From positions 1-44,416 of the forward strand of contig FCNA01000157.1 in the NCBI GenBank assembly GCA_900018345.1: 44,416 bases of DNA. The letters are read 5' to 3'. Positions 1-44,416 of the stretch are shown one piece after another. Both the position numbers and the translations under genes were made by a program. The notes below the pieces were generated by a model that did not search any database, had not been told where the DNA came from, and saw only the letters and a list, made by a program, of their open reading frames with translations. Position 1 is the stretch's first letter. Each line of letters opens with the position of its first letter. Source of the stretch: Clostridiales bacterium CHKCI006 (GTDB taxonomy: Bacteria; Bacillota_I; Bacilli_A; Erysipelotrichales; Coprobacillaceae).

Positions 1-135
1 AAAAAGAATGTATCGGGACAATTCGTAACAAAAGCTGGCGCCGATGCATATGCGGGCATCACAAGTATCATACAAACATCATTACAGAATAAAGAGAGCG
101 CTTTGAACAGGTTAGCCGAAATCCTTGCTAACTAA
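1..135 (+). CDS. C-terminal end of an unidentified protein (partial)
   Basis: An open frame runs from the left edge in frame 1 to a TAA at 133-135 and gives 44 residues. It ends in an amphipathic, probably helical stretch finishing in RLAEILAN. The 5' part lies outside the window. I do not recognise the family and assign no function. The frame is believable because it ends inside a clear terminator hairpin and nothing else is coded here. Confidence 0.5.
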   Translation, partial: KKNVSGQFVTKAGADAYAGITSIIQTSLQNKESALNRLAEILAN

Positions 136-147
136 GCGTTCTCTTTT
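91..147 (+). terminator. Bipartite terminator overlapping the gene end
   Basis: Outer arms AAAGAGAGCGCT (91-102) and AGCGTTCTCTTT (135-146) pair with one mismatch. An inner perfect pair GTTAGC (111-116) and GCTAAC (127-132) lies between them, and a T-rich stretch follows. The stem begins inside the last 15 codons of the preceding gene and closes just after its stop. Confidence 0.6.
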
Positions 148-229
148 CTGTACTCTTTTTTATCTAAGGTTATTTACCTTCTTTATCGGTGAATAGTAAC
201 GTCTTTTTAGCGCTTGAATAAAAAAGTAT

Positions 230-258
230 TTGACTAATCTCATAAATTTTGTTAAGAT
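230..258 (+). promoter_or_regulatory. Promoter of tRNA-Ser
   Basis: TTGACT at 230-235 and TAAGAT at 253-258 are separated by 17 bases and sit about 12 bases before the mature tRNA 5' end. Bases 148-229 upstream are AT-rich with nothing recognisable. Confidence 0.65.
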
Positions 259-269
259 TAAATAGTCAC

Positions 270-357
270 GGAGAGTTGTCCGAGCGGCTTAAGGTGCAGT
301 CTTGGAAAGGCTGTGTAGTGCAAGCTACCACGAGTTCGAATCTCGTACTCTCCGCCA
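270..357 (+). tRNA. tRNA-Ser (GGA)
   Basis: Class II tRNA with acceptor arms GGAGAGT (270-276) and ACTCTCC (347-353), discriminator G354 and an encoded CCA (355-357). The anticodon stem CAGTC/GGCTG encloses loop TTGGAAA, giving anticodon GGA. The long variable arm folds as GTAG/CTAC, as expected for serine. The T arm contains GTTCGAATC. Eight T residues follow directly and may act as a weak terminator. Bases 358-475 are AT-rich with no supported gene. Confidence 0.95.
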
Positions 358-475
358 TTTTTTTTGTCAAAAAAATGAGAAAAAAGAAAATGATTCACAT
401 AAAATTCATATTGACTTGATACGATATAAGCGTAGTCTAAATGAATCATATTTTTTCTCCCAAAAAAATAGATGA

Positions 476-510
476 AAAAAACAGAGGCTTGGCGAGGTCT
501 CTGTTTTTTT
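476..510. terminator. Bidirectional terminator (tRNA / GNAT gene)
   Basis: Arms AACAGAG (480-486) and CTCTGTT (499-505) are flanked by A residues on the left and seven T residues on the right, so the hairpin can work in both directions. It ends the leftward GNAT gene and any readthrough from the tRNA. Confidence 0.7.
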
Positions 511-511
511 G

Positions 512-967
512 TCAAAGTGGAAGAACATAGATTTGACAGGGATGGTGTGGCGACCATAGGTCTGGGAAAACCTCCAGTTTCTTAAAACCCATGCTTGTAT
601 AAAAGCGGTTTGTCTTATCATAGCTCTCATAGTAACCACTTTCGATGGTCTTCACTTGGAGCAGTGCATAGTGATTGGCAATGGCATATTGGGATGCTGC
701 TTTGATCAGAGAAGCGCCGATGCCATGACGATGGAGCGAGGGTTGCACCCCAATCACAGCTATTTCGAGCGTATCCGGACTGGTTGGCTTTAAAGCGCAA
801 AACCCGTTGACCTGTTCGCCTTGGATATTTGCGAATACAGTCTCGGACTGGGTTTCCTGAATATAAGTTTCTCTGGCCTCTTCGATGCCAAACCAATCAG
901 GCAGTGCTTCGAGAACAGCGCGGGCGATGGCCATTTTTCTTTGCGGGGATAAAATTTCAATGTTCAT
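512..967 (-). CDS. GNAT-family N-acetyltransferase
   Basis: This is a 151-residue single-domain GNAT protein. The acetyl-CoA binding signature RHGIGASL lies near residues 80-87, followed by a helix and the late strand region FYTSMGFKK typical of the fold. The substrate is unknown; such enzymes acetylate amines, amino acids or protein N-termini. The ATG at 965-967 is chosen because AGAAGGTG precedes it by six bases. A GTG at 974-976 is in frame but falls inside that ribosome binding site. The gene is a single leftward unit with its own terminator. Confidence 0.85.
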   Translation of the reverse strand: MNIEILSPQRKMAIARAVLEALPDWFGIEEARETYIQETQSETVFANIQGEQVNGFCALKPTSPDTLEIAVIGVQPSLHRHGIGASLIKAASQYAIANHYALLQVKTIESGYYESYDKTNRFYTSMGFKKLEVFPDLWSPHHPCQIYVLPL

Positions 968-1047
968 TTCGTTCACCTTCTCTTTTTATATTATAAGGGA
1001 TTCATCAGCTAAAAGCGATGTAAAAATGGGCAAATATTATATTTTGC

Positions 1048-1077
1048 TTGTATCTTGGCGGGTATCTATATTATAAT
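1048..1077 (+). promoter_or_regulatory. Promoter of prfA-prmC
   Basis: TTGTAT at 1048-1053 and a perfect TATAAT at 1072-1077 have an 18-base spacer. A GGGGG-containing ribosome binding site and the prfA ATG follow within 36 bases. Confidence 0.6.
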
Positions 1078-1113
1078 AGAGTGGCTTATGAAAACTTGTA
1101 AGGGGGTTAATAT

Positions 1114-2193
1114 ATGGATCAAAGTATGCTTGAACGTTTAGAGACGATTGTAAAACGTTACGATGAATTATCACAGGTCCTGATGGATCCTTCCATTGCG
1201 AATGATATCAAAAAAATGACAGAGGCCAGTAAAGAACAGGCGACCTTGCAGGATGCCTATGACCTTTATAAGGAATATCAGAAATTGGATCAGGAAATCA
1301 AAGATAATCAGTCGCTTTTAGAAAGCACCGATGATGCGGAGATCATTGAGATGGCTGAGATGGAAGTCGTTGAGCTAAAAGAGAGATTGGCAGAGGTGGA
1401 GCAAAAGCTTCATATTGAATTGATTCCTAAAGATCCAAATGACAACAAGAACGTCATCATGGAGATTCGGGGTGCTGCAGGTGGCGATGAAGGCAATATT
1501 TTTGCCGGGGATCTGTTCCGCATGTATTCGAAATATTGTGAGTCCCAAGGATTCAAAATAGAGATGCTGGATGCCAATGAATCAGAAGCCGGTGGTTTCT
1601 CATTAGTTTCTTTTATGATCAAAGGAGAAGGCGCTTATTCGAAACTTAAGTTTGAATCCGGTGCACATCGTGTTCAGCGTGTACCAAAGACAGAGACACA
1701 GGGGCGTGTCCATACGTCAACGGCAACGGTGCTGGTCATGCCGGAAGTAGAAGAAGTCGATGTGGAAATCAATCCCAATGATTTAAGAATCGATACTTAT
1801 CGTGCGAGCGGTGCCGGTGGACAGCATATTAATAAGACGGATTCTGCTGTCCGAATCACACATATTCCAACGGGTATCGTTGCCAGCAGCCAGGATGGAC
1901 GCAGCCAGCATGATAACCGTGATAAAGCGATGCGCGCTTTAAGAGCACGTGTTTATGAAGCCATCACGCGTGAGCAGGAAGAAAAAATGGGTGCTGAGCG
2001 TCGAACAAAAATTGGCAGCGGGGATCGTAGTGAAAAAATCAGAACCTACAATTATCCGCAGAATCGTGTCACTGACCATCGTATTGGTTTGACCTTACAG
2101 CAGCTTGATCGTATCATGGAAGGTCATTTAGAGCCGATCATTGATGCTTTGATGAACGAGGACCAGCGTTTAAAGATGCTGGCTGAGCATTAA
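1114..2193 (+). CDS. prfA: Peptide chain release factor 1
   Basis: RF1 recognises UAA and UAG stop codons in the ribosomal A site and triggers hydrolysis of peptidyl-tRNA. The 359-residue length is standard. The catalytic GGQ is at residues 235-237 inside GAGGQHIN. The stop-codon reading tripeptide, PxT in RF1 rather than SPF as in RF2, is PKT at 191-193. The N-terminal ~100 residues are the charged helical domain 1. The ATG at 1114 follows a strong AAGGGGG site. The stop overlaps the next gene start in TAATG, so RF1 and the methyltransferase that modifies its GGQ glutamine are translationally coupled. Confidence 0.97.
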   Translation: MDQSMLERLETIVKRYDELSQVLMDPSIANDIKKMTEASKEQATLQDAYDLYKEYQKLDQEIKDNQSLLESTDDAEIIEMAEMEVVELKERLAEVEQKLHIELIPKDPNDNKNVIMEIRGAAGGDEGNIFAGDLFRMYSKYCESQGFKIEMLDANESEAGGFSLVSFMIKGEGAYSKLKFESGAHRVQRVPKTETQGRVHTSTATVLVMPEVEEVDVEINPNDLRIDTYRASGAGGQHINKTDSAVRITHIPTGIVASSQDGRSQHDNRDKAMRALRARVYEAITREQEEKMGAERRTKIGSGDRSEKIRTYNYPQNRVTDHRIGLTLQQLDRIMEGHLEPIIDALMNEDQRLKMLAEH

Positions 2194-3068
2194 TGCCGAC
2201 GTATCGTCAGGTCATTCGTCAGTACGAAAACCGTCTGGCTGAAAAGGACCGTGATTCCAACGTACCGAAAGTACTGTTTTATCATTTTGCACATAAAGAA
2301 CCCCATCAGCTCTATCTGATGATGGATGAGGAAGTCGATGCAGATTTATTGGCGCAGTTTGAAGAAGCAATGGATCTCTATATGCAGGGATATCCCGTTC
2401 AATATATTAAGGGTGTCGAAACTTTTTTTGGACGTGACTTTGTCGTGAATGATAAGGTGCTGATTCCGCGCTATGAAACAGAAGAATTGGTTGAGAATAT
2501 CCTCTATCATATTGATGACTATTTTGATGGCGATCAGCCACTCGATCTTGTCGATGTCGGAACCGGCAGCGGGGCTATCGCAATCTCACTTGAACGCGAG
2601 GAAAGTCGTTTGCGGGTCTATGCTACCGATATTTCTGAAGAAGCCTTGGAGGTTGCCAGAGAGAATGCGCAGCGTTTAGGCGCAGAGGTGACTTTTATGC
2701 AGGGAGATATGCTGGCACCGTTGATTGAGAAGGGCTTAAAATTTGATATCTTTGTTTCCAATCCACCTTATATCCCGGTTAATCAGGAGATTGAACACGT
2801 GGTTAAGGATAATGAACCACATGTGGCGCTCTTTGGTGGGCAGGACGGTCTGTATTTTTATCGCCAGATCTTCCAGTCTGCTTCCAAGGTATTAAAAGAT
2901 CGTGCAATCCTGGCTTTTGAAATGGGTTATGATCAAAGAGAGGCAATGGAAAAAGAAGTGCGCCACTATTTCCCTGAAGATGATTTTGTGATCCTCAAGG
3001 ATATGAATGGTAAAGATCGCATGTTATTCATCTATCATGGCATGCCAAAAATCGATAACCACAAATAA
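2193..3068 (+). CDS. prmC: Release factor glutamine N5-methyltransferase
   Basis: PrmC methylates the GGQ glutamine of release factors using S-adenosylmethionine, increasing termination efficiency. The 291-residue protein has a helical N-terminal substrate domain, SAM-binding motif I DVGTGSGAIA at 121-130, and the diagnostic NPPYIP at 190-195 that positions the target amide. It begins within the stop codon of prfA (TAATG) and has no separate promoter. prfA-prmC order is widespread in Bacillota. An intrinsic terminator follows four bases after the stop. Confidence 0.96.
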   Translation: MPTYRQVIRQYENRLAEKDRDSNVPKVLFYHFAHKEPHQLYLMMDEEVDADLLAQFEEAMDLYMQGYPVQYIKGVETFFGRDFVVNDKVLIPRYETEELVENILYHIDDYFDGDQPLDLVDVGTGSGAIAISLEREESRLRVYATDISEEALEVARENAQRLGAEVTFMQGDMLAPLIEKGLKFDIFVSNPPYIPVNQEIEHVVKDNEPHVALFGGQDGLYFYRQIFQSASKVLKDRAILAFEMGYDQREAMEKEVRHYFPEDDFVILKDMNGKDRMLFIYHGMPKIDNHK

Positions 3069-3072
3069 TCGG

Positions 3073-3100
3073 AAAACCAGGTCCTCCTGGTTTTTTTTCA
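3073..3100 (+). terminator. Terminator of prfA-prmC
   Basis: AAAACCAGG (3073-3081), loop TCCT, and CCTGGTTTT (3086-3094), continuing as T residues to 3098. Confidence 0.85.
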
Positions 3101-3134
3101 TGGACTATCGGCAATCTTCTATGCAAAAATGGTG

Positions 3135-3158
3135 TCATGCATGAATGTTGATGCATGA
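3135..3158. repeat. Inverted repeat upstream of second GNAT gene
   Basis: TCATGCAT (3135-3142) and ATGCATGA (3151-3158) are perfect 8-base arms around an 8-base spacer, 21 bases before the GNAT start codon. Each arm also contains the palindrome ATGCAT. There is no T tract, so it looks more like a protein-binding site or mRNA hairpin than a terminator. Confidence 0.5.
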
Positions 3159-3179
3159 AATAGGGTAGAGGGGATGCCA

Positions 3180-3656
3180 ATGCTTTTTTTAGAAACGGAA
3201 CGTTTGATCCTGCGCTATTTTCAACCCGAAGATGTCAGGCGTCTATATGAATATCGTTCTAAACCTGAAGTCGAAAGATTTCAGTCCTGGAAGAATTATC
3301 AGTTGGAAGATGCCAAGCAGGCGGTCAGCTATTATCAAAATCGCCTTTTTTATGGACAGGGCGGGACTTTTCAGCTGGCTATCTGTTTAAAATCTGGAGA
3401 AATGATCGGGGATGTCTTTTTTGATCAGACAGAAGCAGGCTGCTTCATTGGTTATACGTTGGATTCAAGCTACTGGAAACAGGGCTATGCCTATGAGGTA
3501 ATGTCCCATCTGCTTGGCTGTTTGCATGACGATTATCATATTCGCTTTTTTAGAGCGGTGATCCTGCCTGAGAATCAGGCATCGATCCGACTCATTCGCA
3601 AATTAGGTTTTTTTCAACATTCGCGTCATGAATATTTTTTATACTGGCTGGCATAA
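3180..3656 (+). CDS. GNAT acetyltransferase, RimJ/RimL-like
   Basis: A 158-residue protein with the opening typical of the RimJ/RimL group (LETERLILRYFQPEDV), a central beta sheet, and the late signature NQASIRLIRKLGF near the C-terminus. The family acetylates ribosomal protein N-termini or small amines; the substrate here is unknown. The ATG at 3180 is chosen because AGAGGGG lies six bases upstream, whereas the in-frame ATG at 3174 abuts that site with no spacing. It lies between prmC and the spoIIR-like gene and may be co-transcribed with the latter (43-base gap). Confidence 0.85.
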   Translation: MLFLETERLILRYFQPEDVRRLYEYRSKPEVERFQSWKNYQLEDAKQAVSYYQNRLFYGQGGTFQLAICLKSGEMIGDVFFDQTEAGCFIGYTLDSSYWKQGYAYEVMSHLLGCLHDDYHIRFFRAVILPENQASIRLIRKLGFFQHSRHEYFLYWLA

Positions 3657-3699
3657 ACTGGCAGCAAATGGTTCATACTTTAGCTAGAGGTGATGCGAA

Positions 3700-4077
3700 A
3701 TGTCAAAGAAAATACTTATGCTCATTATTTTGAGTCTGTTTTGTTTCAATATGAAAGCCGAAGCATCTAGCTGGGAATATCGCTATCATATTATCGGTGA
3801 CAGTCAGAATCGTGTGAATTTATATCAGGCGAAAAACGATCTGCTGGTCTCTTTTAAAGAACTGGTGGACGGACTGGACGAGCAGTATTATGAACAGGCG
3901 ATCTTGGATCAATTGGATCATAGTTCTTATCCGATGTCGTATCGCAACCATACGATCTACCTGACTTTAGGAGATGGTGACGGCAAGGAGATCAGTGGTG
4001 AGCTGATCACGGATTTATGCAGCAGCCAGGAGCAGGAAATTGAGACACATTTCTTCTTTTTAGATCTTTTCTCATAA
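3700..4077 (+). CDS. Compact SpoIIR-like secreted protein
   Basis: A 125-residue protein with an N-terminal signal peptide (hydrophobic core LMLIILSLFCF, likely cleavage near AEASS). After it, YRYHIIGDSQNR followed by a charged helix matches the SpoIIR opening pattern R-x-H-[IV]-[IL]-x-[ND]-S, and IYLTLGDGDG plus the final FFFLDLFS match the family's later 'ITLGxGxG' and C-terminal segments. SpoIIR is the secreted forespore signal that triggers SpoIIGA processing of pro-sigma-E. The family is normally about 200 residues or more; this copy is short and lacks the usual central NWWC/FPP segment. The position after prfA-prmC agrees with spoIIR in Bacillus. AGAGGTGA precedes the ATG by six bases. 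Identification is by pattern only; it may be a relic or diverged form. Confidence 0.6.
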   Translation: MSKKILMLIILSLFCFNMKAEASSWEYRYHIIGDSQNRVNLYQAKNDLLVSFKELVDGLDEQYYEQAILDQLDHSSYPMSYRNHTIYLTLGDGDGKEISGELITDLCSSQEQEIETHFFFLDLFS

Positions 4078-4080
4078 AAA

Positions 4081-4098
4081 AGATCCCATGCGGGATCT
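4081..4098 (-). terminator. Terminator of the 6-phospho-beta-glucosidase gene
   Basis: AGATCCC (4081-4087), loop ATGC, GGGATCT (4092-4098). The run of T residues is on the minus strand (A residues at 4075-4081 on plus), so it mainly serves the leftward gene but may also stop the rightward spoIIR-like gene. Confidence 0.75.
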
Positions 4099-4099
4099 C

Positions 4100-5578
<1,479 letters not shown>

Positions 5579-5642
5579 TCATGGATTTGTGAAATACAAA
5601 AAGAAACAATTTACTTATTTGTCTATTTGTCTATTCCAAAAA

Positions 5643-5657
5643 AAGAAAGCGTTTTCT
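5643..5657. promoter_or_regulatory. cre-like catabolite repression site
   Basis: AAGAAAGCGTTTTCT matches the CcpA consensus WTGNAANCGNWNNCW at all but one position. It lies 142 bases upstream of the leftward glucosidase start and immediately before the -35 box of the rightward promoter at 5659, so it could control either gene. The remaining stretch 5510-5642 is AT-rich; I could not identify a convincing glucosidase promoter. Confidence 0.45.
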
Positions 5658-5658
5658 C

Positions 5659-5687
5659 TTGTAACGCTTATTAGGTTATGGTATGAT
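5659..5687 (+). promoter_or_regulatory. Promoter of the P-type ATPase leader
   Basis: TTGTAA (5659-5664), a 17-base spacer and TATGAT (5682-5687). Transcription should start near 5694, giving an untranslated leader of about 205 bases before the ATPase start. Confidence 0.65.
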
Positions 5688-5719
5688 GTAGTCATCATAC
5701 ATGGAGGAGTTGAGGAAAA

Positions 5720-5854
5720 ATGGATGATCACCCGCGAGAATGCTGTTACGTGTCGTTGAATGATTGGATAAGAATATTTGTCAGTTGGTTTAGGGGGTAT
5801 AGTGTAGGACTATGCCTTTTTTGGCTAGCGCCAAGGTTTAATTTACGTTTATAG
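5720..5854 (+). CDS. Putative 44-residue leader peptide ATG-TAG frame
   Basis: An ATG at 5720 follows a good ribosome binding site (GGAGGAGTTGAGGA), and the frame stays open to TAG at 5852-5854. The N-terminus is acidic with an early proline (MDDHPRE), then two cysteines, then a Trp/Phe-rich hydrophobic stretch and a basic C-terminus (PRFNLRL). An intrinsic terminator hairpin (5796-5822) lies wholly inside the frame, so translation could affect transcript termination. I do not recognise a family. It may be a leader peptide, a real small membrane peptide, or chance; the strong ribosome site and close fit to the leader favour a function. Confidence 0.45.
   Translation: MDDHPRECCYVSLNDWIRIFVSWFRGYSVGLCLFWLAPRFNLRL
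5796..5822 (+). terminator. Intrinsic terminator / attenuator in ATPase leader
   Basis: GGTATAGT (5796-5803), loop GTAGG, ACTATGCC (5809-5816) pair over eight positions with one G-T pair, then six T residues (5817-5822). A second small hairpin TTGGC/GCCAA (5821-5834) follows. It lies between promoter and ATPase, so full-length ATPase mRNA requires readthrough. Confidence 0.65.
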
Positions 5855-5855
5855 G

Positions 5856-5899
5856 TCCTTCATCTTTATGAATAGCGTATGAAGAAAGGAAAGATGAAG
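5856..5899 (+). promoter_or_regulatory. Hairpin around the ATPase ribosome binding site
   Basis: CTTCATCTTT (5858-5867) is a perfect complement of AAAGATGAAG (5890-5899), which ends one base before the ATPase ATG at 5901. The likely ribosome site AAAGGA (5885-5890) sits at the loop/stem border, and TCCTT (5856-5860) can alternatively pair with AAGGA (5886-5890). The structure could gate translation of the ATPase. Confidence 0.5.
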
Positions 5900-5900
5900 A

Positions 5901-8534
5901 ATGAAGAGACAAGAAACGGATGACTATTCGTTGTCGATATCGGCAATATACGAGAAATACCAGACCAGTGCAGAAGGATTGAGTGATGACGTGGCCTTGG
6001 CTCGTTTAGAGCGAAATGGCAAAAATCGCCTGCGCCAAAAGCCTAAAAAGACGATATGGAAAATGTTAGTTGAACAGCTCTCCGATGTGATGGTGCTGAT
6101 CTTGATTGCAGCAGCCATCTTGTCAATGGTCTTAAATGAATGGACCGAAGCCATTGTCATTTTGATCATTATTGCTGTTGATGCCATCATTGGGATCGTG
6201 CAGGAGAAAAAGGCCATGGATGCGATGGAAGCCTTAAAGAATATGAGTGCACCGATGGCATTATGCCTTCGCGAAGGAGAAAAAAGTCATATTCCAGCTG
6301 AGGATCTGGTTGTTGGAGATGTTGTATTTATTGAAGCAGGGAGCATTGTACCGGCGGATCTACGCCTGGTGGAAAGCCATCAGCTGCAAATTCAGGAAGC
6401 GAGCCTGACGGGTGAATCTGTACCCGTGCATAAGGATGCCGATCATGTATGTGACAGTCAGACAGTTCTGGGGGATCGCTTAAACATGGCTTACACGTCT
6501 TCCATCGTGACCAATGGTAATGGGGAAGGCATTGTCGTTGCAACAGGCATGGCTACAGAAGTTGGTCATATCGCCCATTTGCTGGAGGAACAGGATGAGC
6601 TGGATACCCCATTAAAACGTAAATTGAATTCAGTAGGGAAAACGTTGAGTGTGGTCGGCATAGGCGTATGTATTGTCATGTTTATCATTGGTTACCTTTA
6701 TGAGAAACCATTGGTACCTCTTTTGATGACCGCGATTTCTTTAGCTATCTCAATCATTCCGGAAGGCTTACCAGCCACTGCAACGATTGTCATGGCATTG
6801 GGCGTTCAGCGGATGGCCAAACAGCATGCCTTAGTGCGTCAGCTACCGGCTGTGGAAACCTTAGGCAGCGCCAGTGTGATCTGTTGTGATAAGACAGGCA
6901 CATTGACGCAAAATAAGATGACGGTGACGCATCTGGCGATAGGGATCAAGCCCTATACTTCGCTTCAAGAAACCAATACGCAAACTCCTGCCTGTCGGCA
7001 TCTGCTGCAGGCGGCCATCTTATGTAATAATGCGAGTCTGGATCCAGATCATCCCGGTGAGGTGCTGGGCGATCCAACCGAAGGAGCGCTCTTGCATCTG
7101 GGCATGACCTGCGGCTTTGATCCGGAGCAGATGGCGGAACACTATCCCAAGGTATATGAACAGGCATTTGATTCTGATCGCAAACGCATGAGTACGGTTC
7201 ACCGGATGGATGACCGTTGGATCGTTTATACCAAGGGCGCTGTGGATGGATTGCTGGCATTGTGCCGCTGGCGTTTAGAAGGAAATCAGATCGTGGAAAT
7301 GCAAGAAACAGATCGCCAGTTGATCCTTGCACAAAGTGAGGATATGTCCGGGCAGGCGCTGCGCGTCTTAGGTTATGCGATGCGTGAATTGGATCAGATC
7401 CCGGATGAGGATGATGCGGATGTGGAAGCTGATCTCATCTATTTAGGAATGTCTGGCATGATTGATCCACCAAGAACAGAGGTTATTGAAGCCATTGAAA
7501 CTTGCCATCAGGCAGGGATTCGTGTCGTGATGATCACCGGTGATCATCAGTCGACAGCCTTAGCGATTGCACGTCAATTACATCTCTATCAGGAAGGCAA
7601 TCTGATTATTTCCGGGACTGAGCTAGATCGGATGACGGATGAGCAGCTGGATGCGGTGGTTTCTAATGTGGCTGTTTTTGCCCGGGTCTCTCCAAGTGAT
7701 AAACTGCGTATCATTTTATCATTGAAACGTGTTGGGGAGATTGCCGCTATGACAGGCGATGGCGTCAATGATTCACCGGCTCTGAAAGCGGCTGATATTG
7801 GAATTGCCATGGGGAAGACCGGTACCGATGTCGCTAAAGATTCGGCAGATATGATCTTGATGGATGATAATTTCACAACGATAGAGTATGCCATTCGCGA
7901 AGGACGCAGGGTCTATCGAAATATCCAAAAGGTCATTCAATTCCTATTGGCAGGAAATATCGCTGAGATACTGACGTTATTTATTGCCACATTATTAAAT
8001 TGGCAGGCACCTATCCTGGCCGTCCATGTACTGTTGATCAACCTGGCAACCGATACTTTGCCGGCCTTAGCTTTAGGGGTTGATCCAGCCAGTAAGAACA
8101 TCATGCGTCATCAGCCGGTCAAATCCAATAGCTTATTTGAAAAAGGGTTGGTACAACGTGTGATCAAGCATGGCTGTTTTATCACTTTAGCGACGATCCT
8201 TGCTTATTTATACGGTCTTTATCAGGATGACTATAGTGCCGGCATGACCATGGCATTTTGTGTCCTAGCCATTTCTCAGCTATTTCATGCATTGAATCAG
8301 CGTTCAAATACGGAATCTATCTTTACTAGTGGAAATGGACATAATATCTGGTTGTTTTTAGCGATGCTGGCTTCAGCCTTGATTCTGGTCGTGGTCTTAG
8401 GCGTGCCATCCGTCCGCGCATTTTTCTCATTATCGTTATTGAGCTTATCACAGTGGGGGGTAGTGGTTCTATTATCCTTATTGCCTTTAATTTTAGTAGA
8501 AGTCAATAAATGGATCATACGTCACCATCGTTAG
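5901..8534 (+). CDS. P-type cation ATPase, Ca2+-type (P2)
   Basis: An 877-residue ion pump in the membrane that uses ATP to export a divalent cation, most likely Ca2+. It has the N-terminal cytoplasmic domain, actuator loop TGES at 170-173, TM4 PEGLP at 287-291, phosphorylation site DKTGT at 330-334, nucleotide-domain KGA near 445, and the hinge TGDGVND at 618-624. TM6 carries N714 and D718 in LINLATDTLP, matching the P2A/P2B calcium pumps. A CPx metal motif is absent. The downstream terminator shows a single-gene unit. Mn2+ or Mg2+ cannot be excluded as substrate. Confidence 0.93.
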   Translation: MKRQETDDYSLSISAIYEKYQTSAEGLSDDVALARLERNGKNRLRQKPKKTIWKMLVEQLSDVMVLILIAAAILSMVLNEWTEAIVILIIIAVDAIIGIVQEKKAMDAMEALKNMSAPMALCLREGEKSHIPAEDLVVGDVVFIEAGSIVPADLRLVESHQLQIQEASLTGESVPVHKDADHVCDSQTVLGDRLNMAYTSSIVTNGNGEGIVVATGMATEVGHIAHLLEEQDELDTPLKRKLNSVGKTLSVVGIGVCIVMFIIGYLYEKPLVPLLMTAISLAISIIPEGLPATATIVMALGVQRMAKQHALVRQLPAVETLGSASVICCDKTGTLTQNKMTVTHLAIGIKPYTSLQETNTQTPACRHLLQAAILCNNASLDPDHPGEVLGDPTEGALLHLGMTCGFDPEQMAEHYPKVYEQAFDSDRKRMSTVHRMDDRWIVYTKGAVDGLLALCRWRLEGNQIVEMQETDRQLILAQSEDMSGQALRVLGYAMRELDQIPDEDDADVEADLIYLGMSGMIDPPRTEVIEAIETCHQAGIRVVMITGDHQSTALAIARQLHLYQEGNLIISGTELDRMTDEQLDAVVSNVAVFARVSPSDKLRIILSLKRVGEIAAMTGDGVNDSPALKAADIGIAMGKTGTDVAKDSADMILMDDNFTTIEYAIREGRRVYRNIQKVIQFLLAGNIAEILTLFIATLLNWQAPILAVHVLLINLATDTLPALALGVDPASKNIMRHQPVKSNSLFEKGLVQRVIKHGCFITLATILAYLYGLYQDDYSAGMTMAFCVLAISQLFHALNQRSNTESIFTSGNGHNIWLFLAMLASALILVVVLGVPSVRAFFSLSLLSLSQWGVVVLLSLLPLILVEVNKWIIRHHR

Positions 8535-8543
8535 TGATAGAGA

Positions 8544-8575
8544 GGGACATCAAATAAATGTGATGTCCCCTTTTT
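8544..8575 (+). terminator. Terminator of the ATPase gene
   Basis: GGGACATCA (8544-8552), 8-base loop, TGATGTCCC (8561-8569), then CTTTTT. Confidence 0.9.
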
Positions 8576-8647
8576 ATGAGATCATGATAGCTGGGACGTG
8601 ATTGCTTTTGTCAACCAGAGGAGATGTTCAGCGATTCTTTTGTGCCG

Positions 8648-8682
8648 AAAAAAACGGGTCACTCACTTAAAGTGTGACCCGT
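8648..8682 (-). terminator. Terminator of the LTA-synthase-like gene
   Basis: ACGGGTCAC (8654-8662) and GTGACCCGT (8674-8682) form a 9-base stem. Six A residues at 8648-8653 become the T tract on the minus strand. Confidence 0.85.
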
Positions 8683-8724
8683 CAAATGGATGCATACAGT
8701 TTTATTGATGGCAGTATGTTTTAT

Positions 8725-10566
8725 TTAAACATCATGATTACTAAAGTAATCCGTTTTTAAGATGGCCCAGTTTAAATCAAGCTTATCCCAAAAACGTTTG
8801 ATTCTTTCCTGAACTTCTTCAGAGACGGTCATATCTGTTCCACCAATGTAATAAACTTCACTATCATAATAGGAACCATCGGCGAAACATACATATCCAT
8901 TATCCTCAACTTGGAAGATATCCCTGCCTGCATAATAGCGATTGTCTGTAGAAATGCCAAATAGATTAAGAATGGTTGGCAGGATATCTACGGTGCTGGT
9001 ATATTTTGTCACTTCCCTTGGTTCAATATCACTAGACCAGATAAAGAAAGGTGTATTGAATAATAAGTTGGCATCAGTTGTTCCTTTTAATTGTTCTTCT
9101 AATTCTGAATCAATGGTTCCGTAAGCATAATGGTCAGTATAGAAAATCAGGACAGTGTCTTCAATTGAACCATCTTCTGTCATTCGCTGAATTAATTCTT
9201 CGATAAATAACTCTGTTTCTTTCGCCTGAGCCATACCGCATAAGTATGTGTCATCCTGGATCGTTTCTACTTCGCTGACTTCTTCTAAATGGGCCGCACA
9301 GGCATTGATTTCAGGAAAGAATGGTCCGTGACCACTGTAAGTAATGATGAAATCCATGAAAAGTTCATCATGCATGATCACATCATAACCATTGATCATT
9401 TGGCTATCCATGGTGTAGTCCTCCATGTTCATATCTTCAAAATTATGATATTTTTCATAGCCAAAGGCCTGGTGAACCGCCTGACGATTGTAGATCTGTC
9501 CTCCGTTACTGTGGTAAGAATTGACGGTGTAGCCCGCATTTTTAAATTGATTGGCGAGTGATAAAGGATAGCTATTTTGGCTGAAAATGTATGAAGGAGC
9601 AGTTCCGTTAAGCGGTGGAACAAATCCGGTATTAGCAATATACTCTGTATTAAAGGTACGTCCGGTTGAGAAGGAAGCGGAATAATGATTGACAAAATTG
9701 ATGCCTTCTTCTCTGAGTCGATAGAGCGTTGGCATATTTTGTTCAGTGATCATCCATTGATCGATGTTCTCTAGCTGAATCAGGATCAGATTCTTCCCTT
9801 CAAAAATACCGGTCATGGCATTATCCGAATATTCGGGCTCAGTACTTTCAACAAATTCATCTACCTGATTAACTAGATCCTGATTGGCTAACTGGTTAAT
9901 TGGCAGATAGGTCATGGCTAAGTTTTTAAAAGTGTATTGATACGAACCGCTCATCAGCAATGCTTTTGTCGTATCGTTGTAGCTTTCATAAACATACGAC
10001 GGGGAGGTAGAGGCATTCCACAGGCTGGCATCGACGGATTCAGGATAGTTCAGATAATAGCCGCCTAGACATCCGGCGATACCTAAGCCGAGAACTGCAG
10101 AAATACCATGACGAATCTTCCGTTTTTCCTCTTTCTGCATTAAAAAGCAGGCTAAGATCAATGCCGCCATCAGGATCAAGCCACCGGCAATGATCTTTAT
10201 GGGTAGGGTAAAATAAGATAAATCTGCATATTGGAGTCCTTCCTCTGCCAGACTTAGATCCGCAAAGGAGAAAAACTTGTAGAAGAGATTAAAGTAGATT
10301 GTTTGACCATAGAGCAATACTAAAGAAAGGATCCCCATCGCAATTAAATAAATGCGTTTGAGAAAGATCTTAGGTAGTAAAGAGGCAATTAGTGTCAGGA
10401 TAAAGCACCAGATCAGTACACAGCATAAAGTAAAAGGATTGTACATGTCCACAATACTGTATTCGATAAAAGCATTGCGCAAAACAAAGTCGAATAAGAA
10501 GAAGACGATAAAACTGATCACGAGGTATCCGTGTTTTTTAAATAGGGATAAGATGTTTTTTTTCAC
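8725..10566 (-). CDS. LTA synthase-family phosphoglycerol transferase (sulfatase fold)
   Basis: A 613-residue membrane protein: about five hydrophobic segments in the first ~170 residues, then an extracellular alkaline-phosphatase/sulfatase domain. In LtaS a conserved glutamate and a catalytic threonine bind the metal; here they are E266 (LIQLENID) and probably T304 (STGRTFNTEY), with further ligands in SGHGPFF and FYTDH. It probably transfers glycerol-phosphate from phosphatidylglycerol to lipoteichoic acid or another glycan. The variant threonine context leaves room for a different phosphoglycerol acceptor. The start is a GTG at 10566 behind AAAGGA. It is transcribed divergently from the flippase-led glycan operon. 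Confidence 0.85.
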   Translation of the reverse strand: MKKNILSLFKKHGYLVISFIVFFLFDFVLRNAFIEYSIVDMYNPFTLCCVLIWCFILTLIASLLPKIFLKRIYLIAMGILSLVLLYGQTIYFNLFYKFFSFADLSLAEEGLQYADLSYFTLPIKIIAGGLILMAALILACFLMQKEEKRKIRHGISAVLGLGIAGCLGGYYLNYPESVDASLWNASTSPSYVYESYNDTTKALLMSGSYQYTFKNLAMTYLPINQLANQDLVNQVDEFVESTEPEYSDNAMTGIFEGKNLILIQLENIDQWMITEQNMPTLYRLREEGINFVNHYSASFSTGRTFNTEYIANTGFVPPLNGTAPSYIFSQNSYPLSLANQFKNAGYTVNSYHSNGGQIYNRQAVHQAFGYEKYHNFEDMNMEDYTMDSQMINGYDVIMHDELFMDFIITYSGHGPFFPEINACAAHLEEVSEVETIQDDTYLCGMAQAKETELFIEELIQRMTEDGSIEDTVLIFYTDHYAYGTIDSELEEQLKGTTDANLLFNTPFFIWSSDIEPREVTKYTSTVDILPTILNLFGISTDNRYYAGRDIFQVEDNGYVCFADGSYYDSEVYYIGGTDMTVSEEVQERIKRFWDKLDLNWAILKTDYFSNHDV

Positions 10567-10621
10567 TTACATATTCCTTTCTGTCTATTTCTTTTACATT
10601 AATTTAACTATCTAACTATTT

Positions 10622-10649
10622 ATTTTAACATTAAATTATTTTTTTTCAA
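10622..10649 (-). promoter_or_regulatory. Candidate promoter of the LTA-synthase-like gene
   Basis: On the minus strand TTGAAA (10649-10644), a 16-base spacer and TAAAAT (10627-10622) lie about 56 bases before the GTG. The divergent intergenic region 10567-10927 is otherwise AT-rich with no gene. Confidence 0.5.
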
Positions 10650-10859
10650 CAGTCTCGACTGATTTTCTTCTTTTTTTGTCAATTATACCTTGCTTGCACA
10701 TAATTTTATCAATATGATGCGTTAATCTAGTCAAACTGACTCTCTTCATATGAAAAAAAGTGAATCAGCGACTTGTCCTGAGACTTGCCTGGAATATTTT
10801 ATGATGAATGGAACACGCTTTTTCTAATCTCTAAAAATGGAAAACACCTGTATTAAAAT

Positions 10860-10888
10860 TTGTATAACGAAAAGGAGTGTGGTATAAT
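10860..10888 (+). promoter_or_regulatory. Promoter of glycan operon A
   Basis: TTGTAT (10860-10865), a 17-base spacer and perfect TATAAT (10883-10888), 40 bases before the flippase ATG. It is the only good promoter seen for the ten genes ending at 20565. Confidence 0.75.
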
Positions 10889-10927
10889 CGTTAATGTTTA
10901 AATTGATTTGAAAAAGGAGTTTTGAGG

Positions 10928-12397
10928 ATGCAGAAGTCTTTATCTAAAAATGCCTTTTATAAAGCAGTCCTAAATGTTTTTAATTTAATTGTGCCGCTTC
11001 TTGTGAATCCATATATCATGAATGTACTGGATGTAGAATTATATGGCGCTTATAATCGTGTTTATGCTGAATTCACGGTTTTTTTGACGCTAGGTGCTTT
11101 TGGTATTTACAATTATGGCGTTCGTGAGATCAGTCAGGTTCGATCTCATCCTGATAAGGTCAACCGGCTATTTACGAGCCTGTTTGTGATTGGTGTCCTA
11201 GCGAACGTGGTCGTAGGCATCATTTATGTGATTTATTTTTCGATGGTCTCCAGCGGGATTGATTTCTATATTTATGCGATTATGATGATTCAATTAGTCG
11301 GCAATATGTTTTATATTGAATTTATCAATGAAGCAGCTGAAAACTATCGCTTTATTACGGTTAAAACGATACTGATCAGAATTGGCTATCTGGTTTCGAT
11401 TTTTTTATTCGTTCGAAAGCCAACGGATATCCTGCCTTATACAGCCGTTGTCTGTCTGACGGTCTTCCTCAATAATTTTGTCAGTTTTGTTTATTTGAAA
11501 CGCAGTTTGCATTTTGTATGGAAGCATGTCTCCATCGTGCGCCACCTTGTTCCTTTGATTATTGCGTTGATCCTGGCTAATGTTGAAATTTTATATGGTC
11601 AGTTAGACAAATTGATGATTGGCCGCTATTTGGGAGATGTGGAAGTCAGTTATTATGTGATTCCAACGACGTTGATCGGGATGATCTCTACGGTGCCTCT
11701 TTCGTTAGTTTCGGTGGCAATACCGCGACTGTCAACGATGATTGGAGAAGGAGATCGGGATGGTTACGTTTCTGTTTTGAATCAGACTAGAGACGTCTTT
11801 TTCGCGATGCTCACACCGATGTGCTTGGGTGTAGTTATTTTGGCACCTGAAATTATGCAAATCTATGGTGGCGATAATTATGCAGGTTGCTGGCCGGTCT
11901 TAGTGATTGCAGCTTTGATTCGTTTATTTGGATTTGGTAATCAGTCGATTGTGATGAATTTGATGATGTATATCAACGGGCTGGAGAAAAAGATGGTTTG
12001 GCTTTTGGGTCTTTTTGGGTTTGTGAATCTGGGGATGAATGTCGTTCTTATTTGGACCGGGCTTTTCACAACAGAAACGGCCTTGTTCACGACGGGGATT
12101 GCCACTATTCTCTTTAGTGTGGTTGCCTTCCGTTATACGGTCAAAGTTCTGCATTTACCAATCAAGATGATTTCTTCTTCACAAGTCAAATATTTGCTTG
12201 TCTCTGTTTTGTTTATCCCAGTCGGTATAGTTATGAAGATGCTGCCTGGCGGAGCTATCGTTCATGCTGTGTTGACGATGATTCCATGTATTTTACTATA
12301 TGGTTTGGCTCTGTATTACTGGCAGGATGACTTATTAGTCTTGATCTTAAAGAAGTGTAAGCTGGAACGCTTCCTTCCTAAGCAAACGAAAAAGTAA
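10928..12397 (+). CDS. Oligosaccharide flippase (Wzx/MATE type)
   Basis: A 489-residue multi-pass membrane protein of the polysaccharide-transport branch of the MOP superfamily. It should flip an undecaprenyl-diphosphate-linked repeat unit to the outer face. The opening (SKNAFYKAVLNVFNLIVPLLV, written in part) followed by NPYIMNVLDVELYG is typical, and about 12-14 hydrophobic segments follow. ATG 10928 is chosen because AAGGAG lies eight bases upstream; the in-frame TTG at 10922 is too close to it. It is the first gene of operon A, which also carries its own polymerase. Confidence 0.9.
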   Translation: MQKSLSKNAFYKAVLNVFNLIVPLLVNPYIMNVLDVELYGAYNRVYAEFTVFLTLGAFGIYNYGVREISQVRSHPDKVNRLFTSLFVIGVLANVVVGIIYVIYFSMVSSGIDFYIYAIMMIQLVGNMFYIEFINEAAENYRFITVKTILIRIGYLVSIFLFVRKPTDILPYTAVVCLTVFLNNFVSFVYLKRSLHFVWKHVSIVRHLVPLIIALILANVEILYGQLDKLMIGRYLGDVEVSYYVIPTTLIGMISTVPLSLVSVAIPRLSTMIGEGDRDGYVSVLNQTRDVFFAMLTPMCLGVVILAPEIMQIYGGDNYAGCWPVLVIAALIRLFGFGNQSIVMNLMMYINGLEKKMVWLLGLFGFVNLGMNVVLIWTGLFTTETALFTTGIATILFSVVAFRYTVKVLHLPIKMISSSQVKYLLVSVLFIPVGIVMKMLPGGAIVHAVLTMIPCILLYGLALYYWQDDLLVLILKKCKLERFLPKQTKK

Positions 12398-12411
12398 AGG
12401 AGTGTGGATCC

Positions 12412-13383
12412 ATGCCATTAGTGAGTATCATTGTACCGGTTTATAATACCGGTGCATATCTTCAAGAGTGTCTTGACCATTTGGTTGGGCAGACGTTAGA
12501 GGATATAGAAATTATTGTGATCAATGACGGATCAACGGATGAAAGTGAAAAGATCATTCAGAATTATGTTAGGCGTTATCCTCACTTGTATTACTATGCG
12601 CGTGAGAACCATGGCATCAGTTATACGCGTAATCAGGGGATTCAACTTGCTTCAGGTAAATATCTGATGTTTGTTGACAGTGATGATTATTTGGCTCTGG
12701 ATGCCTGTGAAAAGTTAGTGGAAGTGGCCAAAAAAAGCCAGGCTGAAGTTACGGTCTGTGATTTTTATGAGTTTAATACTGAAGATAAGAAATTGAATTC
12801 TCTACCCGATTTTACCGTCACTTCTCTGACGGAGTCTCCTTCTCTGTTGTTCGATATTAATTCCAGTCCCTGGAATAAGCTGTATTTGCGTTCTTTTATC
12901 GTAGAAAATCAGATTGTCTTTCCAGAAAATCTGAAGTATGAAGATACTGTCTTTGTTTTAAAGGCACTCTATCTGGCCAATAAGATCAGTAAATGTCAGG
13001 AAGCTTTAGTTTACTATCGGGTACGTGAAGGAAGCGAAACAATGGTGATGAATGAAAGAGTATTTGATATTTTTCCCATCCTTGATCAGGTGAACACTAT
13101 CTTTCAGTCATCAAAGTCCGAAACACTGCGGCATTATTTGACTTTCTTCAACATTAATCGCTTAACGGTTTACAATTTGCAGCAGGTCTATCAGCCAAAT
13201 GAAGAAACGGCTCAGCGTTTTATCCAGGAAAGCTTTGCTTATTTAGATCAGCATTTTCCCGATTGGAAACATAATCGTCCCTTTCGTCAGCACAATTCAT
13301 GGGTCAAATGGATCCTGAAGCGATCTCCATGGCTGACCAAGCGCGTTGTTTCGATCCTTAGAAAGCGGGTGAAAACGTCATGA
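12412..13383 (+). CDS. Glycosyltransferase family 2
   Basis: A 323-residue GT-A fold enzyme that adds a sugar from a nucleotide donor to the lipid-linked repeat unit on the cytoplasmic side. The N-terminus has VSIIVPVYNTGAYLQECL and NDGSTDES, and the metal-binding DSDD is near residue 89 (MFVDSDDYL). The later NKLYLR and YEDTVF segments are typical of capsule GT2 enzymes. AAAGGAG precedes the ATG. It overlaps the next gene by four bases (ATGA). The sugar cannot be read from the sequence. Confidence 0.9.
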   Translation: MPLVSIIVPVYNTGAYLQECLDHLVGQTLEDIEIIVINDGSTDESEKIIQNYVRRYPHLYYYARENHGISYTRNQGIQLASGKYLMFVDSDDYLALDACEKLVEVAKKSQAEVTVCDFYEFNTEDKKLNSLPDFTVTSLTESPSLLFDINSSPWNKLYLRSFIVENQIVFPENLKYEDTVFVLKALYLANKISKCQEALVYYRVREGSETMVMNERVFDIFPILDQVNTIFQSSKSETLRHYLTFFNINRLTVYNLQQVYQPNEETAQRFIQESFAYLDQHFPDWKHNRPFRQHNSWVKWILKRSPWLTKRVVSILRKRVKTS

Positions 13384-14534
13384 AACCTGTCGTTCATATC
13401 ATTGCCATGCATCTAGCCTATGGAGGTGTCGAGAAGGCGGTTTGTGCGATGGCGAATTTATTTATCGAGCTGGGATATCCAGTCAAGCTGATCTGCACCT
13501 ATCGGATGCCTGACGCTCCCGCTTATCCGTTGGATGATCGGGTGGAGGTCACTTATTTATTAAAGGATATTCCTAATCGTCAGGAGTTTAAAGCGAGTAT
13601 TGCTTCGCATAATCCTTTTAAGATCTTCAAAGAAGGGCTGCGCAGTGTGAAGATCCTGTATCAGAAAAAAACACGTGTGAAGAAAGCCATCATGTCCATT
13701 CAGGATGGCATTATTATCACAACGCGGCATGAAGATTCACTGGTATTATCGGAACATGGTGCAAAGTCAGTCTACAAGATTGCCCAGCTGCACCATGATC
13801 ATGAGTTTAAGGAAAATTTTGTCGATGGATTTCAACATCACTATCAAGGCATTGACTGCTTCTGCCTTTTGACAGATCAGCTTCGTGATGAGGTCGAACA
13901 AATGATGCGTGAGGGTGGAAACCAACATACGCGTTGTGTGACGGTACCTAATTTTGTCGATGATTATCCTAAGACTGTTCACTGGGGAGATGATCGTCAC
14001 GGCTGTATAGCGGTTGGACGTCTGCATCCGGTCAAGGGTTTTGAGCGGATGATCAGGCTTTTCCAGGCGATTCATGAAATACTTCCTGATGAGGAACTCA
14101 CGATCTTAGGTGATGGGGAACAAATGCCTGTTTTAAAGGAACTTGTTCATTCTTTAAAACTGGAGGGATGTATTCATCTTGTCGGTGCCAAGAAGGCCGA
14201 TGAAGTGGCGGCTTATATGGAGCACGCGAAGCTCTATTTAATGACTTCCCATTCTGAAGGATTACCATTTGTATTGATTGAAGCCCAATCACATGGACTG
14301 GGGACGGTTGCTTATGATGTGCGCGTGGGTCCACGTGCAGTGATTCATGAAGGAGAAGACGGATATCTGATTGCCGATGATGACCAGGCATCTTTTGTCC
14401 AAAAAGTGACAGAAGTGCTTGCTTCAAGTCCGGAATGCCAGCGCCTAGGCATGAAGGCTTATGTGAATGGTCAGTACTATACAAAAGATAACGTTAAAAA
14501 AATATGGCAGAAAGTTTTAGAAAGAGAGGTCTGA
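13380..14534 (+). CDS. Glycosyltransferase family 4 (GT-B)
   Basis: A 384-residue retaining GT-B enzyme. The N-terminal domain carries the glycine-rich acceptor loop (LAYGGVEKAVCAMAN). The C-terminal donor domain has AVGRLHPVKGFERMI and the family E-x7-E motif SEGLPFVLIE with a following glycine-rich stretch. It should extend the same repeat unit as the neighbouring GT2. Its ATG overlaps the preceding stop (ATGA), indicating coupled translation. Confidence 0.9.
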   Translation: MKPVVHIIAMHLAYGGVEKAVCAMANLFIELGYPVKLICTYRMPDAPAYPLDDRVEVTYLLKDIPNRQEFKASIASHNPFKIFKEGLRSVKILYQKKTRVKKAIMSIQDGIIITTRHEDSLVLSEHGAKSVYKIAQLHHDHEFKENFVDGFQHHYQGIDCFCLLTDQLRDEVEQMMREGGNQHTRCVTVPNFVDDYPKTVHWGDDRHGCIAVGRLHPVKGFERMIRLFQAIHEILPDEELTILGDGEQMPVLKELVHSLKLEGCIHLVGAKKADEVAAYMEHAKLYLMTSHSEGLPFVLIEAQSHGLGTVAYDVRVGPRAVIHEGEDGYLIADDDQASFVQKVTEVLASSPECQRLGMKAYVNGQYYTKDNVKKIWQKVLEREV

Positions 14535-14544
14535 AGGAATTAAG

Positions 14545-16023
14545 ATGGAATTCGATATCAAAGATATTTTAAAAAGATACTGGTTTAGTATCCTCATCAT
14601 GGCTCAGCCGATTCTTGACATTATTGCTTATTTCCAACAGGATAATGCGATTGGTTCGGCAGCGGGTTATTTGCGTTTAGTGGTCATGGTCATTTTGCCA
14701 ATCATGGTTCTCTTTAAAACTAAAAAGAAAAAAAGCTTCTTAGCGTGGTTAGCCGTGATCGGCATTTATTGTGTCTTACATATTGCGAATTGCTTTAGAG
14801 TTGGTTATATCAGTATTTTCCAGGATGTGGCTTACATGGCTCGCGTCATTCAAATGCCGGTCATTACGATTTCGTTGATCTATTATTTTGAAGAAGATCA
14901 TGCTGCGGTCAATCATCAGGTTGAGAAAAGTTTCTATTTTAACTCTGTCTTGATTTTTGTTTCTGTCATCATTGCTTTTTTGACAGGAACAGGAGAATAT
15001 ACTTATGTGCTTTATGATGCTGGGTTAAAGGGTTGGTTCCAAAATGCGAATGGACAGAGTATCATCCTGGCCAGCTTGATTCCATTCATGCTGTCTTATA
15101 GCTTAAAGAAAAAGAAATTCATTTTTCTTCTTTTAACTTCTGTTTTCTCATGGTTTATTTTGATTTCCAATGGTACAAAAGTGGACTACTATGCCATCTT
15201 TATTATTTTTGGAGGCTATTTCATTTATCTGATCTTCGAATATTGGGTGATTCGTAAGGAAAATAAGAAACTCAACCTTCCTGCGCTTTGTTTGTTTGCC
15301 CTCCTCATGGTGGTATCTGTCGTAGGCTATGACTATACGCCTAGAGCGAAGGTTGATCTAGGAAACACAACCGCTCGTGAGGACGAGAATGTGGAGATGA
15401 ATGAGGCCTTGAGTTCTATTCAGAATTCTGGCGAATCGATGACCATTGAGGAAATGATGGCTGATCCGGAAATTAAGGATGAATTATTGACTTATCTGAC
15501 TCCTAAATTACCGCCGATCTTGGTGGATCGTTTCGGAGCAGAGCGTGTTTTGGTTGAAGGTTATGGCTATATTCCAGATGCTTATATGCTGGCGGATACA
15601 CGGGCCAATAAAGTGCGTTTTGCCCAGATGCTTTGGTCAGATTCAGATATGTTGACGCGGTTAGTCGGATTCGAGTATTCGAATGTGATCGATTATGTAG
15701 GAAATGAAGGAACCTATGATCTGGAAAACGATTATCCTGCTTTATTCTACTACTATGGTTATTTGGGTTGTGGGCTTTACTTATTATTCCTTGGCTACTT
15801 TGTTTTCCGTCTAGCTCGTAAAGTTATTTTTGATTTTAAAAATAGTGTCAACCTCTTTAATTTCTCACTGTTGCTTGTATTTGGGATCCAGCTGTTTGCA
15901 GCCCAGTTATCGGGAGCCATCCTAAGAAGACCGAATGTTTCTATATATTTGAGTATTGTACTGATGTTGATCTATTTCCAGACAGATCATTGGAAAAAAG
16001 TGAAGGAGGATACCCATGCGTGA
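14545..16023 (+). CDS. Wzy-like polymerase / O-antigen ligase-family membrane protein
   Basis: A 492-residue integral membrane protein with about ten or more hydrophobic segments and one large loop (about residues 270-380, including an acidic stretch and the segment PRAKVDLGNTTARE). This layout, with the loop between membrane segments and the C-terminal YYYGYLGCGLYLLF, fits the O-antigen ligase/polymerase superfamily. In this operon it most likely polymerises the repeat unit exported by the upstream flippase. Low sequence conservation makes polymerase versus ligase uncertain. It overlaps tagA by eight bases. Confidence 0.75.
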   Translation: MEFDIKDILKRYWFSILIMAQPILDIIAYFQQDNAIGSAAGYLRLVVMVILPIMVLFKTKKKKSFLAWLAVIGIYCVLHIANCFRVGYISIFQDVAYMARVIQMPVITISLIYYFEEDHAAVNHQVEKSFYFNSVLIFVSVIIAFLTGTGEYTYVLYDAGLKGWFQNANGQSIILASLIPFMLSYSLKKKKFIFLLLTSVFSWFILISNGTKVDYYAIFIIFGGYFIYLIFEYWVIRKENKKLNLPALCLFALLMVVSVVGYDYTPRAKVDLGNTTAREDENVEMNEALSSIQNSGESMTIEEMMADPEIKDELLTYLTPKLPPILVDRFGAERVLVEGYGYIPDAYMLADTRANKVRFAQMLWSDSDMLTRLVGFEYSNVIDYVGNEGTYDLENDYPALFYYYGYLGCGLYLLFLGYFVFRLARKVIFDFKNSVNLFNFSLLLVFGIQLFAAQLSGAILRRPNVSIYLSIVLMLIYFQTDHWKKVKEDTHA

Positions 16024-16738
16024 GTTCTTCGAGAAACTATACAAAGGAGATGATGTGACGCTCTATGCGCGTTTGCGTGAGCGATTACTGAATCATCAAA
16101 AAACAATGGTTGTGACAGCCAATCCAGAAATACTGATGAAAGCCAGTCAGGATGAGACCATGCGGCAGGCATTAATGAATGAGAGTACTTGGATCACACC
16201 GGATGGTGAGGGTGTGGTTCATGCGACCAAACAGCTCGGTTATCATTTATGGGGGAAGATTGCCGGTGTTGAGACAGTCGAAAAGCTGTTCGAAATCGGT
16301 AATGAAGAAGAACTGGGCCTGTATATTTATGGCTCTAAACAGGAGGTCCTGGACGCGTTGGCTGAAAAGCTGAAAGCGCGTTACCCGCACCTTCAGATCC
16401 TAGGGCTGAAGAATGGATACACCAATCATGATGATGAGGTTGCCAGTGACATGCTAGCGAAACAACCGGACATTGTTCTGACTGCTTTAGGAGTACCACG
16501 TCAGGAACTGTTCATCTGGAAATATTTTCATCAGTTCGATCAAGGTGTTTTTGTCGGCTGTGGCGGCAGCTTGGATGTGCTTAGCGGGACAAAGAAGAGA
16601 GCCCCTCGCATCTTTATTCGATTGAAATTAGAGTGGCTCTACCGTATTGCTTCAGAGCCAAGTCGCCTTAAACGTTTTTATGATAGCAATATTAAATTTT
16701 TGTTTGAAATTAGAAAGCTGAAAAAGAAAGGAATGTGA
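16016..16738 (+). CDS. tagA: WecG/TagA/CpsF-family glycosyltransferase
   Basis: TagA-type enzymes transfer N-acetylmannosamine from UDP-ManNAc to GlcNAc-diphosphoundecaprenol, making the linkage unit of wall teichoic acid or a related glycan. The 240-residue protein contains TANPE (catalytic-region Thr at about 34) and PDGEGVV with the conserved Asp at 63, plus the family's positively charged C-terminal tail that contacts the membrane. The adjacent UDP-GlcNAc 2-epimerase would supply UDP-ManNAc, supporting the donor assignment. A GAAGGAGG site lies inside the preceding gene end. Confidence 0.88.
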   Translation: MREFFEKLYKGDDVTLYARLRERLLNHQKTMVVTANPEILMKASQDETMRQALMNESTWITPDGEGVVHATKQLGYHLWGKIAGVETVEKLFEIGNEEELGLYIYGSKQEVLDALAEKLKARYPHLQILGLKNGYTNHDDEVASDMLAKQPDIVLTALGVPRQELFIWKYFHQFDQGVFVGCGGSLDVLSGTKKRAPRIFIRLKLEWLYRIASEPSRLKRFYDSNIKFLFEIRKLKKKGM

Positions 16739-16742
16739 GAAT

Positions 16743-17837
16743 ATGAAAAAAGTCATGACAGTATTTGGAACGCGACCTGAAGCCATTAAAATGGCACCCT
16801 TGGTAAAGGAACTGCAAAAGCGTCAGGAAATCGAATGCATCGTTTGTGTTACTGCGCAGCATCGAGAGATGCTGGATCAGGTTTTAGAAGTCTTTGACAT
16901 TCAGCCGGATTACGACCTGGATATCATGAAACCTGGACAAACACTTAGCGAAATTACGAGCCGTGTGTTGCTTGGATTAGAAAAAGTGATCCAGGAAGTG
17001 AAACCGGACTTGATCCTGGTTCACGGAGACACAACCACTACGTATGCCGGAGCCTTAGCAGCCTTTTATAATCAGGTAGCTATCGGTCATGTAGAAGCGG
17101 GCTTAAGAACGTATCATAAATATTCTCCTTTCCCTGAAGAAATGAATCGACAGATGGTGGGGGTCTTAGCAGATTATCATTTTGCCCCAACAAAAACAAG
17201 TGAGGCTCATTTGTTAAGTGAAGGAAAAAAACCGGAGAGCATCATCGTGACAGGCAATACCGCTATCGATGCTCTGGCAACGACTGTATCAGCGGATTAT
17301 CATCATCCGGTCTTAGACTGGGCTAGTGATAGTCGTTTGATCCTGTTGACAGCACATCGTCGTGAGAATCTAGGGGAACCGATGCGACATATGTTCACAG
17401 CGATCAAGCGTATCATTAATGAATATGAAGATGTGAAAGTGGTTTATCCAATTCATAAAAATCCAGTTGTCCGCAATATTGCGAAGGAGGTTTTCCAGGG
17501 GCATGAACGTGTTCGCCTGATTGAACCTTTAGAAGTTTTTGATTTCCATAATTTTATTTCAGCAAGCTACCTTATTTTAACGGATAGCGGTGGTATTCAG
17601 GAAGAAGCACCTTCTTTAGGTAAACCTGTCCTTGTGCTGCGCGACACGACAGAAAGACCTGAAGGGGTGGAAGCTGGAACCTTAAAACTTGCTGGGACTG
17701 ATGAACAGACGATTTATCAGATGATCAAAGAGTTATTGGATGATCAGAACGCATATGCCAAAATGGCACATGCCAGCAATCCATATGGCGATGGTCATGC
17801 AAGTGAAAGAATTGCGGACTTTATCGAGAAATTGTAA
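16743..17837 (+). CDS. mnaA: UDP-N-acetylglucosamine 2-epimerase (non-hydrolysing)
   Basis: The enzyme converts UDP-GlcNAc to UDP-ManNAc in the cytoplasm. The 364-residue GT-B-like protein starts with FGTRPEAIKMAPLV, has HGDTTTTYAG and GHVEAGLRTYHKYSPFPEE, and ends with LTDSGGIQEEAPSLGKPVL and the RPEG motif, all characteristic of WecB/MnaA. It is four bases after tagA, whose donor it makes. AAAGGAATGTGAG precedes the ATG. Confidence 0.95.
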   Translation: MKKVMTVFGTRPEAIKMAPLVKELQKRQEIECIVCVTAQHREMLDQVLEVFDIQPDYDLDIMKPGQTLSEITSRVLLGLEKVIQEVKPDLILVHGDTTTTYAGALAAFYNQVAIGHVEAGLRTYHKYSPFPEEMNRQMVGVLADYHFAPTKTSEAHLLSEGKKPESIIVTGNTAIDALATTVSADYHHPVLDWASDSRLILLTAHRRENLGEPMRHMFTAIKRIINEYEDVKVVYPIHKNPVVRNIAKEVFQGHERVRLIEPLEVFDFHNFISASYLILTDSGGIQEEAPSLGKPVLVLRDTTERPEGVEAGTLKLAGTDEQTIYQMIKELLDDQNAYAKMAHASNPYGDGHASERIADFIEKL

Positions 17838-17863
17838 GAATTTTTCATAAAGCAGGTGAGCGT

Positions 17864-18559
17864 ATGAAAGTATTATTAATCGTCCCGGTCTATAATGAAG
17901 AGTTAAATATTCAACATGTTTATGAGAGCATCAAAAAACACGCTAATACGGATATGATTTTTATTAATGATGGATCTACAGATCATACAGGGCCTCTGTT
18001 AGATGAATTGTTGATCCCTCATATTGATGGCATCAGTAATCTCGGAATAGGTGGAGCGGTACAAACAGGTTATAAATATGCATTGGAGAATGATTATGAT
18101 ATTGCTGTTCAATTTGATGGTGATGGGCAGCACAGCATCTTTGATTTAGAGCGTTTAATTGAACCTATTGTGAATGGAAAAGCAGATTTTTGTATTGGAT
18201 CTCGTTTCATTGAAAAGTCAGGATTTCAATCCACTTTCTCACGTAGGATAGGAATTCATATTATTTCCTGGTTCATTCATTTTCTGACAGGTGTCCGCAT
18301 TACCGATCCGACTTCCGGATATCGAGCTGCCTCAAAAGAAATCATTGCTTTATTTGCAAAGAATTACCCCGAAGAGTATCCCGAACCTTCAACGACGGTA
18401 CGCCTGATTAAGCAAAAAAAGCGTATTGTAGAGATTCCGGTTGTTATGAATGAACGGCAGGCAGGTAAAAGTTCGATTCGATCCTGGAAAAATGCATATT
18501 ATATGTTGAATGTATGTTTATCTATCTTGATAACGGCTCTCACAACGAAAGGAGATTAA
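17864..18559 (+). CDS. Polyprenyl-phosphate glycosyltransferase (GT2, DPM1-like)
   Basis: A 231-residue GT2 protein with LIVPVYNEELNIQHV, INDGSTDHTG and the DGDGQH metal site near residue 88, followed by the DPTSGYRA segment typical of dolichol/undecaprenyl-phosphate sugar synthases. Only a short hydrophobic C-terminus is present, so the product would be made at the inner leaflet. With the next three genes (DUF2304, SMR-type transporter, GT-C) it forms a lipid-monophosphate sugar module that decorates glycans outside the cell. Confidence 0.88.
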   Translation: MKVLLIVPVYNEELNIQHVYESIKKHANTDMIFINDGSTDHTGPLLDELLIPHIDGISNLGIGGAVQTGYKYALENDYDIAVQFDGDGQHSIFDLERLIEPIVNGKADFCIGSRFIEKSGFQSTFSRRIGIHIISWFIHFLTGVRITDPTSGYRAASKEIIALFAKNYPEEYPEPSTTVRLIKQKKRIVEIPVVMNERQAGKSSIRSWKNAYYMLNVCLSILITALTTKGD

Positions 18560-18560
18560 A

Positions 18561-18902
18561 ATGAAAACATCTTTAATTTGTTTCTTGTGTATCTGTGTAG
18601 TTTTGTTTTTGGTATTAGTCTTTCGTTCTTTAATGCATCAGAAAATATCAGTCAAGCAAGGACTCCGCTGGTTTGGCGTGGTGGCAGTGATGGCGATTGC
18701 CTTGGCTTTCCCAGGTTTATCTTCAACTATTTCTAATTTTCTAGGCTTTGAGATTACATCTAATATGATCTTCATTGTCGGCTTCTTTGCTTTATTATTT
18801 ATGACTTATTTTATGAGCGTAGAGCTCACACAGCAGAAAAAAAGTATTGCCTTGCTTAGCCAGGAGCTTTCTATTTTAAAAGCGAAAGATGAAAAGAAGT
18901 AA
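18561..18902 (+). CDS. DUF2304 small membrane protein
   Basis: A 113-residue protein with three predicted membrane segments and a charged C-terminal helix (TQQKKSIALLSQELS). The spacing of segments and the 'RWFG..A..A..FP..' centre fit DUF2304, a family often found beside polyprenyl-phosphate sugar synthases and sometimes fused to them. A role in assisting synthase or flippase function is inferred from context. AAAGGAG precedes the ATG; the end overlaps the next gene by 14 bases. Confidence 0.8.
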   Translation: MKTSLICFLCICVVLFLVLVFRSLMHQKISVKQGLRWFGVVAVMAIALAFPGLSSTISNFLGFEITSNMIFIVGFFALLFMTYFMSVELTQQKKSIALLSQELSILKAKDEKK

Positions 18903-19245
18903 AATGATTTTTGTCTTATTTGGTCTTTATGTCCTTTTATCTGCTGGAGGACTGATCCTGTTTAAATTAGGCAGTCAAGATCTAAACATTTCTGTAAGTA
19001 AAAATCTTTTCGAATTAAAAATAAGCTGGCTGATGCTTTTAGGAATCGTATGCTATGCCTGCAGTTTTCTATTGTGGTTAGTCATTGTATCCAAGCTGAA
19101 TTTATCATTTGCAATGCCCTTATCTGTCGGTCTGGTGAATACGTTGGTTCTGATCGGCTCCTATTTTGTTCTTCACGAAACCATCACCATTACTCAGTGG
19201 ATCGGTGTGGCAGTCATTATTTTTGGATTATTCTTAATAGCTTAG
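18889..19245 (+). CDS. SMR/EamA-type small transporter, probable lipid-sugar flippase
   Basis: A 118-residue four-helix membrane protein ending in the EamA/SMR pattern VLHETITITQWIGVAVIIFGLFL. ArnE/ArnF-type relatives flip undecaprenyl-phosphate sugars. Its position between a lipid-sugar synthase and a GT-C transferase makes that role likely. The ATG at 18889 lies within DUF2304 with only a weak ribosome site; an ATG at 18904 is an alternative. It probably works as a dimer. Confidence 0.78.
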   Translation: MKRSKMIFVLFGLYVLLSAGGLILFKLGSQDLNISVSKNLFELKISWLMLLGIVCYACSFLLWLVIVSKLNLSFAMPLSVGLVNTLVLIGSYFVLHETITITQWIGVAVIIFGLFLIA

Positions 19246-19257
19246 CGAGGTGAGAAT

Positions 19258-20565
19258 ATGCTCAAACGATTGAGGCAAATTGAAAAGAGTCAGTATCCTA
19301 TCATAGGCATATTGCTGATTGCTATCATCACCCGAATGGCTTTTCTAGCGACCTACGGACCGATGTATTCTTTAAATAGCGATGACGTTGCGTATGTAGA
19401 AGCAGGGATCCGCTTTGCACATACTGGTGCTGTGACGATGCATGATGTCATTTCGGCGCAAATCATGCCCGGCATGCTCTATTTGCTTGCTCCATTTGTA
19501 TGGCTCCTGGGAGAAGGCGAATTGCTCTGGTGGGGGTTAAAGATTTTTTGGAATATTCTTGGTGTTTTATCGATCTATGGTACTTATCGATGCGTGAAGG
19601 AGCTGTCTAATGGTTATTGCGGAGCCATTGGGGCAGCACTGTTCCTGACGATTGATTTTACATGGATGGATAACCTGATCTTGACAGAGACCCCTTTCAT
19701 GTTTTGTATGATCTGGATAATCTATTTTACCCTTCGTATTGCACGCCAACCAAAGTATCGTTATTTTTGGGGGATTGTGGCAACTTACATGGGGGCACTT
19801 TTGATGCGGCCTAATGTCGCGCCGTATCCTTTATTCTTATTTCTGTACCTATTAGTGAAACATTATGATATCCAATTGCTTTGGCGTCAGATCTTGATTG
19901 CGGCCTGTGTCGTTCTTGCTTTTATTGTACCTTGGACCATTCGAAACTATATTCAGTTTGACCGCTTCATCCCCTTAACATACGGTATGGGAAATCCACT
20001 GCTATTGGGTACATATCAGGGCGTTGGTTATCCGCTGGATGAAGAGCTGGATTATAGTCACCTGATTGAAAAGATGCCTGAGGAGTCGTTAGCGTATTAT
20101 GATCAGGAAACGCAAACCTGGGATCTTTCTTCCTACATGGGAAAATATTATTCTTTGGAATATGACGAATTGATGGCTAAATATCGCATGTCGGTCTGGT
20201 GGGAAGATGATCCAGCCAGTATGCTTCACTCTTACCTGTTATCTAAGCCAAAGATCATGCTGCTGGGATCATTTTGCTGGGATACGCCATTTGGCATTTC
20301 TGCAGAGGCGAATATGCCTATTCGTTATTTGGATTTAGGCTTAGCTTTGATTGGCAGTGCGATCCTTTTATTTGATCGTAAACGACGTCCCGAAACATTG
20401 ATGATCGGCACTTTCTACGCATTTCAGATTGCCGTATATAGTTATTCCTTTGCTTTGAATCGCTATGGCCAAACCTTATATTTCATGCGATTCATTCTAG
20501 TCGGCTGGGGAATCTACCGAGTCTATGAACTATTAAAGGAATGTAAAAACAGATTAGCGAACTAA
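19258..20565 (+). CDS. GT-C glycosyltransferase (family 39/ArnT-like membrane protein)
   Basis: A 435-residue polytopic membrane protein with a conserved acidic pair in the first extracellular loop (LNSDDVAYVEAG, about residues 38-49) after TM1, the hallmark of GT-C enzymes. It should transfer a sugar from undecaprenyl phosphate to an acceptor glycan on the outer face, completing the module with the three preceding genes. It ends operon A, and its last codons lie in the 5' arm of the terminator. Confidence 0.82.
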   Translation: MLKRLRQIEKSQYPIIGILLIAIITRMAFLATYGPMYSLNSDDVAYVEAGIRFAHTGAVTMHDVISAQIMPGMLYLLAPFVWLLGEGELLWWGLKIFWNILGVLSIYGTYRCVKELSNGYCGAIGAALFLTIDFTWMDNLILTETPFMFCMIWIIYFTLRIARQPKYRYFWGIVATYMGALLMRPNVAPYPLFLFLYLLVKHYDIQLLWRQILIAACVVLAFIVPWTIRNYIQFDRFIPLTYGMGNPLLLGTYQGVGYPLDEELDYSHLIEKMPEESLAYYDQETQTWDLSSYMGKYYSLEYDELMAKYRMSVWWEDDPASMLHSYLLSKPKIMLLGSFCWDTPFGISAEANMPIRYLDLGLALIGSAILLFDRKRRPETLMIGTFYAFQIAVYSYSFALNRYGQTLYFMRFILVGWGIYRVYELLKECKNRLAN

Positions 20566-20576
20566 TCTGTTTTTTT
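20545..20576. terminator. Bidirectional terminator between convergent glycan operons
   Basis: AAAAACAGATTAG (20545-20557), loop CGAA, CTAATCTGTTTTT (20562-20574) with T residues to 20576 and A residues on the left. It ends operon A and the leftward flippase gene. Confidence 0.9.
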
Positions 20577-22032
20577 AATGGATGAGATGTAATTTTTTGA
20601 GAATCGTCAACGTATAATCTTTGATGATATGTACATTGAGAAGCAGCGATAAAAGAAAATAAATGCCAAAATAAAGTACTGCCGAACATAACAGGCTCCA
20701 AAAAACGCCTAAACTCCATGATTTGATGAGAAGGATCGTGAAAATCGGTAAAATAGCCGATAATCCAATACGTAGAATTTGATGATAATCAAAGATTTTT
20801 TCCTGGATCATATGGCGAATAAAGACAATCTGGACAATGAGTACAGCCAGTTCGGCCATCAATGTGCCAAAAGCGGCTCCGGCGGAGCCATAGCCTGGAA
20901 TAAAGAGCGTATTCAGAATAAGATCGACCATGGCGCCGACGATAACTGAAATCAGTACATATCTTTCCATTCCCAAGGGGGTCAGGACTTGAATTCCAGT
21001 GACATTGGACAAGCCGATCAACAGAATGGTTGGTAAAATGATCTGCATTGCCGCAACAGCGGGCTCATAACCACTGCCGGACAAAAAGAGGATGCTCTCA
21101 TTTGCCATGAGGATAAAATAAATGGTGAGAGGTAAGCTCATGGCCACAACGAAGTTGATGGTCTTATTAATTAATTGATAGAATTTATCTTTTTGACCAG
21201 AACCAACATAATAAGATAAGCGTGGCAGCAGCACAGCACCCAGGGCGGTGACTACGGATGTGAGAAGGGTCTTGATCTTGATGGCAACCGTATAATAACC
21301 CACTTCCACATCGCCCTTCATAAAGCCCAGCATGACCGTATCTAAATTGCAATAGACTGTGGTTGCCATGCTTTGGGCAAAGAAGACGAGGATCGGCTTT
21401 ATATGCTGCCTGAGATTGTAAGATGGATAACGTTGAAAAGAAATGAGCTTTCGGAGTCGAATGAAGTTTAAAATATAAGAACCACAGGTTGAAAAAACGG
21501 TGATGGCACCATAGATCACATAATCACCGGTCTGATGAACAAAGAGAAACATCAGGATGATGGAGATGATTTTAAAAATAATAGAACGGATCGTGATATA
21601 ATCATACTCTTCTAAAGCCTGATAGAGCCAATTGACTCCAAAAACATTGAACACTAAGCCAACACTGTTGATTAACATGAGTTCTTTTTCCTGATAGAAT
21701 TCATTGACCAGGAAGATGGATAGAGTGTAGAAGATAAGCGTGATGAGAGTCATGATTGTATGGATGATCATCAGCTCCTGAACCGTTTTAGAAAGCTTAT
21801 CTTTATCTTCACGAACCTTAGCACAAGCGCGGATACCATAGGTGGGAATCCCTAAGGCGGCCACCATCATAAAATAATTGACGACAGAAGTAATAAAGTT
21901 GACCTTCCCATTGCCGCTGGCCAATAAGACGCGGGATACGTAGGGGAAGGTAATGAGAGGAAAAATAAAATTAGATGAAGTCAGGATCAGGTTCATGATA
22001 AAGTTATACTTTACCGACTTCACTTGTCGCAT
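20575..22032 (-). CDS. Oligosaccharide flippase (Wzx type), second copy
   Basis: A 485-residue MOP-superfamily polysaccharide exporter with about 12-14 membrane segments. The N-terminus has the pattern FPLITFPYVSRVLLASGNGKVNF typical of RfbX/Wzx (shown only in part here: FPYVSRVL). It is distinct from the flippase at 10928 and probably exports a galactofuranose-containing repeat unit, given the upstream glf. ATG 22030-22032 is chosen because AAAGGTG lies six bases upstream; an in-frame GTG at 22041 sits inside that site. Confidence 0.9.
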   Translation of the reverse strand: MRQVKSVKYNFIMNLILTSSNFIFPLITFPYVSRVLLASGNGKVNFITSVVNYFMMVAALGIPTYGIRACAKVREDKDKLSKTVQELMIIHTIMTLITLIFYTLSIFLVNEFYQEKELMLINSVGLVFNVFGVNWLYQALEEYDYITIRSIIFKIISIILMFLFVHQTGDYVIYGAITVFSTCGSYILNFIRLRKLISFQRYPSYNLRQHIKPILVFFAQSMATTVYCNLDTVMLGFMKGDVEVGYYTVAIKIKTLLTSVVTALGAVLLPRLSYYVGSGQKDKFYQLINKTINFVVAMSLPLTIYFILMANESILFLSGSGYEPAVAAMQIILPTILLIGLSNVTGIQVLTPLGMERYVLISVIVGAMVDLILNTLFIPGYGSAGAAFGTLMAELAVLIVQIVFIRHMIQEKIFDYHQILRIGLSAILPIFTILLIKSWSLGVFWSLLCSAVLYFGIYFLLSLLLNVHIIKDYTLTILKKLHLIH

Positions 22033-22049
22033 ATGGATCACCTTTCTTT

Positions 22050-22074
22050 AAAAACACCATCCTGAGATGGTGTT
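22050..22074 (-). terminator. Terminator-like hairpin between glf and flippase gene
   Basis: AACACCATC (22053-22061), loop, GATGGTGTT (22066-22074) with TTTTT following on the minus strand. It overlaps the glf stop codon and lies 18 bases before the next start, so it probably reduces rather than abolishes flippase expression, since no other promoter is evident. Confidence 0.65.
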
Positions 22075-23176
22075 AGTCAATCAATTCTTTTTTGACACAT
22101 TCTAAAGCTTTCGCAATGACATGATGCATGTCAAAATACTGATAGAGACCTAAACGACCTCCAAAGATAACATTGTTTTCCTCGGCAGCTAAACGCAGAT
22201 ATTTCTGATAGAGCGTGTTATTTTTCTCATCATTCATGGGATAATACGGCTCCATGCCTGCTTTCCAGGTGACTGGATACTCCCTGGTAATCACGGTTTT
22301 AGGCTGGGTGCCGAACTCAAAATGCTTATGTTCGATGATACGTGTGTATGGCACTTCATATTCGTTATAGTTGACAACTGCATTGCCTTGATAATTGTCC
22401 ATATCCAGCACTTCTGTTTCAAAACGTAAACTGCGATATTCCAGTGTTCCGTAACAGTAATCATAATATTGATCGATCATACCGGTAAAAACAATCTTAT
22501 CGGCCTCTTTTGTCAACGTTTCACGATGTTCAAAGAAGTCACAGTTTAAACGCACTTCACTGCCTGAGAGCATTTTTTCAATGATCTGTGTATATCCACC
22601 AATAGGAATTCCCTGATAGAGATCATTGAAGTAGTTGTTGTCATAAGTGAAGCGGACAGGTAAACGCTTGATGATAAATGGCGGTAATTCTGTACAAGGT
22701 TTGCCCCATTGTTTTTGCGTATAACCTTTAACAAGCTTCTCATAGATATCTTGACCGACCAAGGAAATCGCCTGTTCTTCTAAATTCTTAGGTTCGGTGA
22801 TGCCTGCCTCCTGAATCTGCGCTTCGATCTTGGCTTTGGCTTCCTGCGGTGTGATGACGCCCCACATTTTATTGAAAGTATTCATATTGAATGGCATGTT
22901 GTAGATTTCATTGCCATAACGGGCAATGGGAGAGTTGGTGTAACGATTAAAGGTTGCAAACTGATTGATATAGTCCCAAACCTCCTGATTTGAGGTATGG
23001 AAGATATGTGCCCCGTATTCATGGACCTGAATGCCTTCGACTTCTTTTGTATAGATATTTCCGCCTATATGAGAGCGTTTATCGATGACCAAACATTTCT
23101 TATTTCTCTTGGTTGCTTCGTAGGCAAAAATGGAACCAAAAAGGCCCGAACCTACGATCAGATAATCATATTTCAT
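22073..23176 (-). CDS. glf: UDP-galactopyranose mutase
   Basis: A flavoenzyme that interconverts UDP-galactopyranose and UDP-galactofuranose, the donor for galactofuranose residues. The 367-residue protein begins with the FAD-binding GSGLFGSIFAYEATKRNKK and has the substrate-region segments HEYGAHIFHTSN, YTQKQWGKP and RFTYDNNYFNDLYQGIP (all classic Glf signatures). It lies three bases after the galactofuranosyltransferase-like gene, which would use its product. Confidence 0.97.
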   Translation of the reverse strand: MKYDYLIVGSGLFGSIFAYEATKRNKKCLVIDKRSHIGGNIYTKEVEGIQVHEYGAHIFHTSNQEVWDYINQFATFNRYTNSPIARYGNEIYNMPFNMNTFNKMWGVITPQEAKAKIEAQIQEAGITEPKNLEEQAISLVGQDIYEKLVKGYTQKQWGKPCTELPPFIIKRLPVRFTYDNNYFNDLYQGIPIGGYTQIIEKMLSGSEVRLNCDFFEHRETLTKEADKIVFTGMIDQYYDYCYGTLEYRSLRFETEVLDMDNYQGNAVVNYNEYEVPYTRIIEHKHFEFGTQPKTVITREYPVTWKAGMEPYYPMNDEKNNTLYQKYLRLAAEENNVIFGGRLGLYQYFDMHHVIAKALECVKKELID

Positions 23177-23179
23177 CTT

Positions 23180-24187
23180 TTAATCCTCCAAACATTGCGC
23201 AATCGCGTGCTTTAAATAATAGCCTTCCTGTAAACGGGCTGAAATGGCTAAGGTGTTTTTTACCATTTGATCATACTGCTCGTCCGAAAGGTGGGCGAGA
23301 ACATCGGGCAAATCGTTAAGAGACGCTACGGTTAAGCCAAGCTGGTTTTCTTCAATAAATGAAGCAAGCGCAGCCTGTTTCCAAATAATGACCGGCAGAC
23401 CGGAAACTAAATAAAGAGAGGTTTTGTGGGGATTGTTGTAACGAAGATAGTTTCCCATGTTTCCGGCACATTCGTTTATGGAAACACCGTCCCAGACCAG
23501 ACCGAACTTTTCATTTAAGCTGACAGGAAGTTTTTCAGGTGGGAAGGAACCCATATATTCTAAATTGGGATTTTGAGAGTCTTCCACAAAACCATTCCCA
23601 TAGGCATCAAGCTTTAATGGCAGGGTAGGAATATCGTAAAGAAATTGGCTTTTGACAGGGGATAAATTGCCTGCAAAAGCGATAGCTTCTTTGCGTTGCG
23701 TTTCTTTTTCGATCTTACCTTCCACGAGGTAATCAAAGATGCCAAGTTCTACCATGTGTGCTGTGCAGCCCTGGTCTCTTAACCACGAAGACATCTTAGG
23801 ATTGTGCGTGATCAGCGTCTGAAAATGGTTCAGAAACTGGATTTCTGCCTGAATTTCAGAGGTCCCTTTGCCCTCGCGCAGACTCACTAAATCATGAATG
23901 ACCACAATGCATTTTTTTGGCAGCCAGCGACTGGATACCTTGTTGAGTGATTCTTTCGTATCGAAAGGATACTGTAAGACGACGTTTTGTGAACGAAAGC
24001 GAATTTGAAAGATCAAGCGTAGATAGTTCCAAAGTTTTCCAAAAGAGGAGTTCCCGGATATGAAATAGCTTACCTTGAATTGATCAGCCAAAATATCGTT
24101 GACATCTTCACGGGCTTTTTTGCCCGCGTCGTTTTGCTTTTTTAATATTTCACGGTCGATACTATCAATGACATAATTTTTCTTCAT
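23180..24187 (-). CDS. Putative galactofuranosyltransferase (GT-B, WbbI/Gtf3-like)
   Basis: A 335-residue cytoplasmic protein. The mid-region VVIHDLVSLR, the donor-domain AGNLSPVKS, and the late NNPHKTSLYLVSGLPVIIWKQAALA resemble beta-1,6-galactofuranosyltransferases of the Gtf3/WbbI type. Adjacency to glf strongly supports a UDP-Galf donor. The assignment is by pattern and context. The ATG at 24187 is the first in frame after a stop, although the nearest AAAGGAA is unusually distant (about 15 bases). Confidence 0.75.
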   Translation of the reverse strand: MKKNYVIDSIDREILKKQNDAGKKAREDVNDILADQFKVSYFISGNSSFGKLWNYLRLIFQIRFRSQNVVLQYPFDTKESLNKVSSRWLPKKCIVVIHDLVSLREGKGTSEIQAEIQFLNHFQTLITHNPKMSSWLRDQGCTAHMVELGIFDYLVEGKIEKETQRKEAIAFAGNLSPVKSQFLYDIPTLPLKLDAYGNGFVEDSQNPNLEYMGSFPPEKLPVSLNEKFGLVWDGVSINECAGNMGNYLRYNNPHKTSLYLVSGLPVIIWKQAALASFIEENQLGLTVASLNDLPDVLAHLSDEQYDQMVKNTLAISARLQEGYYLKHAIAQCLED

Positions 24188-24232
24188 TTTAGTTGCTTAA
24201 ATTCCTTTCATCGAGATAAGATTAACACGTTC

Positions 24233-24261
24233 ATTCTATCAGATTATACTGAATATGACAA
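24233..24261 (-). promoter_or_regulatory. Promoter of the glf cluster
   Basis: On the minus strand TTGTCA (24261-24256), a 17-base spacer and TAGAAT (24238-24233), with TG one base before the -10 box. It lies about 46 bases before the first gene. Confidence 0.6.
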
Positions 24262-24615
24262 GGTCATTAAAGAATATGGGAGTGCTTGTGAAATAACAAA
24301 GAAATCACATCCGATTTTAATTAAAATATAATCCTATTTAGCAAGAATTTCACATTGCATATTTCATTAATGACAGATATATGATCATGTAGAGGATCAT
24401 TGAATCTTTTCAAAAGTAACGATGGCCGTTTAGGTGTCTATCTTATCAAAGGAAATACCGCTGTATTCGACTATTTATTTAAGAGGCAGAACGGATGATC
24501 AAAGGGATTGAAAAATAAGTGGAAACATGCGTTGTCATGCGCTTGTCTTTGCAGATTGGTGGTGAAAATCATGATCTATGAAGCAGGGATGTGATTATGT
24601 TTAACGCTATTATCG
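24262..24615. other. Intergenic region with a possible gene remnant
   Basis: No gene is supported here. A short plus-strand frame (24400-24498, 32 codons from TTG to TGA) has protein-like composition, with segments such as GRLGVYLIKGNTAVFDYLF, but no start signal or upstream extension. It could be the end of a decayed gene or chance. The rest is AT-rich without strong hairpins. Confidence 0.25.
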
Positions 24616-24643
24616 TTTACTTTTGTCATTTTTTAGATATAAT
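24616..24643 (+). promoter_or_regulatory. Promoter of the sulfotransferase-like operon
   Basis: TTTACT (24616-24621), a 16-base spacer and perfect TATAAT (24638-24643), 37 bases before the ATG. Confidence 0.55.
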
Positions 24644-24680
24644 GAAAGAGTATTAATTTCAATCAGAAAGGAACACTTAT

Positions 24681-25727
24681 ATGGAATATAAGATTATTGT
24701 GCCCACAGGATATATGGGATCAGGTTCTTCAGCCATGACCGATCTTGTCTCAGAATATGCGGGTTATGAAGCAAAAAAAGGCTCTTTTGAATATGTTTTC
24801 TTACATTGCCCAAATGGCTTGTTTGATTTAGAGGATAAACTATTAGTGGGGAATACGGCTTTGCGCAGTGATGAGGCGATCCGCTCATTCCAAAAAGAGA
24901 TGCAAAAGCTCTATAGTAAGAAGTACTATTGGGTAGGCCATTATCGTGAAATTATTGGTCCTCAATTTATGCAGGCAGTAGAAAAGTTAGTGGATCAATT
25001 AGTGATGTATCGCTCTGATTTCTATTGGTATGTACAAGAAGATACAAGCGCTAAGATGGTGGTGCAGCTGATTATTAAACGCTTAGTTGAAGCCATCAGT
25101 CTACATCATATAAAGATGAAAAAGCCATTATTGTATCCACAGGTGTGGCTGAGCTATCCGACAGAAGCAGAATTTTATCAGGCTGCGCATGATTTTATCT
25201 ATCAAATCCTGAATGCGATTGGTCATCAGGACGGTCATATTATCCTGGATCAGCTGCTGCTTCCTCACAATTTGTATCGTGTGGATCGTTACTTCGATGA
25301 GGATTTATATGCTTTTGTGATTGACCGTGATCCTAGAGATGTCTTTATTATCAATAAATATATCTGGACTGCCCAAAATGCGGTTGTTCCGTATGAAACA
25401 GACCCATTGCGTTTTTGTGAGCAGTATAAGCGTATACGGGCTTCGGAAAAGAAAACTGATAGTGCCAAGGTACATCGTTTTCATTTCGAAGATCTGATTT
25501 ATGATTATGAGAAGAGTGTAGAACGTCTTGAAAAGATCCTAGGTCTGACAGAGGCTGATCATATACGTCCACGAACTTCATTCAAACCAGAAATCTCTAT
25601 CAATAACACCCAGCTGTTCCTGAACCCTAAATATCAAGCGGAGGCACAAATCATTGAAAGAGAATTAAAGGAGTATTTATATCCTTTCCCATTTGCTAGA
25701 CAGTCAGATGAAAAACAGGTATTCTAG
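24681..25727 (+). CDS. Sulfotransferase-like protein
   Basis: A 348-residue soluble protein. The N-terminal P-loop-like segment VPTGYMGSGSSAMTDL (about residues 7-22) resembles the 5'-phosphosulfate loop of PAPS-dependent sulfotransferases, and FVIDRDPRDVFI (about 212-223) resembles their 3'-phosphate binding region (R-x-PRDV). The usual serine after that motif is not obvious. It would sulfate a surface glycan or a precursor sugar. A role as another kinase- or GT-like P-loop enzyme remains possible. AAAGGA precedes the ATG by eight bases; a GT2 gene follows ten bases downstream. Confidence 0.65.
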   Translation: MEYKIIVPTGYMGSGSSAMTDLVSEYAGYEAKKGSFEYVFLHCPNGLFDLEDKLLVGNTALRSDEAIRSFQKEMQKLYSKKYYWVGHYREIIGPQFMQAVEKLVDQLVMYRSDFYWYVQEDTSAKMVVQLIIKRLVEAISLHHIKMKKPLLYPQVWLSYPTEAEFYQAAHDFIYQILNAIGHQDGHIILDQLLLPHNLYRVDRYFDEDLYAFVIDRDPRDVFIINKYIWTAQNAVVPYETDPLRFCEQYKRIRASEKKTDSAKVHRFHFEDLIYDYEKSVERLEKILGLTEADHIRPRTSFKPEISINNTQLFLNPKYQAEAQIIERELKEYLYPFPFARQSDEKQVF

Positions 25728-25737
25728 GAGGTCATTT

Positions 25738-26694
25738 ATGAAAGTAAGTGTCATTGTTCCCGTTTATAATTGTGAGGACTATCTTGATCAATGTATTCAG
25801 AGTCTGTTGAACCAAACCTTAGAAGATATAGAAATCATCATGGTCAATGACGGCTCAACAGATGGTTCATTAGCGATTATTGAGAAGTATGCTAAAGAAA
25901 ATTCAGATAAGTTAAAGTATTTCGATAAGCCTAATGGTGGACAGGCGAGTGCCAGAAATATGGCTCTTCCTTATGCCACAGGCGAATATCTTGGTTTTGT
26001 GGACAGCGATGACTGGGTGGCTTTGGACATGTATGAAAAAATGTATGCTGAAGCCAAAAAGCAGGATTACGATATTGTCGTTTGTGACATGATAGATGTT
26101 TATCCTGACCATGAGATCTATCATTCATTTTCGAACTTTACCAATAAATTCAGACAGACACCTTCTGCCTGCAATAAAATTTTCAAACGCAGCATTGTGG
26201 GGGATACGACATTCCCGCTTGGACTATGGTATGAAGATTTTCAGTTTACCACTTTTAATCTTTTCAAGACAGATCGGATCGGACGTGTCGGAGAAGGCTT
26301 ATATCGATGTCATTGTCGACCAGTGTCTACTATGTCAAACGATAATTCAGAAAAGAATCTGGATATGATCGAAGTCGTCAAAAATATTATTGAGCATGCA
26401 AAGGAAGTTGGGGTTTACGATAAATATGAAGATGATTTAAAGTACATGGTCATTGATCATATCTTAATTACGACAATTAATCGTGTGGCTGTTCAACATA
26501 ACCCCAAAAAGCATGAAGTCATTCGAAAACTGATTGATTTTAGCTTTACTTGTTTCCCTGATTTATTAACATCACCAGTCATGCAGGAAGAGACAGCTAA
26601 TCGTCAGCGTATTGCACGATTGAATGGTAAGGGACATTATCGTTTAGCGCAATGTTTATTGAAGATCAATCAATGGATCAAAAAAGCTCACTAG
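25738..26694 (+). CDS. Glycosyltransferase family 2
   Basis: A 318-residue GT2 enzyme with VSVIVPVYNCEDYLDQCIQS, NDGSTDGSL and the DSDDWV metal site. It is similar in layout to the GT2 at 12412, including CNKIFKRS and WYEDFQF segments. ATG 25738 is preferred because AGGAGG lies seven bases upstream; an earlier in-frame ATG at 25693 would overlap the sulfotransferase-like gene by 35 bases and has no such site. It is co-transcribed with that gene and ended by the following terminator. Confidence 0.9.
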   Translation: MKVSVIVPVYNCEDYLDQCIQSLLNQTLEDIEIIMVNDGSTDGSLAIIEKYAKENSDKLKYFDKPNGGQASARNMALPYATGEYLGFVDSDDWVALDMYEKMYAEAKKQDYDIVVCDMIDVYPDHEIYHSFSNFTNKFRQTPSACNKIFKRSIVGDTTFPLGLWYEDFQFTTFNLFKTDRIGRVGEGLYRCHCRPVSTMSNDNSEKNLDMIEVVKNIIEHAKEVGVYDKYEDDLKYMVIDHILITTINRVAVQHNPKKHEVIRKLIDFSFTCFPDLLTSPVMQEETANRQRIARLNGKGHYRLAQCLLKINQWIKKAH

Positions 26695-26724
26695 CTTTCC
26701 AGTGGATGAACTTAACAGAGACAG

Positions 26725-26769
26725 AAAAAGCCGGTATGATATTCCATAAAGGAAAACATACCGGCTTTT
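26725..26769. terminator. Bidirectional terminator
   Basis: AAAAAGCCGGTATG (26725-26738) pairs with CATACCGGCTTTT (26757-26769), with a nested TTCC/GGAA pair in the loop. A and T tracts on both sides allow use in both directions. The stretch to 26868 has no gene. Confidence 0.9.
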
Positions 26770-26868
26770 ATAGATCAGTCATATATACGAATGAAAGTCT
26801 CATGAAGATGGGTTAAACAGGATTGTGATTCTTAGAATCAATGTGTTTATATTTGAGATGAAAACTTT

Positions 26869-27756
26869 TTATGCCTGCTTGACAAGTTCTAGATTTTTCT
26901 TCATTCTGGCATATCTTTCCTGCCCATAAGTCAACATGGATGGATCATAGGGAATACGTGCCAGTCCCCATAAGCTCCATAAGTAATCGATGAAGACTTT
27001 ATTGGCAAAGAAGCGCTGCCAGATCTCAGCAGTCGGTTCAAACTGAAAGTAATGATACAGTAAGGTATGATCCTGCTCATGGTTGTAGTCAGCTTCGATA
27101 GAAAGATCGGCCAGATCCCAAAGCGGGTCATTCATGCCAGCATATTCCCAGTCAATCAGATACATGCGATCTTTGCTGCGGATCCAGTTTTCACATAAAG
27201 GGTCGTTATGGCAAGGGACGAGCTGTTCATCCGCTAAGTGAAATTGTTGCTGGAGATCAAGAAAGATCTCTTTATAAACCGCATAGTCATCAAAAAAAGC
27301 GACTTCGTTGGCTTCAATGCATTTTTCATATTCGCGTGCAGTACCAGCGACATCAAAAGGAATATGCGTATTGACCTGGCACTGGTGTAAGGTCTTGAAG
27401 ACTTGAGCAGCTAACTGAATGTTGTCAATTCGGCGCATGCTGAAAGGATCCATGGTAATGGCATCCTGGATATAAGGGGTAATTTTCTGACCCGAGGTAT
27501 CAATATATAGAATTTGCGTATCGATGTTTAACGCGCTGGCCAGACGATTGGCGACAATCTCATTTTCACGATTGATGATTCCTTCAGTACCATCTCCTGG
27601 TAAACGGAATACCAGATCGTGCTTGGCTGTACGTACGTGATAGCTATGATTCGTCATGCCTCCTAAACGCTCGATCGACTGGAATTGATCATCCTTGAGT
27701 ATCTTAAGTGAAAGTTTCTGAATTTTTTTGATATCATGATTGATAATTTCCCGCAT
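26869..27756 (-). CDS. licA: Choline/ethanolamine kinase, LicA-like
   Basis: LicA phosphorylates choline with ATP, the first step in decorating surface glycans with phosphocholine. The 295-residue aminoglycoside-phosphotransferase-fold protein has GGMTNHSYHV in the N-lobe, the catalytic Brenner motif VPCHNDPLCENWI and the metal motif LIDWEYAGMNDPLWDLADL. ATG 27756 follows AAAAGGAGG by six bases; the ATG at 27780 lies upstream of that site. It is divergent from the cytidylyltransferase gene at 27968, with both promoters in the shared gap. Confidence 0.88.
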   Translation of the reverse strand: MREIINHDIKKIQKLSLKILKDDQFQSIERLGGMTNHSYHVRTAKHDLVFRLPGDGTEGIINRENEIVANRLASALNIDTQILYIDTSGQKITPYIQDAITMDPFSMRRIDNIQLAAQVFKTLHQCQVNTHIPFDVAGTAREYEKCIEANEVAFFDDYAVYKEIFLDLQQQFHLADEQLVPCHNDPLCENWIRSKDRMYLIDWEYAGMNDPLWDLADLSIEADYNHEQDHTLLYHYFQFEPTAEIWQRFFANKVFIDYLWSLWGLARIPYDPSMLTYGQERYARMKKNLELVKQA

Positions 27757-27810
27757 GATATGCCTCCTTTTTTTAACCATCTTTTAACAAATTTGAAATA
27801 CACATGTCAT

Positions 27811-27839
27811 ATTGTAAAGTATAGGTTAAAAAAATACAA
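27811..27839 (-). promoter_or_regulatory. Promoter of licA-like gene
   Basis: On the minus strand TTGTAT (27839-27834), a 17-base spacer and TACAAT (27816-27811), about 55 bases before the start. Confidence 0.6.
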
Positions 27840-27925
27840 GTAAAATAATAAAAAACAACCATCTTGTGACAAAATTCAGAGCATACGTTTTTTTTCTTAT
27901 TTTCAGCGTATTTTATGTCAAATAA

Positions 27926-27934
27926 TGGTATAAT
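27926..27934 (+). promoter_or_regulatory. Extended -10 promoter of licC-like gene
   Basis: TGGTATAAT at 27926-27934 is a perfect extended -10 element; no good -35 box is visible. It lies 33 bases before the ATG. Confidence 0.5.
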
Positions 27935-27967
27935 AGGATTGTTACAGCGAATTTGGAGGGAAAAGGA

Positions 27968-28813
27968 ATGAATGAACTAGATGTGCTCATTGAGCTGGCG
28001 CGACATCAACCTAAGAATATACAAAATGCCAGTCAGACCATGTTAGCTGATTTACAGCAACGCGGATTAGTGAAGGATGACTTGACATTGACTGAAGCAG
28101 GCTACGCTTATTTAGAGCCTTACCGGGTGAAACGGGCAGTCCTGATTGCTGCCGGGTTTGGCAGTCGCATGGTGCCATTGACTTATACAACACCGAAGCC
28201 TTTGATCAAAGTACATGGTCGCCGCATCATTGAAACCTTGTTGGATGCACTTCTGGCTGCCGGTATTGAAGAGATCATTATTTGCCGCGGCTATTTAAAA
28301 GAAACATTCGATGTATTAAAAGACAAATACCCGATGATCCAGTTTGTGGAAAACCCGGATTATGCTTCCTGCAATAATATCAGCAGTATCTATTACTGCC
28401 GTGATTATTTGTCTCAGGCTTATATTCTGGAGTCGGATCTGTTTTTATATAATCCTGATTTGATCCGTCCTTATGAGTATCGGACCAATTATATCTCTAA
28501 ACCGGTGGAAAAGACCGATGACTGGTGTTTTGATGTGAAAGGAGATATCATTCAGTCGGTGTCTATCGGCGGTGAACATTGTGAGCAGATGTATGGTATT
28601 TCCTATTGGCAGGCAGATGATGCCCAAAAGCTGGCTGAAGATCTGAAAAATGTTTTTGAATCAGAAGACGGAAAAAATCTATATTGGGATGAAGTGGCTT
28701 TAAAAGTACATCCTGAACATTATACGCTTGCTGTTCGACGTGTTCAGGAAGGTGACATCATTGAAATCGATACTTATGATGAGTTAAAGGCCATCGATCA
28801 TAGTTATCAATAA
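27968..28813 (+). CDS. licC: LicC-like phosphocholine cytidylyltransferase with N-terminal winged-helix-like domain
   Basis: A 281-residue protein. Residues ~55-281 are a nucleotidyltransferase with AAGFGSRMVPLT (61-72) and TPKPLIKVHGRRIIE; this domain should make CDP-choline from CTP and phosphocholine. Residues 1-50 look like a small winged-helix domain ending in LTEAGYAYLEPY, a pattern seen at the end of MarR-type wings. ATG 27968 is chosen over TTG 27953 because GGAGGG lies seven bases upstream. Its divergent partner is the LicA-like kinase. LicD, which transfers phosphocholine, is not in the window. Confidence 0.85.
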   Translation: MNELDVLIELARHQPKNIQNASQTMLADLQQRGLVKDDLTLTEAGYAYLEPYRVKRAVLIAAGFGSRMVPLTYTTPKPLIKVHGRRIIETLLDALLAAGIEEIIICRGYLKETFDVLKDKYPMIQFVENPDYASCNNISSIYYCRDYLSQAYILESDLFLYNPDLIRPYEYRTNYISKPVEKTDDWCFDVKGDIIQSVSIGGEHCEQMYGISYWQADDAQKLAEDLKNVFESEDGKNLYWDEVALKVHPEHYTLAVRRVQEGDIIEIDTYDELKAIDHSYQ

Positions 28814-28840
28814 AATGTCTGGGATTTCCAGACATTTTTT
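28812..28840. terminator. Bidirectional terminator between licC and cps operon
   Basis: AAAATGTCTGG (28812-28822), loop GATTT, CCAGACATTTT (28828-28838) and further T residues. It overlaps the final codons of both convergent genes. Confidence 0.9.
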
Positions 28841-29558
28841 AATAATAGCCGTAGCCGTAACGCTGACTGGTCAAAGGGACCTTGGTCATGATGGTGCCTA
28901 ATAAATGCACATTATTTTGCTTGAGGATAGAAATAGCTAAACGTGCCTGACGGCGGGTCGTATCCTGCGTTGAAAGGATGAACAGTGTGCCGTCCACACT
29001 GCGGCCGATAGGCACAGCATCACTCACCGAAAGAACAGGTGGACAGTCTAACAGCAGAAAGTCATAGCGCTCTTTGAGATCGGCAATGAGTTTTTTGAAG
29101 AGCTGTGAGCTAAGAATTTCAGCTGGATTAGGAACCAGGGTACCGGAAGTCAGAACATGCAGTGGGTACTGAAGTTTCGTGTGCTCATATTTTTGGATGG
29201 CTTTTTCGGGATGGCTATCATGATCACGTAAGTGAAGCAAGGTGTCAGTCAGTCCAGAGCGATTGGAGAGCTTCAAGTATTTATGAATCTGGGGCTGACG
29301 CAGGTCGCAGTCTATTAATAACACACGGGCGTATTTCATGGCGAAAATAAAGGCCAGATTTAAAGCTGTTGTGGTTTTGGCTTCAAAAGGCTGACAGGAG
29401 GTCAGCGCGATGGCTCGAGCGGAGGCATCTAAACTGGAAAACTCGATATTGGTTCTGATACTGCGATACACTTCCTGATAATCAAACTGACGATGCCGAT
29501 GGTTTAGCTCAAGGACATTGATGGCCTGACGTGCTTTTGGGGAATGTTGTTTTTTCAT
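28839..29558 (-). CDS. cpsD: CpsD/CapB-family BY-kinase
   Basis: A 239-residue bacterial tyrosine kinase that pairs with the Wzz-like CpsC to control polymer length and export. Walker A' VLLIDCDLRQP (79-89), Walker B FLLLDCPP, and the C-terminal tyrosine cluster YGYGYY for autophosphorylation are present. The Walker A segment is odd: SCQPFEAKTT (54-63) keeps the lysine and threonines, but the usual glycines of PGEGKST are F58 and A60. ATG 29558 follows AAGGAGGAG. Its start overlaps the cpsB stop (ATGA). It is the last gene of operon E. Confidence 0.9.
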   Translation of the reverse strand: MKKQHSPKARQAINVLELNHRHRQFDYQEVYRSIRTNIEFSSLDASARAIALTSCQPFEAKTTTALNLAFIFAMKYARVLLIDCDLRQPQIHKYLKLSNRSGLTDTLLHLRDHDSHPEKAIQKYEHTKLQYPLHVLTSGTLVPNPAEILSSQLFKKLIADLKERYDFLLLDCPPVLSVSDAVPIGRSVDGTLFILSTQDTTRRQARLAISILKQNNVHLLGTIMTKVPLTSQRYGYGYY

Positions 29559-30349
29559 GTGGATCTCCTCCTTAAGAAAAAGAACCATTGTTTAAGACGG
29601 GATGGTCTTGCAAGTGTGGTTGGCTGCAGTGTCCGGTCTTGAATAATGGCAAGTGGATTGGCATAGAAGAGTTTTTCAAGCTCCTTGGCCGGGTAATGCT
29701 GAACGAGTTTTTGCCAGCAGTCCGCCAGATTCGGACAGCGGGGCGCAGTGGCACGATGGGTGTCGCTGGCAATCAGATGGACAAGATTGTGTTCGAGCAG
29801 CGTATAGGCATTTTTTTGAAAAACAGGGACGTGTTTGTATAAAAAGCTGGTGCTGTTCACTTGGACATAACAGCCCATCTGGATGCAGGCAGCGATGCGA
29901 TCACAATCGATCCCCTGATGAAAATAACGTTCTGCATGTGCGATGATGGGGGTGTATCCTAAGAGGATAACTTCATAAAGCCAGTCTTCAAAATGATGCT
30001 CGTGAGGCTGGATTCCTTTGCGGACGTCGAATTCACATAAAAGATAATGGGAATCAGCCATTGGTATCAACGATTGACCGATGTTGGCAGAGTGGAGCAT
30101 GATCTCACTGCCAGGATAAATGTCAATGTGATACATCTTGGCAAGATTCTTGAGTTCAGCAATGCGTGCGAGATCCTTCTTTAGCACTTCCGGACCATCA
30201 ATGCCCGGTAAGAGATGGGGGGTTGCAATAATGGCTTCAATGTGCTGAGATCTCGCCAACGCCAGGGCTTGCTTGGCTTCTATGATGGAGGGCATGCCAT
30301 CGTCGATCTGCCAGGCATAGTGTCCGTGAGTATCAATGAAGGGCGGCAT
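29555..30349 (-). CDS. cpsB: CpsB/CapC-type tyrosine phosphatase (PHP family)
   Basis: A metal-dependent phosphatase that dephosphorylates the CpsD tyrosine tail. The 264-residue PHP-fold protein has the N-terminal metal motif DTHGHYAWQIDDG (6-18), ATPHL, and later PGSEI, IIAHAERY and ASDTH metal-ligand segments. The more common form of the first motif is DIHSH..PGIDDG. There is no clear ribosome site before the ATG; its start lies within the end of cpsC, so coupling is likely. Confidence 0.9.
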   Translation of the reverse strand: MPPFIDTHGHYAWQIDDGMPSIIEAKQALALARSQHIEAIIATPHLLPGIDGPEVLKKDLARIAELKNLAKMYHIDIYPGSEIMLHSANIGQSLIPMADSHYLLCEFDVRKGIQPHEHHFEDWLYEVILLGYTPIIAHAERYFHQGIDCDRIAACIQMGCYVQVNSTSFLYKHVPVFQKNAYTLLEHNLVHLIASDTHRATAPRCPNLADCWQKLVQHYPAKELEKLFYANPLAIIQDRTLQPTTLARPSRLKQWFFFLRRRST

Positions 30350-31001
30350 AATCGGGAATTAGACCTAAAACAGGAATTTCCAGCAGCAGCTCAACTTCTT
30401 CCTGATTATGAAGATGATCATCCATCAGAAATTGCCCGCAAAAGAGAAGCGTGCTGAATAATAAACCAGCTAAAGCGCCCATCCCCAGATTGAGCCAGAG
30501 GTTGGGGGAAGAAGGATAGGCAGGAATCTTGGCTTGATCGACGGTTGTCATAGAAGGAATTCCCATGTTTTCGAGCGCATCATAGAAAACATCGAGGGTC
30601 GTACTGACAATACGATAACTCACCACAGGATCTTTTGTATCAGCTTCTAAAACGATCATGGCCGCCTCGTCATCACGCTGCACATGCAAACTGTTTTGGA
30701 TCATGGCACTATCCATATCGAGTTCACTGGCAACCTGATCAATAATGGTATTGCCTTTGATCAGGGCGATATAGCTATTCAGCATGGACTGATTCGCGTT
30801 GATCTGGGTGTAGTCGAGTAAGCCATTATCCACTTCCGGGCGTGGAAAGATCCGTGCACTGGATGTGTAGAGGCGGGGAATGAAAAGCATGGTGGCCAAA
30901 CTGGCCAATGCCATACCGGCTAAAAGAGATAAGCCGATCCATTTGAGTCGAGAAGCAAGAAAGTGCAATAGATCAGGCAGATGAATTTCAGTGAAGGGCA
31001 T
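30333..31001 (-). CDS. cpsC: Wzz/CpsC-type chain-length and kinase-activator protein
   Basis: A 222-residue membrane protein with two membrane segments, near residues 20-42 and 170-192, flanking an extracellular domain. The proline-containing AKIPAYPSSPNLW just before the second segment is the typical Wzz motif. It works with the BY-kinase CpsD to set chain length. AAAGGAG precedes the ATG by eight bases. It overlaps the upstream flippase by 14 bases and cpsB by 17. Confidence 0.9.
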   Translation of the reverse strand: MPFTEIHLPDLLHFLASRLKWIGLSLLAGMALASLATMLFIPRLYTSSARIFPRPEVDNGLLDYTQINANQSMLNSYIALIKGNTIIDQVASELDMDSAMIQNSLHVQRDDEAAMIVLEADTKDPVVSYRIVSTTLDVFYDALENMGIPSMTTVDQAKIPAYPSSPNLWLNLGMGALAGLLFSTLLFCGQFLMDDHLHNQEEVELLLEIPVLGLIPDYAALH

Positions 31002-32385
31002 GACGATACTCCTTTCGATAAAGTTGCCAGGACTGTAGATAGTCCTGTTTTTTACATAGCAGATAGATGATCAGGGCACATAAATAAAGACTTAAGGCAA
31101 ATAACCTATTCAAAGTCAGGTTAGATAGGATAAACAAGCTGACGAGACCCAGTTCTAAGATCCAGTCCTTCCAATAAACAAAGGGAATGCTTTTTTGCAG
31201 CTGGTATTCGCAATAGAGACAGCGAAAAGCGTAGACGATGACAATATTGAGCACTGCCAGGGTGAGATGGTGCACGATCAGCAACGCATAGAGACCAAGC
31301 AAGAAACTGAAAGCCAGCGAATAGAGATTCGCTCTCAGGATCACTTTTTCCTGTCGTAAGGCTTTGAGATAGGTGTTGATCAGAAGGGACATCTTGCTTT
31401 CGAAAAGGCATAAGGGAAAAAGCAGTGCCAGATAGACAAGGCTATCCTGATATTGGGGCAGCCAGAAGGCGATAAACTGTTCTAAAGGATAATAGATCAC
31501 CAAAAGAAAGACGATGGCAAACATCAACGCATTGCGTAAAAGCGGATACCAGATGGCCAGTTTTTCAGGTCTGAGCCGTTTGAGAACAGGAAAGAGGACC
31601 ATGCTCATGGCCTGGATCAGCACGGTCAATAGGTTCGCCATGCTTAGACCCAGACTTACCTGACCAAAGGTGTAGAGATCCCATTCTTTTTCAATTCCCC
31701 AGCGTACAAGACCAATCATCAAAGCACCGCTGATAGTCGCTAACATGAGCTTACTGCCGTCTAGCCAGTTTTCTTTGAGTTCAATGCGCAGGACGGACCA
31801 GGATGGCGGTCGAGAGAATAAGATGGTTCGTGCCAGATAGCCGGCATAGAGGAGTCCGGCAAGCCGACTGATCAGATCAAGCCCAATCAATCGGGTCACA
31901 TTCAATCCGCCGCCTAGACCTAAAAGGAGAACGCTAAAGGCATAGCTGAGTTTTTCAGTGAGCGTCAGCCGGGTATAGGCATCGATCTTTCCTGTTGTCT
32001 GCAGTAAATAGCTGATCCAGATCTTAGGAACCGTCAACAGCAGCGCTAGAGCCAGATATTGAAAGAGAAGATCATGCGTCAAGATCACTAAGCCCAGGGA
32101 AAGCGTCAGACAGAGACCGCCTAAGAACCAGAACTGACCGGCTAATCTACGATGATCCAGCTGTGCGAAAGAATAGCCGCCATAACGAAGATAGATGCCA
32201 TCTGCCAGTCCTAAATGAAGATAGGGAAGATAGGCGGCGTAAAACAAATAAAGCTGGAAGTAGTTATACTGACTGACGGATAGCCAGCGGGGAATCAGAA
32301 AGAGTGTCAGACTGGATACGCCCAGGCTGGTGAGATTTGCCAGTAAGGCAAGCAGGATCTGACGAATCATCAGTTTAGATGTCAT
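30988..32385 (-). CDS. Oligosaccharide flippase-like membrane protein, third copy
   Basis: A 465-residue polytopic protein with about 12-14 hydrophobic segments and a MOP-superfamily layout (LFLIPRWLSVSQYNYFQLYLF near the N-terminus fits the Wzx region, quoted here only as RWLSVSQYNYFQ). It probably exports the nonulosonate-containing repeat unit of operon E. It is less typical in sequence than the flippases at 10928 and 20575. The ATG at 32385 lies within the end of neuB with a weak ribosome site, suggesting coupling. Confidence 0.8.
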   Translation of the reverse strand: MTSKLMIRQILLALLANLTSLGVSSLTLFLIPRWLSVSQYNYFQLYLFYAAYLPYLHLGLADGIYLRYGGYSFAQLDHRRLAGQFWFLGGLCLTLSLGLVILTHDLLFQYLALALLLTVPKIWISYLLQTTGKIDAYTRLTLTEKLSYAFSVLLLGLGGGLNVTRLIGLDLISRLAGLLYAGYLARTILFSRPPSWSVLRIELKENWLDGSKLMLATISGALMIGLVRWGIEKEWDLYTFGQVSLGLSMANLLTVLIQAMSMVLFPVLKRLRPEKLAIWYPLLRNALMFAIVFLLVIYYPLEQFIAFWLPQYQDSLVYLALLFPLCLFESKMSLLINTYLKALRQEKVILRANLYSLAFSFLLGLYALLIVHHLTLAVLNIVIVYAFRCLYCEYQLQKSIPFVYWKDWILELGLVSLFILSNLTLNRLFALSLYLCALIIYLLCKKQDYLQSWQLYRKEYRHALH

Positions 32386-33412
32386 CCCAGCTTAACAGAT
32401 CATCCGCTTGTTTGTCTTTGTTGAGCTTTCTGCCGACCACAGCTTCTAAATAGAGCGGAGAAATACCGGTACCGGGGCGTTTCGCCATGAGATCTTGGAC
32501 TTCTAGGCGATGATCTTTTTTGAGGTCATGTCGTAAAACGAGTGAGCGGCGTGCCTGAAGCCGAGCATTGGCTTCGCAAGCCAGTACGGTTTTGTTTCTT
32601 TCTCCTAAGATGGACTGGATCAGGCGAAAGTTTTCCACCGCTTGGTGGAAATCTTCGACATCACCGGCATGGTAATGGTCGTTTCCAGGCAATTGTTTAT
32701 CCATCGTAAAGTGCTTTTCAATGACCGTGGCACCTAACAGGTAGGCGGTGCTGAGCACCTGCATCGTCGCATCAGGAAGCGTATGATCACTGTAGCCAAT
32801 TTCCAGATCAGGATAGACGGCTTTTAGATAGGGGATAGCTTCGAGATGGGCATCCTGGTATTGGCAGGGATAGGAAAGGACACAGTGCAGCAGGGTGATT
32901 TTGGGACAACCGTTTTCTTTGAGCACATGGACAGCCTGATCGATCTCATAGAGATAGCTGGCGCCGGTAGAGAGCATGACGGGTTTTCGCTTCCGGGCAA
33001 TATAACTTAAAAAGGGATGATTGGCGAGATCAGCCGAAGCAATCTTATATATATCCACCATTTTTTCTAAGTAATCCGCGGCTTCTTCATCAAATGGTGT
33101 GGACATGAAATCAAGTTGATATGCTTTGGCGTAATGATAGAGTTCTTCGTATTCTTCTTTACCGAATTGATCAAATTTCTGAAAAAGAGCGTGTTGAGAA
33201 GTGGTGGGTTCTTTGCTGAGATCCCAATAGGCGGGTGAATGGCGACTGGCCAGGGTATCGGCCTTGTAGGACTGAAATTTGACGGCATTCACGTTCGCTT
33301 TGGCACAGGCTTGAATGTAACGCTTAGCGGCCTCAAGTGGACTGATGCCGAGTGTTTGGGCACTATCATAATAGTTGACGCCGATTTCAGCGATGAGATA
33401 AGGTGTTTGCAT
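32375..33412 (-). CDS. neuB: NeuB-family nonulosonic acid synthase
   Basis: NeuB-type enzymes condense phosphoenolpyruvate with a six-carbon amino sugar to give a nine-carbon acid (sialic, legionaminic or pseudaminic). The 345-residue protein has the TIM-barrel start LIAEIGVNYY, the KFQSYKADTL segment, STPFDEEAADYLE, IGYSDHT, EKHFTMDK and a C-terminal SAF domain with RPGTGISPLY. The exact acid cannot be decided from the sequence. GGAGGA precedes the ATG; it overlaps the upstream fusion gene by 26 bases. Confidence 0.92.
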   Translation of the reverse strand: MQTPYLIAEIGVNYYDSAQTLGISPLEAAKRYIQACAKANVNAVKFQSYKADTLASRHSPAYWDLSKEPTTSQHALFQKFDQFGKEEYEELYHYAKAYQLDFMSTPFDEEAADYLEKMVDIYKIASADLANHPFLSYIARKRKPVMLSTGASYLYEIDQAVHVLKENGCPKITLLHCVLSYPCQYQDAHLEAIPYLKAVYPDLEIGYSDHTLPDATMQVLSTAYLLGATVIEKHFTMDKQLPGNDHYHAGDVEDFHQAVENFRLIQSILGERNKTVLACEANARLQARRSLVLRHDLKKDHRLEVQDLMAKRPGTGISPLYLEAVVGRKLNKDKQADDLLSWDDI

Positions 33413-35024
33413 AAGATTCCTCCATGGTTAATTCATTAATAAGATGCATGAGATGCTGACGTCCCTGACGCAAGGGGTGTTGGATGAGCTTGCTATGCCA
33501 GGCCTGTCGTTCTTCTGGTGTCGATGTCAGCATAAAATCAAGTGTATTTTTCAAGAGATGCTGACTGGGCTGAAAACCGAGATAGTAGAAGCCGTTTTCA
33601 TTAGAAATAAAACGATGCGCTTCTTCGCGAGCGTTTTGCGCGATGGATACGGTAGGGACGCCAAGCATAGCGAGTTCATAAGCCGTGCGTCCCCGCGAAG
33701 TAAAGGCCAGATCGGCCTGACTCATGAGTTCGGGCATATTCTCGACATCGTAAACGATACGTAAGTGATCAGATTGTTTTGTCAGCAGCTGTTTGACATG
33801 CTGCTTGGCACGGCCCAGAACGACGGTAAACTGGTATTTTTGATACGTTGGATCCTGAATCAGTTCAAGCAGCTGATCGGTATAGTTTTGCGGATCGGCT
33901 CCTCCAAAAGCAATCAGGATAGATTTGACTTCAGGGGCGATCGTGATGGGTTGATAAAGCAGGAAGAGCTTTGGGGCGAGATAATAAGCAGGGCCGGTGC
34001 GTACATGGGCCAGTCGGGAGTTCTCGTACAGCGCATTGATCACGAGATCGGCAGCCAGGATCCCCTCGCCGTCATCCTCAAAGTTAATGATCTTGGTCTG
34101 GGGCATGAGGGCTCTTAAACCGAGCATATAATCGATCGATGTATCCAAAATATCATTGATCCATAGATCATAATGGGTCTTTTGGATATGTTCATATAGA
34201 TCTGAGAGTCCATGAACACCAATGAGGTGATGAGTCGTCGAACCAAAGATATCCGGTGAAGTCTGTAAAGTATCGTAATAAATATCAGGCTTACTGTTCA
34301 TTTCATCAGCGAGTTCCAAGGCACGATAGATATGCCCCAGGCCCCGCTGGTGATTTCCATTGACATAGAAAGCGACTTTGGGATCGTGCATCATCAGTCT
34401 GGCGAGCTGTAGATCCGCAAAGGTATCAATATCCAGTGCTTCCTGGCTGGACAGCGCATAAACACCTACTTTTGGACCTAGACGTGAGTCTTGGGTAATA
34501 TACTTTCGTTTTGTAATAAGAAAAGCACCCGTTTCTTTATACCAGGCCGGTAGATACTGACGATTCAGGCGTTTTTCATATGCCGGAACAAGCTTTCCTG
34601 CATCCGTTTTTTGCCAGGCCAGATGGGGATCGTTCACGACAGAGATCATCGTATCCCAGTCTTCTTTAAGCATTTTCTCAATCGCCCCATCCAGACTTTG
34701 AACAGTGAGAGTCGGGCTGGTAGGCTGCATGGTGACTATGATTTCTGCCTGGGTGTAAGCCAGGGCATGGGCGATCACCGCATCCAGGGTGGTATCGTTT
34801 TGACAGAGTGATTTCGGTCGTTCAATAAAGTGGATCTGCCGCTGTTTAGCGATGATGTTCATTGCCGCTGAATCGCTGGAAAGATAGACTTCCTGAATAT
34901 AGTGACTGTTTAAGGCATGATCAATGGCATAGTCGATCATGGGGCGACCCTGAATCAGTCGCAAATTCTTATTGGGGATACCGACCGAACCGGCTCTGGC
35001 CGGGATGATGGCAGCAATCTTCAT
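33387..35024 (-). CDS. NeuA-PseG fusion: CMP-nonulosonate synthetase and UDP-sugar hydrolase-like
   Basis: A 545-residue two-domain protein. Residues 1-~210 are a NeuA-type cytidylyltransferase (IIPARAGSVGIPNKN, LSSDS, QPTSP) that activates the nine-carbon acid with CTP. Residues ~215-535 are a PseG-like GT-B domain, with GLGHIYRALELA carrying the catalytic-type His231 and a late ELAMLGVPTVSIAQNA donor-site segment; PseG removes UDP from 2,4-diacetamido-2,4,6-trideoxy-altrose. So pathway steps before and after NeuB are joined in one polypeptide. GGAGGA precedes the ATG. Confidence 0.88.
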   Translation of the reverse strand: MKIAAIIPARAGSVGIPNKNLRLIQGRPMIDYAIDHALNSHYIQEVYLSSDSAAMNIIAKQRQIHFIERPKSLCQNDTTLDAVIAHALAYTQAEIIVTMQPTSPTLTVQSLDGAIEKMLKEDWDTMISVVNDPHLAWQKTDAGKLVPAYEKRLNRQYLPAWYKETGAFLITKRKYITQDSRLGPKVGVYALSSQEALDIDTFADLQLARLMMHDPKVAFYVNGNHQRGLGHIYRALELADEMNSKPDIYYDTLQTSPDIFGSTTHHLIGVHGLSDLYEHIQKTHYDLWINDILDTSIDYMLGLRALMPQTKIINFEDDGEGILAADLVINALYENSRLAHVRTGPAYYLAPKLFLLYQPITIAPEVKSILIAFGGADPQNYTDQLLELIQDPTYQKYQFTVVLGRAKQHVKQLLTKQSDHLRIVYDVENMPELMSQADLAFTSRGRTAYELAMLGVPTVSIAQNAREEAHRFISNENGFYYLGFQPSQHLLKNTLDFMLTSTPEERQAWHSKLIQHPLRQGRQHLMHLINELTMEESYANTLSHR

Positions 35025-35035
35025 GTGTGCTCCTC

Positions 35036-36328
35036 CTATATAATAGTCTGAATTTTTTGACAGAGTGCGTCGACGATGGCTGGATCAAGCAGATCATCAT
35101 GTGTTTGTAATAAGCGTGTCCATCGTCCATCCTGTTTGGTTTGAAAATAAGATTTGAATAGCGGCAGCTTTGCAAGTAAACGCAGGGTATCTTTCCCATA
35201 AGCCTTTAGCTGACGTGGCAGGATGTTTTTTCTGGATACCGTTTGATGTACTTGATTATGATGTGTTTCTATCCAATGGATCAGCAGTTCATAAGCGGGC
35301 TGATCCTGTAAATAGTAATGCTGTGCAAAAAGAGCCGGATCGACCGGTTTTCCACCTGTGTGCATCAGCCATGTGAAGTCCTCTTCATTGCGGATCATAT
35401 TGGGGAAATGACGATAGAAGGAATAATCCAGTGTATCGGGCAAAGGGGTCGTTCGAAAGAGATAGAAAGGGATCTTCGCCAGGCTGCATTCGATGCCGCT
35501 AGTGGAATGAAAGGAGAGGCAGCATTGGCTAGCCAGGATCCAATCGCCTAGCGTATTCGCATAGATGACTTTAAACTGATGCGGAAATTGCCGGGTCAGT
35601 TTTTTGAGCTCGCTATTTTCATTTTCCCGCATCGCATAGGCAGGATGCGGGCGATAAATAAAGATCTTGTCCTGATTGGTAGCGAGATATTGTCGTACCA
35701 TGGTGAGAAATTGCGTTAAGTTTTGTTTGGCAATATGACTTTTCGTATCAATATCCTGATCAATCCGCCGGGCATTATCACGCTCTGATGGACGCATGAG
35801 ATGATAGGCATTGGCGATAAATAAGACCCAATCCTTTTTGGCATCCAATTCGAAACGTTCTGCCAGTATGGTTCTATTTTGACTGAGTCCAGTCAGCGGG
35901 GGACGATAAAAATCCAGTCTGAGATTGCCGGCAGGAATGATATGTGACGGATCGACGCCGCTTGTGAGCAGGCCTTCTGTAAAGCGTGTGCCCCAGGAAA
36001 GATGGTATATCTTTCTGGATCGACCTTGGGGGAGGGTAGTATTATGACTGTCGTTTCCGGAATACTGTTCATGATGTAGATTGATGATTTGGATATTTGG
36101 AGAATGATGGTAAAAACATTCCCAGAAGTCCATATCGTGATCGTGATAGGCCCAGGGAATCAGCAGATAATCTGCCTGATAACGGGTCGGCAGTTTTTCC
36201 TTGTTCGGATAGATGCCATCAATGGCGACCAGGTAACCGCGTTGTTGCAAGGCCACCTTCAAGAGACAGGCACTTTCCAGTTCCCGTGCGACATGTTCTA
36301 TAACAATTAAAACATCTACCTTTTGCAT
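35036..36328 (-). CDS. Surface carbohydrate biosynthesis protein, putative glycosyltransferase
   Basis: A 430-residue soluble protein with a GT-B-like layout. The C-terminal half has IYRPHPAYAM and CCLSFHSTSGIECSLAKIPF, a donor-site pattern seen in glycan and polyol-phosphate transferases of surface polymer pathways. The N-terminus (VDVLIVIEHVARELESA) resembles a family found beside sialic-acid-type genes and annotated as surface carbohydrate biosynthesis protein. Directly upstream of the NeuA-PseG fusion, it is a candidate for transferring the CMP-activated acid, but that is inference. AAAGGAGG precedes the ATG by nine bases. Confidence 0.6.
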   Translation of the reverse strand: MQKVDVLIVIEHVARELESACLLKVALQQRGYLVAIDGIYPNKEKLPTRYQADYLLIPWAYHDHDMDFWECFYHHSPNIQIINLHHEQYSGNDSHNTTLPQGRSRKIYHLSWGTRFTEGLLTSGVDPSHIIPAGNLRLDFYRPPLTGLSQNRTILAERFELDAKKDWVLFIANAYHLMRPSERDNARRIDQDIDTKSHIAKQNLTQFLTMVRQYLATNQDKIFIYRPHPAYAMRENENSELKKLTRQFPHQFKVIYANTLGDWILASQCCLSFHSTSGIECSLAKIPFYLFRTTPLPDTLDYSFYRHFPNMIRNEEDFTWLMHTGGKPVDPALFAQHYYLQDQPAYELLIHWIETHHNQVHQTVSRKNILPRQLKAYGKDTLRLLAKLPLFKSYFQTKQDGRWTRLLQTHDDLLDPAIVDALCQKIQTII

Positions 36329-36329
36329 T

Positions 36330-37385
36330 TTAGAGAACCTCCTTTGAGCTAGTGATCGAGCGGACGACTAAAACTGTTAACAAAAGTTCAATACCGTAGA
36401 AAATGGAAGGACCCAAAAAAATCTGATACATGACAAGCCAGGCAAGAAAGGGAAATTTCTGATTCAGCTTTCCTTTAAAAGGGGCAAGAAAAGCAATGCC
36501 ATAGAAGATGGCTGTCAAAAGGCCGAATTTGACATGGAGCACCAGCAACGTATGATGGGGATAAAGCGTTTTGCCGGCGAATGCCTTCAGACCGGCAAAG
36601 CTGCCTTCAGGTAACCCTAAAAAGAAGGTAACGGGATTGATGGATTCCAGTCCCATGATAGCTACCTGACTGCGCAGATCATTGGAGGCATCCAGAAGCG
36701 ATGTGAAGCGTGACAACCCCTGCTGGTATTGATACGTGTAATCGATTTGATTGAACAGATAGCGATAAAGATAGAAAACCAGGCCACTTAATAGCTGAAA
36801 AGGCCAATAAAAGAGTGGGGCAAAATAATCAGCCAGCGATCGTTGACGGCTTAATAAGCGTAGTCCTTCAAACAGGAAAAACACTAGAAGTGATAATAAA
36901 AAGAGTCTGGAATAGGTCAGAATGCCCAACAGAAACAATAGCCAGCAACGGCGCTTTGCCTGATAGTAAGCCTGGATTGCCAGAAACCCGATGAAATAAC
37001 CGGTGTAGTTTCTATCCGGGATGGTACTATTTATGGTTAATGGCAGGTCGAATGACAGGATGGTTTGGCCGAATGTCATCAGTATGAATAGCCAGCTGAT
37101 GACCTTAAAAACATCCTCCAGATTACGGGGCAGTTCTTCTAGCCAATTTTGATAGATGACAAACAGTAATCCTAAATAAAGATAATCCAGACCGATTTCC
37201 TGGTAGAAAAGCAGTTTGGCTAAAAAGAGGATGAACAGCAGCAGGCTCAAGAAGGGGATGTGTGGATCTTTCATGAGATAGAGAAAGGCACTTAAGCTAA
37301 AGGCATAGCGAAGCAAGGTAAAAATCAGAAAATTGTCTTGAAATCCCATGGGAATGACGTAGATCATCACCAGCAGAAAGCCCAT
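36330..37385 (-). CDS. Wzy-like polymerase (membrane protein)
   Basis: A polytopic membrane protein, 351 residues from the preferred start, with about ten hydrophobic segments and a loop containing RNYTGYFIGF and PHHTLLVLHVKFG, consistent with O-antigen/capsule polymerases. Sequence conservation in this family is poor, so the call rests on topology and operon position. The frame is open upstream to 37496, but that would overlap the GT2 gene by 104 bases without a ribosome site. The ATG at 37385, seven bases after the GT2 stop and with a weak AGAAG, is preferred. Confidence 0.7.
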   Translation of the reverse strand: MGFLLVMIYVIPMGFQDNFLIFTLLRYAFSLSAFLYLMKDPHIPFLSLLLFILFLAKLLFYQEIGLDYLYLGLLFVIYQNWLEELPRNLEDVFKVISWLFILMTFGQTILSFDLPLTINSTIPDRNYTGYFIGFLAIQAYYQAKRRCWLLFLLGILTYSRLFLLSLLVFFLFEGLRLLSRQRSLADYFAPLFYWPFQLLSGLVFYLYRYLFNQIDYTYQYQQGLSRFTSLLDASNDLRSQVAIMGLESINPVTFFLGLPEGSFAGLKAFAGKTLYPHHTLLVLHVKFGLLTAIFYGIAFLAPFKGKLNQKFPFLAWLVMYQIFLGPSIFYGIELLLTVLVVRSITSSKEVL

Positions 37386-37392
37386 GCAGCTT

Positions 37393-38223
37393 CTAGTCAG
37401 TGATTGTTTTTTTGCCTTGGTTTTGACGTAAGAAGTGGGTATACACATGTTTACGAAAAGAAGATGGCATGAGCCGGACGGCTGAACGCAGGGCAACGTT
37501 CATAGACATTTCCAGCGGGCTTGTCATTCCGAGATTCAATAGTTTTTTTTGCAGCGCATAGTCATATTTTAGATACTTCCAGCCACCTCGCCTTTCAAAC
37601 ATGCCATTGCCTACACGCACGTCGCATAAACACTCCGCGAGATTGGTGACCTGCGGGTGAGAAGACAGTACTCTTATCCAGAGCTCATAATCTTCATTGA
37701 AGTAAAAGGACTGATAATTGCCGGCCTGTATGATGGTATTTTTTTTAAACATGACCGTGACATGATTGAAGGGATTCCGCCTTTTGATAAAATTGAAAAT
37801 ATCCTTGGTTTCGATGGGAACCTTTTTGACCAAACCCAGATCCCCTGGCTCTTCAATGAATTCTTCGATATACCCTCCGCACAGCACGCATTCAGGCTGT
37901 TGCGCAAAGACGGCTAGCTGCTTGGCGATGCGCTGTGGGCGCGAAAGGTCATCCGAATCCATGCGGGCAACCAGTTCGTGTTTGCAGGAAGCAAGTCCGA
38001 TGCCAAGCGCTGGCCCCAGACCCACATTTCGAGCGAGAGAGATCAGATGCAGATGATCATGATAGATTTGCAGGACCTCTTCCAGACATGCCGGTAAAGG
38101 GCCATCTTTAACAATGACGAAGTCATCCGTGGGGATGGTCTGCGCCAGCATGCTTTCAATACTGGCTTTAAGAAACTGTGGATTTTCTTTGGCATAGACA
38201 GCCATTAAGACAGAATAATTCAT
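37393..38223 (-). CDS. Glycosyltransferase family 2
   Basis: A 276-residue GT2 enzyme with YSVLMAVYAKENPQFLKASI, a short NVGLGPALG segment, and the metal site RMDSDDLS, then the FNEDYELWIR region typical of capsule GT2 proteins. It adds a sugar to the lipid-linked intermediate primed by the upstream transferase. ATG 38223 overlaps the preceding stop (ATGA) and follows GGGAGGGTG by six bases; the in-frame ATG 13 codons earlier has no site. Confidence 0.9.
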   Translation of the reverse strand: MNYSVLMAVYAKENPQFLKASIESMLAQTIPTDDFVIVKDGPLPACLEEVLQIYHDHLHLISLARNVGLGPALGIGLASCKHELVARMDSDDLSRPQRIAKQLAVFAQQPECVLCGGYIEEFIEEPGDLGLVKKVPIETKDIFNFIKRRNPFNHVTVMFKKNTIIQAGNYQSFYFNEDYELWIRVLSSHPQVTNLAECLCDVRVGNGMFERRGGWKYLKYDYALQKKLLNLGMTSPLEMSMNVALRSAVRLMPSSFRKHVYTHFLRQNQGKKTITD

Positions 38224-38921
38224 CGTGCACCCTCCCTGGTCAAGATGGTTAAGATCGTCCATCCGATGATTTTTAGATCCAGCTTCCAGCTGCGTCTTTG
38301 AATATAGTCACAATCGATCTGCCATTTTTTTTCAGGCGCAATATCGTACCCTCCATTGACCTGCGCCAGTCCGGTCAGGCCGGGTTTTACGAGAAGCCGA
38401 GTCACAAAGCCGGGATGCTGCTGTTCAAATTGACGGGTCAGTAAAGGCACTTCCGGACGAGGTCCGACTAGACTCATGTGACCTGCTAAGATATCATAGA
38501 GCTGAGGGAGTTCATCAAGACGGACCTTGCGAATGAAGCGACCGATGCGCGTGATGCGGGGATCATTTTTTTCGGCCCATTTCTGACCGTTGGCTTCTGC
38601 ATCTTTTTTCATAGAACGCATTTTGTGTACGACAAACAGTTTTCCATTCTGTCCGACCCGCACCTGTGAAAAGATCGGTGAACCGGGTGATTCCAGGACA
38701 ATGAGAATGGCAAGGAGCATGATCAAGAGTACAGAGGGCACTAGCAGGATCAGACAGACAAAGATATCGAAAAGCCGTTTATACGTTTCATATCGAGGCT
38801 TTGGATCAAAAGGAAAAGACTGCTGATGACGTTTCAGTTCTTTTTTGAAATAATGTTCATCCGCATATAGATCGCCAATCAATCGTTCACTTGGTTTATC
38901 CAAATAAATCCCTTCTTTCAC
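38220..38921 (-). CDS. Priming sugar-phosphate transferase (undecaprenyl-phosphate, CpsE/WbaP type)
   Basis: The enzyme starts repeat-unit assembly by transferring a sugar-1-phosphate to undecaprenyl phosphate. The 233-residue protein has one N-terminal hydrophobic segment (IFVCLILLVPSVLLIM, about 52-67) and the catalytic domain signature KMRSM, KVRLDELPQLYDIL, SLVGPRPE and PGLTGLAQVNG. It lacks the extra N-terminal membrane domain of long WbaP. It is the first gene of operon E. The GTG at 38921 has a weak ribosome site; a TTG at 38903 behind AGAAGGG is a real alternative. Confidence 0.93.
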   Translation of the reverse strand: MKEGIYLDKPSERLIGDLYADEHYFKKELKRHQQSFPFDPKPRYETYKRLFDIFVCLILLVPSVLLIMLLAILIVLESPGSPIFSQVRVGQNGKLFVVHKMRSMKKDAEANGQKWAEKNDPRITRIGRFIRKVRLDELPQLYDILAGHMSLVGPRPEVPLLTRQFEQQHPGFVTRLLVKPGLTGLAQVNGGYDIAPEKKWQIDCDYIQRRSWKLDLKIIGWTILTILTREGAR

Positions 38922-38967
38922 TCTCTATGTAGCATGTCCAGTTTGATACTAAACATGCATACCAATA

Positions 38968-38996
38968 ATTAACATTCTTATTGCTCTTTTTGTCAC
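38968..38996 (-). promoter_or_regulatory. Candidate promoter of operon E
   Basis: On the minus strand GTGACA (38996-38991), a 17-base spacer and GTTAAT (38973-38968), about 47 bases before the GTG. It overlaps the divergent control region of the zinc-ribbon gene. Confidence 0.4.
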
Positions 38997-39004
38997 ATTT
39001 TCTT

Positions 39005-39033
39005 TAGACATGTAAAAATGAATGTGATATGAT
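39005..39033 (+). promoter_or_regulatory. Promoter of the zinc-ribbon membrane protein gene
   Basis: TAGACA (39005-39010), a 17-base spacer and TATGAT (39028-39033), 28 bases before the ATG. Confidence 0.65.
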
Positions 39034-39060
39034 TATGTTATAAGAAAGAGGGGATAAAAT

Positions 39061-39678
39061 ATGTATTGTTCAAAATGTGGTTCTAAGATTCCTGATGGAG
39101 CTAACTATTGTCCAAATTGTCAGGCACCGGTCAATGGTGGTAACGCAAATGAAATGAAAGACAGGTTCATGGGGAAGTCTAGTGAATTTGGTCAGAACGT
39201 GAAAAACATGTCTTCACAGGTCATGAGCGATATCAATAGCGGCGGTATCCAGCGTGCCTTTGAACGCGGGGAAGCCGATATGATCACATTGATCTGTGCA
39301 GTTGTCGGACTGATGTCTGCCTTCCTGCCAGCTTTAAGCTTCAGAATGAGCGGTGTTTCAGTTTCCATCGGATTCTTCTCATTACGCAAGATCTTTGATT
39401 TAGGTGATATGGGATTTGAATCCTTTGCGGTATTGTTGATTGCTATTCTGGTGATCTTAGCAGGACTCCTGGGCATTGTGAGTGCTTGTACTAAAAACAA
39501 GTTTCTGGCACGCATCGTAGGAATTGTCTTTGCGGTCATTGGCGTGATTGGTTTCTTTGTTATCAATTCTCAATTGGGTGAAATTGATATGGGATCCGTT
39601 GGTGTTGGATGGGCTATCTATGTGATGGTTCTTGCCGGTATTGCCATGGTTGTGTCGACATATATCGAAAAGAAATAA
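39061..39678 (+). CDS. Zinc-ribbon domain membrane protein of unknown function
   Basis: A 205-residue protein with an N-terminal zinc ribbon (CSKCGSKIPDGANYCPNC, residues 3-20), a glycine/charged linker, and four hydrophobic segments from about residue 75 to the end. Such zinc-ribbon membrane proteins are common in Bacillota without a defined role. It is a single-gene unit between two divergent/convergent glycan-related units. AAGAGGGGAT precedes the ATG. Confidence 0.8.
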   Translation: MYCSKCGSKIPDGANYCPNCQAPVNGGNANEMKDRFMGKSSEFGQNVKNMSSQVMSDINSGGIQRAFERGEADMITLICAVVGLMSAFLPALSFRMSGVSVSIGFFSLRKIFDLGDMGFESFAVLLIAILVILAGLLGIVSACTKNKFLARIVGIVFAVIGVIGFFVINSQLGEIDMGSVGVGWAIYVMVLAGIAMVVSTYIEKK

Positions 39679-39683
39679 AAATA

Positions 39684-39728
39684 AAAACAGCCATGATTGA
39701 AAAATCTCAAATCATGACTGTTTTTTTT
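39684..39728. terminator. Bidirectional terminator
   Basis: AAAACAGCCATGATT (39684-39698) pairs with AATCATGACTGTTTT (39710-39724) with one mismatch, and T residues follow. It serves both the zinc-ribbon gene and the convergent LytTR gene. Confidence 0.85.
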
Positions 39729-39730
39729 TA

Positions 39731-40435
39731 TTAATTTGGCATATCGCAGAAAAAGAGAAACGAAGCATGAACTTCTTTGAAGCGACGTGTCGCTACCTTC
39801 AGACATTCTCCGTTGCGAAGATAAATGTGTTTGTTATTTAAGTTTTTGATATGCATCCAGTTCACGATCACGCCTTTATTGATCGGGCACAGGTGGTAAG
39901 TATTATAGGCTTCTAAAACCTGATAGAGGGGTGCCTGAACGTGAACGATACCCTGGTTTTGCGTATGAATGTCTGTATGACGATCATGATGATCGATATA
40001 AAGTATGTCTTGCAGTGGGATCCGCTGTATCTTTCCATCAAGGGTCTCAAAGTTCTGGACATAATTATTCAGATATAACGAATCCAATACAGAATCGATC
40101 GCTCTTTCAAAGCGATCGGCATAATCCTGTTTTAATAAAGTAATGGCATAGATAAGTTGCTTCAATTCGACTTGGTAGGAAAGTTTTTCAGCCAAAAAGA
40201 GCATGTGACTGCGATAAGTTTGAAACCACTCCTGAGATATCTGGATATAGTCCAAGTGATCTTCGCAGTCAATAAAAATGGCTTCAAAATGTTCATGGTT
40301 GTCAAAAGTCGAAGCGTCCTCAAATTCCACAAAATGAGCTTGAACTGAGGCACGTGCAAATCTTGCTTGAATACGCGCAAGCATATCAAGGCGCTGCGTG
40401 GCATCACGCGAAATGATGGCAATGGGGTAGATCAT
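39731..40435 (-). CDS. LytTR-domain response regulator with degenerate receiver
   Basis: A 234-residue regulator. The C-terminal ~105 residues form a LytTR DNA-binding domain (FETLDGKIQRIPLQDILYI in part, then NWMHIKNLNNKHIYLRNGE and VATRRFKEV). The N-terminal ~115 residues look like a receiver: AIFIDCE offers a phospho-acceptor-like Asp, but the N-terminal acidic pair expected after the first strand is not visible (IAIISRDATQ). No sensor kinase gene is adjacent. ATG 40435 is chosen because AAGGAG lies eight bases upstream. Confidence 0.85.
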   Translation of the reverse strand: MIYPIAIISRDATQRLDMLARIQARFARASVQAHFVEFEDASTFDNHEHFEAIFIDCEDHLDYIQISQEWFQTYRSHMLFLAEKLSYQVELKQLIYAITLLKQDYADRFERAIDSVLDSLYLNNYVQNFETLDGKIQRIPLQDILYIDHHDRHTDIHTQNQGIVHVQAPLYQVLEAYNTYHLCPINKGVIVNWMHIKNLNNKHIYLRNGECLKVATRRFKEVHASFLFFCDMPN

Positions 40436-40461
40436 GTGGGGGGCTCCTTTCATACTTCTTT

Positions 40462-40491
40462 ATCATAAGCAATGAACATAGGGAAAAGCAA
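40462..40491 (-). promoter_or_regulatory. Promoter of the LytTR gene
   Basis: On the minus strand TTGCTT (40491-40486), an 18-base spacer and TATGAT (40467-40462). Confidence 0.5.
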
Positions 40492-40562
40492 GTTTTTTAT
40501 GATTTTTCATGGGAGAAAATAACATCTAAGCAGATAGGGTACTGTACTTTCTTTACTGCATC

Positions 40563-40596
40563 AAAAAAGATTTGTAGCAATCAGCTGCAAATCTTT
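40563..40596 (-). terminator. Terminator of the LCP gene
   Basis: AAAGATTTGTAGC (40566-40578) and GCTGCAAATCTTT (40584-40596) pair with one mismatch; A residues at 40563-40568 give the T tract on the minus strand. Confidence 0.85.
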
Positions 40597-40607
40597 CTTT
40601 CACTCGT

Positions 40608-42092
40608 TTATTCAGTGACTGTAATTCTTTGTCCGCTCTCCATCGCATCGATGTATGTTTTGGCCTGAGTGACTGTGCTTTGATCAGGAATCATAACATA
40701 TAAAGGCGTTGATCCATAAGAATAAGTCGATCGGCTAGCACCGCTGCCATCCAGTGAATAAGTTTGAATATCCCAGCTGGACATATCATTGAGCTGCATT
40801 CTGACTAATGACTGAATTTCAGAAGTAGATAAGCTGGTCTGGAAGCTGTCAGAGACTGCACTGAGAATGTTGGTGTAATTGGTGATAATGGAAGGAGAGA
40901 TCATCTTGTTGATGATTCCGGTAATGACAGCCTGCTGGTTCTTACCACGTTGTCTGTCACCGGCTGAGAAGCTGTAACGCTCTCTTGAGAAAGCCAATGC
41001 TTCTTTTCCGTTCAAGGTATTGCTTCCGGCAGAGAAACTATAGCCTCCAGCAGAGAAAGCATACTCACTATTGACAGTGATCCCGCCTAAAGCATCGACG
41101 ATCGTTTCTACTGATGAAAAATTGACTCTTGCATAATAATCAATATCAATGCCGATCAAGTCTTCAAGCGTACTCATTGATTCATTGACACCATAAATGC
41201 CGGCATGTGTCAGTTTATCAAGCTGACCATATGAGTGCAGCGTTACATAGTAATCACGTGGAATATTGGTTAAGAGAATCTGATGCGTTTGGGGATTAAC
41301 CGTGACAAGCATATTGACATCAGAACGGGAGACAGTGGAAACAGGACCATAAGTATCAATACCGGTAATATACAAAGTAAATGTATCTTTCGTTACATCC
41401 ATTTCATCAGAGACCGGAGTTGTTTCAACATCCTGCTGACGTTCGATCGAATAGATGACCTTGACCATATGATCGAACTCTTCATCGTATTGTTCGGTAA
41501 TGGCTTCATAAGCTTCATTCATGATCATGGCATCGACTTCATCATCGAGCAGTGCGTCATACATATCCTGGTAACTATCGTATTCTCTTGTCGCAATGGT
41601 TGTTGAAGTGGCTTCATTGATTTGCTGGACGGCGTAATCCGTATTGTCACGATCACTGATCTTATTGATGGCAAAGGTACCATCCTGTACATCTTGAATC
41701 GCATTGGCTTCGCTATCAGCCTTAACATAAACCAGAACAGATTGTGTCTGGTAATCAGCCCCAGAGATGGCATTGATTGCATGGCTCGTTCTCAGGACAT
41801 AGGTTGAAGCAAAGATCATCAAACAGCTTAATACTAAAGATATAATCCGTCCAAACAGTTTTCGCTTGCTATTTCTTTTTTTGATCAATTGGCTGGCTAA
41901 TACCAATGCAAAGAATAACACAACAACAATCACGATCGGAATCGTATATCTCATTGTCAGCATATTTAAATTTAAGATAAGTCCTACTAAGATACATGAG
42001 GTAATCAGCTGGAAAGCAAGGATAGCACCGCTGATCAGCCGATCTATTTTCTGCTTTTTAGTCAAAGGCTTGATTGTCTTATTTCTAGACAC
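40608..42092 (-). CDS. LytR-CpsA-Psr (LCP) family glycopolymer ligase
   Basis: LCP enzymes move teichoic acid or capsule polymers from the undecaprenyl-diphosphate carrier to peptidoglycan. The 494-residue protein has three membrane segments in the first ~105 residues, an accessory extracellular domain (~115-225), and the LCP catalytic domain with TLYITGID, SRSDVNMLVTVNP, NIPRDYYV and FSRERYSFSAGDRQRGKNQQAVI (shown in part), including the arginines that bind the pyrophosphate. The CpsA-like three-helix layout differs from single-helix LytR. The start is a GTG behind AAAGGAG. Confidence 0.93.
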   Translation of the reverse strand: MSRNKTIKPLTKKQKIDRLISGAILAFQLITSCILVGLILNLNMLTMRYTIPIVIVVVLFFALVLASQLIKKRNSKRKLFGRIISLVLSCLMIFASTYVLRTSHAINAISGADYQTQSVLVYVKADSEANAIQDVQDGTFAINKISDRDNTDYAVQQINEATSTTIATREYDSYQDMYDALLDDEVDAMIMNEAYEAITEQYDEEFDHMVKVIYSIERQQDVETTPVSDEMDVTKDTFTLYITGIDTYGPVSTVSRSDVNMLVTVNPQTHQILLTNIPRDYYVTLHSYGQLDKLTHAGIYGVNESMSTLEDLIGIDIDYYARVNFSSVETIVDALGGITVNSEYAFSAGGYSFSAGSNTLNGKEALAFSRERYSFSAGDRQRGKNQQAVITGIINKMISPSIITNYTNILSAVSDSFQTSLSTSEIQSLVRMQLNDMSSWDIQTYSLDGSGASRSTYSYGSTPLYVMIPDQSTVTQAKTYIDAMESGQRITVTE

Positions 42093-42139
42093 TATAAAAT
42101 ACTCCTTTCGTTTTGATACAAATCATTCTAAACAAAGCT

Positions 42140-42168
42140 ATTCTATCACTTTCCTATCTAAATAACAA
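42140..42168 (-). promoter_or_regulatory. Promoter of the LCP gene
   Basis: On the minus strand TTGTTA (42168-42163), a 17-base spacer and TAGAAT (42145-42140) with TG one base before the -10 box, about 48 bases before the GTG. Confidence 0.6.
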
Positions 42169-42250
42169 ATCATTTTACCAAAAGCCTTGCTCAAACAGTA
42201 TAAAATGAATAGAAAAAATAGAAATTCTTGACTACTTCTTGTCTAAAGCA

Positions 42251-42279
42251 TTGACGAAAAAGAATATACAAGGTAAAAT
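42251..42279 (+). promoter_or_regulatory. Candidate distal promoter of loaP operon
   Basis: TTGACG (42251-42256), a 17-base spacer and TAAAAT (42274-42279). It would give a leader of about 530 bases before loaP. Confidence 0.55.
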
Positions 42280-42390
42280 GAAGGGGTAAAGCAATCACCC
42301 TCAATCTGTGTGAAACAAAATAAAAATGCCATTTTTTGTGTGAGAGTGAAAAAAGGGATAAGGAATTAGTCGTAAAAAAACAACAAATTA

Positions 42391-42419
42391 TTTCAAAAAG
42401 CTTGTTTTTATGCTAGAAT
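42391..42419 (+). promoter_or_regulatory. Candidate proximal promoter of loaP operon
   Basis: Extended -10 TGCTAGAAT (42411-42419) with weak TTTCAA (42391-42396) 17 bases upstream. It would give a leader of about 390 bases. Confidence 0.4.
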
Positions 42420-42662
42420 GGGTGGGTATTAAATAGGAGCCATCATAGGATTCTGTTTAATTCATTAGTCTTTACCTTTTGTGCACCTAGTGTATGAAAG
42501 AAAGTAGAATGTCTGATTTAACTTCTTTTCCTATAAATCATTCGATAATGGCGATAACGGATATTTTATAGAAAAAGAAATTTTCGTATCTTCCTGAATG
42601 TGGCTTCTGTCCAGGTGGTAGGCTGAAGTGTTAGAAACGGAAGAGCAACTCTATGTTATTTA

Positions 42663-42685
42663 AAGGATAATTAGTTATTATCCTT
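42663..42685 (+). promoter_or_regulatory. Perfect hairpin in loaP leader
   Basis: AAGGATAAT (42663-42671), loop TAGTT, ATTATCCTT (42677-42685). There is no T tract, so it is not a terminator; it may be a binding or pausing element. Confidence 0.5.
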
Positions 42686-42759
42686 CATTCGCAGAGGTAT
42701 CGGACACTGGATCGTCGCATTGTCGCGTTCAGTCAAGATGCTAACGATAGGTGGTGTAT

Positions 42760-42800
42760 GTTCAATAAAACTTATTGAACAGGCGAAGCCTATTCTTTTT
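42760..42800 (+). terminator. Attenuator: competing hairpins before loaP
   Basis: Hairpin 1: GTTCAATAA (42760-42768), loop AAC, TTATTGAAC (42772-42780), perfect. Hairpin 2: GAACAGGC (42777-42784), loop GAA, GCCTATTC (42788-42795), with one mismatch, then TTTTT (42796-42800). Hairpin 2 is terminator-like and shares GAAC with hairpin 1, so the two cannot form fully together. The loaP ribosome site starts at 42802. Confidence 0.6.
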
Positions 42801-42816
42801 CAGGAGGTCTGATCAC

Positions 42817-43332
42817 ATGGAAAACTGGTATGTCATTCAGGTCCGCTCCGGTCATGAGCATCAGATTGCCCAAAGCTGTCGCTTTCGCATCGCTGATGAC
42901 ATCCTCAAGGAATGCTTCATTCCAGAATACAAAACCAGAAAGAAATATCGCGGACAGTGGCACGATGTGCAGGCAGTCCTTTTCAAAGGGTATGTATTCA
43001 TGATCAGCGATCAGGTGGATGAACTGTTCAATGAATTGAAGAAGATCCCTGATCTGACGAAGATGATTGGAAAGAAAAAAGACATCATCTATCCATTACC
43101 GGAACATGAGGTGCATTTCCTGCAGAGCTTCTCAGATGATGAGCATCTGGTAGACATGTCCTATGGATTTATCGAAGGAGACAAGATCACGATCACCCGG
43201 GGACCATTGATGGGCAAGGAAGGCAGCATCCGAAAGATAGATCGGCATAAGCGGATCGCCTATATAGAAGTAGAGTTTCTGAATCAGATATCAACAGTGA
43301 AGATAGGACTGGAAATTATAAGCAAGACCTGA
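42817..43332 (+). CDS. loaP: LoaP-type NusG paralogue (operon antiterminator)
   Basis: A 171-residue NusG-family protein: N-terminal NGN domain (ENWYVIQVRSGHEHQIAQ, then LFKGYVFM) and C-terminal KOW domain (GDKITITRGPLMGKEGSI). Specialised paralogues such as LoaP in Bacillus velezensis and UpxY in Bacteroides promote elongation through long polysaccharide or antibiotic operons. Its position ahead of rmlA-rmlC supports this role and argues against housekeeping NusG. ATG 42817 follows AGGAGG; an upstream in-frame ATG at 42775 lies within the attenuator. Confidence 0.9.
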   Translation: MENWYVIQVRSGHEHQIAQSCRFRIADDILKECFIPEYKTRKKYRGQWHDVQAVLFKGYVFMISDQVDELFNELKKIPDLTKMIGKKKDIIYPLPEHEVHFLQSFSDDEHLVDMSYGFIEGDKITITRGPLMGKEGSIRKIDRHKRIAYIEVEFLNQISTVKIGLEIISKT

Positions 43333-43416
43333 GTTCTTGCTTTTCGTTTTGTTTTTAGTAACAGTTATTTTCCAATGTCCTCATACAAATTAAATTTAAA
43401 TTAAGGAGTTAAAGTG

Positions 43417-44295
43417 ATGAAAGGAATTGTATTGGCAGGCGGCAGCGGGACACGCCTGTATCCATTGACCCAGGTAACCAGTAAGCAGCTGTTACCGATC
43501 TATGACAAACCTATGATCTATTATCCATTGAGTATCCTGATGCAGGCTGGAATCAGGGAGATCCTGATCATCTCTACCCCTGAGGACACCCCTCGCTTTG
43601 AGGAATTATTACATGATGGCAGTCAGTTTGGTATTCATCTTGAATACAGAGTGCAACCATCCCCTGATGGCCTGGCTCAGGCCTTTTTAATTGGTGAGGA
43701 ATTTATTGGAGATGATGCCTGTGCCATGATCTTAGGAGACAATATCTTCTATGGTCATGGTCTGGAAAAGAGGCTCAAGGAAGCAGCCGCAAAATCTGAA
43801 GGGGCAACTGTCTTCGGTTATTATGTCGATGATCCCGAACGTTTCGGAGTCGTCGAATTCGATCAGAATGGACGTGCTGTTTCTTTGGAAGAAAAACCAA
43901 AAGAACCAAAATCCAATTATGCTGTGACAGGTCTCTATTTCTACGATAATCATGTCGTGGAATATGCGAAGTCCATCAAACCAAGTGCCAGAGGTGAACT
44001 GGAGATCACTGATCTAAATAAGATTTATCTGGAAAAGGGACAACTGGATGTGACCTTACTTGGCAGAGGCTTTACCTGGCTGGATACGGGAACCCATGAG
44101 TCACTGGTCGATGCAACCAACTTTGTGCGGACCATGGAGACCCATCAGAACCGTAAGATCGCCTGTCTGGAAGAAATTGCCTATCTCAATCACTGGATCG
44201 ATGATGAAAAGATGTATAAAGCCTATGAGCTCTATCAGAAGAACCAGTATGGAAAATATATCAAAGATGTCATGGAAGGGAAGTATATCGACTGA
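43417..44295 (+). CDS. rmlA: Glucose-1-phosphate thymidylyltransferase
   Basis: First enzyme of dTDP-L-rhamnose synthesis, making dTDP-glucose from dTTP and glucose-1-phosphate. The 292-residue protein has [44 protein letters not shown] and [12 protein letters not shown], all typical of RmlA. ATG 43417 follows AAGGAG by eight bases; GTG 43414 is an alternative. The stop overlaps the rmlC start (TGATG). The 43333-43416 gap is AT-rich with no clear terminator, so it is co-transcribed with loaP. Confidence 0.96.
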
Positions 44296-44416
44296 TGAAA
44301 GTAACTGAAACAAAGATCCCAGGCGTACTGATCATCGATACGGATGTATTCGGTGATCATCGTGGGTATTTTACTGAAACCTATTCAAAACCCAAATATG
44401 AGGCCTTAGGTATTAA
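44295..44416 (+). CDS. rmlC: dTDP-4-dehydrorhamnose 3,5-epimerase, N-terminal part (partial)
   Basis: Forty codons are present before the right edge. TKIPGVLIIDTDVFGDHRGY followed by FTETY is the standard RmlC opening, with the DHRGYF segment near the active site. It starts within the rmlA stop codon. The enzyme makes dTDP-4-dehydro-L-rhamnose from the RmlB product; rmlB and rmlD probably lie beyond the window. Confidence 0.93.
   Translation, partial: MKVTETKIPGVLIIDTDVFGDHRGYFTETYSKPKYEALGI

Follow-up and report, generated by a model that had tools for sequence, protein, structure and literature searches.

The DNA analysed here (the window: 44,416 nucleotides of contig FCNA01000157.1 from Clostridiales bacterium CHKCI006, forward strand) raises the question of what a short open reading frame with an intrinsic terminator inside it is doing just upstream of a gene for a P-type ATPase. 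On balance, we consider it probable that the locus works as a translation-dependent transcription attenuator for this cation-pumping ATPase. As far as the sequences go, it carries a conserved leader ORF with a selected acidic N-terminus and a terminator reached by the ORF, an arrangement confined to one ATPase clade.

A consensus scan predicted the leader promoter at 5659–5687 of the plus strand, with a weak -35 element (TTGTAA), a spacer of 17 nt and a -10 element (TATGAT, 5682–5687) preceded by TG, and it predicted the start of transcription at about 5694. A ribosome-binding site (GGAGGAG..GAGG, 5704–5715, plus strand) is followed by an ORF of 44 codons on the same strand (5720–5854, ATG at 5720, stop codon at 5852–5854), with its ATG about 26 nt past the predicted start, and supported both by its sequence and by conservation in relatives. 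Its product, MDDHPRECCYVSLNDWIRIFVSWFRGYSVGLCLFWLAPRFNLRL, begins MDDHPRE and has three acidic residues among the first ten. Within this ORF lies an intrinsic terminator (5796–5822, plus strand) with an 8 bp stem (arms GGTATAGT, 5796–5803, and ACTATGCC, 5809–5816), a 5 nt loop (GTAGG) and six T residues (5817–5822). The segment 5781–5823 folded with -13 kcal/mol (z of -3.1 against shuffled sequences), and the folding of the whole window UTR was not unusual (z of -0.6), so that the case is carried by conservation and not by folding energy alone. All coordinates agree with those of the original prediction, which had described the 44-codon frame, its strong ribosome-binding site, its distance from the predicted start and the internal terminator. 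An alternative frame of 11 codons from position 5724 (MITRENAVTCR) was dropped, as it was absent from the relatives.

Two further hairpins were found on the plus strand between the terminator and the ATPase gene. The first, TTTTGGCTAGCGCCAAGG (5819–5836), comes right after the terminator, where a hairpin of another sequence (CTGACCACCGCTGAAAGGCGGTCAG type) is also present in many relatives. The second (CTTCATCTTT/AAAGATGAAG, 5858–5899) lies between the leader stop codon and the ATPase start, and consists of a perfect 10 bp inverted repeat (5858–5867/5890–5899; fold z of -2.35) that the original prediction had overlooked; its 3' arm occupies the spacer from the Shine-Dalgarno sequence of the ATPase to its start codon.

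A DNA search against 60 relatives revealed no close DNA relative of the window leader, with short matches at the ribosome-binding site of the ATPase alone. The closest orthologues of the window ATPase (59–67% identity) were found in Clostridia, and the ATPases of the window's own taxonomic family were 41–48% identical to it and had no leader; the leaders compared here with that of the window come from other genera. In more than 20 Gram-positive genomes, an orthologous ATPase is preceded by a leader built in this way: 22 were detected, making 23 with that of the window (a count that includes several near-copies), and this ruled against the chance occurrence of the arrangement. The common layout includes a promoter, a ribosome-binding site, an ORF starting with MDD, a terminator and the ATPase, the promoters being mostly near-consensus (TTGACA-17-TATAAT-like) at the same distance, with 26–37 nt from predicted start to ATG. 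Every leader starts with MDD, MDDADSSDADR being the commonest beginning, and the number of acidic residues after the methionine ranges from 3 to 6 (5–6 in the common leader and 3 in that of the window). Examples are MDDLHDLRRYIKLYN... (Anaerofustis, L011), MDDSDCTDTFDARCLK... (L007), MDDSDESDTDRKIKTLK... (L144), MDDADSSDADRSNIHCKLNTFYI (L148) and MDDADSSDADRNLTNQNLYMV (L150).

Pattern scans added more cases. Scanned for a DNA pattern of the acidic codons alone, 391 genomes gave two matches and no control match: one was a known leader and the other a new one (L152, MDDTDSSDADR...) with promoter and terminator, on a contig that ends ahead of the downstream gene. A second pattern, joining start and terminator, gave nine matches in 394 genomes, again with no control match, of which five were known ATPase leaders and four were new ones with fragments of this ATPase gene downstream. 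Wherever the contig extended far enough, the gene downstream of a match was always this ATPase. In L166, the leader is fused to an internally deleted ATPase gene, and in L149 a single TAA interrupts the ATPase frame; both could be the consequence of assembly errors or correspond to pseudogenes.

Conservation was concentrated at codons 1–11, the terminator and the ATPase start, with little else conserved in the leader region. DNA identity among 13 leaders was 0.96 for codons 1–3 and 0.75 for codons 4–11, and fell to 0.40 for codons 12–17, the level of the unconserved flanks. The pN/pS ratio for codons 2–11 of the relatives was 0.35 in the frame of the ORF vs 0.8–1.2 in the two shifted frames, and in the Eubacterium-type trio all the changes in these codons were synonymous. 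Because codons 1–11 are conserved and purifying selection appears in the ORF frame only, the selected part of the peptide is, by this evidence, its acidic N-terminus. The original prediction had stressed an acidic peptide with an early proline; the acidic part held, in the form of a conserved run of Asp, but the proline of the window peptide is not conserved among the leaders. The alignment of relatives proposed there as a check on peptide and stem gave a positive answer for both: about the first 11 residues are kept and the terminator stem covaries, with compensatory changes in 6 of 9 consensus pairs.

Of 14 lineages, 13 keep the ORF open as far as the terminator, with 5.5 expected from shuffling, vs 1 and 2 of 14 for the other two frames; in the fourteenth lineage, the ORF ends 5 nt short of the terminator. 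Relative to the first base of the terminator 5' arm, the stop codon lies between 5 nt upstream and 113 nt downstream in all 18 leaders measured; the arm itself begins 57–80 nt past the leader start codon and 29–62 nt downstream of the last acidic codon. The distance from predicted start to terminator is about 130–165 nt, and 88–116 nt of leader precede the terminator arm. A classical antiterminator was rejected, since the 5' arm pairs with upstream sequences no more than in shuffled leaders. An amino-acid attenuator of the trp/his type was discarded as well, the window leader having no codon run and no alternative antiterminator.

According to the attenuator model, RNA polymerase would start about 26 nt ahead of the short ORF encoding the acidic MDD... 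peptide. A ribosome that clears the acidic codons and trails the polymerase to or past the terminator 5' arm would mask the hairpin, and the ATPase would be transcribed, whereas drop-off or stalling within the acidic stretch would leave bare RNA able to fold the terminator, and the ATPase would be off. The simplest reading is that passage of the ribosome means ON and drop-off means OFF, the opposite of MgtL, because the ribosome must pass the acidic codons to cover the terminator and no replacement structure was found. The leader peptide would serve as a sensor of the stability of the elongating ribosome; the likely signal would be the concentration of Mg2+ or of any divalent cation able to take its place, with the pump ON at high cation, as would suit an efflux pump. 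We infer from this arrangement the masking of the terminator by translation, the sign, the destabilisation of ribosomes in these bacteria and the cation signal, the link between the acidic peptide and cation sensing being drawn by analogy. Early Asp and Glu residues destabilise E. coli ribosomes and high Mg2+ counteracts this (PMC9718836, PMC11282234); drop-off at acidic residues underlies the Mg2+ response of MgtL and is opposed by bL31 and EttA (PMC9718836, PMC11282234, PMC8092293), and Asp2 and Glu5 destabilise the ribosome in Salmonella mgtQ (PMC8092293). It is this dependence of ribosome stability on Mg2+, bL31 and EttA in E. coli and Salmonella that makes Mg2+ or another divalent cation the likely signal. 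Such destabilisation has been demonstrated in E. coli, Salmonella and yeast/human systems, and a full-text literature search, covering few subscription papers, found no report of acidic-leader ribosome destabilisation in Bacillota. By analogy, the cell probably uses the Mg2+-dependent passage of the ribosome through an acidic peptide to decide on the synthesis of the pump.

The main physical doubt concerning the attenuator model is that a ribosome may rarely be near enough to mask a terminator about 130–165 nt from the start of transcription. Masking is doubtful because Bacillota are classed as having runaway transcription (PMC13323073) and because no pause motif is shared: the attenuator of B. 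subtilis yxjB requires NusG pausing (PMC6851288), and the NusG-type TTNTTT motif is not common to the leaders, being found only in two Anaerofustis-type ones. It also counts against the model that the window leader itself has just three acidic residues among its first ten and could be compared only with leaders of other genera.

MgtL, the leader of mgtA in E. coli and Salmonella, is also a short ORF with early acidic residues ahead of a P-type cation ATPase, and there too expression is set by premature termination of transcription (PMC11282234). Termination at mgtA is, however, Rho-dependent, its place being taken here by an intrinsic terminator with covarying stem and T tract that overlaps or adjoins the end of the ORF; the target of MgtL is a Mg2+-type (P3B) ATPase and not a type IIA enzyme of a Gram-positive host, the peptides share nothing in sequence past their acidity, and the sign predicted here is opposite. 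The destabilising motif of MgtL is EPDP (PMC11282234), and no such motif was found in the MDD leaders compared by eye. The leader resembles the MgtL class in its way of working, a cation ATPase being preceded by codons for early acidic residues, but is not a member of MgtL, since it lacks EPDP (by eye), has an intrinsic terminator and probably differs in sign. The analogy made in the original prediction remains the best available lead as regards early acidic destabilisation, but the geometry predicts the reverse response.

The MgtQ uORF of Salmonella mgtB is likewise short, has destabilising Asp2 and Glu5 codons and lies ahead of a cation ATPase whose ribosome-binding site is in a hairpin (PMC8092293), comparable to the hairpin at the ATPase start described here. 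MgtQ acts on translation via alternative stem-loops inside the operon, whereas the ORF of the present leaders contains or adjoins a transcription terminator, with no alternative pairing detected. In bmrB-bmrCD, yxjB and vmlR of B. subtilis, drug-stalled ribosomes favour an antiterminator. These are cases from the Bacillota in which translation of a leader decides intrinsic termination (PMC4191407, PMC6851288, PMC9226507), as proposed here, although the present leaders have no antiterminator and no link to drugs, their conserved element being the acidic peptide.

Could the leader respond to something other than cations? The acidic peptide might be a hard-to-translate stretch that senses aspartate supply, EttA-like ABC-F factors or a translation inhibitor, a possibility that we regard as unlikely, though not negligible. 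EttA relieves pausing at early acidic residues and thus sets mgtA expression (PMC11282234), and the known Gram-positive leader attenuators respond to ribosome inhibitors (PMC4191407, PMC6851288). However, the leader was found only ahead of one cation-pump clade, that of the window has neither a single-codon run nor an antiterminator, and ribosomes starved or arrested early in the ORF would leave the pump off.

Alternatively, the sign could be that of MgtL (low Mg2+ = ON): ribosomes lost or arrested at the acidic codons would switch on the pump by way of an unrecognised RNA rearrangement or ribosome queuing. The enterobacterial mgtL and mgtQ leaders, which also control P-type ATPases, work in this direction (PMC11282234, PMC8092293), but in our leaders nothing competes with the terminator, whose 5' arm pairs upstream at the level of shuffled sequences, a ribosome held at codons 2–11 stops short of an arm 57–80 nt past the start codon, and the stretch from the acidic codons to the terminator is not conserved. 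We judge this sign to be distinctly improbable.

A metal-sensing riboswitch, or another structured aptamer in which the ORF is incidental, was rejected and seems very improbable. In accordance with the original prediction, which had seen neither a yybP-ykoY nor an M-box element, no Rfam match was obtained, and the GGGAGTA motif of the conserved yybP-ykoY loop was absent from 18 of 18 leaders. The silence of Rfam is weak when taken alone, as Rfam also missed relatives bearing yybP-ykoY-like motifs. The M-box gave no Rfam match either, and its aptamer is longer than the 88–116 nt available up to the terminator arm. Only 26–37 nt precede the ORF, most of the conservation is at codons 1–11, the terminator and the ATPase start, and the changes in codons 2–11 obey the reading frame. 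What speaks for a riboswitch is the presence of yybP-ykoY-like leaders, by motif, ahead of 27 more distant ATPases. Another alternative, a plain translated uORF over the terminator giving constitutive fine-tuning in response to no signal, is hard to credit, given that nothing of the peptide has been conserved but its D/E-rich N-terminus, of a kind that proteomes generally avoid (PMC9718836).

The 27 type IIA ATPases just mentioned (L074, L097–L101, L103–L108, L110, L111, L118, L124, L126, L127, L130–L136, L140 and L141) have within about 170 nt upstream the motifs GGGGAGTAG ... CGTCA..ACG ... CCGG ... CAAGACC. Rfam gave no match at these loci, even at an E value of 5 for the eight scanned so, and their leaders are either divergent Mn2+ riboswitches or reflect a gap in the Rfam search. 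The yybP-ykoY riboswitch responds to Mn2+ and controls genes of Mn2+ homeostasis (PMC11087558); its motif precedes many relatives 40–48% identical to the window ATPase, but is absent from all the leaders of the leader-bearing clade.

The regulated gene (5901–8534, plus strand) encodes a type IIA P-type ATPase of 877 aa, identified by TIGR01522, Pfam domains (E1-E2_ATPase etc.) and structural neighbourhood. It scored 695.8 bits against the PMR1-type TIGR01522, under the curated cut-off of 798.3, and the nearest solved structure was that of the Listeria Ca2+-ATPase LMCA1 (lmo0841). The SERCA ligands E309, N768, E771, N796 and D800 are kept, among them all those of Ca2+ site II (E309, N796 and D800), and Q replaces E908. 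In 13 of 17 leader-bearing ATPases (L143–L148, L150 and L153–L158), on the contrary, the TM6 aspartate corresponding to D800 is replaced by Ala and a TM8 His by Arg, with the motifs NLATATLPA (TM6) and SQMLRAFNQRS (TM8), whereas all other aligned ATPases, including that of the window, both Anaerofustis-type proteins and that of L007, keep the aspartate. These two replacements suggest a change in the transported ion. As 13 of 17 pumps have lost the key Ca2+ ligand, the substrate of the leader-bearing family is uncertain, and the calcium-type pump of the original prediction is an unsafe description for the family, although the window enzyme keeps that ligand.

In a tree built by a quick method with SH-aLRT support only, all leaders fell into one ATPase clade of 23 rows (support 97). 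Leader presence required three changes on this tree, against a mean of 6.2 after shuffling, and none of 500 shuffles was as low, a pattern consistent with a single gain and two losses, the latter in L010 and in a group whose ATPase comes directly after another gene. The nesting of the window ATPase among those of Clostridia suggests that it was acquired by transfer. No MDD leader precedes the ATPase of the basal relative L159; a different possible leader ORF, MPQKKYDKQVVFLDASMIKRDF, was noticed there (about 1275–1340), with a T-rich tract and a possible hairpin downstream.

At the ATPase start of L143–L150, L153, L155–L158 and L007, we detected a hairpin, GTGATTTATCC-N5-GGATAATCAC, with the start codon in its loop and 3' arm; 92% of its cells are paired, and none of the slid controls reached its covariation score. 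This covarying hairpin is analogous to that at 5858–5899 of the window, although different in sequence, and likely provides a second, translational layer of control.

A further step, which we put forward as speculative and rather doubtful, would be a Gram-positive acidic-peptide cation sensor with the sign of MgtL reversed (high cation to efflux ATPase), in which the pump of the largest subclade, whose changed ion site has Ala in place of D800 and an Arg in TM8, may export Mg2+. Enterobacteria sense Mg2+ through acidic nascent chains that destabilise the ribosome (mgtL, mgtQ) (PMC11282234, PMC8092293). If such a leader is conserved in Clostridia and in Erysipelotrichaceae-like genomes, the principle would have had more than one origin, here with a different type of terminator and probably with the sign reversed. 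The leader would also add a case of ribosome-coupled attenuation to a phylum whose polymerase is considered to outrun the ribosomes, and would offer a handle on the ion carried by an unstudied clade of pumps with an altered ion site.

Two other elements were observed around the leader promoter of the window. A perfect 8 bp inverted repeat, GTATGATG-TAGT-CATCATAC (5681–5700), spans the -10 element and the predicted start and is a possible operator; inspection by eye found no counterpart in the relatives. In addition, the sequence GAAAGCGTTTTCTC (5647–5660) resembles a catabolite (cre) site and is located between the leader promoter and a divergent 6-phospho-beta-glucosidase gene (4100–5509, minus strand).

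Follow-up and report, generated by a model that had tools for sequence, protein, structure and literature searches.

A probable LoaP loading element, composed of a conserved RNA hairpin and a predicted pause site, at loaP and capsule genes of Erysipelotrichia

Here, a composite element of about 95 nt was identified in the leader of the antiterminator gene loaP, within a 44,416-nucleotide stretch of DNA from Clostridiales bacterium CHKCI006 (the window). It consists of a hairpin (H1), a spacer, a second hairpin (H2), one base, and the near-invariant motif GGCGAAGC-N-Y|R. A sequence-only reading had placed a transcriptional switch at 42760-42800; this site is the 3' part of the larger unit. Probably, it is the 3' half of a LoaP loading element, in which an RNA hairpin is combined with a pause and which serves the autogenous processive antitermination of capsule operons. 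This proposal is based on how the element is conserved, covaries, and is laid out, on its co-occurrence with loaP, on its copies elsewhere in genomes, and on terminator-like hairpins after loaP; from these observations we infer both LoaP binding and pausing at the element.

Composition of the element and the hairpin H1

The element lies within the 724 bp that separate loaP (42817-43332) from a divergent LCP-family gene (40608-42092, minus strand). Like the other features of the window described below, loaP is on the plus strand. The 171-amino-acid LoaP scored 189.4 bits against NF033641.1, above the curated cut-off of 125, and is thus a member of the LoaP family. The first capsule gene 3' of loaP is rmlA (43414-44295), encoding glucose-1-phosphate thymidylyltransferase (TIGR01207, 498.9 bits). 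As noted earlier, the 42760-42800 site sits right before the loaP ribosome-binding site, AGGAGG at 42802-42807. The whole element (42702-42797) matched positions 1-98 of the 98-position covariance model R1 at 67.3 bits (E = 1.6e-11), with the window row (G000:C4:42702-42797) itself being part of the R1 training alignment. A palindromic AAGGATAAT/ATTATCCTT-type hairpin (H0; 42663-42685, approximate ends) lies 5' of H1 and is common only to some close relatives.

H1 (42706-42733), the candidate LoaP-binding RNA hairpin, is the most informative half of the element. It was absent from the sequence-only reading. Its 3' end lies 27 nt upstream of the H2 stem, and the spacer between them often contains GUCAUA. 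In the window, H1 has a variable outer stem (ACUG/CAGU), a conserved core (UCGUCGCAUUGUCGCG), and bulged U42715 and U42723; the core consensus is AUCGUYGC-NNN-GUCRCGUU, the apical part being C-NNN-G with a bulged U. For covariation analysis, 30 of 33 rows were aligned without gaps, leaving out L033 and L035 (both with a longer loop) and L037 (identical to L036). Nine of the 13 pairs were changed on both sides, and 85.1% of the cells were paired, compared with 70.2% after shuffling (0 of 500 shuffles as high) and 24 to 50% in slid registers. The core pair Y15-R24 was C-G in 22 of the 30 sequences and U-A in 7. The core pattern matched once in the window and not at all in 100 shuffles, and its three perfect matches genome-wide were all in the genome's three elements. 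The window H1 alone was no more stable than its shuffles (z = -0.41), and an energy-based fold favored a slightly different inner pairing. As regards the features of known LoaP leaders, a structured RNA hairpin in the 5' leader is present as H1, with covariation, and a UNCG-type loop was found in a single H1 row (UUCG in L036, 1 of 30).

A promoter-like sequence, TTGCAW-N17-TATTAT with TGTAG before the second hexamer, was observed in near-identical form 88 to 117 nt upstream of H1 at L017, L018, L019, L024, L040, and L041. A scan of the window did not find it there.

The second hairpin and the pause-like motif

H2 (42760-42780), the proposed pause hairpin, is the perfect 9-bp stem of the sequence-only reading, in which GTTCAATAA (42760-42768) pairs with TTATTGAAC (42772-42780) across the loop AAC. 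Among elements, its sequence varies while its pairing and position are kept. RNAalifold missed H2 on the MAFFT alignment because the left arm was misaligned there, and H2 was therefore tested by position and by model alignment. In 32 related elements (a set without L029), the best stem ending one base before the GGCGAAGC site had a mean score of 15.9, whereas shuffling the 45 nt upstream gave 6.7 ± 0.47 (best of 500 shuffles, 8.3); the stem was at least 6 bp long in 27 of the 32. The H2 position was also paired in all 7 elements outside this first test, with shuffles reaching the observed score in 0 to 1.2% of cases in six of them and in 5% in the Clostridia copy. In aligned set A5 (43 matches from 42 loci), which was fitted to R1, all 6 counted H2 pairs changed on both sides in some sequences, and 95.1% of the cells were paired. 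For H1 and H2 together in this fitted alignment, 14 of 17 pairs were changed on both sides, and 92.5% of the cells were paired compared with 72.9% after shuffling. The existence of the H2 stem is confirmed, and stems of this kind are conserved, also before related loaP genes.

The second stem of the sequence-only reading was only partly borne out. GAACAGGC (42777-42784) and GCCTATTC (42788-42795) do flank GAA, with TTTTT following (42796-42800), and GAAC (42777-42780) is common to both stems; however, 7 of the 8 pairs form, C42780 being opposite A42792. From this arrangement it had been proposed that the 9-bp stem, as an antiterminator, and the stem at 42777-42800 with its T5, as a terminator, exclude each other and so set loaP synthesis by premature termination, which we now consider quite unlikely. 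In the minimum-energy fold of 42758-42800 (-11.1 kcal/mol, z = -3.97), the 9-bp stem and the 4-bp mini-hairpin AGGC-GAA-GCCU are formed together; the 9-bp stem meets competition only from the weak outer GAA/UUC extension, and folding the full alternative by itself gives -6.0 kcal/mol. In the predicted fold, the conserved hairpins thus coexist instead of excluding each other.

In addition, a consensus terminator scan of the window made no plus-strand (transcribed) call at 42777-42800; it called this site on the minus strand only, where the C-A mismatch is G-T, although a looser scan allowing one mismatch does flag the window. Between H1 and 50 nt past the motif, a terminator-like structure was found in only 2 of 33 elements, the window (with its mismatch) and L029, which argues against a classic switch. 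T-runs of at least 4 after the motif occur in 14 of 39 elements, including the close relatives L017 to L020 and L024, but many leaders have AAAT instead, and a U-run is not general among elements. On these grounds, the second stem was judged to be no conserved terminator, and a leader attenuator was rejected. Copies of the element away from loaP and in other operons, described below, likewise speak against an attenuator dedicated to loaP synthesis.

The same region carries an ops-like pause motif, GGCGAAGCCTATTC (GGCGAAGC-N-Y-R-Y-Y-C; 42782-42795), which was compared across 39 elements. This set was without L029 (no assignable motif) and without L131 and L129, which lie away from loaP and are partial or belong to a second class; another aligned set used 21 of 32 rows, without unclear motifs, near-duplicates, and a few others. 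Exact GGCGAAGC was present in 28 of the 39 elements, with 11 departing from it. A pyrimidine occupies motif position 10 in all 39, and a purine occupies position 11 in 37. GGCGAAGCNTRYYC has 3 occurrences across the 3.33-Mb genome, all of them inside the three elements. The 3' arm of H2 ends 1 nt before GGCGAAGC, and with the pyrimidine as the RNA 3' end, the last base of H2 is 11 nt upstream. The predicted paused RNA 3' end (-1) is T42791, with +1 at A42792 and G-10 at 42782. According to PMC12288461, elemental pauses have G-10 Y-1 G+1, and hairpin-stabilized pauses have an RNA duplex 11 to 12 nt upstream. The spacing of H2 and the motif would therefore give the geometry of a hairpin-stabilized pause, and a pause at T42791 is predicted.

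As described in PMC5995543, the ops of RfaH is GGCGGTAGCGTG, its C3:G8 pair closes a loop in the non-template DNA, and the pause is at position 11. Both systems have a NusG paralog, a GGCG..AGC.YR motif with consensus-pause bases at its ends, and a C3:G pair closing a small GN(N)A loop; at the sequence level, this pair and the Y-1 R+1 pause bases are all present in the element. The ops sequence itself was not found, GGCGAAGC-N-Y-R having a loop one base shorter (GAA vs GGTA), without the flipped-out T. Unlike ops, the element also has a preceding hairpin and the separate RNA hairpin H1, and its protein is LoaP, not RfaH. C-GNA-G is kept in 30 of 39 elements (28 with exact GGCGAAGC, plus GGCGGAGC and GGCGTAGC). 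A DNA mini-hairpin of extraordinary stability, with a loop of the GNA type, is described for GCGAAGC, GNNA loops forming the other type (PMC4686876); in our reading the ops loop is of the GNNA type. For the bare 10-mer, a DNA energy model gave 0 kcal/mol, without any mini-hairpin stability; the stability is therefore taken from PMC4686876.

Copies and distribution of the element

Two further copies were found in this genome by R1. One is at C31:6479-6574, where a second loaP with its leader lies in a second polysaccharide locus and matches the window at 99.5% over 665 bp from 42666 on. The duplicated cassette (window 42666-43330; L005 6443-7107) includes 151 nt of leader. The match runs from a palindrome, inside H0 at 42666, to the stop codon of loaP, as though a cassette had been moved. 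The third copy (C155:1866-1961, minus strand) is without loaP and follows a Polysacc_synt_2 gene; the same LoaP would act on this copy too, in trans.

Of 148 related genomes searched, 30 have an orthologous loaP at E < 1e-40. R1 gave 42 matches in 31 genomes at the significance cut of E ≤ 1e-3. The element was present in 29 of the 30 genomes with an orthologous loaP and in 2 of the 118 without it (G006 and G035; Fisher p = 2.6e-27, relatedness ignored), and the match in G006 adjoins a LoaP-like gene. G041 has loaP and no significant R1 match, and no H1 was found upstream of L045, the loaP of G009. By position, 32 matches were upstream of loaP orthologs or a degraded copy, 2 were just downstream of loaP (G017 and G026, about 27 nt), 1 was just downstream of the phage LoaP-like gene in G006, and 7 were elsewhere. 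R1 was trained mostly on loaP leaders, so its matches at loaP arise partly by construction and are not independent; the element's absence elsewhere and its extra copies are independent of that training. Most loaP leaders have the order H1, spacer, variable stem H2, one base, and GGCGAAGC-N-Y-R-Y-Y-C, with the ribosome site within about 13 nt after the motif.

The genes that follow copies away from loaP encode, among others, priming sugar transferases at L127, L129, and L130, a glycosyltransferase at L128, a CpsD-like ATPase at L131, and, at a greater distance, an ABC transporter at L126. Priming sugar transferases likewise come after L134 and L135, the two copies located downstream of loaP. 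Since GGCGAAGC ends about 9 to 13 nt before GGAGG in most loaP leaders, H2 and GGCGAAGC might set access to the loaP ribosome site. Such translational control is highly improbable, as the same element is found without an adjoining ribosome site at L034/L043, L126, L128, L132, and C155, and it was rejected. At L034 and L043, which belong to one genus, a terminator-like hairpin with a T-run precedes loaP, and the element is downstream of loaP.

The copies without an adjacent loaP would also suit a LoaP-independent pause or RNA-stability signal, acting via NusA/NusG or an RNase and travelling with loaP since both are in capsule loci. Pause-like geometry would work with NusA alone, on the account given in PMC12288461. 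We nevertheless consider such a signal unlikely, because the element is nearly absent from the 118 relatives without orthologous loaP, divergent LoaP-type paralogs have joint changes in H1 and the motif, and H1 is changed at the phage LoaP-like gene.

These divergent paralogs (L059, L060, and L061), all of one genus, are 29 to 32% identical to the window protein. Their elements are laid out in the same way, with another H1 (AAUCACUGAC..GCGCAUGUUA) and another post-H2 motif (TGGGRTYNTRYYGTC-like). A second-class copy (L129) precedes the sugar transferase in G038, a genome with such a paralog (L060), and has no adjacent loaP. The phage element keeps GGCGAAGC but has an altered H1, with two otherwise near-constant core pairs changed. 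These cases, small in number, suggest matched LoaP/element pairs.

The prophage, also present in IMG/VR (L132 2373-4901, L179, and L180), carries its LoaP-like gene (phrog_6386) between the small and large terminase subunits, with the element right at the 3' end of the gene. No relative of the window LoaP was found in viral contigs. Carriage of the element by phages in general was rejected: of 17 IMG/VR stretches that contain the H1 core exactly, R1 matched 16 at E ≤ 1, with 0.018 as the lowest E, and did so only over that core, with no H2 or motif.

R1 matches at loaP were obtained in records of Merdibacter, Traorella, Kandleria, Erysipelatoclostridium, and Thomasclavelia (Traorella and Kandleria were checked as Erysipelotrichia) and in one Clostridia MAG, Candidatus Allocopromorpha. 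In a sample of 392 genomes of the phylum, LoaP at E ≤ 1e-38 was found in only 14, of the same two families. When genomes were scanned starting from the solved LoaP (8f5g), matches were obtained in Thermoanaerobacter, Paenibacillus, and others, with no B. velezensis among them. There was no R1 match at E ≤ 1 at the LoaP-scan loci of Thermoanaerobacter, Paenibacillus, Lachnospiraceae, and Bacteroidota; the element is therefore not general to LoaP. Repeated palindromes like GACAGAATNCATATTCTGTC were seen near the LoaP-type gene at L167, L168, and L170 (Lachnospiraceae/Clostridiales MAGs). In the 220 nt before the gene, the divergent LoaP leaders L058 and L064 have a common hairpin, ACTTCG-TGGGGAAG-CGAAGT, which may represent a further type of LoaP element.

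Proposed mechanism and relation to known systems

In the proposed loading of LoaP, RNA polymerase would transcribe H1, and LoaP would bind it as it emerges. At the predicted pause, a GNA mini-hairpin closed by a C:G pair may form in non-template GGCGAAGC, similar to that in the ops of RfaH. The pause would give H1-bound LoaP time to join the polymerase, antagonize NusA, and travel along, a step in part established for Bacillus velezensis LoaP (PMC12691694). The modified polymerase would then pass downstream intrinsic terminators, the first at 43320-43342, into rmlA and the capsule genes. With such read-through past loaP into the operon, loaP and the operon would thus be positively autoregulated. 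The earlier suggestion that LoaP may regulate its own leader is kept in outline, as a regulatory leader in what is now the leading model, while control of loaP by dedicated premature termination is dropped.

The intrinsic terminator-like hairpin at 43320-43342, the proposed read-through target, lies over the loaP stop codon, before rmlA. A strict-shape scan found such a hairpin within 260 nt 3' of loaP in 17 of 36 loaP genes, some of which were scanned over shorter downstream stretches; the shuffled expectation was a mean of 0.015 per sequence. These hairpins often overlap or adjoin the stop codon. Compared with the 2 of 33 elements that have a terminator-like structure between the leader hairpin and the first gene, a stop for LoaP to overcome is therefore found more often after loaP. 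The C31 loaP copy is without a post-loaP terminator. Should rmlA be transcribed from a promoter of its own, a post-loaP terminator may do no more than finish a transcript of loaP alone.

According to PMC12691694, B. velezensis LoaP needs a leader RNA hairpin, called UNCG-type in dfn, is helped by a downstream pause, and antagonizes NusA. The authors propose that LoaP bound to the hairpin is allowed by the pause to join the polymerase in time; they also sought a DNA recruitment sequence in dfn, without finding a clear one. The predicted anatomy of our element fits this proposal closely. As in the dfn/mln leaders, so far as described there, a LoaP-family NusG paralog is combined with a leader RNA hairpin, a downstream pause (here predicted), and intrinsic terminators in the operon for read-through. 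Unlike those leaders, the element precedes loaP itself and capsule genes, has a fixed ops-like motif after a second hairpin at constant spacing, and has its terminator after loaP instead of in the leader. H1 is also set apart from the dfn hairpin, going by the latter's description, by having no UNCG loop in 29 of 30 rows. As in the Bacteroides capsule loci controlled by UpxY (PMC7819879), a NusG paralog is encoded with capsule operons, but the window protein is of a different subfamily (61.9 bits against the UpxY model, cut-off 100).

A known Rfam RNA was rejected as well, since the window and 20 related loci gave 0 matches to any Rfam 15 family at gathering score. EAR RNA is a leader RNA of Bacillales capsule and biofilm operons and is thought to antiterminate exopolysaccharide operons. 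It is named in the reference list of PMC12691694, and the lack of any Rfam match sets our element apart from it. Among the titles and abstract openings searched, we found no description of the composite element or of its ops-like half; the 2017 and 2021 LoaP papers may contain related leaders. The element is ordinary in kind, as a LoaP leader, and new in its composite form.

An extension of this model, which we put forward tentatively and hold to be somewhat improbable, is a two-part code. The RNA-binding surface of LoaP would hold H1, while its NusG-like N-terminal domain would read the non-template GGCGAAGC mini-hairpin at the H2-held polymerase. Each paralog, the phage one included, would then be matched to its own H1 and motif, so that capsules and phage late genes would be antiterminated through orthogonal channels.

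The element supplies a testable recruitment signal by which LoaP may find its operons outside Bacillus. With R1, genomes can be scanned for LoaP targets, among them capsule operons that lack a loaP of their own. The element is a possible Gram-positive counterpart of ops, linking RNA-hairpin and pause-based recruitment, and capsule expression in gut Erysipelotrichia may depend on it.
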